In this document: piece after piece, positions 1 to 64,000 of the stretch
How the letters are laid out: each line of letters opens with the position of its first letter
Numbering within the stretch: position 1 is the stretch's first letter
Origin: Chromobacterium sphagni
GTDB taxonomy: Bacteria; Pseudomonadota; Gammaproteobacteria; Burkholderiales; Chromobacteriaceae
NCBI RefSeq assembly: GCF_001855555.1
Contig: NZ_MKCT01000021.1
Span: 1-64,000, forward strand
Direction: 5' to 3'
DNA: 64,000 bases
Made by a program: the position numbers and the translations under genes
Notes under the pieces: model-generated
Told to the model about the DNA's origin: nothing
The model's input: only the letters and a program-made list of their open reading frames with translations
The model's database searches: none

Positions 1-618
1 GGTTTTACCCGTGCCCGGCGAACCGGCCAGCAGGATGCCGCGCGGAATGCGGCCGCCCAGGCTCTGGTAGCGGGAAGGATCGCGCAGATAATCGACGATT
101 TCCTTCACCTCTTCCTTGGCCTCGTCGCAGCCGGCCACGTCAGTGAACATCACGGTGTTCGCGTCCTGGTCGAGCATGCGCGCCTTGCTCTTGCCGAACG
201 AGAACGCGCCGCCCTTGCCGCCGCCTTGCATCTGGCGCATGAAGAACACCCACACGCCGATCAGCAGCAGCATCGGGAACCAGCTGATGAAGATGCTCAT
301 CAGCATCGAAGGCTCCTCCTCCGGCTTGGCTGAGAAGCGCACGTTGTTCTTGATCAGGTCGTCCACCAGCTGCGGATCATAAGGCGCATAGGTGGAGAAG
401 GCCGTGCCGTCGGTCAGTTTGCCCTTCAGCCATTGGCCGCGCAGCGGATGCCCCTCGATGGTCAGGGATTGCACCTTGCCCGACTCGACATCGCTGACGA
501 ACTGCGAATATTCGAGCTGGTTCTGGGTGTCCTGGCGCTTGTTGAACTGGTTGAACACTGTCATCAGTACCAGACCGATGATCACCCAGATGGCGATGTT
601 TTTGCCGATATTGTTCAC
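1..618 (-). CDS. ftsH: ATP-dependent zinc metalloprotease FtsH, N-terminal part (cut by window edge)
   Basis: FtsH is a membrane-anchored AAA+ protease that degrades misfolded membrane proteins and short-lived regulators. The 206 visible residues hold a first membrane helix near residues 8-25, a periplasmic domain, a second helix near 100-120 followed by MRQMQGGGKGG, and the start of the AAA module (VMFTDVAGCDEAKEEVKEI). The window ends exactly within Walker A (GSPGTGKT). Translation appears to begin at a GTG (MNNIGKNIAIWV); no in-frame ATG fits the family N-terminus better. It lies 81 bp downstream of rlmE in the same direction, the conserved rlmE-ftsH pairing. The protease domain with its HEXXH zinc site lies outside the window. 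The identification is secure. Confidence 0.96.
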   Translation of the reverse strand, partial: MNNIGKNIAIWVIIGLVLMTVFNQFNKRQDTQNQLEYSQFVSDVESGKVQSLTIEGHPLRGQWLKGKLTDGTAFSTYAPYDPQLVDDLIKNNVRFSAKPEEEPSMLMSIFISWFPMLLLIGVWVFFMRQMQGGGKGGAFSFGKSKARMLDQDANTVMFTDVAGCDEAKEEVKEIVDYLRDPSRYQSLGGRIPRGILLAGSPGTGKT

Positions 619-699
619 GAGTAGCGGACTCCTCTGTGCCCTGACTTTTTGGTTGCTTGTAGTAAATTGCTACGATTGTACGCCCCGCGGCAACTTGTG

Positions 700-1317
700 T
701 CAGCGGCGACCCTTGCCCAGCAGGTAGATTTCGCTGGAACGGTCGCGCGATGCCTTGGGTTTGCGGGTGACCACCTCGTCGAACAGCTCGCGCATGGCCT
801 TGAGGTAGGACTGAAAATCGCTGCCCTGGAATACTTTGACGAGAAAGTGTCCGCCGGGTTTCAAATGATCGCGCGCAAAATCCAGAGCCAGTTCGCAAAG
901 CAGGAAGCTCCTGGCCTGGTCGATGGCGCTCATTCCTGACATATTGGGCGCCATGTCGGAAATTACAAGGTCAAGCGACCTGCCATCCAGCAAAGCCTCG
1001 AACTGTCCGAGCACTTCCTCTTCGCGGAAGTCTCCCTGGATGAAGCTGACGCCCGGCACCGGGTCCATCGGCAGAATGTCGAGCGCGAACACCTTGCCGG
1101 CGTCGCCGACGATGCGCGCGGCCACCTGCGACCAACTGCCCGGGGTGGAGCCCAGGTCGGCCAGCACGGTGCCGGGCACTATCAGTTTGTCCTTGTCGTT
1201 GATTTCCAGCAGCTTGTAGGCGGCGCGGGCGCGGTAGCCGTCCTTTTGCGCCATCTGCACATATTGATCGTTGACGTGTTCATGCAACCAGCTGTTGCTG
1301 CTCTTGCTTCTTGCCAT
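700..1317 (-). CDS. rlmE: 23S rRNA (uridine-2'-O)-methyltransferase RlmE
   Basis: RlmE (RrmJ/FtsJ) uses S-adenosylmethionine to 2'-O-methylate U2552 in the A-loop of 23S rRNA, a late step in 50S maturation. The 205-residue protein is full length. The SAM-binding loop is DLGSTPGSWSQ (residues 54-64), and the K-D-K-E catalytic tetrad is visible at K35, D121 (ISDMAPNMSG), K161 (FLVKVFQG) and E196, each three residues before its E. coli equivalent. It is divergent from the yhbY-like gene and upstream of ftsH, the usual heat-shock-linked rlmE-ftsH arrangement. Nothing in it looks unusual. Confidence 0.96.
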   Translation of the reverse strand: MARSKSSNSWLHEHVNDQYVQMAQKDGYRARAAYKLLEINDKDKLIVPGTVLADLGSTPGSWSQVAARIVGDAGKVFALDILPMDPVPGVSFIQGDFREEEVLGQFEALLDGRSLDLVISDMAPNMSGMSAIDQARSFLLCELALDFARDHLKPGGHFLVKVFQGSDFQSYLKAMRELFDEVVTRKPKASRDRSSEIYLLGKGRR

Positions 1318-1474
1318 CGTGGCGAATGCTTTCTATCGGTTCAATCGTCAGGATAGCCGAATTACGCGGCTCGCATGGCGCTATCCTGTTGTTTTTCGGT
1401 TATTTCAGGCCCGGACTTTGGGTATGGGGCCAAATTCTAGTAGAATCGGCTTTTGCTTTGAATTCCCTGTTTCC

Positions 1475-1795
1475 ATGAAAATTGAACTCAAGCCGTTCCA
1501 GCGCAAATACTTGCAAGGTCTGGCGCACGGCATCGACCCGGTGGTGATGGTAGGCAACAACGGCCTGACCGAGGCCGTTGTGCGCGAAATCGCCATCAGC
1601 CTGGACGCCCATGAACTGATCAAAGTCCGCGTGCAGGGCGACGATCGCGAAGCCCGCGTCGCCATGTTCGAGCAGATCTGCGAGCAACTGGACGCTGCTC
1701 CGGTGCAGCACATTGGCAAGCTGCTGGTGCTGTGGCGCCCCAGCGACAAGCAGCGCATCGCGCTGCCGAAGAACAAGCAGGCGCTCAAGGGCTGA
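1475..1795 (+). CDS. yhbY: CRM-domain ribosome-associated RNA-binding protein (YhbY family)
   Basis: A 106-residue protein consisting of one CRM (YhbY) domain, a small fold that binds RNA and in E. coli associates with pre-50S ribosomal particles. It starts MKIELKPFQRKYL and carries the family hallmark VMVGNNGLTEAVV (about residues 26-38), equivalent to the GxxG loop region, then DAHELIKVRVQG and a final strand KLLVLWRP. The frame is open further upstream, but the ATG at 1475 gives the normal family length and N-terminus. It is transcribed away from rlmE, a common neighbour in proteobacteria, and ends just before a symmetrical terminator. The family is clear, the exact role less so. Confidence 0.9.
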   Translation: MKIELKPFQRKYLQGLAHGIDPVVMVGNNGLTEAVVREIAISLDAHELIKVRVQGDDREARVAMFEQICEQLDAAPVQHIGKLLVLWRPSDKQRIALPKNKQALKG

Positions 1796-1820
1796 GTCCA
1801 GCCTGTGTGCCGGATGTGAG

Positions 1821-1846
1821 AAAGCGGTGGCCTAGGCCACCGCTTT
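1821..1846. terminator. Perfectly palindromic bidirectional terminator
   Basis: A perfect 26-bp palindrome with AAAGCGGTGGCC arms lies between two convergent genes, the yhbY-like gene on + and the DUF4149 gene on -. The A/T ends give a T-rich tail on either strand, as expected of a shared Rho-independent terminator. Confidence 0.8.
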
Positions 1847-1871
1847 CTCTTTGCCCGCTTGCGACCAGCGG

Positions 1872-2303
1872 CTAAGCCCGGTCCTGCCAGACATAGGCGA
1901 GGCCCAGCAGGCTCTGCGCCAGGTAGATCAGGCTGGAAATCGCGTGCCAAGTGGCGAAGCCGCCGCCGAACAGCCCTTCCGCAGCATGATTCATCTGCTG
2001 CTTGAGGGTGACGATGATGGGCGCCACGCCGAACTGGTTGATCAGCGTGCACACAAGCATCCCCACCACCAGCCAGAAGCCGCCGTGCTTGACGCCGCCG
2101 ACGCCGTTGCGCCAGATCTGGTCCACCAGCAGGATCACACCGCACACCAGCCCCACCCAGGCGATGACGGCGAACAGCCTGCCCGCCACCATCCCGGCCG
2201 TGGCCGCATCCAACGATTTGAACAAGACCGGCGCCACTATGATGCCGATCACCCACAAGCCGCCAATCCAGAAGGTTTTGGCGAGAGCACGCAAGCCGTC
2301 CAT
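1872..2303 (-). CDS. Small integral membrane protein, DUF4149-like
   Basis: A 143-residue hydrophobic protein with about four predicted membrane helices: near 8-30 (FWIGGLWVIGIIVAPVLF), 42-62, 75-95 (GFWLVVGMLVCTLI) and 120-140. The opening helix with WIGGLWVIG and the later FGVAPII segment resemble the DUF4149 family of proteobacterial inner-membrane proteins, for which I know no established function. It lies downstream of greA in the same direction (77 bp gap), and DUF4149 genes often sit beside greA and the yhbY/rlmE/ftsH block in betaproteobacteria. The family assignment is by eye. Confidence 0.7.
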   Translation of the reverse strand: MDGLRALAKTFWIGGLWVIGIIVAPVLFKSLDAATAGMVAGRLFAVIAWVGLVCGVILLVDQIWRNGVGGVKHGGFWLVVGMLVCTLINQFGVAPIIVTLKQQMNHAAEGLFGGGFATWHAISSLIYLAQSLLGLAYVWQDRA

Positions 2304-2380
2304 CGTTCCCCCAAACTCAGCAATGACCGCAACCGGAAAAAACGCGCGATGCCAGGCGCCGCGCGTTGTTCAGGTCGGAC

Positions 2381-2857
2381 TCAGATGTATTTGACGTCCA
2401 GAACTTCGTATTCGCGGATGCCGCCGGGCGCCACCACTTCCGCCACGTCACCGGCTTCCTTGCCGATCAGCGCGCGCGAGATCGGCGAATTAACCGACAC
2501 CTTGCTGACCTTGATGTCGGCTTCGTCGTCGCCGACGATCTGGTAGGTGACGCTCTCTTCGGTTTCCAGGTCCATCAGTTCGACGGTGGCGCCGAACACC
2601 ACGCGGCCGTCGGCGTCCAGTTCCATCGGATTGATGATCACTGCATTGGACAGCTTGCCTTCCAGGTCGGCGATGCGGCCCTCCACGAAAGCCTGGCGCT
2701 CCTTGGCGGCGTCGTACTCGGCGTTCTCCGACAGGTCGCCATGCGAACGCGCCTCGGCAATGGCCTCGATCACCGCCGGACGCTCGATGCTCTTCAGGCG
2801 TTGCAGTTCTTCCTTCAGAAGCTCGGCGCCACGTACAGTCAACGGGACTTTGATCAT
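2381..2857 (-). CDS. greA: Transcription elongation factor GreA
   Basis: GreA enters the secondary channel of backtracked RNA polymerase and stimulates cleavage of the transcript 3' end. The 158-residue protein has the N-terminal antiparallel coiled coil (about residues 1-75) with the conserved acidic tip region [12 protein letters not shown] (about 38-49), then the C-terminal FKBP-like globular domain ([29 protein letters not shown]). I chose the ATG giving [10 protein letters not shown] rather than the GTG five codons earlier, because GGAGA stands before it and the length is then exactly typical. It lies downstream of carB with a hairpin between, a common proteobacterial order. Confidence 0.96.
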
Positions 2858-2900
2858 TACAGTATTCTCCACAGGCGGTTATCCGCCTTCATCAAAAGCA

Positions 2901-2927
2901 CAAGCCGCCGTACGGGACGGCGGCTTG
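2901..2927 (-). terminator. Hairpin between carB and greA
   Basis: An 11-bp perfect stem (CAAGCCGCCGT / ACGGCGGCTTG) with a 5-nt loop is followed on the minus strand by TGCTTTTGAT. It would end or attenuate carB transcription before greA. Confidence 0.7.
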
Positions 2928-3001
2928 CACAAGCGGGTTTGAGCGGAATTGTAACGGCAAATCGCCTCCGCATCAAAGCCTACCGGTCAATCACCCTTTC
3001 T

Positions 3002-6211
<3,210 letters not shown>

Positions 6212-6283
6212 GGTCTTAACTCTATTTCAATAATCAATTCGGTCTGGCCGCGCGGCGCTGCTGCGCGCGCGGCGCACTCACTC

Positions 6284-6937
6284 TCAACCCAGGCCCGCCG
6301 CCGCCAGCTTGGCGCCGAAGCCGACGAACAGCGCGCCCACCGAGCCGCCCAGCGCCGCCGACAGCTTGCGTCGGCGGCGGAAGGCCGCGGCCAGCCGGTT
6401 GCCGGCCAGGATCAGCAGCGTCATGTAGCTCAGGCTGAAGAACTGCACGATCAGCCCCAGGCCGGCAAAGGTCAGCGCCGGATACGGGTAGCCCGGATCG
6501 ACGAACTGGACGAAGAAGGACACGAAGAACAGGATGGCCTTGGGATTCATCAGGCTGATCAGCAGCGCCTTGCGGTAGGGGTGGCCGCTGGCCAGCGCCG
6601 ACGGCGTCGCCGAGGCCTCCTCGCCGCGCCGCATCCGCCGCCAGGCGACGATGGCGCCTTTCACCATATTGAAGCCCAACCAGGCGAGATAGCCGCCGCC
6701 CAGGTACTTGACCACCGCGAACAGCGCCGGATTGGCCTGCAGCAGGCCGGCGGCGCCGAACGCGGCCAGCGTCATCAGGGTCAGGTCGCCGCTCATCACG
6801 CCGCCGGCGGCGGCGAAGCCGGCGCGGATGCCGCGCTGCGCCGCCACCGACAACACGAACATCATGTTCGGGCCGGGCAAGAGGACGATGATCAGCGCGC
6901 CGATCAGATAGGTGGTGAGGTCGGTAATGCCTAACAT
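6284..6937 (-). CDS. LysE/RhtB-family amino-acid exporter
   Basis: A 217-residue inner-membrane protein of the LysE/RhtB translocator family, which exports amino acids such as lysine, arginine or homoserine lactone. Features are LLPGPNMMFVLSVAAQRG near residues 19-36 (the family's GP(G/N) motif after the first helix), GGGYLAWLGFNMVKGA near 95, and LLISLMNPKAILFFVSFFVQFV near 130-150; about six helices are expected. The ATG is preceded by GGAG. The gene starts 13 bp after the carA stop and ends 72 bp before carB, so it is probably cotranscribed with both. The link to carbamoyl phosphate suggests an arginine-related substrate, but that is inference. Confidence 0.88.
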   Translation of the reverse strand: MLGITDLTTYLIGALIIVLLPGPNMMFVLSVAAQRGIRAGFAAAGGVMSGDLTLMTLAAFGAAGLLQANPALFAVVKYLGGGYLAWLGFNMVKGAIVAWRRMRRGEEASATPSALASGHPYRKALLISLMNPKAILFFVSFFVQFVDPGYPYPALTFAGLGLIVQFFSLSYMTLLILAGNRLAAAFRRRRKLSAALGGSVGALFVGFGAKLAAAGLG

Positions 6938-6950
6938 GCTGTGCTCCGGA

Positions 6951-8078
6951 TCACTTGCGCTCGGCCATCGCGCCGATGAAGCGGTCGAACAGGTAGGCCA
7001 CGTCCTCCGGCCCTGGGCTCGCTTCCGGGTGGCCCTGGAACGAGAATGCCGGACGGTCGGTCAGCGCGATGCCCTGCACCGTGCCGTCGAACAGCGAACG
7101 GTGGGTGACGCGGACATTGGCCGGCAGGCTGGTCTCGTCCACCTGGAAGCCGTGGTTCTGGCTGGTGATCATCACCCGGCCGGAGTCCAAGTCCTGCACC
7201 GGGTGGTTGGCGCCGTGATGGCCGAACTTCATCTTCGAGGTTTTAGCGCCGGCGGCCAGGCCCAACAGCTGATGGCCGAGGCAGATGCCGAACACCGGCA
7301 GCCGGCTGTCCAGAATCTGCTGGATCGCCTCGATCGCGTAGTCGCATGGTTCCGGATCGCCGGGGCCGTTGGAGAGGAACACGCCGTGCGGATTCATCGC
7401 CAGCACGTCCTTGGCCGGCGTCTGGGCCGGCACGATGGTCAACTGGCAGCCGCGCTCGGCCAGCATGCGCAGGATGTTGTGCTTGACGCCGAAGTCGTAG
7501 GCCACCACGTGGAAACGGGTGGACGACTGCACCTGGTAGCCGGCGCCCAGCTTCCACTGGCGTTCGGTCCAGGCATAGGGTTTCTTGCAGCTCACCACTT
7601 TGGCCAGATCCTGGCCGGCCATGCTGCCGAAGCCGCGTGCCAGCTCAAGCCCGCGCGCCTCGTCGATGTCGCCGGCCATGACGCAGCCGGCCTGGGCGCC
7701 CCGCTCGCGCAAAATGCGCGTCAGGCGGCGGGTGTCGATGTCGGCGATGGCGACGACCTTGTGCTTCTTCAAATAATCGGACAGCGAATCTTCGGCGCGG
7801 AAGTTGCTGTGCAACAGCGGCAGATCGCGGATGATCAGGCCGGATGCAAAAACGGCGCTGGATTCGGTGTCTTCCGAATTCGCGCCGACGTTTCCAATAT
7901 GGGGATAAGTCAGGGTGACGATCTGCCTGGTATAGGAGGGATCGGTCAGAATCTCCTGATAGCCGGTGATGGCGGTATTGAACACCACCTCGCCCACCGT
8001 ATGGCCGGTGGCACCGATAGCACTACCTTTGAAAAGCGTGCCGTCAGCCAAGACAAGGATTGCGGGGATGGTTGACAC
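6951..8078 (-). CDS. carA: Carbamoyl-phosphate synthase small (glutaminase) subunit
   Basis: CarA hydrolyses glutamine and channels ammonia to CarB. The 375-residue protein has the N-terminal CarA-specific domain ([21 protein letters not shown], read in two parts) and a class I glutamine amidotransferase domain. That domain carries the nucleophile elbow [13 protein letters not shown] (catalytic Cys near 268) and [19 protein letters not shown] with the catalytic His and Glu. I chose a GTG start because AGGAG stands 7 nt upstream and the product [16 protein letters not shown] matches the family; an ATG 13 codons upstream lacks a good ribosome site. It is the first gene of carA-lysE-carB. Confidence 0.96.
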
Positions 8079-8115
8079 TGGCTGGCTCCTGTTGCATTTG
8101 CCCGGGCGCTTATAC

Positions 8116-8135
8116 AAAAACCGGCTGCGCCGGTT
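8116..8135 (-). promoter_or_regulatory. Candidate attenuator hairpin in the carA leader
   Basis: On the minus strand, about 40 nt upstream of the carA GTG, AACCGGC-gca-GCCGGTT is followed directly by TTT and then GTATAAGC. This is a compact GC-rich stem with a U-tract and could be a Rho-independent attenuator for carAB; GTATAA could instead be a -10 box. No anti-terminator pairing was established. Confidence 0.4.
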
Positions 8136-8177
8136 CCGTTTCCCACCCTGGGGATTTTCGAATTTCTTATGTGAATA

Positions 8178-8208
8178 ACGGGACTAGGCGCCTCGCGCCA
8201 GTCCCGTT
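8178..8208. terminator. Hairpin between gspN and carA
   Basis: Inverted arms ACGGGACT(A)GGCGC / GCGCCAGTCCCGT with a one-base bulge and short loop lie downstream of the type II secretion operon. The T-tract is poor on both strands (GTTTGG on +; GTTATTC on -), so termination is plausible but not certain. Confidence 0.5.
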
Positions 8209-8283
8209 TGGATAAACCTTTCTATAATATCGCGCATATTGCGCTTGCACAATACGGCAGTCGCCTATTTTGCAAAAAAATCG

Positions 8284-9033
8284 TCACATCCCCGGCTTCA
8301 CCTGCCAGTTGACGCTGGTCGGTCCGGCCGGCTGGCCCAACATCAGCAGCAAAGGCTTGAGCGCGTCGTACTTGTCCGGCGGGCTGTCCGCCGTGCCGGC
8401 CATGCTGAAGGCGCCGCCCGCCGGCCAGCCGCCTTGGCCATTGAGCATCAGCGGCCCCTCCAGCGTGGACAGATTGAAACTGAGCCCCTGCGGCGTGCCC
8501 GTGGCGTCCAGCTGGTAGCTGCCGAAAGGCAGCACCGTGGTCAACGGCGAAGCTGCGCCGCGCCAGGCCAGCTGCACGCTGCCACTCAGATCCTTGCCCT
8601 GGCGCGAAAGCTGCGGCACCAAGAGCTGCAGCTCGCCGCCCAGCCGCGCCGCCTGCCAGGTCTTGGACAGATTGGCCAGCGCCGCCACCGGCAGCGACAA
8701 GGCCAGGCCGCGCACTTCCTGCTTGCCCAGCCCAAGCTGCAGCAAACCCGGCTGGCCGGCGCTGTCCAGATGCCAGACCAGCAGGCCGGACAGCAAGGCC
8801 TTAGGCTGCCATTGCCAGGCTAGCGGGCTCATGCCCTGCACTTCGCCGGCCGGCCCCAGGTACACCAGCTGGGCGCCGCCGTTCCAGACCGTGCCCCTGG
8901 CGTCGCCGACGCCCCAGCGGCCATCGCTCAAACGCGCCACCGGCAAGCCCAGCAGGCTGGCCGGCAATGCCGACACCACCCCGGCCAGCAGCAGCGCCGC
9001 CAGAAACAGCCATTTCACCATGCGCTGCCTCAT
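8284..9033 (-). CDS. gspN: Type II secretion system protein N (GspN)
   Basis: GspN is an accessory inner-membrane-anchored component of type II secretion, present in some systems only. The 249-residue product (MRQRMVKWLFLAALLLAGVV) has one N-terminal membrane anchor and a mainly beta periplasmic region. DGRWGVGDARGTVWNGGAQL near residues 36-55 is typical of GspN, and GLSFNLSTLEGPLMLNGQGG near 185 is a second weak repeat-like segment. Its ATG overlaps the gspM stop as ATGA, with GGAG upstream. It is the last gene of the operon. GspN proteins are poorly conserved, so position carries much of the weight. Confidence 0.88.
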   Translation of the reverse strand: MRQRMVKWLFLAALLLAGVVSALPASLLGLPVARLSDGRWGVGDARGTVWNGGAQLVYLGPAGEVQGMSPLAWQWQPKALLSGLLVWHLDSAGQPGLLQLGLGKQEVRGLALSLPVAALANLSKTWQAARLGGELQLLVPQLSRQGKDLSGSVQLAWRGAASPLTTVLPFGSYQLDATGTPQGLSFNLSTLEGPLMLNGQGGWPAGGAFSMAGTADSPPDKYDALKPLLLMLGQPAGPTSVNWQVKPGM

Positions 9034-9539
9034 GTCGCCGCTCCCGCATGCGCCAGCAACGCCTTGATCTTGACCTGGCCCGGCACCGGCTGCGCGTCCA
9101 TCCGGACACTGACCACCCGCACCTGCTGTTGCGCCGCCAGCACCCCGGCGAAACGCACCCAGGCGTCGAAGCCCACTACGCCCTCCATGTCCACGCCGGA
9201 CTCGCCGTCCGGGCTGAACTGCAAGGCCGCCACCGTCAGGCCCTGGCTCTTGGCCGTCTGCTGCAACAAGGGGATCAGTTCCTTGGCCGGCAGCGGGGTC
9301 TGCGCCGGCTGGCGCTTGAGCTTGTCGGCCTCGGCGGCCAGGCTTTGCACCGCGCCCAGCTCCGCCTGCAGCCTGGCAACCGACGTCCGGTTGCGCTGCA
9401 GCGAGCTGCTGGCCGGCTCCCATACCGCCAAATAGAGCAAGGCCACGCCCAGCACCAGCCCCATCGCCGCCAGCAGGCGCTGCTCGCGCACGCTGCGCTG
9501 CCGCCAGTAATCGAGAAATTGTTGCGTGTAGGCTTTCAT
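9030..9539 (-). CDS. gspM: Type II secretion system protein M (GspM)
   Basis: GspM is part of the inner-membrane assembly platform with GspL, GspC and GspF. The 169-residue protein starts MKAYTQQFLDYWRQRS, with a short cytoplasmic segment, one membrane helix near residues 22-42 (LLAAMGLVLGVALLYLAVW), a helical linker (LQRNRTSVARLQAELGAVQ) and a periplasmic ferredoxin-like domain. The segments VAALQFSPDG and QVRVVSVRMDAQPVPGQVKI are typical. Its ATG shares one base with the gspL stop (TGATG), indicating translational coupling. A longer open frame upstream was rejected because it runs through gspL in another frame. Confidence 0.93.
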   Translation of the reverse strand: MKAYTQQFLDYWRQRSVREQRLLAAMGLVLGVALLYLAVWEPASSSLQRNRTSVARLQAELGAVQSLAAEADKLKRQPAQTPLPAKELIPLLQQTAKSQGLTVAALQFSPDGESGVDMEGVVGFDAWVRFAGVLAAQQQVRVVSVRMDAQPVPGQVKIKALLAHAGAAT

Positions 9540-10729
9540 CACGGCTCCCGCGCCACCACCAGTTGTTTGCTGCCGGGCTGGCTGCTGGACGCGTCCAGCA
9601 TGATCTGCCGCGCCGTCAGCAGCTTGCGCCAGCGCGCCAGGCTTTCCGCCGGCACCTCGGCCACCTGCAGCTTCAGCCTGCCGGCCTCGTACTCCAGCGT
9701 GCGCACCTGCAGATCGCGTCCGCTCACAGCCGCCAGCGCCCCCATCAGTTCCAGCATGTCGTCGCGCGCCGGCTGGCCATGGGAAAGCCGCAGCTTGTCC
9801 ACCGAGCGCATCATCGCCAGCGCGCTGCTGCCCGGCAATGCCTGGCCGCCGATCCACGGCGTCGCCGCGCTGCGGATCTGCTGCGACAGGCTGTGCTTTT
9901 GCCAGGCGTACCAGCCCGCCTGGCCAAGCGTCAGTAATAGCTGGGCCGCCAGCAGGCCGCCCAATAGCCAGCCGCAACGCTGCAGCGACGGCGCCCAATC
10001 GCGCCAGCGGCGGTTGGCCGCCAGTTCGCCCTGGGCGAAATCGAATCCGCCCTCGCGCCGTCCCTGGCGCCAATCATAGGCTTCGCCGCGCACGCTTTCG
10101 CCCTGCCAGCCCGGCAAGCGGCTCAGCAATTCATCGGCGCTGTCCACTCCGCTCAAACGCAGGCGAGCAGGCGGCGCCAACGCCAGCAGCGAGGCGAACA
10201 AGGCCTGCTCCACCTGGCTGCCGCCGCGCGGCAGGCTGGAGGCATAGGGCGAGGCGGCGCGCACCAGCCAACGGTCGGTCAGCCGCGTCACGCTCCAGCC
10301 ATCGGCCGGCGGCGGCGCCAGCAGGCACTCCTCCGGCACAATGCGGTCGCACAGCCGGCCCAGGCTTTTCAGCATCGCCACCGCGCGGCGCAGCGGCATC
10401 GCCTCGGTCACCGCCACCGCGCGGCGGCCGTCCGCCAGCGTCGCGCCCAGCGCGTACAGATTGGCGGCCGGATCGTTGGCCAGGCGCTCTTCCAGCGCGA
10501 AGCCCATCACCGCCGGCGTCGGCTGCTTCACCGCTTCCGGCAGCCGCACCTCGGCAAACAGCGTGCGGCCGGCCGGCAGCACCAGCTCGCAGTGGTCGGC
10601 CCTGGGCCAGCCGCTCGGCGCGCTGTCGCCCTGGGCGCTCAGCTCGCCACGGGCGCCCAGCAGGGCCCACGGCAAGCCGGGCTCGCTATCGGGCCAGCCC
10701 GTCCGCAGATAGAGTCGCAGCGTCGTCAT
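9539..10729 (-). CDS. gspL: Type II secretion system protein L (GspL)
   Basis: GspL recruits the GspE ATPase to the inner membrane. The 396-residue protein begins MTTLRLYLRTGWPDSEPG, with an actin-like cytoplasmic domain (to about residue 240), a membrane helix near 255-275 (CGWLLGGLLAAQLLLTLGQAG, read in two parts) and a periplasmic ferredoxin-like domain (DLQVRTLEYEAGRLKLQVAE). Size and layout fit GspL. The start was placed at the ATG with GGGGAGA upstream. The first 44 bp overlap the end of gspK, a longer overlap than at the other junctions. It is followed by gspM with a one-base overlap. Confidence 0.94.
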   Translation of the reverse strand: MTTLRLYLRTGWPDSEPGLPWALLGARGELSAQGDSAPSGWPRADHCELVLPAGRTLFAEVRLPEAVKQPTPAVMGFALEERLANDPAANLYALGATLADGRRAVAVTEAMPLRRAVAMLKSLGRLCDRIVPEECLLAPPPADGWSVTRLTDRWLVRAASPYASSLPRGGSQVEQALFASLLALAPPARLRLSGVDSADELLSRLPGWQGESVRGEAYDWRQGRREGGFDFAQGELAANRRWRDWAPSLQRCGWLLGGLLAAQLLLTLGQAGWYAWQKHSLSQQIRSAATPWIGGQALPGSSALAMMRSVDKLRLSHGQPARDDMLELMGALAAVSGRDLQVRTLEYEAGRLKLQVAEVPAESLARWRKLLTARQIMLDASSSQPGSKQLVVAREP

Positions 10730-11675
10730 GTTTCTCCCCACCCGGCCGCGCCAACTGGCTGCGGCCATCATTGCCGTCCTGCCGCCACAACAGCTTGACG
10801 ACGTTCTGGCTACTGTAAATCATCGCCCGGATCTGCAGCCGCGCCTTGCCGAAGCTGGCGCGGCTCTCCAGTTGAAAGTAATTGGACGCCGCGGCGTAGT
10901 CGGTATCGGCGATGATGCCCGGCCCCGGCAGCCGCGCCTTGAAATCGGCCGCGTCCTTGAAATAATTGCTCTTGCGCTGGCTCATCAGCACCAGCAGATT
11001 GCCGTCGCCGACACCCGGCAGCAGCGTCTTCATCACCATGTCGGTCGCGGTGTTGACATTGATCTGGCTGACTCCGGGCGGCAGCGCCGCCACATGCGGC
11101 GCCAGCTTGTCCATGACCTCTGGCGTGTAGCCCGGCAGCCAGCGCAGCATCTCCACCCGCACCAGCGGGTGATTGGGCTGCGGCGCCGCTGGCGCGCCGT
11201 TGTCGCCGGCTGGCTTGTCACCCTCGTCGCGGCCGCCGCGCAGCGACTTGAGCAGCGGCTCGGATAGCTTGCTCGGCAAGCCCAGATTGACCAGCAGCCG
11301 CTTGTAGAACACCACCTGGCGGGTATTGGTCTGGCCGTTCACCACCAGCGAGTTCAGATTGAAGCGGCCTTGCAGATCGCCGAGCCCCCCGCTCACCTTC
11401 ACGCCCTGCGCCTCGGTCTGCGGCAGCGGCTGCGCCCACAGCTGCGACAAGGCCACCACGCCGTTGCCGGCGGCGCCGTTGTTGAAACGCAGGATCTCCA
11501 TCGCCCAGCCCAGGCCGGCATCGGCCACCAGCCGCAGCTGCGCGCGGCTGCGGTCGTTTTCCAGCTGATGCCACCACAGGCCCTGCTGCCACAGCACCAG
11601 GCTGGCCGCGGTGGTGGCCAGCGCCACGATCAGCAGCGCCATGATCACCGCCATGCCCGATTGCCGCCGTTTCAT
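10686..11675 (-). CDS. gspK: Type II secretion minor pseudopilin GspK
   Basis: GspK is the large minor pseudopilin at the pseudopilus tip, in complex with GspI and GspJ. The 329-residue product starts MKRRQSGMAVIMALLIVALA. The prepilin-peptidase site is G-M after a basic leader, followed by the hydrophobic stem. The later region holds the large helical insert expected of GspK, with a GspK/helix-hairpin-helix-like segment GVSQINVNTATDMVMKTLLP near residues 200-220. The ATG overlaps the gspJ stop as ATGA; an ATG four codons upstream is possible. GspK normally lacks Glu at +5 after cleavage, consistent with MAVIM here. Confidence 0.94.
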   Translation of the reverse strand: MKRRQSGMAVIMALLIVALATTAASLVLWQQGLWWHQLENDRSRAQLRLVADAGLGWAMEILRFNNGAAGNGVVALSQLWAQPLPQTEAQGVKVSGGLGDLQGRFNLNSLVVNGQTNTRQVVFYKRLLVNLGLPSKLSEPLLKSLRGGRDEGDKPAGDNGAPAAPQPNHPLVRVEMLRWLPGYTPEVMDKLAPHVAALPPGVSQINVNTATDMVMKTLLPGVGDGNLLVLMSQRKSNYFKDAADFKARLPGPGIIADTDYAAASNYFQLESRASFGKARLQIRAMIYSSQNVVKLLWRQDGNDGRSQLARPGGEKHDDAATLSADGLAR

Positions 11676-12256
11676 GGCAGCACCCATACGCGATGGGCCT
11701 GCTGCTTGCCCGGCATCAGCACCCTCATCTCCAACGCCCGCGCCACCCGCCCCTGAGCGGCGTCGCTTATCGGCCAGGCATCCTGCCAGCTTCCGTCGTT
11801 CAACATCACCCGCCAGCTCACCTGCATGCCGGCCCCGAGCAACGCGTAGCTGATTGCCGCGCCGCCGCCGGCATCGCCGGCCGACCAGCTTAATCCGCCA
11901 TTGCCGGCATGGTAGGAGACGCGCTCCACTCCGCCCGGATAACGGGTGGAAACCGCCTCCAGCACCAGCGACTGCCCCTTACCGTCCTGCATCAGCGTCA
12001 GGCTGCTAGCGCCGAGCGTCAGGCCCTGCTGCTGATCCGCCGCCGTCGGCTGCGGCTGCTGGCCAGTGAGGTCGCTCTCCAGCCGGCGGAAGGCCCGCGC
12101 CACATCCACCCACTGCTCGCCGGTCTGCATCAGCCGCTCGCGGGCGATCAGCAGCGAGCCGAAAGCCTTGTAGCCCATCACCGACAGGATAGCCAACAGG
12201 CTCATCGCCACCAGGATTTCCAGCAGCGTCATGCCGCCCTGCCGCTGCGCGCTCAA
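11672..12256 (-). CDS. gspJ: Type II secretion minor pseudopilin GspJ
   Basis: GspJ is a minor pseudopilin of the tip complex. The mature protein begins after a short leader at QRQGG^MTLLEILVAMSLLAI, with the canonical Gly at -1 and Glu at +5 for cleavage and methylation by the prepilin peptidase. No ATG or GTG lies between the upstream stop and the leader. The only good start is TTG, which overlaps the gspI stop as TTGA, giving 194 residues. The body (YKAFGSLLIARERLMQTGEQ; FRRLESDLTG; DGSWQDAWP) matches the GspJ pattern. Confidence 0.93.
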   Translation of the reverse strand: MSAQRQGGMTLLEILVAMSLLAILSVMGYKAFGSLLIARERLMQTGEQWVDVARAFRRLESDLTGQQPQPTAADQQQGLTLGASSLTLMQDGKGQSLVLEAVSTRYPGGVERVSYHAGNGGLSWSAGDAGGGAAISYALLGAGMQVSWRVMLNDGSWQDAWPISDAAQGRVARALEMRVLMPGKQQAHRVWVLP

Positions 12257-12633
12257 CCGCCGCCTCCCGGGGCCTGCCGCAAATAGCCGGTCATCTCCGC
12301 CAGCACGTAATGCCCGGCGCCTGGCGCCAGGATGCGCACCGCCACCTTGCGGAAATTGGGATTGGGCGTGGCGGTGATGTCGCGTTCCCAGCGCCATTCC
12401 ATGCCATCGCTCTTGCTCTCGCCCGCCTGCTGTCCGGGCTCCGGGAACTGGCGCAGCGCCTGCAGCACCGCGATCTGGTTCTGCGCTTCCCAATTGGCCT
12501 GCATCCGCCGCTCCATGCCCTCGGCGTTGTCGGCGGCGAGCCCGGTGGCGCGCAGCAGCGCGCCCAGCGCCACCGCGATGATGGCCAACGCCACCAGCAC
12601 TTCGAACAGGGTAAAGCCCTCTTGCCGTTTCAT
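12253..12633 (-). CDS. gspI: Type II secretion minor pseudopilin GspI
   Basis: A 126-residue minor pseudopilin starting MKRQEG^FTLFEVLVALAII, with a five-residue basic leader, Gly at -1, Phe at +1 and Glu at +5. It is followed by GspI-type motifs such as GMERRMQANWEAQNQIAVL, where residues near 55 carry the N-x-x-x family pattern, and a short C-terminal beta region. GspI initiates the GspI-J-K tip complex. The ATG overlaps the gspH stop as ATGA. The identification is clear from order and leader. Confidence 0.94.
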   Translation of the reverse strand: MKRQEGFTLFEVLVALAIIAVALGALLRATGLAADNAEGMERRMQANWEAQNQIAVLQALRQFPEPGQQAGESKSDGMEWRWERDITATPNPNFRKVAVRILAPGAGHYVLAEMTGYLRQAPGGGG

Positions 12634-13103
12634 GAGCCGTCCGCCACCGTCACCCGCCCCAGCGGCGACTGCAATATCGTCAGCAGCCTGCCGGCGCCGC
12701 CCAAGCGGACAGCCAGCGTCGCCGCCCGCCCGTCCTGCCACAGCAGCAGGGGCTTGCCGGCCGGCCAGGGCTTGCCATCCAGCAGCACGCCCTCGCCCTG
12801 GATGCCGTCCGGCCATGGGTGGTCGGCCAGCAAGTCGTCGCTCACCGCTACCCAGTTGCCGTCGTCGTCCAGCCGGCTGAAGACATAGCCCTTGGCGCCA
12901 TAGCTCAAGGCCAGCGTGTCTCCCATCTCGGCGGCGTCGCCGGCCTGCTCCAGCACCCGCGCGAAGCGGTAGGCCTCGTCGTTCAGCAGGCGATGGGTGT
13001 CGGGCCGCAGGCTGAGCGTAACGGTGGTGGCGAGGACGCCGACAATCAGCATCACCACCATCACCTCGATCAGCGTGAAGCCGCGCTGGCGCAGGCTAGT
13101 CAT
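12630..13103 (-). CDS. gspH: Type II secretion minor pseudopilin GspH
   Basis: A 157-residue minor pseudopilin joining the tip complex to the main pseudopilus. The leader and cleavage site read MTSLRQRG^FTLIEVMVVMLI, with Glu at +5. The rest (RFARVLEQAGDAAEMGDTLA; GYVFSRLDDDGNWVAVSDD) follows GspH. A GTG four codons earlier is an alternative start; I preferred ATG because a seven-residue leader is more usual. It lies 24 bp downstream of gspG. Confidence 0.92.
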   Translation of the reverse strand: MTSLRQRGFTLIEVMVVMLIVGVLATTVTLSLRPDTHRLLNDEAYRFARVLEQAGDAAEMGDTLALSYGAKGYVFSRLDDDGNWVAVSDDLLADHPWPDGIQGEGVLLDGKPWPAGKPLLLWQDGRAATLAVRLGGAGRLLTILQSPLGRVTVADGS

Positions 13104-13127
13104 GCCGGGATCCACGCAGCGGCGCGC

Positions 13128-13571
13128 TTATTTGCCGCTATCCCAGTTGCCGATGTCGGCGTCGTTGCCCTCGCCGCCCGGCTCGCCGTCGGCGCCGAAG
13201 CTCCAGATGTCGATCTCGCCGTGGGTGCCGGGATTGGCGTACTGGTAGGCGTTGCCCCACGGGTCTTTAGGCAGGCGCTCCAGGTAGCCGCCGGGCTTCC
13301 AGTTCTTGGGTTCCGGCGCGGCGGCTGGCTTCTGCACCAGCGCCTGCAGGCCCTGGTCGGTGCTGGGGTAGCGGCCGTTGTCCAGGCGGTACAGCTTGAG
13401 CGCCTGGCTGATCGCGCCCAGATCCTGCTTGGCGGCGACGACGCGCGCCTCGTCCGGACGGCTCATCACCTTGGGCACCACCAGCGCGGCCAGCACGCCG
13501 AGGATGACGATCACCACCATGATCTCGATCAGGGTGAACCCGCGCTGGGCGGTGCGTTTCAACTGTTTCAT
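13128..13571 (-). CDS. gspG: Type II secretion major pseudopilin GspG
   Basis: GspG is the main subunit of the type II pseudopilus. The 147-residue preprotein has leader [11 protein letters not shown]^[12 protein letters not shown] with Glu at +5. The family core [20 protein letters not shown] and [20 protein letters not shown] follow, as does the C-terminal calcium-site loop [20 protein letters not shown] with [20 protein letters not shown], read as separate pieces. This is one of the most conserved type II components and the assignment is certain. It is separated from gspF by 111 bp, the largest gap in the operon. Confidence 0.97.
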
Positions 13572-13660
13572 TGCATCTCCGTCATTTGATCCGGCGGGCC
13601 TCAGCCATGCCGGGTTGCTTCAATTCGTCGCCATGAGCGGCGCCCTGCCGGACAGACCGC

Positions 13661-13704
13661 TCAATGCACCATCTGGTTCATATCAATGCACCATCTGGTT
13701 CATA
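13661..13704. repeat. 22-bp tandem duplication across the gspF stop codon
   Basis: Positions 13661-13682 and 13683-13704 are identical 22-mers (each begins TCAATGCACCATCTGG on the plus strand). The upstream-most copy on the coding strand supplies the last six gspF codons and the TGA. The second copy repeats the same text, including an out-of-use stop, in the gspF-gspG gap. The protein is unaffected. Confidence 0.9.
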
Positions 13705-14894
13705 TCTATGATCGGCATCATGATCGCCAGTACGATCAGCAGCACCATGCCGCCCATCACCAGGATCAGCAGCGGCTCCATCAGCGTGGTGAAAGTGGCC
13801 AGCTTGCGCTCCACCTCCTGCTCCTGCTGCTGCGCGGCGCGGTCCAACATCTGCGACAGCGTGCCGCTGGCCTCGCCGCTGGAGATCAGGTGGATCAGCA
13901 CCGGCGGGAACTGCCGGCTGGCGTGCAGCGCGCGCGACAGCGACACGCCTTCCCTCACCTTGTTCATCGCGTCAGCCACCGCGTCCTGCATCGGCAGCAT
14001 GGTCATCAGGCCGCGCGCGGTCTCCAGCGCGGTGAGCAAGGGCACGCCGGAACCCACCAGGATGGACATGGTGCTGGCCATGCGCGCGGTGTTGAGCGCG
14101 CGGAACAGTCGGCCGAACACCGGCAGCTTGAGCACCCAGGCGTGGAAGCGGCGCTTGAGCAACGGCGCGCGCAGCGCGCGCGCAGTCAGCGCCGCCGCGG
14201 CGATGACGGCGATCAGCAGCAGCAGGCCCCACTGGCGCAGAAAATCGCTGCAAGCCACCAGCGCGCGGGTGAGAAAAGGCAGCGACTGCTTGGTCTGGGC
14301 GAACACGCTGACCACTTGCGGCACCACATAGGTCATCAGGCCGGATACCACCAGGATGGCGACGAAGGTCACCACCGCCGGATAGGCCAGCGCCAGCGTC
14401 ACTTTCTGTTGGGTGTTCTGGCGCTTGTCCAGATATTCCGCCAGCCTCGCCATCACCATGTCGAGGTGGCCGGACTGCTCGCCGGCCTGCACCAGCGAGC
14501 GGTACAAGGGCGAGAATACGCCGGGCGCGGCGGACAGCGCCTGGGCGAAGCTCTTGCCCTCCATGATGTCGCTGCGCAGCGCCGCCAGCACGGTGCGGGT
14601 CTTGGGGCTCTCCGCCTGCTCGGTCACCGCCGTCAGCGCCTTCTCCAGCGTCAGGCCGGCGTTGAGCAAGGTGGACAGCTGCTCGGTGATCATCACCAGT
14701 TCGGCGCGCGGCAGGCCGCGGCGCAGCACATTGCTGCCGGCGTTGCCGGCTTTGGCGTTGACGCTGTCCACCGCCACCGGCAGCAGGCCGCGCTCGCGCA
14801 GCTGCGCGCGGGCGGCGCGGGCGGAATCGGCGTCCAGCAAGCCGCTTTGCTCTTTTCCCGCCGCGTCGTAGGCGGTGTAGCGGAAGGCGGCCAT
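13683..14894 (-). CDS. gspF: Type II secretion inner-membrane platform protein GspF
   Basis: GspF is the polytopic assembly-platform protein that connects the GspE motor with pseudopilin extrusion. The 403-residue protein has the two repeated GspF/PilC domains: LSTLLNAGLTLEKALTAVTE near residue 70 with SFAQALSAAPGVFSPLYRSL, and STMSILVGSGVPLLTALETA near 275. Three membrane helices are visible (near 172-192, 225-245 and 375-400, LLILVMGGMVLLIVLAIMMP). It begins one base after gspE ends. Its last codons and stop are included in a tandem duplication. Confidence 0.96.
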   Translation of the reverse strand: MAAFRYTAYDAAGKEQSGLLDADSARAARAQLRERGLLPVAVDSVNAKAGNAGSNVLRRGLPRAELVMITEQLSTLLNAGLTLEKALTAVTEQAESPKTRTVLAALRSDIMEGKSFAQALSAAPGVFSPLYRSLVQAGEQSGHLDMVMARLAEYLDKRQNTQQKVTLALAYPAVVTFVAILVVSGLMTYVVPQVVSVFAQTKQSLPFLTRALVACSDFLRQWGLLLLIAVIAAAALTARALRAPLLKRRFHAWVLKLPVFGRLFRALNTARMASTMSILVGSGVPLLTALETARGLMTMLPMQDAVADAMNKVREGVSLSRALHASRQFPPVLIHLISSGEASGTLSQMLDRAAQQQEQEVERKLATFTTLMEPLLILVMGGMVLLIVLAIMMPIIDMNQMVH

Positions 14895-14895
14895 A

Positions 14896-16356
14896 TCAGC
14901 TTCTCGTCACCCGCAGGATTTCTTCCAGACTGGTCTCGCCGGCCTTGACCCAGCGCAGACCGTCGTCGCGCAGGCTACGCATGCCGTGGCGGGCGGCGTG
15001 GTCGCGCAGCCGCTGCTCGGAGGCGCGGTCGTGGATCAGCCTCTGCATGGTGTCGTCCACCAGCATCAGTTCGTACACGCCATAGCGCCCCTTGTAGCCG
15101 GACTGGCTGCAGGCCGGGCAGCCCACCGGGCGGTAATGCACGATGTCCGGCTCGTCCTCCAGCGGCACCGGGTGCGGCGCCTTGCATTGCGGGCAGACGC
15201 GGCGCACCAGGCGTTGCGCCATCACCCCCAGCAAGCTTGACGCCAGCAGGAAGGGCTCCACCCCCATGTCGGTGAGCCGGGTCACCGCGCTGGCGGCATC
15301 GTTGGTGTGCAAGGTGGCCAGCACCAGGTGGCCGGTCAAGGACGCCTGCACCGCGATCTGCGCGGTTTCCAGATCGCGGATCTCGCCTATCATCACCACG
15401 TCCGGATCCTGGCGCAGGATGGCGCGCAGCGCCTTGGCGAAGCTCATGTCGATCTTGGGGTTGACCTGGGTCTGGCCGACGCCGTCCAGGTGGTACTCCA
15501 CCGGGTCCTCCACCGTCATGATGTTGGTGTGGCTGGCGTCCAGCCGCGACAGCGCCGCGTACAGCGTGGTGGTCTTGCCCGAGCCGGTGGGGCCGGTGAC
15601 CAGCAGGATGCCGTGCGGCTGATTGATCAGCTTGTCGACCGAGGCCAGCGTGTCGGCAGCCATGCCCAGCGTCGCCAGATCCAGCCGCGCGTTTTCCTTG
15701 TCCAGCAGACGCAGCACCACCCGTTCGCCGTGGCTGGTGGGCAGCGTGGACACCCGCACGTCCACCGGCCGGCCGCCCAGCCGCAGGGAGATGCGGCCGT
15801 CCTGCGGGATGCGTTTTTCGGCGATGTCCATGCCGGACATGATCTTGATCCGCGACACCATCGCCGCGTGCAGCGCGCGGTGCGGGCTGACCACGTCGCG
15901 CAGCGTGCCGTCCAGGCGGAAGCGCACCACAGAACGGTCTTCGAACGCTTCGATGTGGATGTCGGATGCGCCGTCGCGCAAGGCCTGCGTCAACAGCGCG
16001 TTGATCATGCGGATGATGGGCGCGTCGCCCTCGCTCTCCAGCAGATCCTCCACCGTCGGCAGGGACTCCACCATCTGGTTGAGGTCCATGTCCTGGCCGA
16101 TGTCGTCCACCATCTCCGCCGCCGCGCCGTCGCGGCTGGCGTAGTGCTCGGACAGGCGCTTGTCAAACTGGCTGGCGCTGAGGGTTTCCACTCCTGCCAG
16201 CATCCCGCCGTGCAGGCGCAAGGCCTCCGCCCAGGCCGCCGGCCGCGCGTCTTCGCGCAGCAGCAACTGGCGGCCGCTTTCGCCATCCAGCAGAATCACG
16301 CCGTTGGCGCGGGCGAAGGGGAAAGCCAGCAACGGCATCAGCGTCGGCTTGTTCAT
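14896..16356 (-). CDS. gspE: Type II secretion ATPase GspE
   Basis: GspE is the cytoplasmic secretion ATPase that powers pseudopilus assembly. The 486-residue protein has N1/N2 domains to about 120, then GASDIHIEAFEDRSVVRFRL (129-148), Walker A GPTGSGKTTT with K261, an Asp box (TVEDPVEYHLDGVGQTQVN), Walker B (DPDVVMIGEIRDLETA) and a His box (GHLVLATLHTNDA). A tetracysteine zinc module follows (CPQC and CPAC). It starts within the last bases of gspD by a 4-bp overlap. Length and motifs are fully typical. Confidence 0.97.
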   Translation of the reverse strand: MNKPTLMPLLAFPFARANGVILLDGESGRQLLLREDARPAAWAEALRLHGGMLAGVETLSASQFDKRLSEHYASRDGAAAEMVDDIGQDMDLNQMVESLPTVEDLLESEGDAPIIRMINALLTQALRDGASDIHIEAFEDRSVVRFRLDGTLRDVVSPHRALHAAMVSRIKIMSGMDIAEKRIPQDGRISLRLGGRPVDVRVSTLPTSHGERVVLRLLDKENARLDLATLGMAADTLASVDKLINQPHGILLVTGPTGSGKTTTLYAALSRLDASHTNIMTVEDPVEYHLDGVGQTQVNPKIDMSFAKALRAILRQDPDVVMIGEIRDLETAQIAVQASLTGHLVLATLHTNDAASAVTRLTDMGVEPFLLASSLLGVMAQRLVRRVCPQCKAPHPVPLEDEPDIVHYRPVGCPACSQSGYKGRYGVYELMLVDDTMQRLIHDRASEQRLRDHAARHGMRSLRDDGLRWVKAGETSLEEILRVTRS

Positions 16357-18488
16357 TTAGGCAAGTCTTTCAGATCCCGCTCCAGGCTGGACTTGATGCC
16401 GCCCGGCGGCAGCGACTGAATCGCCGACTGAAGATCCAAAGGCAGCTTTTTCGCATCGCGGTTGAGATCGCCCAGAATGTATTGGTAACGGTCCTGCGCG
16501 ATGATGCGGCCATCCTGTTCGCCGCGCAAAATGGTGGGCTTGAGGAAAATCATCAGATTGGTCTTGTTGTGGCTCTTGGCGCTGTAGCGGAACAGCCCGC
16601 CCAGCCATGGGATATCGCCCAGCAACGGCACTTTCTGTTCGGTATCGTCAACCTGGTCCTGCAGCAAGCCGCCAATCGCCAGGATGCTGCCGTCGTCGAC
16701 GTTGGCGATGGTTTCCAGCATGCGGCGGTTGGTGGTGGGACCGGCATTGGCGCCTGCGTTCAAATTGGGGCTCGAAGCCACCAGGCTGGCGGTTTCCTGC
16801 AGAATCTTCAGCCGGATGCTGCCGCCCTCGGAAATCTGCGGGGTGATTTCCAGATTAAAGCCGATAGTCTTGCGATCATAACTGGTGGTGACCACAGGCT
16901 GGCCGGTAGTGCTGCTGCTGGGAGTGCTCTGGTTGCCGATGGGGATCGGCACTTCCTGGCCGATCAGGATGCGCGCCTTCTCGTTGTCGGTCGCCAGCAG
17001 CGAGGGACTGGCCACCACATTGCTGCCGTTTTCGCTTTCCAGCGCCTTGGCCAACGCCGCGATATTGCCGTTGCGGATCCAGCCGAGATTGACCCCGCCG
17101 GAGCTGATCAGATTGCTGGCGAGCCCTCCGGTCACGCCGCCTGCGGCTATCCCGGCGGCGGTGCCGATGATGGAAGGGCCGCTCGTCCCGCTGGTGGTCG
17201 CGCCGGCAAAGTTGGTGCCGCCGACGATGGAACCGCCGGCAGCCTGCCACTGGACGCCCAGTTCCATCGCCCGCGTAGCCGATACCTCGACCACCAGGGC
17301 CTCCACCAAAACCTGGGCGCGGCGCTTGTCCAGCATGTCGATCACATTGCGCAGGTTCTGATACATGCTGTCGGGGACGTTGAGGATCAGCGCGTTATTG
17401 GTGGGATCGGCCTGGATCATCGAGCCGCCGCCACCCGCCCCGCCCCCGCCGCTGCCGGGGCTGTCGTTGACCAGGGGGCTGGAGGTCGCCGGCGCATTGC
17501 CGTTACCGCTAGCGGTGGAGCCGGGCGCGCTATTGCCGCTTCCCAGACTGGAACTGGAGGTATTGCCGCTCAAGGCGCTGCCGCCCGCTGCGTTGCCGCC
17601 ATTGGTGGTGACCGCGGTGCGGCCCTGCAGCGGACCGGGGTCGCCGGTCATCAGCGCGCGCAACGTCTGCGCCACCTTGCCGGCCTCGGCGTTCTTCAGA
17701 TACACCACCCGCACGTTGGAGCCAGCCTGGCTGGGCTGGTCCAGCATCTTCAGCAGGCTCTTGATCTTGCCGATCTTGCCCGGCGTGTCGGCGCGCACCA
17801 TCAGCACGTTGGCGCGCGGATCGGCCAGGATGGTGGTCTTGCCGCCATCGGCGCCGCCTTCCTGCATCAGCTTGTTCAAGGTATTGGCCAGCTCCACCGC
17901 CGAACCGAACAGCACCGGCAGCACCACGGTATCGCCGGCGGCGGCGGACTCCACCGACTCGATGATGGACTCGATGCGCTGGATATTGTCCGCGTAGTCG
18001 GTAACGATCAGCGCGTTGGACTGCGGATAGGCCGCCACGGTGTTGTTGGGCGACACGATGGGACGGATCACCGGCACCAGCTGGTTGGCGTTACTGTTCT
18101 TCAGCGCGAACACCTTGGTGATCAGCCGGTCGCCGTCGCCGCGCGGAATACCCTTGCTGGCCTTGGCGTGCAGCTTGGCGTCGGCCTCCGGCACGATTTT
18201 GACCACGCCGTTGCCCTCCACTGCGGCGAAGCCCTGCAGGCGCAAGGAAGACAGCAGCACCTGATAGGACATCGCCCGCGACACCGGCCGGCTGGACACG
18301 ATGTTGACCGTGCCCTTGACGCGCGGATCGATGATGAAATTCTTGCCGCTGATTTCGCCTATCGCCTTGACCACGGTCTCGATGTCGGCGTTGACGAAGT
18401 TGAGCATGACCGTGTCGTTTTGCGGGGCTGCCAGCAGTTGGCAGCTGTATGCCAGGGCCAGGGTGGCGACGAGTTTGGAAATTCGCAT
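16353..18488 (-). CDS. gspD: Type II secretion outer-membrane secretin GspD
   Basis: GspD forms the outer-membrane secretin channel. The 711-residue preprotein has a Sec signal peptide (ends LLA^APQNDT near residue 20), N0 domain (VMLNFVNADIETVVKAIGEI), N1-N3 domains (to about 370) and the secretin domain with VPLLGDIPWLGGLFRYSAKS near 630. An S-domain-like C-terminus (DLNRDAKKLPLDL) binds pilotin in relatives. A low-complexity Gly/Ser/Asn linker of about 65 residues (291-357) interrupts N3; such N3 loops are known but vary in length. It lies 9 bp downstream of gspC. Confidence 0.97.
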   Translation of the reverse strand: MRISKLVATLALAYSCQLLAAPQNDTVMLNFVNADIETVVKAIGEISGKNFIIDPRVKGTVNIVSSRPVSRAMSYQVLLSSLRLQGFAAVEGNGVVKIVPEADAKLHAKASKGIPRGDGDRLITKVFALKNSNANQLVPVIRPIVSPNNTVAAYPQSNALIVTDYADNIQRIESIIESVESAAAGDTVVLPVLFGSAVELANTLNKLMQEGGADGGKTTILADPRANVLMVRADTPGKIGKIKSLLKMLDQPSQAGSNVRVVYLKNAEAGKVAQTLRALMTGDPGPLQGRTAVTTNGGNAAGGSALSGNTSSSSLGSGNSAPGSTASGNGNAPATSSPLVNDSPGSGGGGAGGGGSMIQADPTNNALILNVPDSMYQNLRNVIDMLDKRRAQVLVEALVVEVSATRAMELGVQWQAAGGSIVGGTNFAGATTSGTSGPSIIGTAAGIAAGGVTGGLASNLISSGGVNLGWIRNGNIAALAKALESENGSNVVASPSLLATDNEKARILIGQEVPIPIGNQSTPSSSTTGQPVVTTSYDRKTIGFNLEITPQISEGGSIRLKILQETASLVASSPNLNAGANAGPTTNRRMLETIANVDDGSILAIGGLLQDQVDDTEQKVPLLGDIPWLGGLFRYSAKSHNKTNLMIFLKPTILRGEQDGRIIAQDRYQYILGDLNRDAKKLPLDLQSAIQSLPPGGIKSSLERDLKDLPK

Positions 18489-18497
18489 TGCACTCTC

Positions 18498-19145
18498 TTA
18501 TTGGCGAATCATCGCGGCAGGATCTACCGCTGGTTGTGGCGGGGCTTCGGGTACGGAATTCTGGCCTGGAACGGGCACCGGAATCGCGCCGGGGCCGGCG
18601 GGCTGCATCTGGCCTGGCTGCAGCGGAGGCTGCATGGCCTGGCCGGCATCGCCGTCTCCGACAGCGACGCCGCCGCCGTTGCGCGGCTGCAGCGGCACAA
18701 ACTGTTCATTGCCGCCGGAGCGCATGGTGACGCCGTTGGGAACGATCTTCACCAGTTCCCAGCCGTCGATGGTCTGCTTGCCCTGCAATAGCGCCTGGGC
18801 ATGGCCGTTGCTGTCGATGATGGCGAAACCTTCCACGCCCGGCAGCGTGGGCGCGTACACGCCCAGCAGGCGCACCGGCGGCGGCGCGGCCACCGGCTGC
18901 TGCGGCGGCTCGCCAAACCAGTGGGCCTGGGCCGTGCCGGCGGCGGCCGTCTGCGGCTGGGCCGGGGCAAGAGTGCGATAGGCCTGCGCTGACGGCGCCA
19001 GCAGCGCCGTCAGTTGCTGTCCCAGCCAGAAAGCGGCCAGTCCCATGGCCAGGGCGGGCAACCCCTTGTGCCATTGCCGGCCCGGCAACTTCCAGCGGCT
19101 GAAATCCGGTTTGCGGCTCAATCTTGTCTTATCCCCAGAACCCAT
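18498..19145 (-). CDS. gspC: Type II secretion inner-membrane protein GspC (no PDZ domain)
   Basis: GspC links the inner-membrane platform to the secretin. The 215-residue protein has a short cytoplasmic segment, one membrane helix near residues 30-52 (LPALAMGLAAFWLGQQLTAL) and the periplasmic homology region with VRLLGVYAPTLPGVEGFAII near 90. After GWELVKIVPNGVTMRSGG the chain ends in a Pro/Gly/Gln-rich tail with no PDZ or coiled-coil domain, so it is a short variant. It is the first gene of the operon. GGGAAG precedes the ATG. Confidence 0.92.
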   Translation of the reverse strand: MGSGDKTRLSRKPDFSRWKLPGRQWHKGLPALAMGLAAFWLGQQLTALLAPSAQAYRTLAPAQPQTAAAGTAQAHWFGEPPQQPVAAPPPVRLLGVYAPTLPGVEGFAIIDSNGHAQALLQGKQTIDGWELVKIVPNGVTMRSGGNEQFVPLQPRNGGGVAVGDGDAGQAMQPPLQPGQMQPAGPGAIPVPVPGQNSVPEAPPQPAVDPAAMIRQ

Positions 19146-19415
19146 CGGCTTCCCGTTATAAAAATTATGCAGAACAACTGCGGCTGCAGGCTCGTTAGAT
19201 TAAGCAGCAAGAGCGCCATTTTGCAATAGCTTGCCCGTAGATTTGATGACAGGTAGAAATTTAGCCATTGTTAATATTTACAGACAAACAACCCTACTCT
19301 TGGTTTTACGCCCATTGGCAATGGATTCGCCACCATGTAAAAGCAAACTTTTGGCATTTTCGCATAAAAAAACGCCGCGGCAAGGCCGCGGCGTCGTAAA
19401 CGGTTTTTTCTTCGC
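19146..19415. other. Intergenic region upstream of the gsp operon
   Basis: This stretch separates the start of the leftward gsp operon from the end of the leftward acyl-CoA dehydrogenase gene. It holds the dehydrogenase terminator at 19372-19394 and AT-rich sequence expected to carry the gsp promoter (TGCATAAT on the minus strand, about 25 bp before gspC, resembles an extended -10). No convincing -35 and no small gene were seen. Confidence 0.4.
19372..19394 (-). terminator. Terminator of the etf / acyl-CoA dehydrogenase operon
   Basis: Nine-bp stem ACGCCGCGG / CCGCGGCGT with a 5-nt loop, followed on the minus strand by a run of seven T. A classical Rho-independent terminator placed 22 bp after the stop of the dehydrogenase gene. 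Confidence 0.9.
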
Positions 19416-21197
19416 TCAGAACTGGCTGTCGGCCAGCGCCAGCGCGCTATCCGCGCCATGCAGGATGGCGGCGGCAAGGCCGGCCGTCTGCGGCAGCAGA
19501 TGCTCGGCGTAGAAGCGCGCGGTCACCTGCTTGGCGTTGAGGAAGTCCTGGTCGGCGTCGGCCTCCTGTAGCCGCTCCCGGGCGATCAGCGCGGCGCGGC
19601 CCAATTGCCAGCCGCCCAGCACGATGCCCATCAGCTTGAGGAAGGGCACCGAGCCGGCCGCGGCCAGTTGCGGCTGTTGGCCGAAGGTTTCCAGGATGAA
19701 GGCCACGCAGCGCTCCGCGTCGCCGATGGCTGCCGCCAGATTGCGGGCGATGCTGTCGAAGCCGGCCGCCGCCAGCTTGTCCGCGCTGGACTGGGCCTCG
19801 GCCAGCAGAGCGCGGGCGGTGACACCGTGGTCCATCGCGGTTTTGCGGCCGATCAGGTCCAGCGCCTGAATGCCGGTGGTACCTTCATAGATGGCGGTGA
19901 TGCGGGCGTCGCGGTAGTACTGGGCGACGCCGGTCTCCTCGATGAAGCCCATGCCGCCGTGCACCTGCAGCGCCAGGCTGGTGATCTCGTTGGCCTGCTC
20001 GGTGTTCCAGCCCTTGACGATGGGAATCAGAAAGTTGAGCAGCGCCTGGTTGCGCGCCGCTTCGGCCGGCGCCGGGTGGCGGCCGGCGCGGTCCAGCGCC
20101 GCGGCGGTGTAGAAGGTAAGCGCGCGCTGCGCCTCGATCTGGGCGCGCATGGTCATCAGCATGCGGCGCACGTCCGGGTGCTGGATGATGGGCACGCCGG
20201 CCGGATCGGGCGACCCCACTGCGCGGCTCTGCACCCGTTCGCGCGCGTACTCCACCGCCTTCTGGTAGGCGCGTTCGGATACCGCCATGCCTTCGATGCC
20301 CACGCCCAGGCGGGCATGGTTCATCATGGTGAACATGTAGTTGAGGCCCTTGTTGGGTTCGCCCACCAGATAGCCCACCGCGCCATCGTTGTCGCCGAAG
20401 CTCATCACCGCGGTGGGGCTGCCATGGATGCCCAGCTTGTGCTCCAGCGACACGCAGCGCACGTCGTTGCGCGCGCCGAGCGACCCGTCGGCGTTCACCA
20501 GGAACTTGGGCACGATGAACAGCGAAATGCCCTTCACCCCGGCAGGCGCATCCGGCAGGCGGGCCAACACCAAGTGGACGATATTGTCCGCCATATCGTG
20601 CTCGCCCCAGGTGATGAAGATCTTCTGGCCGCTGACGCGGTAGCTGCCGTCCGCCGCCGGCACCGCGCGCGAGCGTACCTGGGCTAGGTCGGAACCGGCT
20701 TGCGGCTCGGTCAGGTTCATGGTACCGGTCCACTGACCGCTGGCCATCTGCGGCAGGTAAATGGCTTTCAGCTCATCGGAAGCGTGGTGGTGGATGGCTT
20801 CCACCGCGCCCAGCGTCAGCAGCGGCGCCAGCGAGAAGGCCAGGTTGGAAGCGCACCACATTTCTTCCACCGCCGCCGCCACCAGCGCCGGCATGCCCTG
20901 CCCGCCGAACGCTTCCGGCGCGCGCAGGCCCACCCAGCCCGACTCCACATATTGCTGCCAAGCGTCCTTGAAGCCCGGCGCGGCGGTCACCTCGCCATCG
21001 CGCCACTTGGCGCCCTGGTCGCCGTCCTTGTTGATCGGCGCCAGCACGCCCTCGGCGAACTTGGCGCCCTCTTCCAGCACGGCGTCCACCAGCTCCACCG
21101 AGCATTCGCCGTAACCGGGCAACCCGCAGATTGCCGGCAGGTCGGCCAGCTCGTTCAATACAAAACGCATGTCCTTGACGGGTGCTTGATAAATCAT
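19416..21197 (-). CDS. Acyl-CoA dehydrogenase, long form with C-terminal extension
   Basis: An FAD-dependent acyl-CoA dehydrogenase of 593 residues, longer than the usual 380-400. It belongs to the subgroup with an extra C-terminal helical domain that includes 3-methylmercaptopropionyl-CoA dehydrogenase (DmdC). Features are the FAD-loop TMNLTEPQAGSDLAQVRSRA near residue 160, KIFITWGEHDMADN, and LALQVHGGMGFIEETGVAQY with the catalytic-base region near 430. MIYQAPVKDMRF is the start usual for this subgroup. Downstream of etfA, it presumably donates electrons to that ETF. Substrate chain length cannot be told from sequence by eye. Confidence 0.88.
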   Translation of the reverse strand: MIYQAPVKDMRFVLNELADLPAICGLPGYGECSVELVDAVLEEGAKFAEGVLAPINKDGDQGAKWRDGEVTAAPGFKDAWQQYVESGWVGLRAPEAFGGQGMPALVAAAVEEMWCASNLAFSLAPLLTLGAVEAIHHHASDELKAIYLPQMASGQWTGTMNLTEPQAGSDLAQVRSRAVPAADGSYRVSGQKIFITWGEHDMADNIVHLVLARLPDAPAGVKGISLFIVPKFLVNADGSLGARNDVRCVSLEHKLGIHGSPTAVMSFGDNDGAVGYLVGEPNKGLNYMFTMMNHARLGVGIEGMAVSERAYQKAVEYARERVQSRAVGSPDPAGVPIIQHPDVRRMLMTMRAQIEAQRALTFYTAAALDRAGRHPAPAEAARNQALLNFLIPIVKGWNTEQANEITSLALQVHGGMGFIEETGVAQYYRDARITAIYEGTTGIQALDLIGRKTAMDHGVTARALLAEAQSSADKLAAAGFDSIARNLAAAIGDAERCVAFILETFGQQPQLAAAGSVPFLKLMGIVLGGWQLGRAALIARERLQEADADQDFLNAKQVTARFYAEHLLPQTAGLAAAILHGADSALALADSQF

Positions 21198-21250
21198 CGC
21201 CCTCTCCTCTGTTTCTCTCGCGTTGGCCCAGCAAGGCCGGGCCGTGAAAA

Positions 21251-21279
21251 AGCCGGCGCTCATCAATTGGGCGCCGGCT
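21251..21279 (-). terminator. Hairpin after etfA
   Basis: Nine-bp perfect stem AGCCGGCGC / GCGCCGGCT with an 11-nt loop followed on the minus strand by TTTTCAC. It lies between etfA and the acyl-CoA dehydrogenase gene, so it may reduce rather than block read-through. Confidence 0.75.
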
Positions 21280-21350
21280 GCTGTTGTGTGTTCCGGCGGC
21301 TATATTGCCTGCTCGGTCGGGGGAGAAGCCTTCCCTCCCCCGGCTGTCGC

Positions 21351-22283
21351 TTACTTCGACAGCTCGGCGATCAGTTCCGGCACCACGGTGAACAGGTCGC
21401 CGACGATGCCGTAATCGGCCACCTGGAAGATCGGGGCTTCCTCGTCCTTGTTGATCGCGACGATCACCTTGGAGTCCTTCATCCCAGCCAAGTGCTGGAT
21501 CGCGCCGGAAATGCCGACGGCGAAATAGAGCTGCGGCGCCACCACCTTGCCGGTCTGGCCCACCTGGTAGTCGTTGGGCGCGTAGCCGGCGTCCACCGCG
21601 GCGCGCGAGGCGCCGACGGCGGCGGACAGCTTGTCGGCCAAGGGCTCGATCACCGCCTTGAACTGCTCTTCCGAACCCAGCGCGCGGCCGCCGGACACGA
21701 TGACCTTGGCCGAACCCAGTTCCGGGCGGTCGGACTTGGTCAGTTCCTGGCCGACGAAAGCGGACAGCTGGCCGTCAGCAGCGGCGGCGATGCTCTCCAC
21801 GGCGGCGCTGCCGCCCTGGCCGGCGGAATCGAACGCGGTGGTGCGCACGGTGATGACCTTGACGGCGTCGGCCGACTGCACGGTGGCCAGGACGTTGCCG
21901 GCGTAGATCGGACGCACGAAGGTGTCGGCCGACTCGATGGCGACGATCTCGGAGATCTGCGCCACGTCCAGCAAGGCGGCCACGCGCGGCAGCAGGTTCT
22001 TGCCGAAGGAGGTGGCCGGAGCCAGCACATGGCTGTAGCCCTTGGCCAGGTCCACCACCAGCGCGGACAGGCTTTCCGCCAGGCCGTGCGCGTAATGGGC
22101 GGCGTCGGCCAGCAGCACCTTGGCCACGCCGGCCAGGTTCTTCGCGGCGTCGGCGGCGGCGGCGGCGTTGTGGCCGGCCACCAGCACATGCACCTCGCCC
22201 AGTTTGGCGGCGGCGGTGACGGTATTGAGCGTGCCTGCTTTCAGGCTCTGGTTGTCGTGTTCAGCGATAACGAGGATAGCCAT
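21351..22283 (-). CDS. etfA: Electron transfer flavoprotein subunit alpha
   Basis: EtfA binds the FAD of the heterodimeric electron transfer flavoprotein, which carries electrons from acyl-CoA dehydrogenases to ETF:quinone oxidoreductase. The 310-residue protein has an N-terminal ETF domain ([20 protein letters not shown]) and the C-terminal FAD domain: [57 protein letters not shown] and [20 protein letters not shown]. Length and motifs are standard. It begins 3 bp after etfB. Confidence 0.97.
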
Positions 22284-22286
22284 GTC

Positions 22287-23036
22287 TTACAGCACCTTTG
22301 CTTCGTTCTTGAGTTTGGCCACCAGTTCGGCGGCGTTTGCCACCTTGATGCCGGCGGAACGCTTGGCGGGCTCGGCCACTTTCAGGGTTTTCAGACGCGG
22401 CGCGGCGTCGACGCCCAGATCCGTCGGGCTGGTCTTGTCCAGCGGCTTTTTCTTGGCGGCCATGATGTTGGGCAGCTTGATGAAGCGCGGCTCGTTCAGG
22501 CGCAGGTCGGCGGTGACCACCGCCGGCAGGCGCAGCTTGACGGTTTCCAGGCCGCCGTCGATCTCGCGGATCACATCCACGGTCTCGGCCGCCAGGTCTA
22601 CCTTGGAGGCGAAAGTGCCTTGCGACCAGCCCAGCAGCGCGGCGGTCATCTGGCCGGTCTGGTTGGCGTCGTCGTCGATCGCCTGCTTGCCCAGGATCAC
22701 CAGCTGTGGCTGTTCCTTGTCGGCTACCGCCTTCAGCAGCTTGGCCACCGCCAGGGGCTGCAGCTCGGTGTCGGTTTCCACCAGGATGGCGCGGTCGGCG
22801 CCCATCGCCAGCGCGGTGCGCAGGGTTTCCTCGCACTGCTTGACGCCCATCGAGACCACCACGATCTCGCTGACCTTGCCGGCCTCCTTCAGACGCACCG
22901 CCTCTTCCACGGCGATTTCGTCAAAGGGGTTCATCGACATCTTGACGTTGGCGATATCAACGTCACTGCCGTCGGCTTTGACGCGGACTTTCACGTTGTA
23001 ATCGACAACGCGCTTCACTGCGACTAGAACTTTCAT
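22287..23036 (-). CDS. etfB: Electron transfer flavoprotein subunit beta
   Basis: EtfB (249 residues) is the AMP-binding partner of EtfA. It starts [20 protein letters not shown] and carries [20 protein letters not shown], the beta-subunit signature, [40 protein letters not shown] and a C-terminal arm [14 protein letters not shown] that docks on EtfA. It is the first gene of etfB-etfA-acyl-CoA dehydrogenase. The ATG is preceded by GGAGG. The 237 bp to the divergent MaoC-like gene should contain both promoters. Confidence 0.97.
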
Positions 23037-23273
23037 ATTCCTCCAGCAAACATCTGTGGGTTAATCGAACGCGGAAGGCAACGACGGCCAGCTGAGCCTG
23101 ATTATGCCCCAAGCAAATTTCAAACGAGCGTTTGGTTTGTACGCCAGCGCATGACGCGTGGTGAAAATGCAACTCGGCGTCGATAGTACGACATTTGCCG
23201 GTGGTTTGCATTTCAGGCGGAAGCTGTCACAATGCACCGCAGCATTTCCCTGTCATAACCAGCGGGAGTCGTC

Positions 23274-23690
23274 ATGACCGTCTATTTCGAAGACATCGCA
23301 GTCGGCGACAACGCCGAAGCCGGCAAGACCATCACCGAGGCCGACGTGCTGCTGTTCTCAGCCGTCAGCGGCGACAACAACCCGGTGCATCTGAACCAGG
23401 TCTACGCCGCAGCGACCAAGTTTGAAACCCGCATCGTGCACGGCATGCTGACCGCCAGCCTGATCTCCGGCGTGATCGGCACCCAGCTGCCCGGCTACGG
23501 CACCATCTATCTGTCGCAAACCACCCGCTTCAAATCGCCGGTCCGGCTGGGAGAAACCGTCACCACCCGCGTCAGCGTGGTGGAGCTGTTTCCGGAAAAG
23601 AAACGGGTCAAACTCGCCACCCAGTGCCTGGTGGGCGACAAAGTGGTGCTGGAGGGAGAATCGCTGGTGATCGCGCCCTCGCGCGGCTGA
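23274..23690 (+). CDS. MaoC-family (R)-specific enoyl-CoA hydratase
   Basis: A 138-residue hot-dog-fold protein. MaoC/PhaJ-type hydratases add water to trans-2-enoyl-CoA to give (R)-3-hydroxyacyl-CoA, linking beta-oxidation with polyhydroxyalkanoate synthesis. The hydratase-2 motif is visible: SAVSGDNNPVHLNQVYAAAT (about residues 31-50) with the catalytic Asp and His, then RIVHGMLTASLISGVIGTQL. It is divergent from etfBA, which fits fatty-acid metabolism. Its end is one base from the convergent queG stop, with no terminator between. Confidence 0.88.
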   Translation: MTVYFEDIAVGDNAEAGKTITEADVLLFSAVSGDNNPVHLNQVYAAATKFETRIVHGMLTASLISGVIGTQLPGYGTIYLSQTTRFKSPVRLGETVTTRVSVVELFPEKKRVKLATQCLVGDKVVLEGESLVIAPSRG

Positions 23691-23691
23691 A

Positions 23692-24768
23692 TCAACAGGA
23701 CTCGCCATGCCGGGACAGCGCCCAGCGCACCGGCTCGGCCACCAGCTCGTCGGGAAAATCCAGCCGCCGCCGCAAGGCGGCGATCACCTCGGGCGATGTC
23801 GGCGCATTGCCCAAGCCCACCGCCAGATTCGACAGCCATTTGTGGTAGCCGATGCGGTAGATCGGGCTGCCGGCCATGCGCTCGCGAAAATCGTCGGCGC
23901 TCCAATCGAACAGTTCTACCAGACTGGCGTCGTCCAGACCATGACGCACCGCAAAGTCGGTTTCCGCCGTTTCCACCGCGAAACGGTTCCACGGGCAGAA
24001 CAGCTGGCAGTCGTCGCAGCCGTACACACGGTTACCGATCAAGGGCCTCAGCGCCTGGGGGATGACGCCCTTCAGTTCTATAGTCAGGTAGGAAATGCAG
24101 CGGCGGGCATCCACGGTGTACGGCTCGACGATGGCGCCGGTGGGACAGACATCCAGGCACTTGCGGCAGCGGCCGCAATGGCCGTCCTCGGCGTCGTCGG
24201 CCGGCAGCGGCAGATCGGTGAGGATTTCCCCCAGGAAGAACAGCGAGCCCTGGTTCTTGGTCAGCAACAGCGTGTGCTTGCCGCGCCAGCCGAGTCCGGC
24301 CTGCGAGGCCAGCGCCACCTCGGCCAGCGGCGCGCTGTCGGTGAACACCCGGAAACCGAAAGACCCGATGTGCTGCTGGATGCGCTCGGCCAGCTTTTGC
24401 AGGCGGTTGCGCAGCACCTTGTGATAGTCGCGCCCCAGCGCGTAGCGCGACAGGTAGGCTCGCGACGGGTCGGCCAGCACCTGCTCGGCGGCCCGCGCCG
24501 CCGGCCAATAGTTCATCCGCAGCGAGATGACGGAGAGCGTGCCGGGCACCAGCTCGGCGGGCCGCAGGCGCAGCGAGCCATGGCGCGCCATGTACTCCAT
24601 CTCGCCGTGAAAACCCGCCGCCAGCCATGCCTGCAGCCGCTGTTCGGCTTCGGCCGGCAAGCTGGCGCGGGTGATGCGCGCCGCGGCAAAGCCGGCCTCG
24701 ACGGCCCAGGCCTTGATTTGGCGCGACAATTCGGGATAATCCGGTTTTTGAGGAGAATTCTCAGTCAT
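23692..24768 (-). CDS. queG: Epoxyqueuosine reductase QueG
   Basis: QueG reduces epoxyqueuosine to queuosine in tRNA, using cobalamin and two [4Fe-4S] clusters. The 358-residue protein contains the cobalamin-binding region (YWPAARAAEQVLADPSRAYL; YALGRDYHKVLRNRLQKLAE), GWRGKHTLLLTKNQGSLFFL, the ferredoxin-type pair CGRCRKCLDVCPTGAI and CDDCQLFCPWNRF, and a C-terminal HEAT-like tail. The ATG at 24768 shares bases with the tsaE ATG on the other strand (CATG). No clear ribosome site precedes it, so a slightly internal start is possible. Confidence 0.95.
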   Translation of the reverse strand: MTENSPQKPDYPELSRQIKAWAVEAGFAAARITRASLPAEAEQRLQAWLAAGFHGEMEYMARHGSLRLRPAELVPGTLSVISLRMNYWPAARAAEQVLADPSRAYLSRYALGRDYHKVLRNRLQKLAERIQQHIGSFGFRVFTDSAPLAEVALASQAGLGWRGKHTLLLTKNQGSLFFLGEILTDLPLPADDAEDGHCGRCRKCLDVCPTGAIVEPYTVDARRCISYLTIELKGVIPQALRPLIGNRVYGCDDCQLFCPWNRFAVETAETDFAVRHGLDDASLVELFDWSADDFRERMAGSPIYRIGYHKWLSNLAVGLGNAPTSPEVIAALRRRLDFPDELVAEPVRWALSRHGESC

Positions 24769-25261
24769 GGCGATGGATGATACCAGCGTTCATAGCGGCA
24801 GCCTGCCGGACGAAAGCTCGACCCTGGCGCTGGGCGCGGCCTTCGCAGCCGCCGCGGCGCCCGGCCTGACCGTGCATCTGCTGGGCGACCTGGGCGCCGG
24901 CAAGACCACCTTCACCCGCGGCCTGCTGCGCGCGCTGGGCCACGCCGGCAAGGTGAAAAGTCCCACCTACACCCTGGTGGAAAGCTACGCCCTTAGCGAA
25001 TATAGTGTCCACCATTTCGATCTGTACCGTTTCGCCGACCCGGAAGAATGGAACGACGCCGGCTTCAACGAATATTTCGGCCAGCACAGTCTGTGCCTGG
25101 TGGAATGGCCGGAAAAGGCCGACAGCCTGCTCCCCCCGGCCGACATCGTGCTGGAACTTGCCGTAGCCGGCGAGGGTCGCACTTATCAATTTCAAGCTCA
25201 GACTCAAACCGGACAGTCATGCCTGCTTCGACTTTCGACCCGAAACGCCGCGCGCTGCTAG
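24767..25261 (+). CDS. tsaE: tRNA threonylcarbamoyladenosine biosynthesis ATPase TsaE
   Basis: TsaE is the ATPase that, with TsaB and TsaD, installs threonylcarbamoyl on A37 of ANN-decoding tRNAs. The 164-residue protein has Walker [18 protein letters not shown] near residues 38-54, [12 protein letters not shown] (switch region), [20 protein letters not shown] and the conserved [11 protein letters not shown]. The ATG at 24767 has GAGGAGA upstream, inside the antisense queG coding sequence. Its last 43 bp overlap amiC, the usual tsaE-amiC order. Confidence 0.95.
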
Positions 25262-26460
25262 GCGTAGCCGCCGCCACCTTTTTGCTTGCCGTCAGCCGCA
25301 ATGGTTTTGCCGCCGGCAGCCAGATCGTCGCCCTGCGCATCTGGCCCTCGTCCACCTACACCCGCATCACGCTGGAGTCCAGCTCCGCCATCCAGTTCAA
25401 GCAGTTCACGCTGGCCAATCCCAGCCGGCTGGTGATCGATCTGCAAGGCGTGCAGCTGAACGGCGTGCTCAAGGACATCAGCGGCCAGATCGCCGCCGCC
25501 GATCCCTACATCGCCACCGCCCGCGCCGGCCAGTTCGACCCGGACACCGTCCGGCTGGTGCTGGAACTAAAAACCGACGTCAAGCCGCAGGCTTTCACGC
25601 TAACCCCGGTGGCGGAATACCAGCATAGGCTGGTGGTGGACCTGTATCCGGCCAGCGGCCAGCAGGACGACCCGCTGCTGGCGCTGCTGCAGGATTACAA
25701 CAAGGGCAAGCTGGAGCAGCCGCCGGCGCAGATCAAGCCCAAAGCCAAGAACAACGGCCGCCCCATCGTGGTGATGCTGGACCCCGGCCATGGCGGCGAA
25801 GACCCCGGCGCCATCGGCATGGTCGGCACCCGCGAGAAGGACGTGGTGCTGAAGATAGGCCACCAGCTCAAGCAGCTGATAGACGCGGAACCCAATATGC
25901 GCGCCTACATGACGCGCAGCGACGACGTATTCATTCCCTTGGGCGTGCGGGTGGCCAAGGCGCGCAAGCTGAACGCCGACCTGTTCGTCTCCATCCACGC
26001 CGACGCGGCGCCCAACCGCGCCGCGCGCGGTTCGTCGGTGTTCGCGCTGTCGGAAAAAGGCGCTACCAGCGCCTTCGCCAAGGCGCTGGCGCAGACGCAG
26101 AACGATTCCGACCTGATAGGCGGCGTCAAGATAGCCAGCAAGGACAAGTATCTGGCGCACACGCTGCTGGACCTGACCCAAACCGCCACCATCAACGACA
26201 GCCTGAAACTGGGAAAAACGGTGCTGGGCCAGTTGGGCGGCCTTAACAAACTGCACAAGAACGCGGTGGAGCAGGCCGGTTTCGCGGTGCTGAAAGCGCC
26301 GGACATCCCGTCCATCCTGGTGGAAACCGCCTTCATCTCGAATCCGGACGAAGAGCAGCGGCTGCTGACCGCCGACTTCCAGCAGCAGATGGCCAATGCC
26401 ATCTTCAGCGGCGTCAAGCACTACTTCGCCTCGGGCGCCGCGCTGGCCGCACGCGCCTGA
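25219..26460 (+). CDS. amiC: N-acetylmuramoyl-L-alanine amidase (AmiC type)
   Basis: A periplasmic zinc amidase that cleaves the stem peptide from N-acetylmuramic acid to split septal peptidoglycan. The 413-residue preprotein has a Tat-like signal ([18 protein letters not shown], residues 9-26), an AMIN localisation domain (about 36-145) and an Amidase_3 domain (about 183-405). The zinc and catalytic residues are visible as H191 ([11 protein letters not shown]), E206 (GTREKDVV), H260 (VSIHADA) and E369 (LVETAFISN). A longer in-frame reading upstream runs through tsaE and was not used. It is followed by a strong terminator. Confidence 0.95.
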
Positions 26461-26477
26461 AGCGCCCCGGCAAAAAC

Positions 26478-26505
26478 AAAACCGCCGGCTGACGCTGGCG
26501 GTTTT
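26478..26505. terminator. Bidirectional terminator between amiC and yacG
   Basis: Stem AAAACCGCC(GGC) / (GC)TGGCGGTTTT followed by further T on the plus strand and preceded by A-rich sequence. It serves convergent amiC and the pil-coaE-zapD-yacG operon. Confidence 0.88.
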
Positions 26506-26527
26506 TTTCATGGCTGACGCGGATGGC

Positions 26528-26722
26528 TCAGTGAGTCGGCGGCAGGGTTTCGCCTGGCGGCGACTCCTCCTGAGCCGGCACCTTGTAGGATTCGCTGGCC
26601 CACTGCCCCAGGTCTATCAAACGGCAGCGCTCGCTGCAGAAGGGGCGGTAGCGGCTTTGCGGCTCCCAACGCACTTCGGCGCGGCAGGTGGGACAGGCGA
26701 CAATGCGGACGGTTTCGGACAT
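26528..26722 (-). CDS. yacG: DNA gyrase inhibitor / zinc-binding protein YacG
   Basis: A 64-residue zinc protein. E. coli YacG binds GyrB and inhibits DNA gyrase. The four zinc ligands are visible as CPTC (residues 10-13) and C-x3-C in [19 protein letters not shown], which also holds the family tail DLGxWA. The ATG gives [11 protein letters not shown]; a longer frame upstream runs into zapD and was rejected. It follows zapD by 4 bp, the conserved coaE-zapD-yacG order. Confidence 0.93.
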
Positions 26723-26726
26723 GGAC

Positions 26727-27485
26727 TCAGAATTTGCAATTGGTGAGGTAGAACTCGACATCCTGTTCGATCTGGCGCGGCCGGGCTTCGCCGGTGACCG
26801 CGCTGATGAAACGGATATTAAGCGCATACTTGTTGGCCGACAGCTCAGGCAGCAGTTCCAGATTGTCGTCGTAGGCGACGCGGATCAGCTGCACCACCTT
26901 GCCGCCGGACATCTGCTGGAATGCGCCCTTGCGCGCCACGTAATGGTGGGTCTTGCCGCTGTCGCGCAACAGGCGCAACAGGATGTCAGAGGCGTCGGCG
27001 GTGGGCATCAGCGGGGCGGCCCAGCGCTGCAGGTCCTGGCGGCGCGTCTCGGCCGAGCGTTGCTGCCACAGGTGGTAGGAAGGCAAGTCGAACTGGCAGG
27101 TGCCGCCGGGAATGCCGGCGCGCTGCTTGATCGCCATCAGCCATTCGTTCTCGCGCAGGTTCTGGCCGAACTTGCCGGTCAGCGCCAGCAGCTTGCCCGA
27201 CGCGCGCTCGATCTCCTCCAGCACGCCCTCCAGCGTTTCCTCGGCCACATTCGGGTTTTCGCGCAGCGCCTCCAGCACCTGCTTCTGCCGCTCCAGCTCC
27301 TGCAACAGATCCGCCTTCAGATCGGCGCGCGACGCCGTCTCCATCAGCTCGAACAGCACTTGCAACGCGGCGTGGTGATCGTAAGGGTCATCCTTGCCGA
27401 CGAAGTAGGCCAGCCGCCCATACAGGTATTCCAGGCGAAGCAGAATACGGGTGCGCTCGGTGACAGGAAATTCAAAACTGATCAC
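26727..27485 (-). CDS. zapD: Cell division protein ZapD
   Basis: ZapD cross-links FtsZ protofilaments and stabilises the Z ring. The 252-residue protein starts at a GTG that overlaps the coaE stop as GTGA ([20 protein letters not shown]). A helical N-terminal half ([40 protein letters not shown]) precedes a beta C-terminal domain ([22 protein letters not shown]), as in the family. An ATG seven codons upstream is possible. It is the only FtsZ partner gene in the window besides the distant tubulin-like gene. Confidence 0.93.
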
Positions 27486-28135
27486 GGCAGATCTGCCCTT
27501 CTCCATGGCTTGCGGGAAGCCTTATACAATGCATTGACAAGATTTGCCAGATAATAACTGTGTTTGGCATCAACTTGAAGCCTCAATTCGGCCAAGCTGC
27601 CGTTGTTGTCGATGATATCGTCGGCCAAAAGGCATCTTCTCTCCCGCGGCAGCTGCGCCGCCATGATGGCGCGCACCGCGCTTTCGCTCAGGCCATTGCG
27701 CCGCATCACCCTTTCCAGCTGGATATCCTCGCGGCAATCCACCGCCAGGCTGCGCGCCAGCAAGGGAGCGTAACGGTCGCTTTCAAACAGCAGCGGCACC
27801 ACCAGCAACGCATAGTCGCCGCGCGCGGCCTCCAGCTGGCGCAGGCTCTCGGCGTGGATGGCCGGATGCAAGATAGCCTCCAGCCGGTGCCGGCAGGCCG
27901 GATCGGCGAACGCCAGCTCGCGCATCGCCGCGCGGTCGAGCGCGCCGGCCTCGGTCACCACCGCCGGGCCGAACTCGCGCGCAATCGCCGCCATCGCGGC
28001 GCCGTCGGGGCCAGTCAATTGATGCGCGATGCGGTCGGTATCCACCACCGGCACCCCCAGCTCGGCAAACCGGTCCGCCGCGGCGCTCTTGCCCGAGCCG
28101 ATGCCGCCGGTCAGGCCAACTACCGGGATAGCCAT
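27482..28135 (-). CDS. coaE: Dephospho-CoA kinase
   Basis: CoaE phosphorylates dephospho-CoA, the last step of coenzyme A synthesis. The 217-residue protein has a P-loop GLTGGIGSGKSAAADRF (residues 8-24), the acceptor-binding VVDTDRIAHQL, ILHPAIHAE and VVPLLFESDRYAPL, and a lid region RRNGLSESAVRAIMAAQ. The ATG is 16 bp inside the end of pilD. The pilD-coaE-zapD-yacG order is a proteobacterial constant. Confidence 0.95.
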   Translation of the reverse strand: MAIPVVGLTGGIGSGKSAAADRFAELGVPVVDTDRIAHQLTGPDGAAMAAIAREFGPAVVTEAGALDRAAMRELAFADPACRHRLEAILHPAIHAESLRQLEAARGDYALLVVPLLFESDRYAPLLARSLAVDCREDIQLERVMRRNGLSESAVRAIMAAQLPRERRCLLADDIIDNNGSLAELRLQVDAKHSYYLANLVNALYKASRKPWRRADLP

Positions 28136-29040
28136 GTCAGATACCCGCCCACGATTTGCGGCCCCCACACCAGCGCCACCCAACCAGCCACCGCCAGATA
28201 GGGGCCAAACGGAATCTCCTGCCCCCTCTTCACCTTGGACAGCGCCAGCAGCGTCATTCCGGCCACTGCGCCCGCCAGCGACGACAGCAGGATGATCAGC
28301 GGCAGCATGCCCCAGCCCAGCCAGGCGCCCAGCGCCGCCAGCAGCTTGAAATCGCCATAGCCGAAGCCGTTGCGCCCGGTCAGCAGCTTGAACACATGAA
28401 ATACCAGCCACAGCGACAGGTAGCCAAACACCGCGCCCAGCAATGCGGATGACAACGACACCAAGCCGGTGTGCCAATTGAACAGCAGGCCGGCCCACAA
28501 CAGCGGCAGCGTCACGCAGTCCGGCAGCAATTGAATATCGATGTCGATAAAGGTCAGCGCCAACAGCGCCGCCGTCAACAGCAGGGCGCCGGCGAGCGGC
28601 CAGCCCCAACCGAGTTGCCAGGCGAGGAAGCCGAACAAGGCGCCGCACAGCAGCTCCACCAGCGGATAACGCGGGCTGATGGCAACGCTGCAGGCACGGC
28701 AGCGGCCGCGCAGCAGCACAAAGCTCAGCAGCGGGATATTCTGCCAGGGCCGCACCGGCGCCTGGCACGCCGGACAATGCGAGCCCGGACGCCACAAATT
28801 GCAGCTTGCCTCGCCCCCCAGCGCGGCCGCCGCGCCTTGCGCGGCCAACTGCAGTTCGGGAAAACGGCGGTTCTCCGCCAGATAGCCGACGCTGTCCGCC
28901 AGGAATTCAGCCTCCAGCATCGCTGGCAAACGATGGATCACCACATTGAGAAAACTGCCCACCAGCAGCCCCAGCACCAGGACCACGCCTGTCAGATAAA
29001 CCGGATGCGTGGCCAACAGCCACGAAATATCCTGCAGCAT
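28120..29040 (-). CDS. pilD: Prepilin peptidase / N-methyltransferase PilD
   Basis: PilD cleaves type 4 prepilins after Gly and methylates the new N-terminus in the inner membrane. The 306-residue protein shows GSFLNVVIHRLP near residue 30, a four-cysteine zinc cytoplasmic loop (CPAC...CRAC, about 90-125), and the two catalytic aspartates in LTFIDIDIQLLPD and GYGDFKLLAALGAWLG (GxGD-type aspartic protease), with about eight membrane helices. Its ATG overlaps the pilC stop as TGATG. No gspO was seen in the gsp operon, so PilD probably also processes GspG-K. Confidence 0.96.
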   Translation of the reverse strand: MLQDISWLLATHPVYLTGVVLVLGLLVGSFLNVVIHRLPAMLEAEFLADSVGYLAENRRFPELQLAAQGAAAALGGEASCNLWRPGSHCPACQAPVRPWQNIPLLSFVLLRGRCRACSVAISPRYPLVELLCGALFGFLAWQLGWGWPLAGALLLTAALLALTFIDIDIQLLPDCVTLPLLWAGLLFNWHTGLVSLSSALLGAVFGYLSLWLVFHVFKLLTGRNGFGYGDFKLLAALGAWLGWGMLPLIILLSSLAGAVAGMTLLALSKVKRGQEIPFGPYLAVAGWVALVWGPQIVGGYLTWLSR

Positions 29041-30263
29041 CAACCCACCACCTGACCCATTTTGAAGATAGGCATATACATGGCGATCACCAGACCGCCG
29101 ATCAATACCCCCAATATCACCATGATCGCCGGCTCCAGCAGGCTGGAGAGCGCGGCCACCGCATTATCCACCTCTTCCTCGTAAAAGTCGGCCACCTTGT
29201 CCAGCATCTGGTCCAGCGAACCCGACTCCTCGCCGATGGAGGTCATCTGCAGCACCATATTGGGAAACAGATCGGTGCGCTGCATCGAGTAATTGAGGCT
29301 GGAGCCGGTGCTGACATCCGCCTGGATCCGGCGCGTCGCCTCGGCGTATACCTGGTTGCCGGCCGCGCCGCTCACCGAGTCCAACGCCTCCACCAGCGGC
29401 ACCCCGGCGGCGAACAGCGTGGACAGCGTGCGCGCCCAGCGCGCAATGGTGGCCTTGCGGATGATGTCGCCGATCACCGGCAGCCGCAACAGGATGCGGT
29501 CCATCTGTTCCTGCAGCTTGGGCGTGCGCTTGAAAGCGTAGAAGAAGGCGAACAGCCCGCCGAACAGGGTGCCGAAGATCAGCCACCAGAAATGCACGAA
29601 CTGGTCCGACAGCCAGATCACGAACAGCGTCGGCGCCGGCAGGTTGGCCCCGAAGCTGGAAAACAGGTCCTTGAACGCCGGGATCACGTAGATCATGATC
29701 ACCGCGGTGATGATGAAGGCGGTGCCGACAATGGCCGACGGATAGATCATCGCCGACTTGATCTTGGCCTTGATCGCCATCACCTTTTCCTTGTAGGTCG
29801 CCAGCTTGTCCAGCAAGGTGTCCAGCACGCCGCCGGTTTCCCCCGCGGCGATGATGTTGCAGAACAGCTTGTCGAAATACAGCGGCCGCTTGCGGAAGGA
29901 CTCGGCCAGCGACAGGCCGGTCTCCACGTCGGCGCGCACCTCCAGCAGCATCCGCGTCACCGCCGGATTGCTGTGGCCCTTGGCCGCGATGTCGAAAGCC
30001 TGCAGCAGCGGCACCCCGGCACGCATCATGGTGGACAGCTGACGCGTGAACAGCGCGATGTCCTTTTCGGTGATACGCTTGCCGAAACCGGTGCGCCGCT
30101 TGCGGATTTTCACCACATTGATGCCTTGGCGCCGCAACTGCGTCTTGGCGACGTTCTCCGACTCGGCGCGTAATTCGCCGCGTATCCCCTTGCCGGACCG
30201 GTCCTTGCCTTCCCACTCCCAGATGTAGCCGGGATTCGTCTTTTTCCCCGCTGTCGTAGCCAT
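29040..30263 (-). CDS. pilC: Type IV pilus inner-membrane platform protein PilC
   Basis: PilC is the platform protein of the type IV pilus. The 407-residue protein has two GspF-like domains: LSTMMRAGVPLLQAFDIAAK near 75 with SLAESFRKRPLYFDKLFCNI, and LSTLFAAGVPLVEALDSVSG near 277. It also has membrane helices near 175-195, 220-245 and 382-402. The N-terminus WEWEGKDRSGKGIRGELRAE is typical of PilC rather than GspF. It lies 70 bp after pilB and overlaps pilD. Confidence 0.96.
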   Translation of the reverse strand: MATTAGKKTNPGYIWEWEGKDRSGKGIRGELRAESENVAKTQLRRQGINVVKIRKRRTGFGKRITEKDIALFTRQLSTMMRAGVPLLQAFDIAAKGHSNPAVTRMLLEVRADVETGLSLAESFRKRPLYFDKLFCNIIAAGETGGVLDTLLDKLATYKEKVMAIKAKIKSAMIYPSAIVGTAFIITAVIMIYVIPAFKDLFSSFGANLPAPTLFVIWLSDQFVHFWWLIFGTLFGGLFAFFYAFKRTPKLQEQMDRILLRLPVIGDIIRKATIARWARTLSTLFAAGVPLVEALDSVSGAAGNQVYAEATRRIQADVSTGSSLNYSMQRTDLFPNMVLQMTSIGEESGSLDQMLDKVADFYEEEVDNAVAALSSLLEPAIMVILGVLIGGLVIAMYMPIFKMGQVVG

Positions 30264-30333
30264 AGCTCAAGCCTTCCCTGTCTGAACTGGCCGGCGGCCC
30301 AAAGCGGCGCCATGGCCTGAGGATCGCCCATGC

Positions 30334-32040
30334 TCAGTCGTTGGTCACCGCCTCGATTTCCGCCAAGGACGTCACCCCTCGCTTCACCTTGAGCAACCCG
30401 GCGTGGCGCAGATCGACCATGCCCTCCTGCAAGGCCAGATCGGAGATATCCACCGCGGTGCCGTTTTTCATGATCAGGCGCGTCATCGCGTCGCTGATGG
30501 GCATCACCTCGTAAATCCCGGTACGCCCGCGGTAGCCGGTGTTGCGGCATTCCTCGCAGCCCACCGGGCCATAGGGCTGCCAGCTGCCATCCAGCTCGTC
30601 CTTGCGGAAGCCCGCCCGCAGCAGCGCCTCTTCCGGAATCTCCAGCGGCTTCTTGCAATGGCTGCACAGGCGGCGCGCCAGGCGCTGCGCCATGATCAGC
30701 AGCACCGAGCTGGCGATGTTGAACGGCGCCACGCCCATATTCAGCATCCGCGTCAGTGTCGCCGGCGCATTATTGGTGTGCAAGGTTGAAAATACCATGT
30801 GCCCGGTCTGCGCCGCCTTGATCGCGATGTCGGCGGTTTCAAAATCGCGGATCTCGCCGACCATGATCACATCCGGATCCTGCCGCAGGAAAGCCTTCAG
30901 CGCCGAGGCGAAAGTCAGTCCGGCCCGCTCGTTGACGTTGACCTGGTTGATGCCGGGCAGGTTGATCTCCACCGGGTCCTCCGCCGTGGCGATATTGGTG
31001 TCCGACTTGTTCAGGATATTCAGAAAGGTATACAGCGATACCGTCTTGCCGCTGCCGGTAGGCCCGGTCACCAGCACCATGCCGTAAGGCCGGGCGATCG
31101 CAGTCAGCAGTAGCTGCTTCTGCTCCGGCTCGAAGCCCAGCTGCTCGACGTCCAGCGAGGCGGCCGAGGAGTCCAGTATCCGCATCACGATCTTTTCGCC
31201 ATACAGCGTAGGCAGCGTGCTGACGCGAAAATCGATGGCGCGGCTCTTGGAAATCACCAGTTTGAGGCGGCCATCCTGCGGCAGCCGCTTCTCCGAGATG
31301 TCGAGCTTGGAAATCACCTTGATGCGCGAGGCGATCTTTTCCTTCAGGATCAGCGGCGGCTGCGCCACCTCCTTCAATATCCCATCCACCCGATAGCGGA
31401 TTCGGTAATATTTTTCATAAGGTTCGAAATGAATGTCCGACGCGCCGCCTGCGATCGCATCCAGCAGCATTTTGTGGATGAACTTCACCACCGGCGCGTC
31501 GTCCACCTCCACCTGCGGCGAACTGTCGGCCTGCGCGTCGGGATCGGCGAACTCCAGATCGCCGAAATCCTCGTTCTCCAGCTCCTTCAGCGCCGAGGTG
31601 GAATTATCCTGATAGCGTCCCAGCATCTTGGTCAACTTGTCGTCTTCGACGACGACAATCTCCACCGTCAGGCCGGTCTTGAAGGTGATGGCATGATAGG
31701 CCGAGGTCTGGGTGGGATCGGAGGTGCCGATGTAAAGCTTGTTGCCGCGCTTGAGCAAAGGCAGCAGGCGGCGGCTGGCGATCAGCTCGTCGTCGACCAG
31801 GCCCTTGGGCAACTGCTCGGTATCCAGCGCGCCCATGTCCAGCAAGGGATAGCCAAATATCTTCGAGGCGAACACGGCAATCTCTTGCGAGCTCATCTTC
31901 TTGCTGAGTATCAACTGCTCGACAAAGCTGATATGCGAAGACGACGCCTGACGCAGGATGGCATCCGCATCCTGCTGCAACAGCATATTATGCTGAACCA
32001 GGGCCCTACCCAGGCCGGAAATCCCTGCCGAAGCTTCCAT
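30334..32040 (-). CDS. pilB: Type IV pilus assembly ATPase PilB
   Basis: PilB is the extension ATPase of type IV pili. The 568-residue protein contains the N-terminal MshEN-like domain (SFVEQLILSKKMSSQEIAVF), GGASDIHFEPYEKYYRIRYR, Walker A GPTGSGKTVS, Asp box (TAEDPVEINLPGINQVNVNE), Walker B (DPDVIMVGEIRDFETADIAI) and His box (GHMVFSTLHTNNAPATLTRM). A CSHC / CEEC zinc module follows. I chose the ATG giving MEASAGISGLGRALVQ; the frame stays open for 53 codons upstream, so the start is the least certain part. Confidence 0.95.
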   Translation of the reverse strand: MEASAGISGLGRALVQHNMLLQQDADAILRQASSSHISFVEQLILSKKMSSQEIAVFASKIFGYPLLDMGALDTEQLPKGLVDDELIASRRLLPLLKRGNKLYIGTSDPTQTSAYHAITFKTGLTVEIVVVEDDKLTKMLGRYQDNSTSALKELENEDFGDLEFADPDAQADSSPQVEVDDAPVVKFIHKMLLDAIAGGASDIHFEPYEKYYRIRYRVDGILKEVAQPPLILKEKIASRIKVISKLDISEKRLPQDGRLKLVISKSRAIDFRVSTLPTLYGEKIVMRILDSSAASLDVEQLGFEPEQKQLLLTAIARPYGMVLVTGPTGSGKTVSLYTFLNILNKSDTNIATAEDPVEINLPGINQVNVNERAGLTFASALKAFLRQDPDVIMVGEIRDFETADIAIKAAQTGHMVFSTLHTNNAPATLTRMLNMGVAPFNIASSVLLIMAQRLARRLCSHCKKPLEIPEEALLRAGFRKDELDGSWQPYGPVGCEECRNTGYRGRTGIYEVMPISDAMTRLIMKNGTAVDISDLALQEGMVDLRHAGLLKVKRGVTSLAEIEAVTND

Positions 32041-32202
32041 AAGCGAAATCGATCCAGTTTTGACGTTGTAGTCACGATCAGGGACAGGCTTTGACGATAG
32101 TATATGCAAAATACCGTCAGCGCTCCGCCACAAATCCTGCCTTGATGCCGGTATCGGCATGACTTCACGGTCTCGGAGCAGCATCATTCGACACCGCATG
32201 AA

Positions 32203-32228
32203 AAAAGGACTGCCGAGGCAGTCCTTTT
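32203..32228 (-). terminator. Terminator of the porin gene
   Basis: An 11-bp perfect stem AAAAGGACTGC / GCAGTCCTTTT with a 4-nt loop, followed on the minus strand by TTCATG. It lies 20 bp after the porin stop, upstream of pilB. Confidence 0.88.
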
Positions 32229-32248
32229 ACGACAGGCGAAGTGCCGGA

Positions 32249-33478
32249 TCAGAAGCGGTGAACCATGCCCAGTCCGAAAGAGCTTTCGTTCTGCGAACCC
32301 TGGAATTTCCAGTTCACTTGGCCATAGGAAGTGTAAATGTCGGTACGCTTGGACAACGCGTAATCCAGCGCCACCACCCACTGGTCGTAACCCGTATTGC
32401 TCAGATCGCCAAAACCGGACACGTTGGCGTTATAGCCCTTGGCGTAGCTCAGATAGGGCGTGAAGGCGCCGAAGGTGTAACCGCCAGTCAGGGCAATCTC
32501 ACGCGTGCGGGTCAGATACAAAGAACCACTGGTGAGAGAGCCTGCACCCGGATTCTGCGCATTCAAGCCGCTCAGATTGGCCACCAAGGCGTTGATGTTA
32601 TAGTAGGCACCGCCATTATCGGTGAAGCCAGTCACCGCGCCCCCGGCAGTAGTCACGCCGACATAGCCGCGCGCCTGTTGGAAGCCCAAAGCCACGTAGA
32701 TATTGTTGGCATTGTAGCCACCTTCGAAACGGTGCCAATCCTTCAGACTACCACCGCTAACCAGACTGGAATCGCCATAGCTGCCGTAGTTGTACTTGCC
32801 GAAGAAGCCGGAATTTTCGTAGCTCAGGCCGATGTTGGAGAACTGGTTGTTGGTCGTGACGCCGTTCACGTTGGCTCGGGCCTCATCGGCGGCATACAGC
32901 ACAGCCAAGCTAAAACCAGCCCAATTGTCGCTGTCATAGCGGACGGCGTTATTGTGGCGACCGTCGATACGGGTAAACATGGCCAAGCCGCCTACGCTGG
33001 TAGAGCTGTTGCCGACACCGCCGTTGTTGCTGTAGTGGCCCGGATCAACCTGTTCCATGTCGGAGTTGGCGTAGTCGGACAACCTACCGATACGCACCTT
33101 GCCCCAGCCATCCCCAGCCAAACCCACGAAACTATCGCGGGTAGCCAGCGTACCGGTGTTGTTGTTTCGGGAGACGCCGTTAACCGTGGTCGTCGACGAG
33201 CTGCCATCGATGTTCAAACGGCTTTCCACCTGCCAGATCGCCTTCAAGCCGTTGCCCAGGTCCTCATTGCCTTTGAAACCGAGATAGGAAACCCAGTCGT
33301 TGATTTCAGTGCGGGTTTGTAACCGCCCCGCCTGTAAATCGCCATTGAACGCAGTGGTGTTGGAGTTGTAGGTTTTCAGCGACTCCACGCCGCCGGCGAT
33401 AGTGCCGTAGATGGTGACGTCCGCCATGGCGGCGGCAGGCAGGGCGGCCAGTGCCAATGCGATGAGCTTCTTGTTCAT
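32249..33478 (-). CDS. Trimeric outer-membrane porin (gram-negative porin family)
   Basis: A 409-residue general porin of the Neisseria/Burkholderia type. A Sec signal peptide MNKKLIALALAALPAAAMA^D precedes VTIYGTIAGGVESL, the usual first strand. The chain shows alternating aromatic beta strands (DWVSYLGFKGNEDLGNGLKA; SFVGLAGDGWGKVRIGRLSD), a loop 3 region with VDPGHYSNN, and ends ESSFGLGMVHRF with the terminal Phe recognised by the BAM complex. The ATG has AAAGGAT upstream. Gene context (pilB downstream) gives no substrate clue. Confidence 0.94.
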   Translation of the reverse strand: MNKKLIALALAALPAAAMADVTIYGTIAGGVESLKTYNSNTTAFNGDLQAGRLQTRTEINDWVSYLGFKGNEDLGNGLKAIWQVESRLNIDGSSSTTTVNGVSRNNNTGTLATRDSFVGLAGDGWGKVRIGRLSDYANSDMEQVDPGHYSNNGGVGNSSTSVGGLAMFTRIDGRHNNAVRYDSDNWAGFSLAVLYAADEARANVNGVTTNNQFSNIGLSYENSGFFGKYNYGSYGDSSLVSGGSLKDWHRFEGGYNANNIYVALGFQQARGYVGVTTAGGAVTGFTDNGGAYYNINALVANLSGLNAQNPGAGSLTSGSLYLTRTREIALTGGYTFGAFTPYLSYAKGYNANVSGFGDLSNTGYDQWVVALDYALSKRTDIYTSYGQVNWKFQGSQNESSFGLGMVHRF

Positions 33479-33553
33479 TGCAGATCCTTTCAAGTCAGTT
33501 GATTGTGTCCTGTTGACTTACCGGCCTGGCCGGCAGCCCGGACATTTATGTGC

Positions 33554-33571
33554 CGACGGTATATTCCGTCG
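33554..33571 (-). promoter_or_regulatory. Inverted repeat in the porin leader
   Basis: A perfect CGACGG-6-CCGTCG inverted repeat lies just downstream of the predicted porin promoter, within the first 25 nt or so of the transcript. It could be a stabilising or sRNA-target hairpin or an operator. This is a direct observation; the function is open. Confidence 0.45.
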
Positions 33572-33583
33572 ATCGCTGAAAGC

Positions 33584-33612
33584 AATATAAGACCGACGTT
33601 GCAAAAAAACAA
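33584..33612 (-). promoter_or_regulatory. Predicted sigma-70 promoter of the porin gene
   Basis: On the minus strand TTGTTT and TATATT are separated by exactly 17 nt, about 105 bp upstream of the porin ATG, implying a leader of about 100 nt. Five of six -10 bases and three to four of six -35 bases match consensus. Confidence 0.5.
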
Positions 33613-33817
33613 AGATCACCCGGCGCAGGCCGGTAAAAATTACCAAAAAAACAACAGCATTAAGCTACATCATTGTTAACAAACAGTTTGCGCCCACCCA
33701 CTCCTGCTTTGCATGCGGTGCAAAAGCAACAAATCCCACAAAATGTTTCAATTTAGCAACAAAAAAGCGGCGCTACGCCACCATTGCGAAAACCACGAAA
33801 ACACCAAAGGCATGAAA

Positions 33818-33852
33818 AAACCGCCAACCCGCGGTTCGCGGATTGGCGGTTT
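33818..33852 (-). terminator. Terminator of comEA-like gene
   Basis: Ten-bp stem AAACCGCCAA / TTGGCGGTTT enclosing a second CCGCG/CGCGG stem, followed on the minus strand by TTTTTC. Confidence 0.85.
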
Positions 33853-33892
33853 ATCTTGCCGTGCCGGCATCGCCAGGCGCGGATCATTGTAA

Positions 33893-34192
33893 CTATTTGG
33901 CGGCTACCGGTTTCGCCGCCGGCTTGGCGGCCGGAGCCGCCCCGCCCACGGTCAGGTCCTTGCGCAGCTTTTCCAGCGTCTTGTCGCCGATGCCGGAGAC
34001 TTTTTTCAGATCATCCACCGTCTTGAACGGGCCGTTCTTGCTGCGGTAGTCGATAATCGCTTTGGCCTTGGCCGGACCAATGCCCTGCAGGGCCTCCAGC
34101 TGCGGCGCGGTGGCGGTGTTCAGATTAACGGCGGCCAGCGCGAAATTGCACAACAGCAGCAGGCCGGCAAAAACAGCAAACAGCTTCTTCAT
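33893..34192 (-). CDS. comEA: ComEA-like helix-hairpin-helix DNA-binding protein
   Basis: A 99-residue exported protein with a signal peptide (MKKLFAVFAGLLLLCNFALA) and a tandem helix-hairpin-helix domain: VNLNTATAPQLEALQGIGPA near 22-41, then YRSKNGPFKTVDDLKKVSGI and GDKTLEKLRK. An Ala/Pro/Lys tail follows. ComEA-type proteins bind incoming DNA in the periplasm during transformation. With pilBCD nearby, natural competence is plausible, but many small HhH proteins of this size have unproven roles. It has its own terminator. Confidence 0.85.
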   Translation of the reverse strand: MKKLFAVFAGLLLLCNFALAAVNLNTATAPQLEALQGIGPAKAKAIIDYRSKNGPFKTVDDLKKVSGIGDKTLEKLRKDLTVGGAAPAAKPAAKPVAAK

Positions 34193-34248
34193 GGCAGAAC
34201 TCCTTATTGAAGGTGCAAGACAGAGGTTTTCATTGACGCGACAGGCGG

Positions 34249-35070
34249 CTATCCGCGCTGCAGGATCAATTCTAAAACCACCTTGCTACCCACGTATGCC
34301 AGCATCAATGACAGGAAGCCGGCCAAAGTCCAGCGTATCGCCACCCTGCCGCGCCAGCCCTGCAGCCGCCGGCCCAACAGCAACGCGGCAAACAACAGCC
34401 AGGAAAGCACGCTGAACACGGTCTTGTGCGTCAACGCCGCAGCCTTGCCGAACACCTCTTCGGAAAAGACCACTCCGGTCACCAACGCCACGGTCAGCAA
34501 CAGAAAACCAACGGCAATCACCTGGAACATCATCTTTTCCAGCGTGAGCAGCGGCGGCAATTGCTTGGCCAGCAGCGAGGCCCGCTTGTGATGCAGCGAA
34601 CGCTCCAGCAGCAGCATCAGCACCGCGATCAGCGCGCCGATGGCGAACAGGCTATAGGCCAGCATCGAAACCAGGATGTGCAGCACGAAAGCCGGATTGG
34701 ACAGGTCATTCACCATGTGGCGGCCGGGAAAAGCGATGGCGAAGGCCAGCGCGGCCATCGCCAGCGGCATCATGAACAACTGCAAGCCCTCCACCCGGTA
34801 GAAGAAGCTGCAGGTCCAATAGATCAGCAACATGATCCACACCATCACCCCCAGCGCGTGGCCGACGCCCAGCGACAGGCCGCCGCTGACGCTCAAGGGC
34901 GCCACCACCACCAGCGCCTGGATCAATAGCAGGATGCCGAGCAGACTATGCTCCACCCTGGGATTGCGCGGCCAGCGGGCCGTGCCTTTCCAGTTGGCGA
35001 AGTAATGCCAGGTGAACGCCCCGTAGGACAGGATCAGGAACAGGGACAAAACGAGCAGGAGGCTGGTCAT
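34249..35070 (-). CDS. CcsA/YpjD-family inner-membrane protein
   Basis: A 273-residue polytopic protein with about eight membrane helices, of the cytochrome c assembly (CcsA/YpjD) superfamily. It has HYFANWKGTARWPRNPRVEH after helix 1, the central FYRVEGLQLFMMPLAMAALA, FVLHILVSMLAYSLFAIGAL and ALTHKTVFSVLSWLLFAALL, with conserved His residues that in CcsA bind heme. In proteobacteria this gene (ypjD) sits beside ffh, divergent as here. Function in the YpjD branch is not established. I preferred ATG over a TTG six codons upstream. Confidence 0.85.
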   Translation of the reverse strand: MTSLLLVLSLFLILSYGAFTWHYFANWKGTARWPRNPRVEHSLLGILLLIQALVVVAPLSVSGGLSLGVGHALGVMVWIMLLIYWTCSFFYRVEGLQLFMMPLAMAALAFAIAFPGRHMVNDLSNPAFVLHILVSMLAYSLFAIGALIAVLMLLLERSLHHKRASLLAKQLPPLLTLEKMMFQVIAVGFLLLTVALVTGVVFSEEVFGKAAALTHKTVFSVLSWLLFAALLLGRRLQGWRGRVAIRWTLAGFLSLMLAYVGSKVVLELILQRG

Positions 35071-35181
35071 ATTATGGTGTGTGATCAAATCCGGGCGCTG
35101 ACCCGGCGGCTCGTGGTAAAATCGACAGTTTGAAAGTCTACACCAACCTGCCGTCCGTTGGCAGACAGTAAGGACAGCACC

Positions 35182-38096
<2,915 letters not shown>

Positions 38097-38118
38097 CGCG
38101 ACACCACCCCGCTCCGCC

Positions 38119-38146
38119 AAACGCCGCCGGTTTCCAGGCGGCGTTT
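38119..38146 (+). terminator. Terminator of purB
   Basis: Ten-bp perfect stem AAACGCCGCC / GGCGGCGTTT with an 8-nt loop, followed by TTCATTT, 22 bp after the purB stop. Confidence 0.88.
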
Positions 38147-38382
38147 TTCATTTCCCCGCCAATCCGCCATCGCCCCATTTCTCCGGCTTGCGGCATGTTC
38201 GCCGCAGACGGTTTCCCTCTCCCGGCCCGCAACACAGAATTTTGTAGTCAAAAAGGTAATTGCCCCTGACAATGGAGTGTGAATAACACCAAAAATTATC
38301 ATATACGCTTCGCTGCAAACAGGACGCAAGGCCCAGTGCCGGCACGACCACCCCTTACCCGGGTAACCTGAATAGAGAATGG

Positions 38383-40560
38383 ATGATCATGCAATCAATG
38401 TACGACCAATCCTCGAACACCCCCTCCGCCGACGACAGCGACAGCGACACCACCGCCGCCGCCTCCCCGCAGCCGGTGTCCACCCGCCATCTGCTCAGCC
38501 TGAACGAACGCGGCAACGCCGGGCTGTACCAATACTTCATCGAACACGACACCAATCGCATCCTGCAGCATCTGAACACGCTGCGCGGCATGGCCTTCAC
38601 CCGCGATGCAGAGGATGACCAGGACAATCCGCTGGAGCGTCCCTTCCCCTCGGTCTGCCTGATCGGCCTGGGCCGTTGCGGCTCCAATATCGCGCTGGAT
38701 GTGGCCACCCTGGTGTACAACGCCCGCAAGTTCTACCTGAACGAGTTCAATCAGGACGACAAGAGCGCGCCGGAACAAGAGCAGCGGCCGCGGCGCTGGA
38801 TACGCCGCAACCTGCTGTCGACCCACAAGACGGCCAAGCCGGCCTTCCTGATCGAACCGATGGTGATGCTGGGCGACCTGGACAAGGACATCAAGGGCCG
38901 CATCCGTTTCTCGCGCCGCGGCGAGCAGGGCGATTTCCTCAACAGCTACAACAAGATGAAGATCATGGATCTGGCCGAGATCCACGCCGGCGGCGCCGGC
39001 AACGCGCCCATCCTGGGCCAGTACCTGGCCAAGATCATCCTCAACAAAGACACGCTGAGCTTCTCCGACCCGGACTGGACGCTGATCCACTCCTACCTGG
39101 TGGACTCCTGCGGCATCAAGGCCAACCAGTCGCGGCTGTATTTCTACATCTTCAGCGCCGGCGGCGGCACCGGCTCCGGCATGGCGTCGGAGTTCGGCCT
39201 GGCGCAGCAGTACGCCTACATGAGCAAGACCTTCGAAACCCGCAGCGAAGGCAAGCCCGAGCAGGCCGACGACTACAGCTTCGTGTTCGAGCCCATCTTC
39301 ACCAGCGGCATCTGCATCCTGCCCAACATATCCGGCCAGCACGCCGAGGGCTCGGAGGCGCTGCACATCAACGCCGGCCGCCTTTTGTGCAAATACCTGT
39401 CGGAAGAATGGGACTTCTCCTACAACTTCGACAATGAAGAAGCCGGCGCCGAAAGCGTGATGCGCCGCATCCGGCCGTGGAACGCGATGATGCTGATCTC
39501 CAACGACATCATGCGCTACGCCGAGGAGAACGACGCCGGCAGCATCGAGAATCTGGACGTCAACGCGATGGAGCGCCACGCCAACCAGTACATCTCGCAG
39601 CAGATCTTCAACATCCTCACCGCCCAGGCCGTCACCAGCGACTACGACGAGAACTACTTCCTGCGCGCCGGGATCGACATGGGCGAGACGATACGGCTGG
39701 ACGCCAACGACCTGTTCATGAGCCTGGCAGGCCCGGTGGCGGTAGCCTACGCCGAATCGGTGGTGTCCGACCCGCTGGGCTCGGACGGCTTCGTCAACAA
39801 GCTGGACATCGACGACCTGTTCTTCCGCTCGATAGACCTGCCGCACTTCAACCAGCAGACCCAGGCGATAGAAGGCATCAGCCTGCTGCCGATAGAATCG
39901 GCCAGCTACCGCGCCGCGCTGGCCGACTACAAGCAGTCCGGCTACGCGCCGGAAAAACTGAACCAGCTGTTCTTTTTCCAGAACTGCTCGTCGGTCGTCG
40001 CCATCCTGTCTCTGCCCAAGGGCTACAAGCTGTCCTACCTGGATCTGAACCGCCTGAAGCGCCACCTCAACGACTTGTTCCCCAGCACCACGCTGAAGCG
40101 CTACGCGCTGGTGATCGGCGCCTCCACCAACCTGTCGCTGACCACGCTGGTGGCGAAAAGCCCTTGCCTGAGCGACGACTTCCTGACGCTGATCGTCGCC
40201 TTCATCAAGCGCTGCTTCGCCCACGGCAACCACCGCTTCGACGACAGTCTGGACAAGACGATACTGGAGCTGATCACCGCCGAGCATTTCGACGAAACGG
40301 TGCTGGAGAGGCTGCTGAACGATTACGAGAACCCAGCCAAGATCCTCGACACCAACTGGTTCGCCATCAAGCCGATGTACGAGAAGAAATACCGCGAGTT
40401 GATCCGCGACTCGAAGAAGTTCGTCTCGATCAACGACATCCGCCTGACCCGCGAGCATGTGCAGAAGGCGGTGTGCTATCTGCGCGAAATCTACCGCCAC
40501 CGCATCGGCAAGACCCGGGTGGTGTCACTCAACACCTTCGCCCGCAGCAAGCACGCCTGA
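38383..40560 (+). CDS. Divergent tubulin/FtsZ-superfamily GTPase (725 residues)
   Basis: A large protein with the sequence hallmarks of the tubulin/FtsZ fold but little other likeness to FtsZ. An N-terminal acidic, Ser/Thr-rich extension (1-35) and helical segment (36-75) precede the first strand and T1 loop VCLIGLGRCGSNIALD (91-106). The T4 signature loop follows as SAGGGTGSGMASEFGLAQ (258-275, GGGTGSG at 260-266), and a strand MMLISNDIM (369-377). A T7-like loop RLDANDLFMSLAG (438-450) has D440 and D443 at the places of FtsZ's catalytic NxDxxD aspartates. A C-terminal domain follows with VVAILSLPKG and YALVIGASTN. It is monocistronic, between two terminators. It may belong to the proteobacterial FtsZ-like family described by Makarova and Koonin. 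Any role in membrane remodelling is inference. ATGs at 38389 and 38398 are alternative starts. Confidence 0.82.
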   Translation: MIMQSMYDQSSNTPSADDSDSDTTAAASPQPVSTRHLLSLNERGNAGLYQYFIEHDTNRILQHLNTLRGMAFTRDAEDDQDNPLERPFPSVCLIGLGRCGSNIALDVATLVYNARKFYLNEFNQDDKSAPEQEQRPRRWIRRNLLSTHKTAKPAFLIEPMVMLGDLDKDIKGRIRFSRRGEQGDFLNSYNKMKIMDLAEIHAGGAGNAPILGQYLAKIILNKDTLSFSDPDWTLIHSYLVDSCGIKANQSRLYFYIFSAGGGTGSGMASEFGLAQQYAYMSKTFETRSEGKPEQADDYSFVFEPIFTSGICILPNISGQHAEGSEALHINAGRLLCKYLSEEWDFSYNFDNEEAGAESVMRRIRPWNAMMLISNDIMRYAEENDAGSIENLDVNAMERHANQYISQQIFNILTAQAVTSDYDENYFLRAGIDMGETIRLDANDLFMSLAGPVAVAYAESVVSDPLGSDGFVNKLDIDDLFFRSIDLPHFNQQTQAIEGISLLPIESASYRAALADYKQSGYAPEKLNQLFFFQNCSSVVAILSLPKGYKLSYLDLNRLKRHLNDLFPSTTLKRYALVIGASTNLSLTTLVAKSPCLSDDFLTLIVAFIKRCFAHGNHRFDDSLDKTILELITAEHFDETVLERLLNDYENPAKILDTNWFAIKPMYEKKYRELIRDSKKFVSINDIRLTREHVQKAVCYLREIYRHRIGKTRVVSLNTFARSKHA

Positions 40561-40958
40561 CCCGGCAGTCTTTGCGTCAAGCGCCCCGCCTCGCCCTGCG
40601 CGTCGCGGGGTTTTTACTGCCTAGAATAGTAAAGTAGATTATTTTTTTGCTGCGCCGGCCAAAAGTGTCAACGACATGGTCTCTTGACCAGTTAATGCAG
40701 CTTGGACACCCGGAGATATGCCGGCGCGCTGATGCCGTGAAACGCATCAATCGTTAACAAAAACCGCGGCGTCCCCAAGCACAATCCGGCCACAAATCGC
40801 CCCAAAGCTGGCATAAGCTGCAACAAGGCCGTGTCTGGATTGCAATAAGCACACCATTGGCCCGCTCATGCGGCGGCGGCCTGGTCGGTCGGCTCCGCGC
40901 CTTTCCCAACCTCGCTTCCGCTCATTCGCGCACCGTAATCAAGAGGCAACACGTCCAC
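40561..40958. other. Intergenic region before the RND efflux operon
   Basis: Contains the tubulin-like gene's terminator at its left and then about 340 bp of mixed composition leading to the efflux operon. AT-rich runs near 40620-40650 could hold a promoter, but no clear -35/-10 pair, operator or regulator gene was seen. Open frames here start at non-ATG codons and only extend the efflux pump. Confidence 0.5.
40584..40610 (+). terminator. Terminator of the tubulin-like gene
   Basis: Six-bp GC stem CCCCGC / GCGGGG with a 15-nt loop, followed by TTTTTACT. Confidence 0.7.
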
Positions 40959-43900
40959 ATGTGGATTGTCGAAACGGCCCTTAAACGGCCTTATACCTTC
41001 ATCGTGATGGCCATCATCATCCTGCTGGCCACCCCGCTGGCGATCATGCGCACGCCGGTGGACGTGCTGCCGGAAATCGACATTCCGGTGATCAGCGTGA
41101 TTTGGGGCTACGGCGGCCTCGCGCCGCAGCAGATGGCCGACCGAATCACCCAGACCCACGAGCGGGTGCTGACCACCACCGTCAACGACATCGAACACAT
41201 CGAGTCGCAGTCGCTGTCCGGCATTTCCATCATCAAGATCTTCTTCCAGCCCAACGTCAACATCCAGACCGCGATCGCGCAGGTGGTGGCAGTATCGCAG
41301 GCGGTGGTGAAGCAGATGCCGCCGGGCGCGACCGCTCCGCTGATCATCAAGTACACCGCCTCCAGCGTGCCGGTGATCCAGTTGGGGCTGTCCAGCAAAT
41401 CGATGTCGGAACAGGACGTGTTCGACACCGCCGTCAACATTCTCCGACCGCAGCTGGTGACGATACCGGGCATCGCCATCACCTATCCTTACGGCGGCAA
41501 GGTGCGCCTGCTGTCGGTAGACCTGGACACCCGCGCCATCGCCGCCAAGGGCCTGACGCCGGCCGACGTGGTCAACGCCGTCAACAGCCAGAACCTGGCA
41601 TTGCCCTCCGGCACCGCCAAGATAGGCGGCACCGAATACAATGTGGAGCTGAACGGCTCGCCCGACACCATCGCCGGCCTCAACAACATCCCGGTGAAGA
41701 CGGTGAACGGCGCCACGGTATTCCTGCGCGAGGTGGCGCACGTGCGCGACGGCTTCTCGCCGCAGACCAACATCGTCAAGCAGAACGGCCAGCGCGGCCT
41801 GATGATGTCGATCTACAAGAACGGCGGCGCCTCGACGCTGGACGTGGTCAACCACTTGAAGGAAAAGCTGCCCAGCCTGCTGCCGCTGCTGCCCAAGAGC
41901 ATCCAGATCAGCCTGCTGGCCGACCAGTCGATCTTCGTCAAGACCGCGGTCAGCGGCGTGATTCACGAGGCGCTGGTGGCGGCGGTGCTCACCGCGGTGA
42001 TGCTGCTGCTGTTCCTGGGCAACTGGCGCACCACCTCCATCATCGCCATCTCCATCCCGCTGTCCATCTTCTCGTCCATCGTCGCGCTGCACGCGATAGG
42101 CGAAACCATCAACGTGATGACGCTGGGGGGCCTGGCGCTGGCGGTCGGCATTCTGGTGGACGACGCCACGGTGACGATAGAAAACATCGAGCGCCACCTG
42201 CACATGGGTTCGCCGCTGTATACCGCCATCCTGGACGGCGCCGGCGAAATCGCCATTCCGGCCTTCGTCTCCACGCTGTGCATCTGCATCGTGTTCGTGC
42301 CGATGTTCTTCCTGGAGGGCGTCGCCCGCTACCTGTTCGTGCCCATGGCCGAGGCGGTGGTCTTCGCCATGCTGGCCTCCTACGTGCTGTCGCGGACCCT
42401 GGTGCCGACGTTGGCGCTGCTGCTGATGGGCCACCGCCATGGCAACGGCCGCGTCGACCGGTGGATACACCATGTGCATGAAGGCTTCAACGCCCGTTTC
42501 GAGCGGCTGCGCGAGCTGTACGTGCACTTGCTCAGCCACCTGTTGACCCACCGCAAGAGCTTCATCGCCGGCTTCCTGGGCTTCTGCCTGGCCTCCTGCG
42601 GCCTGTACCTGCTGCTGGGACGCGACCTGTTTCCGGAGGTGGACACCGGCCAGATCAAGCTGCACGTGCGCGCGCCCACCGGCATCCGCATCGAGAACAC
42701 CGCAGTCCTGGCCGACCAGGTCGACGCCGTCATCCGCGGCGTGATTCCGCCCGCCGATCTGGACTCCATCATCGACAACATCGGCCTGCCGTACAGCGGC
42801 ATCAACCTGTCCTACAGCAACTCCGGCACCATAGGCACGCTGGACGACGAGGTGCTGATCTCGCTCAAACCCGGCCACCAGCCCAGCAGCGGCTATATCG
42901 ACGCCCTGCCCAAGGTGCTGGAAAAACGCTTCCCAGGCGTGGAGTTCTTCTTCCAGCCTGCCGACATCATCACCCAGATTCTCAACTTCGGCTCACCCGC
43001 CGCCATCGACGTGCAGATCGTCGGCAAGAGCCAGGCCGACAACGCCGCCTTCGCCGGCCGGCTGCTGTCGCGGATCAAGGCGGTGCCGGGCGCGGCCGAC
43101 GTGCATGTGCACCAGCGGCTGGACTCGCCGTCGATCCAGCTCGCCATGGACCGGGCGCGGATGCAGGGCATGGGCATCGCGCCGTTCGACGTGGCGCAGA
43201 ACCTGTTGCTGCCGCTGTCCGGCAGCCAGCAGACCCAGCCGGCGTTCTGGCTGAATCCGGCCAACAGCATCGTCTACAACCTGCAGGCGCAGACGCCGCA
43301 ATACCAGATCAGCACGCTGGACCAGCTGATGCAGCTGCCGATCAACCCGGCCGGCGGCCGCGCCGCCAGCCAGCAGACGCTGGGCAATCTGGTCAGCGCC
43401 GCGCCGGGACGCGAAGCCGCCATCGTCACCCGCTACAACATCCTGCCTTCGATCGACCTCTACGCCAGCGCGCGCGGCCGCGATCTGGGTTCGGTGGCCG
43501 GCGCCATCCAGCAGATCATCGCCGAGGAGCAGGTCCATCTGCCCAAGGGCAGCCAGATCCACATGCGCGGCCAGGTGGAAACCATGCAGTCGTCCTACCT
43601 CGGCCTCGGCGTCGGCATCCTCGGCGCCATCGTGCTGGTCTACCTGCTGATCGTGGTGAATTTCCAGTCCTGGCTGGACCCCTTCATCATCATCAGCGCG
43701 CTGCCGGCGGCGCTGGCCGGCATCGCCTGGCTGCTGATCCTCACCGGCACCGACCTTTCCGTGCCGGCGCTGACCGGCGCCATCATGACCATGGGGGTGG
43801 CCACCGCCAACAGCATCCTGGTGGTCTCCTTCGCCCGCCAGCGGCTGCACGAAGGCCTGCCGCCGCTGTCCGCCGCGCTGGAGGCCGGCGCCACCCGGCT

Positions 43901-44150
43901 GCGCCCGGTGCTGATGACGGCGCTGGCGATGATCATAGGCATGATTCCGATGGCCATCGGCATCGGCGAAGGCTCGGAGCAGAACGCCCCGCTCGGCCGC
44001 GCCGTGATCGGCGGCCTGCTGTTCGCCACTGTCTCCACGCTGCTGTTCGTGCCGGTGGTGTTCGCCAGCTTCCACCGCCACCTGGCAAAACGCAAACAAC
44101 ACGCGGCAGACGCGGCGGCCAACGCCCGGACTCCCGCACAGGACGCTTGA
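40959..44150 (+). CDS. RND-family efflux pump, inner-membrane permease
   Basis: A 1,063-residue resistance-nodulation-division transporter that exports substrates across the envelope using the proton gradient. It starts MWIVETALKRPYTFIVMAII with the first helix. The periplasmic pore domain follows (GATAPLIIKYTASSVPVIQL), then the proton-relay helix GILVDDATVTIENIERHLH with paired Asp and the second half-repeat (GRDLFPEVDTGQIKLHVRAP). The C-terminal helix bundle includes TGAIMTMGVATANSILVVSF and ends GGLLFATVSTLLFVPVVFAS. By motifs it is closer to HAE1/multidrug pumps than to metal pumps. It is the first gene of pump-adaptor-channel. An upstream TTG extension was rejected. Confidence 0.93.
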   Translation: MWIVETALKRPYTFIVMAIIILLATPLAIMRTPVDVLPEIDIPVISVIWGYGGLAPQQMADRITQTHERVLTTTVNDIEHIESQSLSGISIIKIFFQPNVNIQTAIAQVVAVSQAVVKQMPPGATAPLIIKYTASSVPVIQLGLSSKSMSEQDVFDTAVNILRPQLVTIPGIAITYPYGGKVRLLSVDLDTRAIAAKGLTPADVVNAVNSQNLALPSGTAKIGGTEYNVELNGSPDTIAGLNNIPVKTVNGATVFLREVAHVRDGFSPQTNIVKQNGQRGLMMSIYKNGGASTLDVVNHLKEKLPSLLPLLPKSIQISLLADQSIFVKTAVSGVIHEALVAAVLTAVMLLLFLGNWRTTSIIAISIPLSIFSSIVALHAIGETINVMTLGGLALAVGILVDDATVTIENIERHLHMGSPLYTAILDGAGEIAIPAFVSTLCICIVFVPMFFLEGVARYLFVPMAEAVVFAMLASYVLSRTLVPTLALLLMGHRHGNGRVDRWIHHVHEGFNARFERLRELYVHLLSHLLTHRKSFIAGFLGFCLASCGLYLLLGRDLFPEVDTGQIKLHVRAPTGIRIENTAVLADQVDAVIRGVIPPADLDSIIDNIGLPYSGINLSYSNSGTIGTLDDEVLISLKPGHQPSSGYIDALPKVLEKRFPGVEFFFQPADIITQILNFGSPAAIDVQIVGKSQADNAAFAGRLLSRIKAVPGAADVHVHQRLDSPSIQLAMDRARMQGMGIAPFDVAQNLLLPLSGSQQTQPAFWLNPANSIVYNLQAQTPQYQISTLDQLMQLPINPAGGRAASQQTLGNLVSAAPGREAAIVTRYNILPSIDLYASARGRDLGSVAGAIQQIIAEEQVHLPKGSQIHMRGQVETMQSSYLGLGVGILGAIVLVYLLIVVNFQSWLDPFIIISALPAALAGIAWLLILTGTDLSVPALTGAIMTMGVATANSILVVSFARQRLHEGLPPLSAALEAGATRLRPVLMTALAMIIGMIPMAIGIGEGSEQNAPLGRAVIGGLLFATVSTLLFVPVVFASFHRHLAKRKQHAADAAANARTPAQDA

Positions 44151-44151
44151 C

Positions 44152-45309
44152 ATGACTGAACCACGCAACACCCATCAGGGCCTGCCCGAACTGCATCTGC
44201 ACCACACCAGCCGCAGCGCGGTGGTGCGCAAGACACGCATCGCCGCCGCGATCATCCTGATCCTGCTGCTGGCGGGCCTGGCCCGCACGCTGCTGGTGCG
44301 CCGCGCCAATACCGAAGCGCTGGCCAGCGACGCCGCCAGCCATGCGACGCTGGTCGTCAGCGTGGTGACGCCCGCCCCGGGCCACGCCGAAGCCCGCCTC
44401 ACCCTGCCGGCCACGCTGCAAGGCATGGCCGAGGCGCAGATCTACGCCCGCACCAGTGGCTACATCAAGCGCTGGTACAAGGACATCGGCCAGCCGGTGA
44501 AAAAAGGCGATCTCCTGGCCGAACTGGACATCCCCGACATCGACAAGCAGGTGCAGGAAGCCCGCGCCAACCTGGAGCTGGCCAAAACCGCCTGGCTGCG
44601 CTGGAAGACGCTGCGCGCCCAGGACGCCGTATCGCAGCAGGAGCTGGACGAGAAGGAAAGCGCCTACAAGCAGGCCGACGCTGAATTCAAGCGGCTGCGC
44701 GACCAGCAGGACTTCGCCCGCGTCACCGCCCCGTTCGACGGCATCGTCACCCGCCGCAACATCGATACCGGCAGCCTGGTCAACGCCGGCAACGGCGGCA
44801 GCGCGCAGGCGCTGTTCGCCACCGCGCAGATCGACAAGCTGCATCTGTATGTCTACGTGCCGCAAGCGCAGGCCGGCGACATCCGCGTCGGCGAGAAGGT
44901 CGACATCCTGCGCCAGGAAGCGCCGGGCCGGCCGGTCAAGGGCAAGGTGGCGCGCACCGCCGGCGCCATCGACCCCGCCACCCGCACGCTGCAGGTGGAA
45001 GTGACGGTGGCCAACCCCGGCCACGGCCTGCTGCCCGGACAATACGTGGACGTGTCCTTCAAGCTGCCCAAGGGCAACAGCCTGACCCTGCCGACCAACA
45101 CCCTGCAGTTCGGCGCCAAGGGCAGCCGCGTCGCGCTGGTGGACGCCGGCAACAAGGTGCGGCTGCAAGCGGTGGCCGTCGGCATCGACTATGGCCACGA
45201 AGTTGAGATCAAGGCCGGGCTGAAGGCCGACGACAAGGTCATCATCAACCCGCCGGACTCGATCAACAACGGCCAGGCGGTGGCCATCGCCGCCGCCAGG
45301 GGGGAATGA
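44152..45309 (+). CDS. RND efflux periplasmic adaptor (membrane fusion protein)
   Basis: A 385-residue adaptor joining the RND pump to the outer-membrane channel. An N-terminal membrane anchor near residues 28-48 (KTRIAAAIILILLLAGLART) precedes a biotinyl-lipoyl half (AEAQIYARTSGYIKRWYKDI; GQPVKKGDLLAELDIPDIDK), a coiled-coil hairpin (about 125-190), the second lipoyl half (FARVTAPFDGIVTRRNIDTG), and beta-barrel and membrane-proximal domains. It starts one base after the pump stop. It has no lipobox, so it is anchored by the helix. Confidence 0.93.
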   Translation: MTEPRNTHQGLPELHLHHTSRSAVVRKTRIAAAIILILLLAGLARTLLVRRANTEALASDAASHATLVVSVVTPAPGHAEARLTLPATLQGMAEAQIYARTSGYIKRWYKDIGQPVKKGDLLAELDIPDIDKQVQEARANLELAKTAWLRWKTLRAQDAVSQQELDEKESAYKQADAEFKRLRDQQDFARVTAPFDGIVTRRNIDTGSLVNAGNGGSAQALFATAQIDKLHLYVYVPQAQAGDIRVGEKVDILRQEAPGRPVKGKVARTAGAIDPATRTLQVEVTVANPGHGLLPGQYVDVSFKLPKGNSLTLPTNTLQFGAKGSRVALVDAGNKVRLQAVAVGIDYGHEVEIKAGLKADDKVIINPPDSINNGQAVAIAAARGE

Positions 45310-46730
45310 TGGCGATGCGCGCCCTTACCCTGCTTATCGCGCTAGGCCTCAGCGCCTGCGCCGCCGTCGGCCCGGATTACGTCCGCCCGGCGAGCGAGTT
45401 GCCGGCGCAATGGAAAAGCGATGGCGACTGGCAGCCGGCCTCTCCCGCCGACAGCCAGCCCAAGACCGAATGGTGGCGCGCCTTCGGCGACGCCGAACTG
45501 AACCGGCTGGAAGCCGACGCTCTGGCGCGCAGCCCGACGCTGCAGACCGCGCTGGCCAGGCTGGACCAGGCCGAGGCGCAAAGCCGCGTCCACGGCGCCG
45601 CCGCGCTGCCGGCGGTCAGTCTAGGCGCCGCGGCGTCGCGCAGCCGCATCTCCGCCGACCGGCCGCTGTCGGCCTACGGCTCCAGCAACAGCAGCGTGGT
45701 GCAAAACGATCTGAAACCCACGCTGGGCGTCAGCTATGAAATCGACTGGCTGGGCCGGGTGCGTCGCGACATCGAAAGCGCGCGCGCCAGCGCCGAACAG
45801 GCCGCCGCCGAACAGGCCAATGTGCAGCTGCTGCTCACAGCGCAGCTGGCCAGCGTCTATCTGCAACTGCGCCAGCAGGACGAGGAGATACGCCTGCTGG
45901 ACGGCATCGTCGCCGCGCAGCAGCGGGTGCTGGAGCTGACCCGCATCCGCCGCCGGAACGGGCTGGACGCCGCCGGCGACGAGGCGCTGCAAACCGCCGC
46001 CGTGGCCGCCAACCGCGCCCAGCGCGAGCTGCTGCTCAACCAGCGCCGCCAGAACGAGGACCTGCTGGCCACCCTCAGCGGGACTCCGGCCGCCGGCTTC
46101 CGCCTGGCGCCCGGCGCGCTGCCGGCCAGCGCGCCGCAGATTCCGGCCGGCGCGCCCAGCCTGCTACTGCAGCGCCGTCCGGACATCGCCTCCGCCGAGC
46201 GGGCGATGGCCGCCGCCAACGCCCAGATCGGCGTGGCCCGCGCCGCCTATTTCCCGCAGTTGACCCTGATGCCGACCTACGCCGGCAGCGAATCCTCCAG
46301 CCTGGCCAACCTGTTCTCCACACCGGCGCTGATCTGGTCCATAGGCCTGCAGGCCACCCAGACGCTGTTCGACAACGGCCGCACCCGCGCCAATGTCGAC
46401 TACGCCCAGGCCGGCTACCGCGCCGCGCTGGCCAACTACCGCCAGAGCGTGCTGCAGGCGGTGCAGGAGGCGCAGGACGCGCTGGGCACGCTGCATGGCC
46501 TGGATGCCGCGCGCCGGCAGCAGGACGAGGCGGTGCGCAACCAGGACAAGGCCTACGCCATCGCCAAGCTGCGCTACCGCGAAGGCCTGGACAACGCGCT
46601 GACCCTGGCCATCGTCCAACAAAACCAGCTGACCGCCCAGCGCACGCAGGCGCAGCTGCGCGGCAGCCAGCTGATCGCCAGCGTCAGCCTGCTCAAGGCG
46701 CTGGGCGGCGGCTGGCAGGGTAGCCGATAA
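45306..46730 (+). CDS. RND efflux outer-membrane lipoprotein channel (NodT/OprM family)
   Basis: A 474-residue TolC-fold channel. The lipoprotein signal has lipobox LSAC with C18, followed by AAVGPDYVRPASELPAQWKS, the family opening. Two repeated OEP domains are seen (WWRAFGDAELNRLEADALAR; LQTALARLDQAEAQSRVHGA and later GVARAAYFPQLTLMPTYAGS; LFDNGRTRANVDYAQAGYRA). Its ATG overlaps the adaptor stop as ATGA. It ends the three-gene efflux operon. Confidence 0.93.
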   Translation: MMAMRALTLLIALGLSACAAVGPDYVRPASELPAQWKSDGDWQPASPADSQPKTEWWRAFGDAELNRLEADALARSPTLQTALARLDQAEAQSRVHGAAALPAVSLGAAASRSRISADRPLSAYGSSNSSVVQNDLKPTLGVSYEIDWLGRVRRDIESARASAEQAAAEQANVQLLLTAQLASVYLQLRQQDEEIRLLDGIVAAQQRVLELTRIRRRNGLDAAGDEALQTAAVAANRAQRELLLNQRRQNEDLLATLSGTPAAGFRLAPGALPASAPQIPAGAPSLLLQRRPDIASAERAMAAANAQIGVARAAYFPQLTLMPTYAGSESSSLANLFSTPALIWSIGLQATQTLFDNGRTRANVDYAQAGYRAALANYRQSVLQAVQEAQDALGTLHGLDAARRQQDEAVRNQDKAYAIAKLRYREGLDNALTLAIVQQNQLTAQRTQAQLRGSQLIASVSLLKALGGGWQGSR

Positions 46731-47040
46731 ATTCATATTTATTCGCAATTAGAACAGTAAGAATTGCAACAAACTGCTACAAATAAGCTCAGACAGACCG
46801 ATCAGCCTCCCGCGGGCTGGTCGGCCGGCCTTGTAGCGGCTGGCTTCCCCTTTCCCTCCTGCAGTATCCCCCGCCAATCGCCGCCGCTGCCGGCTTCCGC
46901 GCGTCACGAGACAAAACCACTTTTGATAAATGGTCATAGCCTCCGCATCGGAGTAGCATAAAAAATAGCAAAAGCAACAAAGCTATCAGTTTTGGATATC
47001 CGTCCTCCCAAGCGTGCGGATACCCTTGAGGAGATGGACG
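46731..47040. other. Intergenic region between efflux and formate dehydrogenase operons
   Basis: A 310-bp gap. It contains an imperfect 10-bp stem CCGATCAGCC / GGCTGGTCGG at 46798-46824 without a T-tract, and AT-rich sequence before the formate dehydrogenase start. TTGAT at 46922 is only half of an FNR-type site. GAGGAG stands before the downstream ATG. No gene seen. Confidence 0.5.
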
Positions 47041-50000
47041 ATGGAAGTCACCCGACGCCAGCTGTTCAAGCTGACCGCGGCGCAGTTGGGCGCCTCCAGC
47101 CTGGTCGCCATGGGTTTCGCGCCGCAGCAGGCATTGGCCGAAGTGCGCCAGTTCAAGCTGATGGGCGCGCGCGAAACCCGCAATACCTGCACTTATTGTT
47201 CGGTCGGCTGCGGCCTGATCCTTTACGGGCTGGGCGACGGCGCCAAGAACGCCAGCGGAACGATCTACCATATCGAGGGCGACCCGGACCATCCGGTCAG
47301 CCGCGGCTCGCTCTGTCCCAAGGGCGCCGGCCTGCTCGATTTCATCCACAGCCCCAAGCGGCTGAAATATCCGGAAGTGCGCGAAGCCGGCGGCAACGAG
47401 TGGAAGCGCATCAGCTGGGATGAGGCGATACGCCGCATCGCCCGCCACATGAAGGACGACCGCGACGCCAACGTGGTGGAAAAAAACGCCGCCGGCGTGC
47501 CGATCAACCGCTGGCTGTCCACCGCCATGCTCACCGCCTCGGCCGGCTCCAACGAAACCGGCGTGATCTCGCAGAAATTCATCCGCAGCCTGGGCATCGT
47601 CGCCACCGACGCCCAGGCCCGGGTCTGCCACGGCCCCACGGTATCGGCGCTGGCGTCCACCTTCGGCCGAGGCGCGATGACCAACAGCTGGGTGGACATC
47701 AAGAACGCCGACTTCATCCTGGTGATGGGCGGCAACGCCGCCGAGGCGCACCCGGTGGGCTTCAAGTGGGCGATAGAGGCCAAGAAGACGCGCGGCACCA
47801 AGCTGATTGTGGTGGACCCGCGCTACAACCGCACCGCCTCGGTCTCCGACCTGTATCTGCCGATCCGCGTCGGCACCGACATCGCCTTTCTGGGCGGCGT
47901 GATCAACTGGCTGATCAAGAACGACAAGATCCAGTGGGAATACGTCAAGGCCTACACCAACGCCGCGCTGATCGTGCGCGAGGATTACCACTTCGACGAA
48001 GGCCTGTTCTCCGGCTACGACGAGGCCAAGAGCAAGTACGACAAGTCCAGCTGGAGCTACGAGCTGGACGAAGCCGGCCTGGCCAAAACCGACCCCACGC
48101 TGCAACACCCGCGCAGCGTGTGGCAGCTGATGAAGCAGCACTATTCCCGCTATACGCCGGAAACGGTCAACAATATCTGCGGCACGCCGACCGACGGCTT
48201 TCTGGAAGTGTGCAGGCAGCTGGGCGAGACCGCCAAACCTGACAAGGCCGGCACCATCCTGTACGCGCTGGGCTGGACCCAGCACACCACCGGCTCGCAG
48301 AACATCCGCACCATGGCGATGATCCAGCTGCTGTTGGGCAATATCGGCATGCCCGGCGGCGGCGTGAACGCGCTGCGCGGCCATTCCAACATCCAGGGCC
48401 TGTCCGACCTGGGCCTCTTGTCCACCAGCCTGCCCGGCTACCTGACGCTGCCCAGCGAAGCCGACCACCCCGACCTGGCCACCTATCTGGCCAAGACCAC
48501 CCCCAAGGCGCTGCAGGCCGGCCAGCTCAACTACTGGAGCAACACCCCCAAGTTCTTCGTCAGCCTGATGAAATGGATGTGGGGCGACAACGCGACAAAA
48601 GACAACGACTGGGGCTACGGCTGGCTGCCCAAGTGGGACAAGATGTACGACGTGCTGCACATCGCCGAACTGATGCACCAGGGCAAGATCAGCGGCTTCA
48701 TCGTGCAGGGCTTCAACCCGCTGGCCAGCTTCCCGGACGTCGCCAAGGTGACCGAGGCCTTCTCCAAGCTCAAATACATGGTGATCATCGACCCGATCGC
48801 CACCGAGACCTCCACCTTCTGGCAGAACCACGGCGACGCCCACGACGTCGATCCCGCCAAGATCCAGACCGAAGTGTTCCGCCTGCCGTCCACCTGTTTC
48901 GCCGAAGAGGACGGCTCCATCGTCAACTCGGCGCGCTGGCTGCAGTGGCACTGGAAAGGCGCCGAACCGCCCGGCGAAGCCAGGGGCGACAACGAGATCA
49001 TCGGCGAGCTGTTCGTCGCCGTGCGCGAGCTGTACCGCAAGGAAGGCGGCAAGCTGGCCGACCCCATCCTCAAGGTCAACTGGAACTACCACGACCCGGC
49101 CTCGCCCACCCCGGCCGAGCTGGCGATGGAGATGAACGGCAAGGCGCTCTCCGACCTGCCCGACCCGGCGGATCCGGCCAAGATCGCGGTGAAGAAGGGC
49201 GAGCAGTTGCCCGGCTTCGCGCTGCTGCAGGACGACGGCCGCACCGCCTGCGCCTGCTGGATCTTCTCCGGCTGCTGGACCCAGGCCGGCAACCAGATGG
49301 CGCGCCGCGACAACACCGACACCGGCCTGGGCAACACGCCGGGCTGGTCGTGGTCGTGGCCGGCCAACCGCCGCATCCTGTACAACCGCGCCTCCTGCGA
49401 CCCCTCCGGCAAACCCTGGGATCCGAAGCGCAAGCTGATCAGCTGGAACGGCGAGAAGTGGGTGGGCGGCGACGTGCCGGACTTCAAGATAGACGCCGCG
49501 CCGGACTCCGGCATGCAGCCCTTCATCATGAATCCGGAAGGGGTGGGCCGGCTGTTCTCGGCCGACAAGCTGGTGGACGGCCCCTTCCCCGAACACTACG
49601 AGCCGATGGAAAGCCCGATAGGCACCAATCCGCTGCACCCCAAGGTGGTGAGCAGCCCGGCGGTGCGCATCTTCAAGACCGACCGCGAACGGCTGGGCAC
49701 CCACCAGGACTACCCCTATGTCGGCACCACCTACCGGCTGACCGAGCACTTCCAGTTCTGGACCAAGTCTGTGCTGCTCAACGCCATCGCCCAGCCCGAG
49801 CAGTTCGTCGAGATCGGCGAGGCGCTGGCCCGCGAAAAAGGCATCGTCCAGGGCGATATGGTCAAAGTCAGCTCCAAGCGCGGCTTCGTCAAGGCCAAGG
49901 CGGTGGTCACCAAGCGGCTGATGGCGCTGAAGGTCAACGGCCAGACCGTGCACCAGATCGGCATCCCGCTGCACTGGGGCTGGGAGGGCGTAGCGCGGCC

Positions 50001-50097
50001 CGGCTACCTGACCAACTCGCTGCCGCCGGCGGTGGGCGACTGCAACACCCAGACGCCCGAATACAAAGCCTTCCTGGTCAAACTGGAAAAACTGTAA
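47041..50097 (+). CDS. fdnG: Formate dehydrogenase major (alpha) subunit, Cys-containing
   Basis: Catalytic subunit of a membrane-bound, periplasm-facing formate dehydrogenase that oxidises formate to CO2. The 1,018-residue protein has a Tat signal (TRRQLFK, residues 4-10), a [4Fe-4S] motif C50, C53, C57 and C93 (NTCTYCSVGCGL; SLCPKG), and molybdopterin domains. The active-site segment is ARVCHGPTVSALASTFGRGA with Cys196, encoded TGC at 47626, where E. coli FdnG has selenocysteine 196. Similarity to FdnG/FdoG is strong throughout. GAGGAG precedes the ATG; the frame is open 9 codons further upstream without a better site. First gene of the operon. Confidence 0.96.
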   Translation: MEVTRRQLFKLTAAQLGASSLVAMGFAPQQALAEVRQFKLMGARETRNTCTYCSVGCGLILYGLGDGAKNASGTIYHIEGDPDHPVSRGSLCPKGAGLLDFIHSPKRLKYPEVREAGGNEWKRISWDEAIRRIARHMKDDRDANVVEKNAAGVPINRWLSTAMLTASAGSNETGVISQKFIRSLGIVATDAQARVCHGPTVSALASTFGRGAMTNSWVDIKNADFILVMGGNAAEAHPVGFKWAIEAKKTRGTKLIVVDPRYNRTASVSDLYLPIRVGTDIAFLGGVINWLIKNDKIQWEYVKAYTNAALIVREDYHFDEGLFSGYDEAKSKYDKSSWSYELDEAGLAKTDPTLQHPRSVWQLMKQHYSRYTPETVNNICGTPTDGFLEVCRQLGETAKPDKAGTILYALGWTQHTTGSQNIRTMAMIQLLLGNIGMPGGGVNALRGHSNIQGLSDLGLLSTSLPGYLTLPSEADHPDLATYLAKTTPKALQAGQLNYWSNTPKFFVSLMKWMWGDNATKDNDWGYGWLPKWDKMYDVLHIAELMHQGKISGFIVQGFNPLASFPDVAKVTEAFSKLKYMVIIDPIATETSTFWQNHGDAHDVDPAKIQTEVFRLPSTCFAEEDGSIVNSARWLQWHWKGAEPPGEARGDNEIIGELFVAVRELYRKEGGKLADPILKVNWNYHDPASPTPAELAMEMNGKALSDLPDPADPAKIAVKKGEQLPGFALLQDDGRTACACWIFSGCWTQAGNQMARRDNTDTGLGNTPGWSWSWPANRRILYNRASCDPSGKPWDPKRKLISWNGEKWVGGDVPDFKIDAAPDSGMQPFIMNPEGVGRLFSADKLVDGPFPEHYEPMESPIGTNPLHPKVVSSPAVRIFKTDRERLGTHQDYPYVGTTYRLTEHFQFWTKSVLLNAIAQPEQFVEIGEALAREKGIVQGDMVKVSSKRGFVKAKAVVTKRLMALKVNGQTVHQIGIPLHWGWEGVARPGYLTNSLPPAVGDCNTQTPEYKAFLVKLEKL

Positions 50098-50109
50098 GGA
50101 GCCACGGCC

Positions 50110-50988
50110 ATGCCATTGCAATCGCTGGACATCCACCGCCGCTCCGCCAGCCCCACCGAGAGCCCCAAGGCGCGGCAGACCCTGGAAGTGGCCAAGCTGA
50201 TCGACGTGACGACCTGCATAGGCTGCAAGGCCTGCCAGGTGGCCTGTTCCGAGTGGAACGACATCCGCGAGGAGGTGGGCCACAACGTCGGCGTCTACGA
50301 CAATCCCGTCGACCTGTCCGCCAAGGCGTGGACGGTGATGCGCTTCGCCGAGGAGGAAAGCAACGGCAAGCTGGAGTGGCTGATCCGCAAGGACGGCTGC
50401 ATGCACTGCGCCGACCCCGGCTGCCTGAAGGCCTGCCCGTCGCCCGGCGCCATCGTGCAGTACAGCAACGGCATCGTCGATTTCCACCAGGAAAACTGCA
50501 TAGGCTGCGGCTATTGCATCGCCGGCTGTCCGTTCGACATTCCACGCATCAGCAAGGAAGACAACAAAGCCTACAAGTGCACGCTGTGCTCCGACCGCGT
50601 CGCCGTCGGCCTGGAGCCGGCCTGCGTCAAGACCTGTCCCACCGGCGCCATCCAGTTCGGCTCCAAGGAAGACATGAAGGAAGTGGCCGAGGAGAGGATC
50701 GTCGACCTCAGGCAGCGCGGCTACCACAATGCCGGCCTGTACGACCCGCAAGGCGTCGGCGGCACCCACGTGATGTACGTGCTGCACCACGCCGACAAAC
50801 CGGAACAGTATTCCGGCCTGCCCAAAGACCCGGCGATCAGCCCCACCGTGCAGCTGTGGAAGGGCTGGCTCAAGCCGCTGGCCACCCTGGGCATCGCCGC
50901 CGCCGGCCTGTTCGGCTTCCTGCACTACCTCAGCGTCGGCCCCAACCGCGCCGATGAAGAAGAAGATCATCCGGAGGATAAGTCATGA
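50110..50988 (+). CDS. fdnH: Formate dehydrogenase iron-sulfur (beta) subunit
   Basis: Electron-transfer subunit of 292 residues with four ferredoxin-type clusters: [11 protein letters not shown] near residue 36, [13 protein letters not shown] near 97, [11 protein letters not shown] near 130 and CTLC...CVKTCP near 157-180. A single C-terminal membrane helix is visible near 253-272 ([19 protein letters not shown]), as in FdnH/FdoH. It carries electrons from alpha to the cytochrome b subunit. It begins 12 bp after alpha and overlaps gamma by 4 bp. Confidence 0.96.
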
Positions 50989-51602
50989 AAGAACAGCTGA
51001 TTCAACGCTACAATGTCGCCGAGCGCATCAATCACTGGATAGTCGCCGCCTGCTTCATCCTGCTGACCCTCTCCGGCCTGGGCTTGTTCTATCCGGGCTT
51101 CTTCTGGCTGACCGGCGTGTTCGGCACGCCGCAGCTGGCGCGGATGATCCATCCCTTCGTCGGGGTGCTGATGTTCCTGGGCTTTTTCCGCCAATTCTTC
51201 CGCTACTGGCGCCACAACCTGTTCAACGGCGAGGACCTCAAATGGCTGCGGGCGGTGAAAAGCGTGCTCAAGGGCCGCGAGGTGGGCGAAACCGGCAAGT
51301 ACAACGCCGGCCAGAAGGCAATGTTCTGGATCATGACGCTGTGCGTGGCCACCATGCTGATCACCGGCGTCATCGCCTGGCGGCCCTATTTCGCCGGCTA
51401 TTTCCCCATCCCGCTGATCCGGATCGCGCTGCTGCTGCACGCCTGCGCCGCCACCTTGCTGATCGCCAGCATCATCGTCCACATCTACGCCGCGCTGTGG
51501 GTGAAGGGCACCATACGCGCAATGGTGGAGGGCATGGTCACCCATGCCTGGGCGAAAAAACACCATCCCGGCTGGTACAAGCAGATGATGGGCCGCAAAT
51601 GA
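50985..51602 (+). CDS. fdnI: Formate dehydrogenase cytochrome b556 (gamma) subunit
   Basis: A 205-residue membrane cytochrome that passes electrons to quinone. About four helices are visible: near 20-40 ([20 protein letters not shown]), 52-75, 112-132 ([20 protein letters not shown]) and 150-172. Heme-ligand histidines are seen in RINHW, MIHPFVG and [20 protein letters not shown]. Its ATG overlaps the beta stop as ATGA. Only gamma, not a NrfD-type anchor, is present. Confidence 0.95.
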
Positions 51603-51627
51603 AATCCTTCTTCCGCCCATCCACCAC

Positions 51628-52518
51628 ATGAACCACAGCCAACCGATGCTGCCGGCGGCGGAAATCCAGGCCGACCACGCTCCCCTGCTCCACCCGGACA
51701 TCCTGCGGCCCGCCGCCGACATCTTCTCCCGCCGCGCCGACCGCCTGCGGCAACTGGCGGAAGGCCACGCCATGGCCGACTTCCTGCGGCTGTGCGCCGC
51801 GGTCTGCCATCAGCAACAGGCGCTGCACGACGCCTCCCGGCTAGATCCGCATTCGGCCATGCTGCGGCTGTCCCAGTCGCTTGGCCTGCAGCTGCCAGCG
51901 CCGGTGCAGTCCGCGCTGACCGCGGTGCTGGCGCTGGAAACCGTCGCGCTCAGCCGGCTGGCGGAGAATCTGCTCAATGGCGATTATCCGGCGGACGGCC
52001 CCTTGTTCGCCGCGCTGCCGCTGCTGGGCGCCGCGCTGCAGGCGCAGGCCACCCGCAGCATCCGCCAGCGGCCGCTGCCCGCGCCGCAAAGCCAGGGCGC
52101 GCGTTGCCCATGCTGCGGCGGCCTGCCGCTGGCCTCGCTGCTGCAGCGCGGCGACAGCGGCCACGCCCAGCGCTACGTGGTCTGTTCGATGTGCAGCCAC
52201 GCCTGGCCGGTGGGCCGGGTGCGCTGTCTGTCCTGCGGCAACAGCCGCGACCTCCTCTACTACTCGTTGGCGGCGCAGGACCGCGCCCCCGCCGAACCCG
52301 ACCATCAGCAGCCGCACCAGGCGCGCGGCGCGCGGGAAGTGGAGGCCTGCGGCGAGTGCCATGGCGCGCTCAAGCAGATATCGCAGCTATTGGACGCCGG
52401 CGCGGAGGCCGGCGCCGACGACTTGGCCAGCCTGGCGCTGGACCTGCTGGCCGGCGAAGCCGGCTTCGCGCGCATCGGCTTCAATCCGCTGTTCCTGCCC
52501 GGCCGCGCCCCAGGCTAA
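51628..52518 (+). CDS. fdhE: Formate dehydrogenase accessory protein FdhE
   Basis: FdhE is a cytoplasmic rubredoxin-like protein needed for maturation of respiratory formate dehydrogenases. The 296-residue protein has the family N-terminal part (LLHPDILRPAADIFSRRADR) and four CxxC motifs in the C-terminal half: CPCC, CSMC (VVCSMCSHAWPVGRVRC), CLSC and CGEC. The ending LAGEAGFARIGFNPLFLPG is characteristic. It starts 25 bp after gamma and ends the operon. fdhD is not in the window. Confidence 0.94.
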   Translation: MNHSQPMLPAAEIQADHAPLLHPDILRPAADIFSRRADRLRQLAEGHAMADFLRLCAAVCHQQQALHDASRLDPHSAMLRLSQSLGLQLPAPVQSALTAVLALETVALSRLAENLLNGDYPADGPLFAALPLLGAALQAQATRSIRQRPLPAPQSQGARCPCCGGLPLASLLQRGDSGHAQRYVVCSMCSHAWPVGRVRCLSCGNSRDLLYYSLAAQDRAPAEPDHQQPHQARGAREVEACGECHGALKQISQLLDAGAEAGADDLASLALDLLAGEAGFARIGFNPLFLPGRAPG

Positions 52519-52618
52519 GCCGCTTGCCGATCCACAGCGTGGGCCGCCGCACTTGAGCCGCGGCCTTGGGCGCGAGATACTTGCCGGCAAACCGGTAATC
52601 AATCGCATGGACCCACGC

Positions 52619-53338
52619 ATGACCCACCGCATCGTATTTGTAGAAGACGACGCCGATCTGGCGGAACTGATCAGCGACTTCCTGTCGCGCCATGAAATGG
52701 AAGTGGTGGTGGAGCCGCGCGGCGACGCCGCGCTGGACACCATCGCCCGCGAGGCGCCGGACATGGTGCTGCTGGACATCATGCTGCCCGGCAAGGACGG
52801 CCTGTCGATCTGCCGCGAGCTACGGCCCAAGTTCGACGGCCCCATCATCATGCTGACCTCGCTGGACAGCGACATGAACCAGATCCTGGGGCTGGAGCTG
52901 GGCGCCAACGATTACATCCTGAAGACCACCCCGCCGTCGGTGCTGGTGGCGCGGCTGCGGGCCCAGCTGCGCAATCTGCGCCCGGCGCAGCCGGCGGCGG
53001 ACGCCCAGCAGGCCTCCAAGGCTTCGCGCAAGGCGGTGTTCGGCCAGTTGTCGATAGACCCGGTCAGCCGCGACGTGGTGCTGGAAGGCGAAAAGATTCC
53101 CCTGTCGACCTCCGATTTCGACCTGCTGTGGCTCTTGGCCAGCCACGCCGGCGAGACGCTGAACCGCGACGTGCTGCTGAAGGAAATGCGCGGCGTCAGC
53201 TACGACGGCCTGGACCGCAGCATAGACGTGGCGATCTCGCGGCTGCGCAAAAAGCTGGGCGACAACCCCAGTGAACCGTTCCGCATCAAGACCGTGCGCA
53301 ACCGCGGCTATCTGTTCTCGCTGTCCGGCTGGGAGTAA
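52619..53338 (+). CDS. rstA: OmpR-family response regulator, RstA-like
   Basis: A 239-residue response regulator. The receiver domain starts MTHRIVFVEDDADLAELISD with the phospho-acceptor D53 in VLLDIMLPGKDG and the conserved Lys in YILKTTPPS. The C-terminal winged-helix domain reads VFGQLSIDPVSRDVVLEGEK; LSTSDFDLLWLLASHAGETL; LDRSIDVAISRLRKKLGDNP; IKTVRNRGYLF. The call as RstA rests mainly on the partner kinase and on the adjacent RstA box and asr. An ATG four codons earlier is an alternative start. It is 6 bp upstream of rstB. Confidence 0.88.
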   Translation: MTHRIVFVEDDADLAELISDFLSRHEMEVVVEPRGDAALDTIAREAPDMVLLDIMLPGKDGLSICRELRPKFDGPIIMLTSLDSDMNQILGLELGANDYILKTTPPSVLVARLRAQLRNLRPAQPAADAQQASKASRKAVFGQLSIDPVSRDVVLEGEKIPLSTSDFDLLWLLASHAGETLNRDVLLKEMRGVSYDGLDRSIDVAISRLRKKLGDNPSEPFRIKTVRNRGYLFSLSGWE

Positions 53339-53344
53339 GCGCGG

Positions 53345-54619
53345 ATGCGCCGTCTTTTCATCCAGTTCTACCTGCTGCTGATGTCCTGTTTCCTGGTGGC
53401 GGTGATCATGGTGGGCGTGGTCTACAAGCAGGCGGTGGACGACGTCGGCGAACGCTATCTGGCCGACCTGCTGCGCACCACGCTGTCGCTGATCGAGGCC
53501 GATCTGCGCGGCGTGCCGGAGGACCGCTGGAGCGAGACGCTGGCCAACGCCGACTACGGCTTCACTTTCCGCGTCAAAGTGGAAAAGATGAGCAACTACA
53601 TCCTGGACGACGAATCGCGCCAGGCGCTGGACCGCGGCGAGATCGTGATGCTGGAGGACAAGTACCTGTTCCTGCAGAAGCTGCAGGACAGCAACTACCT
53701 GCTGGTGGCCGGCCCGCTACGCTACCTGTTCTTCCTTCACCGGCTGAAGTGGTTCGACTATGCGCTGCTGGGCCTGCTGGGCCTGTCGCTGGCCATACCG
53801 GTGTTCCTGTGGATGCGGCCGCACTGGCGCGACCTAGTGGCGCTGGAGCGCGGCGCAGGCCGGCTGGCCAACGGCGACCTCAGCGCCCGCGTCAACCTGC
53901 CGCCGCACTCCGGCGTCCACCATCTGGGCGTAGCCTTCAACCACATGGCGGACAACATCTCCATCCTGCTCAACAGCAAGAAGACGCTGACCAATGCCGT
54001 GGCGCACGAGCTGCGCACGCCGCTGGCGCGCCTGCGCTACCGAATGGCGCTGCTGGACGGCGATGAGGAGTCGCCGGAGCGCCAGGCGATAGAGCGCGAC
54101 CTCACCGCCATCGACAAACTGGTGGAAGAGCTGCTGTTCCACGCCAAGCTGGACCGACCCGAAGCGCCGCTCAGGCTGGCCAGCTTCAACGCGATACCGT
54201 GGGCGCTGGACCGCATCGCCGGCCAGGCTGCGCTGGCGCAAGAAATCCACTGGATAGAACCGGTGGGCGGAGCGCTGGAAATCATAGCCGACGAGCACCT
54301 GATCACCCGCGCGCTGGACAATCTGCTATCCAACGCCCGCCGCCACGCCAACTCCATCGTCGCCACCCATATCCTGATCGACAAGCAGGACTACTGCATC
54401 ATCGTCGACGACGACGGCCCCGGCATTCCGGAGGAAGACCGCGATCGGGTATTCGACCCCTTCGTGCGGCTGGACGAGAGCCGCGGCCGCAAGACCGGCG
54501 GCCACGGGCTGGGCCTGGCCATCGTCGCCGGCATTGCCCGCGCCCACGGCGGCAGCGTCAAAGTGGAGAGCTCGCCAATGGGCGGCGCGCGCTTCCTGCT
54601 GCGTTGGCCAACAGCCTGA
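53345..54619 (+). CDS. rstB: Sensor histidine kinase, RstB-like
   Basis: A 424-residue inner-membrane sensor kinase. The start MRRLFIQFYLLLMSCFLVAV closely resembles E. coli RstB, with helix 1 near 5-27. The periplasmic domain (about 30-135) includes DLRGVPEDRWSETLANADYG, and helix 2 is near 138-158. A HAMP domain precedes the dimerisation domain NAVAHELRTPLARLRYRMAL (phosphorylated His), the N box DNLLSNARRH, and ATP-lid motifs DDDGPGIPEED and GGHGLGLAIVAG. In E. coli RstB responds to acid and low Mg2+ via PhoQ-P. Its stop is 3 bp before the RstA box. Confidence 0.92.
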   Translation: MRRLFIQFYLLLMSCFLVAVIMVGVVYKQAVDDVGERYLADLLRTTLSLIEADLRGVPEDRWSETLANADYGFTFRVKVEKMSNYILDDESRQALDRGEIVMLEDKYLFLQKLQDSNYLLVAGPLRYLFFLHRLKWFDYALLGLLGLSLAIPVFLWMRPHWRDLVALERGAGRLANGDLSARVNLPPHSGVHHLGVAFNHMADNISILLNSKKTLTNAVAHELRTPLARLRYRMALLDGDEESPERQAIERDLTAIDKLVEELLFHAKLDRPEAPLRLASFNAIPWALDRIAGQAALAQEIHWIEPVGGALEIIADEHLITRALDNLLSNARRHANSIVATHILIDKQDYCIIVDDDGPGIPEEDRDRVFDPFVRLDESRGRKTGGHGLGLAIVAGIARAHGGSVKVESSPMGGARFLLRWPTA

Positions 54620-54621
54620 TG

Positions 54622-54635
54622 TACATTTTGTAACA
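54622..54635 (+). promoter_or_regulatory. RstA box upstream of asr-like gene
   Basis: TACATTTTGTAACA matches 11 of the 12 defined bases of the E. coli RstA-box consensus TACATNTNGTTACA. It lies 3 bp after the rstB stop and 118 bp upstream of the asr-like ATG, where an activator site for that gene would be expected. The consensus is quoted from memory of the RstA literature. Confidence 0.75.
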
Positions 54636-54752
54636 TTGAGATACATGCCTCCCCTAGACGCTCCCCCCTTGCCACCGATAGCATCACGGCCTGAATTAGG
54701 ACTTTTACGGGTCCGTTTCACCCCAATCGAAAGAAACTTAGGAGTTTCGTAA

Positions 54753-55685
54753 ATGAAAAAGCTGGCTCTGCTCGCCCTGACCGCTGCTTTCAGCCTGGTA
54801 TCCGCCAACGGTTTCGCCGCTGAAAAAGCTGCTGCTTCCGCTCCGGCCATCCACAAGGCCAAAAAAGTTGAAAAGAAAAAAGTAGCTTCCGCTGCTCAAA
54901 AAGCTCAAGCCGCCAAGGCCGACGCTTCCGCTCCGGCTAAAAAAGCTGCCAAAAAGCACGCTAAAAAGCACGTAGCCAAGAAAGACGCTTCCGCTGCTCA
55001 AAAAGCCCAAGCCGCCAAGGCCGACGCTTCCGCTCCGAAAGCCAAGAAGGCTCACAAGCACGCCGCTAAAAAGCACGCCGTGAAGAAAGAAGCTTCCGCT
55101 GCTCAGAAAGCTCAAGCCGCCAAGGCCGACGCTTCCGCTCCGAAGGCTAAAAAAGCCAAGAAGCACGCAGCCAAGAAAGAAGCTTCCGCTCAGAAAGCCC
55201 AAGCCGCCAAGGCCGACGCTTCCGCTCCGGTAGCCAAGAAGGCTCACAAGCACCACGCTAAAAAGCACGCTGCCAAGAAAGAAGCTTCCGCTGCTCAGAA
55301 AGCTCAAGCCGCCAAGGCCGACGCTTCCGCTCCGAAGGCTAAAAAAGCCAAGAAGCACGTAGCCAAGAAAGAAGCTTCCGCTCAGAAAGCTCAAGCCGCC
55401 AAGGCCGACGCTTCCGCTCCGGTAGCCAAGAAGGCTCACAAGCACCACGCTAAAAAGCACGCTGCGAAGAAAGAAGCTTCCGCTGCTCAAAAAGCCCAAG
55501 CCGCCAAGGCCGACGCTTCCGCTCCGGCTAAAAAAGCTGCCCACAAGCACGCTAAAAAGCACGTAGCCAAGAAAGAAGCTTCCGCTGCTCAGAAAGCCCA
55601 AGCAGCCAAGAAAGACGCTTCCGCTCCGGCCAAGAAAGCTAAAAAGCACGCTGGCAAGAAAGCCGCTGCTTCCGCCGCCAAGTAA
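54753..55685 (+). CDS. asr: Giant Asr-like acid-shock protein with eight Lys/Ala/His repeats
   Basis: A 310-residue exported, extremely basic low-complexity protein. Signal peptide MKKLALLALTAAFSLVSANGFA is followed by eight repeats of 28-35 residues from about residue 45. Each opens with AS(A)AQKAQAAKADASAP and continues with a K/H-rich tail such as KAKKAHKHAAKKHAVKKE. The core QKAQAAKKH resembles E. coli Asr (acid shock RNA protein, 102-residue precursor), a periplasmic protein thought to buffer or chaperone at low pH. The match is by composition, motif and signal peptide. AGGAG precedes the ATG. Location after rstAB and an RstA box supports the call strongly. Confidence 0.85.
   Translation: MKKLALLALTAAFSLVSANGFAAEKAAASAPAIHKAKKVEKKKVASAAQKAQAAKADASAPAKKAAKKHAKKHVAKKDASAAQKAQAAKADASAPKAKKAHKHAAKKHAVKKEASAAQKAQAAKADASAPKAKKAKKHAAKKEASAQKAQAAKADASAPVAKKAHKHHAKKHAAKKEASAAQKAQAAKADASAPKAKKAKKHVAKKEASAQKAQAAKADASAPVAKKAHKHHAKKHAAKKEASAAQKAQAAKADASAPAKKAAHKHAKKHVAKKEASAAQKAQAAKKDASAPAKKAKKHAGKKAAASAAK
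54885..55668 (+). repeat. Eight in-frame coding repeats in the asr-like gene
   Basis: DNA repeat units of about 84-105 bp sharing a near-invariant GCTCAAGCCGCCAAGGCCGA core. Units 3-4 and 5-6 form a higher-order duplicate pair (short tail then long HHAKKHAAKKE tail), indicating expansion by unequal exchange or slippage. Confidence 0.85.
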
Positions 55686-55730
55686 TTCAGGCGCGGACGC
55701 CGCGGCTTACTAGCTGCGGCATTGTATTGC

Positions 55731-55751
55731 ACGGGGCGCTATGCGCCCCGT
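55731..55751 (+). terminator. Terminator of the asr-like gene
   Basis: Nine-bp perfect stem ACGGGGCGC / GCGCCCCGT with a 3-nt loop, followed by TTTC, 46 bp after the stop. Confidence 0.85.
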
Positions 55752-55773
55752 TTTCATTGCCAGGTGCCATCCG

Positions 55774-56592
55774 ATGAAGCTGCCACGCATTGCCCTCTGT
55801 CTTGCCCTGCTGTCCACCCTCGCCCATGCAGCCCCCCTCAGCAAGGAACACCGCATCCTGTTCTTCGGCAAGGACGACCGGGTGCTGGAACGCCCCGACC
55901 ACATGCCGTGGCAGACCGTCGGCCAGCTGGAAACCCGCTCCCAGACCATCTGCACCGGCACCCTGGTGGCGCCCGACGTGGTGCTGACCGCCGGCCACTG
56001 CTTCGTCGATGAAAAAGGCCGCTTCGACCCCGCCGTCAGCTTCACCGTTGGACTGTGGGGCAATGAATACCAGGCGCTCAGCCGGGTCAAGGAAGTCCAG
56101 GTGGACAAGGCCTTCCTGAAAGGACTGATCCATAAGCGCGACGGACTGTACATCCCGCCGCGCATCGCGCCGCGCGACTTCGCCTTCGTCCGGCTGGCCA
56201 CGCCGCTGGGCAACCGTCAGGGCACCATTCCCGTATTCTCCGGCGACCGCGCGCAACTGGGCCAGTTGCTGGCCCGGCAGAACTGGACCGTCACCCAGGG
56301 CGGCTACCCGGTGGACGACCAGCGCCACCTGCGCGTGCACCACGCTTGCAAAGCCACCAAGCTGCGCGACGACGGCCGCCTGACCCACCGCTGCGACACG
56401 CTGGAAGGCAATAGCGGCTCGCCGATCTTCATCATCGACGCCAAGGGCCAAGCCACCATCGTCGCGGTGCAAAGTTCGGCGCCGCCGGCGGCGCGCCGCA
56501 AGCAGGAAGACAATATGAGCGTGTCCGCGCCCATGTTCCGCCAGGCCTTGCAGGCCTTCATCGCCAAGTCCGGCAAACCTGCCAGGAAATGA
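55774..56592 (+). CDS. Secreted trypsin-fold serine protease
   Basis: A 272-residue exported chymotrypsin-fold (S1/V8-like) protease. Signal peptide MKLPRIALCLALLSTLAHA^A is followed by TICTGTLVAPDVVLTAGHCF, with the catalytic His and the adjacent disulfide Cys. Asp is in RDFAFVRLATPLGN and the nucleophile in LEGNSGSPIFIIDAKGQA. The whole triad is present, so it should be active. Specificity is uncertain. I used the ATG that gives a clean signal peptide rather than one 11 codons earlier inside the terminator. It stands between asr and rph with its own terminator. Confidence 0.88.
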   Translation: MKLPRIALCLALLSTLAHAAPLSKEHRILFFGKDDRVLERPDHMPWQTVGQLETRSQTICTGTLVAPDVVLTAGHCFVDEKGRFDPAVSFTVGLWGNEYQALSRVKEVQVDKAFLKGLIHKRDGLYIPPRIAPRDFAFVRLATPLGNRQGTIPVFSGDRAQLGQLLARQNWTVTQGGYPVDDQRHLRVHHACKATKLRDDGRLTHRCDTLEGNSGSPIFIIDAKGQATIVAVQSSAPPAARRKQEDNMSVSAPMFRQALQAFIAKSGKPARK

Positions 56593-56593
56593 A

Positions 56594-56616
56594 AAAGCCG
56601 CCCGATGGGCGGCTTT
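56594..56616. terminator. Bidirectional terminator between protease and rph
   Basis: Ten-bp perfect stem AAAGCCGCCC / GGGCGGCTTT with a GAT loop; A-run on the left and TGTTT on the right, serving the convergent protease and rph genes. Confidence 0.88.
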
Positions 56617-56640
56617 GTTTCATGCGTCGAGCAGGCGGCG

Positions 56641-57357
56641 TCAGCCCGCCAGCGCCTGGCGCTGCAGCTGCAACAGCTCACCTATGCCCTTGCGCGCCAG
56701 CGCCAGCATCGCCAGCATCTCCTCTTCGCTGAACGGCTCGCCCTCGGCGGTGCCCTGCACCTCGACAAAACGGCCGCTGCCGGTCATCACCACGTTCATG
56801 TCGGTTTCGCAGGCGGAATCTTCCGGATAATCCAGATCCAGCACCGGCTGGCCCTGATAAATGCCGACGGAAATCGCCGCCACCTGGTCGCGCAGCGGGC
56901 TGGCGTCCAGCTTGCCGGCGCGGATCAGGCCTGCGATGGCGTCGGCCAGCGCCACGTAAGCGCCGGTGATGCTGGCGGTGCGGGTGCCGCCATCGGCCTG
57001 GATCACGTCGCAGTCGATGACGATCTGGCGCTCTCCCAGCTTGGCCAGATCTATCACCGCGCGCAGCGAGCGGCCGATCAGGCGCTGGATTTCCTGGGTG
57101 CGGCCGGACTGCTTGCCGGCCGCCGACTCGCGGCGCATGCGGCTACCGGTCGAGCGCGGCAACATGCCGTATTCCGCCGTCACCCAGCCCTGGCCCTTGC
57201 CCTTGAGGAAGGACGGAACCGTCTCCTCCACGCTGGCGGTGCAGATCACCTTGGTGTCGCCAAACTCCACCAGCACCGAGCCTTCGGCATGCTTGGTGTA
57301 GCCACGGGTCAGACGCACGACGCGCATCGCGTCGGGATTACGTTGGGAAGGTCGCAT
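56641..57357 (-). CDS. rph: Ribonuclease PH
   Basis: RNase PH trims the 3' ends of tRNA precursors by phosphorolysis. The 238-residue protein is complete, unlike the frameshifted copy in E. coli K-12. It shows [59 protein letters not shown], the catalytic region [20 protein letters not shown] and [20 protein letters not shown]. It is last in the leftward kinase-phosphatase-rph set, 64 bp after the phosphatase. Confidence 0.97.
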
Positions 57358-57421
57358 GATGGCCTTGGGGAAAATGTGGGAATGGCGGCGATTATACCAG
57401 CCCGCCGCGACGGCGCCGGCC

Positions 57422-58300
57422 TCAGCTGCCCTTGCTCACCTGGCTGGCCAGGATTTCCTGGTGCATGGTCTCCAGATTGGACTCCAGGATCAAGCGCCCG
57501 CCCTTCTGCGGCGGCGTCTTCTCGGTGTCCAGCGCATCGCCGCGCTCGCCCAGTTCCACCCCGTCGTCCAGCAGCGTGACCGCCACCGCCGACAGATTGT
57601 CGCCGCCGGCCCCGGCGCGGCGCTCGGCCACATTGATCAGCGCCGGCAGCACCTGGTTGACGTGGCGGCCGGCAAACACCTTCTCCATCTCGTCGTCCTG
57701 CACCTGCGACCACAAGCCATCGGTGCACAGCACGATGGAACAGCCCGGCCCGACCTCCTGCCGATCGCCGATATCGATTTCCGGGTCGCTGGAGGCGCCC
57801 AGGCAGTTGTAGATCTTGTTGCGCTCCGGGTGGGTCTTGGCCGCCTCCTCGTTCAACAGGCCCTGGTCTATCAGCCGCTGCACCTGAGAATGGTCGCGCG
57901 AGCGCAAACGCAAGCCCTTCTGGTCCAGCAGATACAGGCGCGAATCGCCAACATGGCACCAGTACAGATAGCCCTGCTGGATGATGGCCACCACCACCGT
58001 GGTGCTGGGCACATCCGGCAGCCGGTGATCGGTGGCATATTCCAGGATTACCTGGTGCACCGAACTGATGACGTTGACCAGAAAGCGGTTGGGATGGCTG
58101 AGCACCGGAGTGGCCTGCTGGTAGAACAGCTCGCTGAGCAGATCCACCGTAATCTGCGCCGCCACTTCGCCGCGCATATGACCGCCCATGCCATCGGCCA
58201 CCACCAGCATCACCGCCTCGCTCGAATGAGCCACCGTCAACCTGTCCTGGTTATAGCTGCGGCCGCCCACCCTGCTTTCCTGGAAGATCGACAATTTCAT
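57422..58300 (-). CDS. PP2C-family protein serine/threonine phosphatase
   Basis: A 292-residue metal-dependent phosphatase. The PP2C motifs are visible: [40 protein letters not shown] near residue 34, [40 protein letters not shown] and [18 protein letters not shown], with the metal-binding Asp residues. A C-terminal tail of about 45 residues follows. ATG overlaps the kinase stop as ATGA with GAGGGG upstream, so the two are translated together and the kinase is the likely partner or substrate. Confidence 0.94.
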
Positions 58301-59268
58301 TCCGTCCCCTCTCGATGGCGGCCGCCAGCCAGACCCTTGATCCAGCCAACCAGCCGGTTGCCCTCTGCCGATTGCGGCTCGGGGCTGCTGTATTCGGTTT
58401 CCAGCAGCCGCTTCTGCACTTCCATCACCGTCGTTGGCCGCGCCTCCGGTTCCAGCGCCAGACAGCGGTCGCACAGCTCGGTCAATTCGCGCGAGTAAAG
58501 ATGGCGGAACAGCTTGCCGGCCGGCACCAGCAAATCCTGCTCCCGCCTCTCCCTGGCATTCTGCGGCGTCTGCCCGCCCATGCAGACATACAGGCAGGCG
58601 CCGATCGCGTAAATGTCGGTCCACGGCCCCAGCGGCTGATCTTTCTCGTATTGCTCCGGCGCCGCGAAACCCGGCGTGTACATGGCGGCGAAATCCTTGT
58701 CGCGCCGCAACAGGGTCTGGCGGGCCGCGCCGAAATCCAGCAGCAGCGGCACGCCGTTGCGCCGCAGGTAGATGTTGGCCGGCTTGATGTCCAGGTGCAG
58801 CAGGCGCTGGCTGTGCACCTCGCGCAGACCGGAGAGCAGCGCGGCAAACCATTTGCGGATCAGCCTCTCCTCCATCTTGCCGCCCGCCAGCTCCAGCTCG
58901 CGCCCCAGCGAGCGGCCGTCGGCATACTCCATCACCATGTACACTGTCTGGTTGGCGCGGAAGAAATTGCTCACCCTCACCACGGTGGGGTGGGCAATGC
59001 CGGACAACACCCGGCCCTCCTCGAAAAAGCATTTCAGGCCCAGATTGAAGGCATCCCGGTCCATCTCATGCGGCACCGTCACCTCGCCATCGTGGTTGCG
59101 CTCGGCCAGGTTGCGCGGCAAATACTCCTTGATGGCGAACTTGTGATCGCCATCATCCAACGCCAGATAGACAACACTGAAGCCGCCAACCGACAGTTGG
59201 CGCACGATTGTGTACTCGGCGAGCCTGTAACCCGCCGATAGCGCGGTTTGCTTGCTGGATTGAGTCAT
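58297..59268 (-). CDS. Soluble Ser/Thr protein kinase
   Basis: A 323-residue Hanks-type kinase without membrane helices. The glycine loop is LSVGGFSVVYLA (first Gly replaced), the catalytic Lys is in KFAIKEYLPRNLAERN, the HRD motif reads LLHLDIKPANIYL (Arg replaced by Leu, Asp and Asn kept), DFGAAR is intact, and APEQY with WTDIYAIGACLYVCMGGQTP marks the C lobe. The VAIKEYLP-like segment is common in proteobacterial kinases linked to secretion or stress, but no such genes adjoin. It is paired with the PP2C phosphatase. Confidence 0.93.
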   Translation of the reverse strand: MTQSSKQTALSAGYRLAEYTIVRQLSVGGFSVVYLALDDGDHKFAIKEYLPRNLAERNHDGEVTVPHEMDRDAFNLGLKCFFEEGRVLSGIAHPTVVRVSNFFRANQTVYMVMEYADGRSLGRELELAGGKMEERLIRKWFAALLSGLREVHSQRLLHLDIKPANIYLRRNGVPLLLDFGAARQTLLRRDKDFAAMYTPGFAAPEQYEKDQPLGPWTDIYAIGACLYVCMGGQTPQNARERREQDLLVPAGKLFRHLYSRELTELCDRCLALEPEARPTTVMEVQKRLLETEYSSPEPQSAEGNRLVGWIKGLAGGRHREGTE

Positions 59269-59288
59269 CGGATGGCAGTTGTTATAGT
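59260..59288 (+). promoter_or_regulatory. Predicted sigma-70 promoter of yicC
   Basis: TTGAGT and TATAGT are separated by exactly 17 nt, about 80 bp upstream of the yicC ATG. The -35 box overlaps the first codons of the divergent kinase gene. Confidence 0.6.
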
Positions 59289-59367
59289 GTCCACTGGCCC
59301 TGAATTGAGCTTAGCAAAGCAATTCGGGCCCGGCATTTGCAATTTGGACAGATATCAGGAGCCCCGC

Positions 59368-60234
59368 ATGATACTAAGCATGACCGGCTTTGCCGCCGCT
59401 ACCCGGGAATTCCCTGGCGGCATGTTGAGCCTTGAAGTTCGCGCAGTCAATCACCGTTACCTTGACGTGCAGATGCGCCTGCCGGAGGAGCTGCGCATCA
59501 TCGAACCGCAATTGCGCGAGCAGATAGCCGCCCGCGTCACCCGCGGCAAACTGGAATGCCGCGTCGGCCTCAACCAGGTGGACAGCGCCGCCCCCACCCT
59601 TGAGCTGAACCAGGCCTTCCTTACCCGCCTGCTGGAAGTATCCGGCGAGATCCAGCGGCAAACCGGCGACAGCAAGGGCCTGTCGGTAGGCGAGCTGATG
59701 CGCTGGCCCGGCGTGCTGCGCAGCAACGAGTTGGCGCCCGAGGTGCTGCAGCAGCTGTGCCTGGACGCGCTGCAAACCGCGCTGGCCGACTTCAACGCCT
59801 CCCGCGGCCGCGAAGGCGAAAAGCTGAAGGCCGTGCTGATCGAGCGCATCGAGTCGATGGAAGCCATCGTCGCCGCGATCAAGCCCAAGCTGCCTCAGAT
59901 CCTGGAAAACTACATGGCCAAGCTGTCCGGCCGCCTGCAAGAGGCGCTGGGCAGCGTGGATGAAGACCGGCTGAAGCAGGAGTTCGCGCTGTTCGCACAG
60001 AAGATAGACGTGGACGAGGAACTGTCGCGCCTCACCACCCACCTGACCGAAGTGCGCCGCATCCTGAAATCCGGTGGCCAGTCCGGCAAGCGGCTGGACT
60101 TCCTGATGCAGGAACTGAACCGCGAAGCCAACACCCTAGGCTCCAAATCGGTATCCACCGACACCACCCAGGCCTCGGTGGAGCTGAAAGTTCTGATCGA
60201 ACAAATGCGCGAGCAAATTCAAAACATCGAGTAA
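59368..60234 (+). CDS. yicC: YicC-family endoribonuclease
   Basis: A 288-residue protein of the YicC family, whose E. coli member is an endoribonuclease that affects sRNA turnover. It starts MILSMTGFAAATREFPGG and carries VEVRAVNHRYLD-like LEVRAVNHRYLDVQMRLPEE, RVTRGKLECRVGLNQ and the conserved C-terminal IDVDEELSRLTTHLTEVRRI and GKRLDFLMQELNREANTLGS. CAGGAG precedes the ATG. In relatives it is followed by gmk; here its terminator is followed by an integrase instead. Confidence 0.95.
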   Translation: MILSMTGFAAATREFPGGMLSLEVRAVNHRYLDVQMRLPEELRIIEPQLREQIAARVTRGKLECRVGLNQVDSAAPTLELNQAFLTRLLEVSGEIQRQTGDSKGLSVGELMRWPGVLRSNELAPEVLQQLCLDALQTALADFNASRGREGEKLKAVLIERIESMEAIVAAIKPKLPQILENYMAKLSGRLQEALGSVDEDRLKQEFALFAQKIDVDEELSRLTTHLTEVRRILKSGGQSGKRLDFLMQELNREANTLGSKSVSTDTTQASVELKVLIEQMREQIQNIE

Positions 60235-60253
60235 GCTTTCACGACGCGCCACG

Positions 60254-60281
60254 GCGTGTCATCGAAACCACAAAAGCCCCG
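60254..60281 (+). repeat. Direct repeat A, left copy (possible attachment-site scar)
   Basis: GCGTGTCATCGAAACCACAA followed by AAGCCCCG overlaps the left arm of the yicC terminator. An imperfect copy (GCGTGTCAGAAAATCCACAA, then AGCCCCG) lies at 63831-63857, on the far side of the integrase and IS. Confidence 0.5.
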
Positions 60282-60295
60282 CCAGTCGGGGCTTT
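60273..60295 (+). terminator. Terminator of yicC
   Basis: Nine-bp stem AAAGCCCCG / CGGGGCTTT with a 5-nt loop, followed by ATTC, 38 bp after the stop. Confidence 0.88.
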
Positions 60296-60342
60296 ATTCA
60301 TTGCAAGTTGTGTCATGGAGTGTCAACAAAGCGCATACTTTC

Positions 60343-60360
60343 CGTGTACCCCTGGGTGTA
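60343..60360 (+). repeat. Direct repeat B, left copy
   Basis: CGTGTACCCCTGGGTGTA; the same 18-mer with one change (C to A at base 10) lies at 63728-63745. The pair brackets the integrase, IS and hypothetical gene. Confidence 0.65.
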
Positions 60361-60452
60361 CACCCTGACATTTTGCATAGAAGTTAGGAGTACACGCCGC
60401 TATTCGCTGTTCAGAATTTTCCTGATCCAGCAGCGGCGCGGACTTGAGGGGT

Positions 60453-60462
60453 CTACTCAGTA
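60453..60462 (+). repeat. Direct repeat C, first of three copies
   Basis: CTACTCAGTA just upstream of the integrase start. Further exact copies are at 63070-63079 (upstream of the integrase stub) and 63800-63809. Ten bases alone would be weak evidence, but the first two sit in longer homologous context. Confidence 0.5.
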
Positions 60463-60477
60463 TTCGAGGTGTGGACA

Positions 60478-61749
60478 TTGGGCAAGCTGACCGACATGCA
60501 AATCCGGGCCTGGATCAAAGCAGACGAACGTTTTGAAGGCCGTGCAGATGGAGATGGCCTCTATCTGATATTCCGCGAGAACTACGGCGTGCCGGTCTGG
60601 CGCTATCGCTACAAGTTCGCAGGGAAACCACGCGTCATCGTCTTGGGCACCTACTCGGAACTGTCCCTGGCCAAAGCACGGGAAGCCGCTCGTGAAATGG
60701 CCGCCCGCGTGGCGCTGGGCTACGACGTGGCCGGCGAGAAGCAGGAACGCAAGGCCGCGGCGCTGGCCAAGATCGAGGAAGAGAAGAACGCCATCACCAT
60801 GCTGGTTCTGGCCAACGAGTACTACGAGCGGATGATTCTGGGCCGCTGGAAGCACCCGGACATCGTGCGGCGCCGGATCGACAAGGACATCGGCCCCATG
60901 CTGGGCAAGATGAAGGTGAAGGACATCAAGCCCCGCCACATCGACGACATGCTCCAATCCATCGTCAAGCGCGGCGCGCCCACCATCGCCAACGACGTGC
61001 TGCGCTGGACCCGCCGCATGTTCGACTACGCCATCAAGCGCCACATCATCGAGATCAACCCGGCCAGCGCCTTCGACCTGGGCGACGCCGGCGGCAAGGA
61101 AGAGTCGCGCGACCGCGCCTTGAGCCGCGACGAGCTGGCCAAGCTGTTCCAGGCCATGAAGCTGGCCCGCGGCTTCAGCGTGGAGAACGACCTCTCCATC
61201 CGCCTGCTGTTGCTGCTGTGCGTCCGCAAGATGGAGCTGTGCGCCGCGCGCAAAGAAGAGTTCGACTTGCCGGCCAGCGTCTGGCACCTGCCAGGCGAGC
61301 GCAGCAAGACCGGCAAGCCTATCGACATCCCCCTGCCCGTCCTGGCCGTGGAATGGCTGCAGCAGCTGTTTGACTTGGCCGGCCCCAGCGCCTGGGTGTT
61401 GCCGGCCCGCAAGATGCAACACCGCATGGTGCCGCACATCCACGAAGGCACCATCGGCACCGCCCTGGGCAAGGTCAAGCCACACATGCCGGACGTGGCG
61501 GACTTCACCATCCACGATCTACGCCGCACGGCCCGCACTCACCTGGCTGAACTGGGAATAGATCCCGTTGTTGCCGAGCGCTGCCTGAATCACAAGATTG
61601 GCGGGGTGGAGGGCATCTACAACCGGCACGACTATTTCAATGAGCGCCGCGACGCCCTGAACAAGTGGGCCGGGCTGCTCGATGCCCTGGACAAGGGCGA
61701 GGCCTACAACGTGACGCCGATTACCAAGGGCCGGAAGAAAACGGCCTGA
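60478..61749 (+). CDS. P4-type tyrosine recombinase (integrase)
   Basis: A 423-residue site-specific integrase of the phage P4 type, as on genomic islands. The N-terminal DUF4102-like arm-binding domain (GLYLIFRENYGVPVWRYRYK; LGTYSELSLAKAREAAREMA) is followed by a core-binding domain and the catalytic domain. That domain has RKMELCAARKEEFD with the first Arg, HDLRRTARTHLAELG (H-x-x-R) and VEGIYNRHDYFNERR with the nucleophile Tyr. TTG is chosen as start because GAGGTG precedes it and the second, truncated copy at 63095 has ATG at that codon (MAKLTDM). It follows yicC's terminator, the probable integration site. Confidence 0.93.
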   Translation: MGKLTDMQIRAWIKADERFEGRADGDGLYLIFRENYGVPVWRYRYKFAGKPRVIVLGTYSELSLAKAREAAREMAARVALGYDVAGEKQERKAAALAKIEEEKNAITMLVLANEYYERMILGRWKHPDIVRRRIDKDIGPMLGKMKVKDIKPRHIDDMLQSIVKRGAPTIANDVLRWTRRMFDYAIKRHIIEINPASAFDLGDAGGKEESRDRALSRDELAKLFQAMKLARGFSVENDLSIRLLLLLCVRKMELCAARKEEFDLPASVWHLPGERSKTGKPIDIPLPVLAVEWLQQLFDLAGPSAWVLPARKMQHRMVPHIHEGTIGTALGKVKPHMPDVADFTIHDLRRTARTHLAELGIDPVVAERCLNHKIGGVEGIYNRHDYFNERRDALNKWAGLLDALDKGEAYNVTPITKGRKKTA

Positions 61750-61751
61750 CA

Positions 61752-61785
61752 CGGCGCTGTTGCATAAATCCTGGACAGGGCGAGT
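61752..61785. other. Short unassigned tract between integrase and IS3 element
   Basis: Thirty-four bases including GGCGCTGTTGCATAAATC, which resembles the terminal sequence of some IS5-group elements. This may be the end of a deleted second IS; the likeness is from memory and weak. Confidence 0.25.
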
Positions 61786-61850
61786 TGGTCTGTCCCGGCC
61801 CCCGTGGACACTAACTTAAGGTGAATAATCCCCACCAAGGAGCAGTGTTC

Positions 61851-62144
61851 ATGACCAAGACCAGACGTACTTTCCCGGAGGCCCTCAAGCGCGAAGCGGT
61901 TGAGCAGGTACTTGCCGGCACCCCGTTACGGCATGTTGCCCAAGCCTTCGACATTACCGAGTCACTGCTGGGCAAGTGGAAGCGTCAACTCCAAGACGCA
62001 GGACCCGATGCCTTCCCCGGCCGAGGCAAACAGACCGGTGAAGCCGCCGAGCTCAAGCGACTGCGGGATGAACTGGCCCGCGTTACCATGGAGCGCGATG
62101 TCCTAAAAAAGGCGCTCGCCATCTTCTCGCAACCCACGAAGTGA
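61851..62144 (+). CDS. IS3-family transposase OrfA
   Basis: A 97-residue DNA-binding half of the transposase. A helix-turn-helix (KREAVEQVLAGTPLRHVAQA; FDITESLLGKWKRQLQDAG) is followed by a leucine-zipper-like coiled coil (AAELKRLRDELARVTMERDV). The ATG at 61851 is the usual start (MTKTRRTFPEALKREA). It overlaps orfB by 4 bp. Confidence 0.93.
   Translation: MTKTRRTFPEALKREAVEQVLAGTPLRHVAQAFDITESLLGKWKRQLQDAGPDAFPGRGKQTGEAAELKRLRDELARVTMERDVLKKALAIFSQPTK
62105..62111 (+). promoter_or_regulatory. A6G slippery site for -1 frameshifting
   Basis: AAAAAAG is read in orfA as AAA AAG. The -1 frame from here is open without a stop into orfB, so a fused OrfAB transposase of about 370 residues can be made, the normal IS3 strategy. 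Confidence 0.8.
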
Positions 62145-63010
62145 AATTCCGCGCGATTCAGGCTCTGTCAGGCCGCTACCCGGTAGCCCCGATGTGCCAA
62201 CTGTTTCGTGTGTCCCGCAGTGGCTACTATGCTTGGCTACACCGCCCCCCTTCGGCGCGAGAGATGGCGAACCGACAACTACTACGTGAAATCCGGCTGG
62301 TGCATGCCGAGGTCAAGGGTATTTATGGCCATCGGCGTATTCATGCCGAACTTCTTGCACAGGGCTTCGCCTGCGGGCGGCATCGCATCGCGGACTTGAT
62401 GCGGCGAAACGGTATCAGGGTTAGAACTCGTAAACGTTGGCGATCCGTCAGTGGTGGTCCACACCTTCTACCCGTGGCGCCCAATCTGCTGCAGCGACAA
62501 TTTGCTGCTGGTGGCGACATCAATCAGCGTTGGGTGTCGGACATGACCTACATTCGGACTGATGAAGGGTGGCTGTACTTGGCGGTGGTACTCGACTTGT
62601 ACTCCCGGACGATAGTGGGCTGGGCAATGCATCATCGAATGCAGCAAGAGTTGGTGCATGCTGCCCTGACGATGGCAGTGGCGCGTCGCCAGCCTTCAGG
62701 AGAGGTAATTCTGCATTCGGACCGCGGGAGTCAGTACTGTGCCTTTGACTACCAGGCGCTGCTGAAGCGGCATGGGATGGTACCGAGCCACTCCCGCGCC
62801 GGGAACTGCTGGGATAATGCAGCGATGGAGAGCTTCTTCCGTTCACTGAAGTCGGAACGTGTTTATCTGACCCACTACCGGAGCTACGAGGAGGCGCGTA
62901 CAGATGTGTTTGATTACATCCGTTTTTACAATCACCAACGACGTCATTCGACCCTGGGGTACCTGACCCCGGTTGAGTTCGAACGCCGCCGCTCAGAGCT
63001 TAGTGCTTAA
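62141..63010 (+). CDS. IS3-family transposase OrfB (DDE integrase domain)
   Basis: A 289-residue catalytic half. It starts at a GTG overlapping the orfA stop as GTGA. An HTH_21 segment (IYGHRRIHAELLAQGFACGR) precedes the rve core with the DDE residues: D in WVSDMTYIRTDEGWLYLAVV, D in LHSDRGSQYCAFDYQALL and E in DNAAMESFFRSLKSERV. The C-terminus FYNHQRRHSTLGYLTPVEFE is typical. No inactivating change was seen, so the element may be active. Confidence 0.95.
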   Translation: MKFRAIQALSGRYPVAPMCQLFRVSRSGYYAWLHRPPSAREMANRQLLREIRLVHAEVKGIYGHRRIHAELLAQGFACGRHRIADLMRRNGIRVRTRKRWRSVSGGPHLLPVAPNLLQRQFAAGGDINQRWVSDMTYIRTDEGWLYLAVVLDLYSRTIVGWAMHHRMQQELVHAALTMAVARRQPSGEVILHSDRGSQYCAFDYQALLKRHGMVPSHSRAGNCWDNAAMESFFRSLKSERVYLTHYRSYEEARTDVFDYIRFYNHQRRHSTLGYLTPVEFERRRSELSA

Positions 63011-63069
63011 CCCTCTGTCCATGGAGAGTGGGACAGACCAAACAGAGCCCCGCAGCGGCACCGAAGGGC

Positions 63070-63079
63070 CTACTCAGTA
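63070..63079 (+). repeat. Direct repeat C, second copy
   Basis: CTACTCAGTATTTGAGG heads the integrase stub, matching CTACTCAGTATTCGAGG before the full integrase. Confidence 0.55.
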
Positions 63080-63094
63080 TTTGAGGGGCACAAC

Positions 63095-63124
63095 ATGGCC
63101 AAGCTGACCGACATGTGGAGTTGA
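63095..63124 (+). pseudogene. 5' stub of a second integrase gene
   Basis: ATG GCC AAG CTG ACC GAC ATG encodes MAKLTDM, matching MGKLTDM of the full integrase, and the about 45 bp around it also match the integrase upstream region. The reading then gives Trp-Ser and a stop. It is the remnant of a second, related integrase whose body has been lost. Confidence 0.7.
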
Positions 63125-63248
63125 CCCAACTCCAACCGCTACAACCCATCGCCGTCCAGGCCGCTGCTAGACGTTGGGCGTCTGGTCTTCTCAGAGCAGT
63201 ACGCGCGGGCGCTAAGGCGGCAGTTATTTTCTTCACGGACTAGCATTG

Positions 63249-63587
63249 TCAGTCCGGGGTCGCTTCACGGCCCCTTGTGCGGCGCAGAATCCCCGCGTTG
63301 ATATGCTGAGCCAAGACACGGCGAGCATGGGACATGCTCTCAGGCTCAACGCCAACCGTCCTAATCAGGGCGCGCCACACCCCGTGTACAATCCGCCCCG
63401 TCATGAATGGATCGGCAAGACTCTGAAAAGACGGGTCGAGTACAAACACTTGCCCAGGCAGAACCGGCAATTCAAACCGGACAGGCGCACGCCCCTGGAT
63501 CGACTTCATTTCGGACGGCTCTAGCGACAGCTCCACCTGCCAAAGCCCAGGCTCGGCACTTGGGGATCTCGATATCTCAAGCCACAT
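63249..63587 (-). CDS. Hypothetical protein of 112 residues inside the element
   Basis: I do not recognise this protein. It starts MWLEISRSPSAEPGLWQVEL after GGGAGAGG at good spacing, has a mixed alpha/beta composition (VRFELPVLPGQVFVLDPSF; DPFMTGRIVHGVWRALIRTV) and ends in a basic tail RRTRGREATPD. No signal peptide, membrane helix or zinc motif is present. Its 3' end overlaps a small hairpin. Neighbours are the integrase stub and direct repeat B. It could be island cargo or a chance frame. Confidence 0.45.
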   Translation of the reverse strand: MWLEISRSPSAEPGLWQVELSLEPSEMKSIQGRAPVRFELPVLPGQVFVLDPSFQSLADPFMTGRIVHGVWRALIRTVGVEPESMSHARRVLAQHINAGILRRTRGREATPD

Positions 63588-63727
63588 AGCGCCTCTCCCA
63601 TGAAAGACACCTCAGTTATAGCTGCCGGGCCAGGTGTCATTGCAGCTTTGCGAAGTTGAGGTGCAAGGGGCACTCGACCCCAGAGGCGGGCACCAAGTAG
63701 GTGGCAAACCCGAGCACTCCGTTTTGG

Positions 63728-63745
63728 CGTGTACCCATGGGTGTA
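63728..63745 (+). repeat. Direct repeat B, right copy
   Basis: CGTGTACCCATGGGTGTA, one mismatch from the left copy 3,385 bp away. Confidence 0.65.
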
Positions 63746-63799
63746 GCCATAGGAAAAACGCGAGTAGCAACATCCTTTACTGGTAAGGCTTTGAAGCCT

Positions 63800-63809
63800 C
63801 TACTCAGTA
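63800..63809 (+). repeat. Direct repeat C, third copy
   Basis: CTACTCAGTA followed by AACAAATTC; unlike the first two copies it is not followed by an integrase start. Confidence 0.45.
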
Positions 63810-63830
63810 AACAAATTCGCACATGTCACA

Positions 63831-63857
63831 GCGTGTCAGAAAATCCACAAAGCCCCG
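63831..63857 (+). repeat. Direct repeat A, right copy
   Basis: GCGTGTCAGAAAATCCACAA then AGCCCCG, an imperfect copy of the yicC-terminator sequence at 60254. It may be the other boundary of the inserted DNA. Confidence 0.5.
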
Positions 63858-64000
63858 TTATACAAGGCTTGTTTCATGCCATGACGTGGCAACCATCATA
63901 AAATAGGAATGCCTACAGGAGCCGGGTCAGTCCAATTCTGCCGCATGCCGGCCATCAGCCCGATCGCGAAGCTCCAACGCCGGCAAACCGGCGCGCCCGG

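Follow-up and report, generated by a model that had tools for sequence, protein, structure and literature searches.

The window, by which we mean the whole 64,000-nucleotide stretch of Chromobacterium sphagni DNA analysed here, carries a gene of the FtsZl2 family between purB and an efflux operon, with the following features.

36726-38096: purB, the upstream flank (Pfam Lyase_1 and ASL_C)
38119..38146, + strand: terminator-like hairpin between purB and the FtsZl2 gene (hairpin scan)
38236..38295, + strand: conserved block 87-147 bp 5' of the start codon (alignment of Chromobacterium copies)
38383..40560, + strand: FtsZl2-family gene with ATG start, 725 aa, stop included (open reading frame list and family relatives)
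38383..38532, + strand: variable N-terminal extension, residues 1-50 (alignments)
38665..38688, + strand: T1-like loop GLGRCGSN, residues 95-102 (motif, alignment)
38992..39018, + strand: T3-like loop GAGNAPILG, residues 204-212, with the G, A, G, P, G spacing of FtsZ GAGANPEVG
39160..39180, + strand: T4 tubulin signature GGGTGSG, residues 260-266 (motif, alignment)
39496..39507, + strand: T6-like ISND, residues 372-375, whose counterpart in the FtsZ consensus is IPNE
39568..39630, + strand: H7-like segment MERHANQYISQQIFNILTAQA, residues 396-416 (alignment)
39691..39714, + strand: T7-like loop IRLDANDL, residues 437-444, with D440 and D443 (motif, alignment)
39715..40557, + strand: C-terminal region, residues 445-725, with no Pfam family above cut-off (Pfam scan)
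40593..40611, + strand: terminator-like hairpin 3' of the FtsZl2 gene (hairpin scan)
from 40959: AcrB/HlyD/OEP efflux operon, the downstream flank

An earlier note on this DNA had described the 725-aa reading frame with its T1-like, GGGTGSG and T7-like D440/D443 motifs, all of which are present as it placed them, and the T3-like and T6-like loops come in addition to those it named. Its picture of an elongated protein of nearly twice FtsZ length, with an acidic N-terminal extension and long insertions, also agrees with our measurements: ten fetched FtsZ proteins span 383-420 aa, residues 1-85 hold 14 D+E against 5 K+R, and T1 and T4 (at 95 and 260) lie 165 residues apart, compared with 88 residues in this genome's own FtsZ, a distance read from invariant columns 45 and 133. 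The assignment of residues 396-416 to H7 is our own and follows the order of elements in PMC2875224. The block at 38236..38295 is kept in most of the 11 aligned Chromobacterium copies and could possibly represent a promoter or operator; a search for a consensus sigma-70 site upstream of the gene found none. Each terminator-like hairpin counts as weak evidence, because the scan of 3 kb found 4 such sites against a shuffle mean of 3.1. The Chromobacterium FtsZl2 gene is probably transcribed alone.

Sequence places the 725-aa protein in FtsZl2, an FtsZ-like family of Proteobacteria described by Makarova and Koonin (2010; PMC2875224), which bears out the family that the earlier note had suggested. 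The membership itself is not new, since the legend of Figure 1 in that paper already names Chromobacterium violaceum under FtsZl2; Marinomonas is listed in the paper as well. The family is characterized there by loops T1, T4, T6 and T7 plus H7, by inserts of its own between T1 and T4 and by the lack of a coiled-coil domain, and has PFL_1302 of Pseudomonas fluorescens Pf-5 as its type protein; all of the loops named for the family are present here. Against this description no difference was seen in the protein, which has the long T1-T4 stretch and coexists with FtsZ. Its C-terminal region measures 281 aa and lacks a Pfam family above cut-off, where the family description gives about 300 aa of mixed alpha/beta structure with no known relatives.

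The placement in the tubulin/FtsZ superfamily, as a divergent member, rests on the order of the motifs, on sub-threshold Pfam matches and on the HHpred E-value of 0.0033 published for PFL_1302 (PMC2875224). PF00091 scored 16.4 bits on the 725-aa protein (cut-off 33) and PF13809 13.6 bits over residues 244-375 (cut-off 27), and no FtsZ_C match was found in the Pfam scan of this protein. Both profiles were matched at E<=1 in 54/54 family members, with best values of 0.0012 and 0.0013, at a level that unrelated Pfam families also reached (DUF6562 0.00041 in 3 members; Noc2 0.0044 in 11 members). Alignment of the FtsZl2 profile (effective sequence number 1.6) to 8 FtsZ with hhalign scored 23.64 and gives no support for FtsZ homology, because 2/60 column shuffles (best 23.95) and the reversed profile (25.43) scored higher. 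A sequence search of solved structures found no match for the 725-aa protein, and the same search with the family profile returned three ribosomal uL23 alone (E 0.87-1.4). AlphaFold modelled the GTPase half poorly, both at full length with a 27-row alignment (mean pLDDT 37) and for residues 85-615 with 74 rows (mean pLDDT 40), and a strand-helix pattern in the C-terminal region was partly confident in these low-confidence models alone. With the pLDDT-40 model, neither Foldseek nor VIA-align returned anything above noise, and the absence of tubulin/FtsZ chains from the 50 matches listed for each is uninformative.

The chain T1, T3, T4, T6, T7 is almost invariant in FtsZl2. Among 74 aligned members, the T1 core GRCGSN occurs in 74/74 and T7 RLDANDLF in 74/74 with both aspartates invariant, while GGGTGSG occurs in 73/74, so that the conservation of T4 and T7 noted earlier extends through the family; the asparagine of the FtsZ NxDxxD motif is replaced by Arg438 in the 725-aa protein. 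This chain is not a chance product, as indicated by two controls: shuffling the 725-aa protein 200,000 times yielded the T4 motif in 1 shuffle and the T1-T3-T4 chain in 0, and among 5,643 distinct frames of at least 150 aa from all collected loci plus the window, the T1-T3-T4 pattern occurred in 172, namely 162 FtsZl2 and 10 FtsZ. The five-loop pattern was retained in 8/10 of these FtsZ frames and in all of these FtsZl2 frames except 6 from family f207. FtsZ and FtsZl2 thus have five loops in identical order, and differ in length, in flanking genes and in the score against PF00091. Compared with TubZ, PhuZ, CetZ and bacterial tubulins, the superfamily signature alone is in common.

All labels among the best 80 of 545 relatives are proteobacterial (Pseudomonas, Chromobacterium, Vogesella, Laribacter, Xenophilus, and Pseudomonadaceae or Gammaproteobacteria MAGs), and the whole-genome searches covered the phylum of the window. 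Four Chromobacterium-labelled relatives share 88-92% identity with the 725-aa protein and the homologue of P. protegens FD6, a species to which strain Pf-5 is now also assigned, shares 72%. The gene is carried by 194/298 sampled Pseudomonas-genus genomes, and its distribution is patchy with signs of horizontal transfer. An ordinary FtsZ above the PF00091 cut-off was found in 7/7 FtsZl2-bearing genomes searched, including one separate FtsZ in the genome of the window (G000:C1:1199337-1199813), and this, together with the purB and efflux flanks, leads us to reject an ftsZ or division-cluster identity, in line with the earlier reading of a lone gene that is not ftsZ. FtsZl2 is best explained as an accessory member of the tubulin/FtsZ superfamily that is encoded on the chromosome and has spread horizontally.

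Gene neighbourhoods were compared at 177 context loci, comprising the best 80 of 545 relatives, 96 selected from genome searches and the window, of which 161 were distinct after the removal of 16 duplicates; in the tree, each cluster of like sequences and label was one row. Counts of GGDEF/EAL reading frames come from tblastn at E 1e-4, for which the loci themselves supplied the queries (four GGDEF, two EAL), and divergent domains may have escaped it; gene calls did not enter the counts, since in some GC-rich loci they included antisense shadow ORFs. Such a frame lies within 1.1 kb of FtsZl2 at 96/161 distinct loci, on the FtsZl2 strand in 96/96, and the 2,244,369 bp of farther flank held just 3 more. 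The linkage to c-di-GMP enzymes is recurrent in Pseudomonas and in one other single-genus family. FtsZl2 and a c-di-GMP gene are adjacent in 107/107 Pseudomonas-genus genomes with both coordinates among the matches listed, and among the 40 widest neighbour clusters listed, those joining Pseudomonas, f199 (which we guess may be Marinomonas) and f54 are FtsZl2 itself and GGDEF/EAL. Pfam resolved six neighbours as MHYT-GGDEF-EAL, NMT1-GGDEF, Ammonium_transp-PAS-GGDEF-EAL and PAS/GAF-GGDEF-EAL. The MHYT, NMT1 and ammonium-transporter sensor architectures are mutually unrelated, and each is found on either side of FtsZl2, depending on the clade (66 upstream and 4 downstream for MHYT, 3 and 3 for NMT1, 4 and 16 for the ammonium-transporter type). 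In Pseudomonas, the MHYT-GGDEF-EAL gene is followed by a 3-hydroxyisobutyrate-dehydrogenase-type gene, an order that may resemble PA3311-PA3312 (NbdA).

The remaining 65/161 distinct loci have no GGDEF/EAL frame within 1.1 kb: 26 in Pseudomonas, 12 in Chromobacterium, 10 in f207 (one broken copy), 9 in f199, 2 each in Vogesella and f272, and one each in a Laribacter MAG, f197, f198 and f54, the f54 locus having a GGDEF/EAL gene at 2.2 kb. The earlier statement that no partner is encoded beside the gene is borne out in the window and at the 12 distinct Chromobacterium loci scanned, and fails for Pseudomonas and one other single-genus family, where a c-di-GMP gene often adjoins. The MHYT enzyme does not depend on FtsZl2, because 21 genomes among the matches listed have the MHYT gene and lack FtsZl2.

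Given the nearly invariant loops and the genomic link, our preferred reading, with a probability of about one half, is that FtsZl2 binds GTP, probably self-assembles and is coupled to c-di-GMP signalling. Assembly would proceed head to tail, with the T7 aspartates of each subunit completing the active site of its neighbour, and FtsZl2 would hydrolyse GTP; polymerization is a prediction. A membrane-bound c-di-GMP enzyme may act in the same pathway, in which FtsZl2 would most likely serve as a dynamic scaffold or switch. Its state of assembly would respond to, or itself determine, local c-di-GMP output, the usual outputs being surface attachment or motility. The Chromobacterium partner, if any, would act in trans, since no c-di-GMP gene adjoins and the gene is probably transcribed alone. 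More tentatively, as a possibility short of probable, FtsZl2 could form the cytoskeletal arm of a c-di-GMP module, in which a membrane-bound diguanylate cyclase/phosphodiesterase is linked to the assembly of a tubulin-type GTPase, and MHYT, periplasmic NMT1-type or ammonium-transporter-type sensors are interchangeable on the same filament system.

Nevertheless, FtsZl2 could be a tubulin homologue whose filaments serve a purpose apart from c-di-GMP, such as the organization of shape, membrane or chromosome, and its GGDEF neighbours could be inherited synteny devoid of function; we consider this reading doubtful and yet worth serious weight. In 9/14 clades, the Chromobacteriaceae among them, no c-di-GMP gene lies within 1.1 kb; Pseudomonas genomes are rich in GGDEF genes, with 21-70 first-look candidates each among the rows listed; and in many Pseudomonas loci a gap of about 985 bp holds an opposite-strand gene, so that FtsZl2 and the enzyme gene are not one operon there. 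The loci are also not independent, because linkage is inherited within a clade. Simple synteny is harder to reconcile with three unrelated sensor architectures on either side, always on the same strand, with nearly empty farther flanks, and with the illustrative chance of 6e-5 for at least 5/14 clades (densest first-look count) or 0.01 for at least 3/14, figures for which the clades and the distance limit were chosen once the pattern was known. It is somewhat unlikely that FtsZl2 acts as a GTP-binding switch or adaptor that forms dimers and no filaments: the long T1-T4 stretch, the absent FtsZ_C match and Arg438 in place of the T7 asparagine would suit such a protein, whereas the invariance of both T7 aspartates and the retention of T4 in 73/74 members are as expected with the catalytic interface in use.

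The membrane-remodelling role that the earlier note had attached to the family was drawn in PMC2875224 for FtsZl1, from its vWA, GTPase and OmpA neighbours, and not for FtsZl2. The title of that paper spans both families and GGGTGSG is common to both, but the operon is given for FtsZl1 alone, the PF13809 (Tubulin_2) match is weak, T6-H7-T7 is kept in FtsZl2 and was not identifiable in FtsZl1 (PMC2875224), and no vWA gene stands immediately beside FtsZl2 in the window, where purB and the efflux operon are the neighbours; a remodelling machine like the FtsZl1/vWA system is therefore improbable. A still weaker candidate is a TubZ/PhuZ-type segregation tubulin of plasmids or phages stranded on the chromosome, which would fit the patchy distribution and signs of horizontal transfer. 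We consider it highly improbable and reject a plasmid or phage origin, because the gene sits here between purB and the efflux operon, tblastn gave 0 matches in 72,556 plasmid and 50,697 phage records, and 0/123 pattern matches in viral contigs encode relatives.

The family and the membership of C. violaceum are already known and the c-di-GMP gene linkage is new here, an addition to the 2010 description, which reports neither associated genes nor functional clues for FtsZl2 (PMC2875224). In the open-licence literature, no later work on FtsZl2 was found after that description, nor were data on its expression, localization, GTPase activity or relation to c-di-GMP. To our knowledge, the bacterial tubulin cytoskeleton has no established direct connection with c-di-GMP signalling. 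FtsZl2 should have a definable role, since core identity is higher for FtsZl2 than for FtsZ in 17/21 genome pairs (79 vs 63% between Chromobacterium and Pseudomonas) and the gene is present in about two thirds of the sampled Pseudomonas-genus genomes. The recurrent c-di-GMP neighbours provide a first functional hint for this functional orphan and make FtsZl2 a testable case.

The open reading frame at 38383-40560 on the forward strand is present, and the three loops that the earlier note claimed for its product (T1-like, T4 and T7-like) were found at the residues it gave. The features of the locus, including two members of the motif set that were not named there, are as follows.

38383-40560, forward strand: FtsZl2-family gene, product of 725 aa
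Residues 95-102: T1-like loop, GLGRCGSN
Residues 204-212: T3-like loop, GAGNAPILG, not named earlier
Residues 260-266: T4 loop, GGGTGSG
Residues 372-375: T6-like ISND, not named earlier
Residues 437-444: T7-like loop, IRLDANDL; Arg438 stands where FtsZ has its T7 asparagine, both T7 aspartates (D440, D443) being retained
38236-38295: upstream block of 60 bp, about 90-150 bp before the start, conserved in most of 11 aligned Chromobacterium copies

None of 200,000 shuffles of the protein reproduced the T1-T3-T4 chain, and among 5,643 distinct frames of at least 150 aa, taken from the window and the collected loci, it was matched by 162 FtsZl2 and 10 FtsZ frames and by no others. Two frames, the fragment L113 and L205, carry the T4 motif without the chain; in L205/L210 (genome G1338) the T3 loop reads GSGNAPILG, with Ser replacing Ala, and T1 and T4 are unaltered. 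Across 74 aligned FtsZl2 sequences the mean column identity is 65% and the loops are near-invariant.

The protein gave weak matches, of superfamily level, to PF00091 and PF13809, at 16.4 and 13.6 bits where the cut-offs are 33 and 27. Searches of NCBIfam and PADLOC gave no match, PHROGs a single irrelevant one, and a sequence search of solved structures no relative. Both Pfam families were matched at E<=1 by all 54 FtsZl2 members of one alignment (best 0.0012 and 0.0013); in the same scan ten further families were each hit by between 1 and 11 members, and DUF6562 (0.00041) and Noc2 (0.0044) reached comparable E-values. Since the loops, H7 and T1-T4 inserts published for FtsZl2 are present, the C-terminal 281 aa match no Pfam family above cut-off and a P. 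protegens homologue is 72% identical, the protein was filed under FtsZl2; judged by sequence, it is a member of this known family and not of a new one. The passages on FtsZl2 in Makarova and Koonin (2010; PMC2875224) give PFL_1302 of P. fluorescens Pf-5 as type protein, list T1, T4, T6, T7 and H7 together with insertions between T1 and T4, describe the C-terminal region, some 300 aa long, as unrelated, and name Chromobacterium violaceum and Marinomonas in a figure legend. The earlier observation was correct and well read, the family being a known orphan. Its placement in a proteobacterial FtsZ-like family holds, but the membrane-remodelling role was proposed for a different family: in those passages the remodelling system is founded on FtsZl1, and for FtsZl2 neither gene associations nor functional clues were found.

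Two AlphaFold runs reached mean pLDDT of 37.1 and 40.0 and were poor in the GTPase half. Residues 475-574 of the second model (pLDDT 50-87 per ten-residue block) show alternating strands and helices, a predicted arrangement that would fit the C-terminal domain of FtsZ. Fold searches with this model returned only noise, and profile-profile comparison of FtsZl2 with FtsZ scored no better than shuffled or reversed controls.

As described earlier, purB lies upstream of the gene and the efflux operon downstream. Terminator-like hairpins stand on both sides, and the gene is probably transcribed alone; the block at 38236-38295 contains no consensus sigma-70 promoter and might serve as an operator or as a promoter of another kind. 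The ffh-purB-FtsZl2 order is seemingly common to Chromobacterium and Vogesella oryzae (L019/L166) and is absent from the other Vogesella-genus genome (L165) and from L018; the downstream efflux operon of the Chromobacterium loci is not common to Vogesella. A scan across the 64-kb window found no GGDEF/EAL ORF. The claim that no partner gene lies alongside stands for the window; in Pseudomonas and the single-genus family f199, c-di-GMP genes often adjoin FtsZl2.

When neighbour genes of 97 loci were clustered with no family preselected, only two of the widest 40 clusters joined Pseudomonas, f199 and family f54, namely FtsZl2 itself and a GGDEF/EAL family; clusters c9 and c22 joined Pseudomonas to a single f199 locus (L154), there 7 kb from FtsZl2. 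Pfam assigned six neighbours to MHYT-GGDEF-EAL, NMT1-GGDEF, Ammonium_transp-PAS-GGDEF-EAL and PAS/GAF-GGDEF-EAL architectures. A tblastn scan for GGDEF/EAL covered 177 loci (161 distinct), and a GGDEF and/or EAL ORF lay within 1.1 kb of FtsZl2 in 96 of the 161, on its strand in 96/96. These near zones sum to 350,819 bp; the remaining 2,244,369 bp contain three such ORFs, one of them (G076, f54) 2.2 kb downstream of FtsZl2 on the same strand.

GGDEF/EAL neighbours of FtsZl2 in distinct loci
Pseudomonas: MHYT type 66 upstream (including L269, a 91-aa EAL fragment classed by position) and 4 downstream; NMT1 type 3 upstream and 3 downstream; none 26
f199: ammonium-transporter type 16 downstream and 4 upstream; none 9
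f54: 1 locus, GGDEF/EAL at 2.2 kb
None within 1.1 kb: Chromobacterium 12, Vogesella 2, f207 10, f272 2, Laribacter MAG 1, f197 1, f198 1

Compared between the two sides of FtsZl2, upstream against downstream, the neighbours share 66-70% identity (NMT1 type), 70-76% (ammonium-transporter type) and 51-57% (MHYT type); therefore adjacency persisted or re-formed despite the change of order. Six f207 loci (L159-L163, L167) have a stable neighbourhood without c-di-GMP genes, in which a 6-phosphofructokinase cluster follows FtsZl2 on the same strand; four of them (L159, L161, L162 and L167) also have a succinyl-CoA ligase subunit cluster upstream of it.

A less biased check used a Pseudomonas-genus sample, with FtsZl2 in at least 150 genomes and MHYT in at least 150. 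In all 107 genomes on both listings MHYT lies upstream of FtsZl2, on the same strand and 216-1105 bp apart; among the matches listed, 43 FtsZl2 genomes had no MHYT entry and 21 had MHYT-GGDEF-EAL and no FtsZl2 (e.g. G644, G620, G826, G847). The layout is probably one inherited arrangement, so that 107/107 indicates stability and not repeated origin. By clade (Pseudomonas 3, f199 3, f207 2, f54, f197, f198, f272, Chromobacteriaceae and the Laribacter MAG, from a quick tree carrying long-branch warnings), 5/14 have a neighbour within 1.1 kb. A binomial model puts the chance of this at 4e-10 when the density of the local far flanks is used, at 2e-6 when 47 candidates per 6.2 Mb are assumed (chosen as typical) and at 6e-5 when the highest first-look count is taken; for the three architectures alone it is 9e-6, 0.0015 and 0.0098, and values for 13 clades are similar. 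All these figures are illustrative, because the clades and the 1.1-kb limit were fixed post hoc. Against coupling, 9/14 clades, Chromobacterium included, lack close linkage, an opposite-strand gene often lies between FtsZl2 and the c-di-GMP gene, and the MHYT gene also occurs without FtsZl2.

FtsZl2 is patchily distributed: 13/19 genomes in the genus Chromobacterium, 15/61 in the window's family, 23/390 in a sample of an order (which added f197, f198 and f272), 2/274 in a class sample (one being the window's own) and 9/398 in a phylum sample (among them that same genome and a broken copy). Elsewhere it occurs in 194/298 sampled genomes of a genus recognised as Pseudomonas by shared contigs, single-copy in 191 of the 194 (two matches in G804, G946 and G992), 29/48 of f199, 11/12 of f207 with a broken copy included and 1/3 of f54. 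The broken f207 copy, L167 (G717:C1:2486901-2489729, with L112-L114, L152 and L153), was matched in several pieces, and ten other f207 genomes hold longer unbroken copies. The f272 proteins (L212, L213) are the most divergent found, 57-59% identical with loops intact, on short contigs in which no GGDEF neighbour was found. Plasmid and phage collections gave no tblastn match, nor did viral contigs yield a confirmed relative. In 17/21 genome pairs the FtsZl2 cores have a higher identity than the FtsZ cores, as between Chromobacterium and Pseudomonas (79% vs 63%) and between f199 and one f207 genus (83% vs 66%); FtsZl2 identity is lower between the two f207 genera (78% vs 90%), between Chromobacterium and G349 of the same family (87% vs 91%) and between f54 and f207 (69 and 70% vs 75 and 74%). 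Horizontal transfer would best explain this pattern.

In the open-licence literature, FtsZl2/PFL_1302 led to PMC2875224 only, the string being otherwise just a mutant name, and tubulin/FtsZ-like proteins with GGDEF, c-di-GMP or MHYT gave nothing attributable to an FtsZl2 link: the matching passage of PMC6828691 concerns FtsZ itself, and the FtsZ-like proteins discussed in the passages of PMC9871819 are Tubulin_2 only. The recurrent c-di-GMP neighbourhood of FtsZl2 relatives appears to be new. On the favoured reading FtsZl2, with T4 and T7 intact, would bind GTP and self-assemble, and the gene linkage in other genera suggests that it may act with membrane-bound c-di-GMP enzymes. This neighbourhood renders FtsZl2 function testable, and the 21 MHYT-only Pseudomonas-genus genomes provide natural strains for a comparative test.
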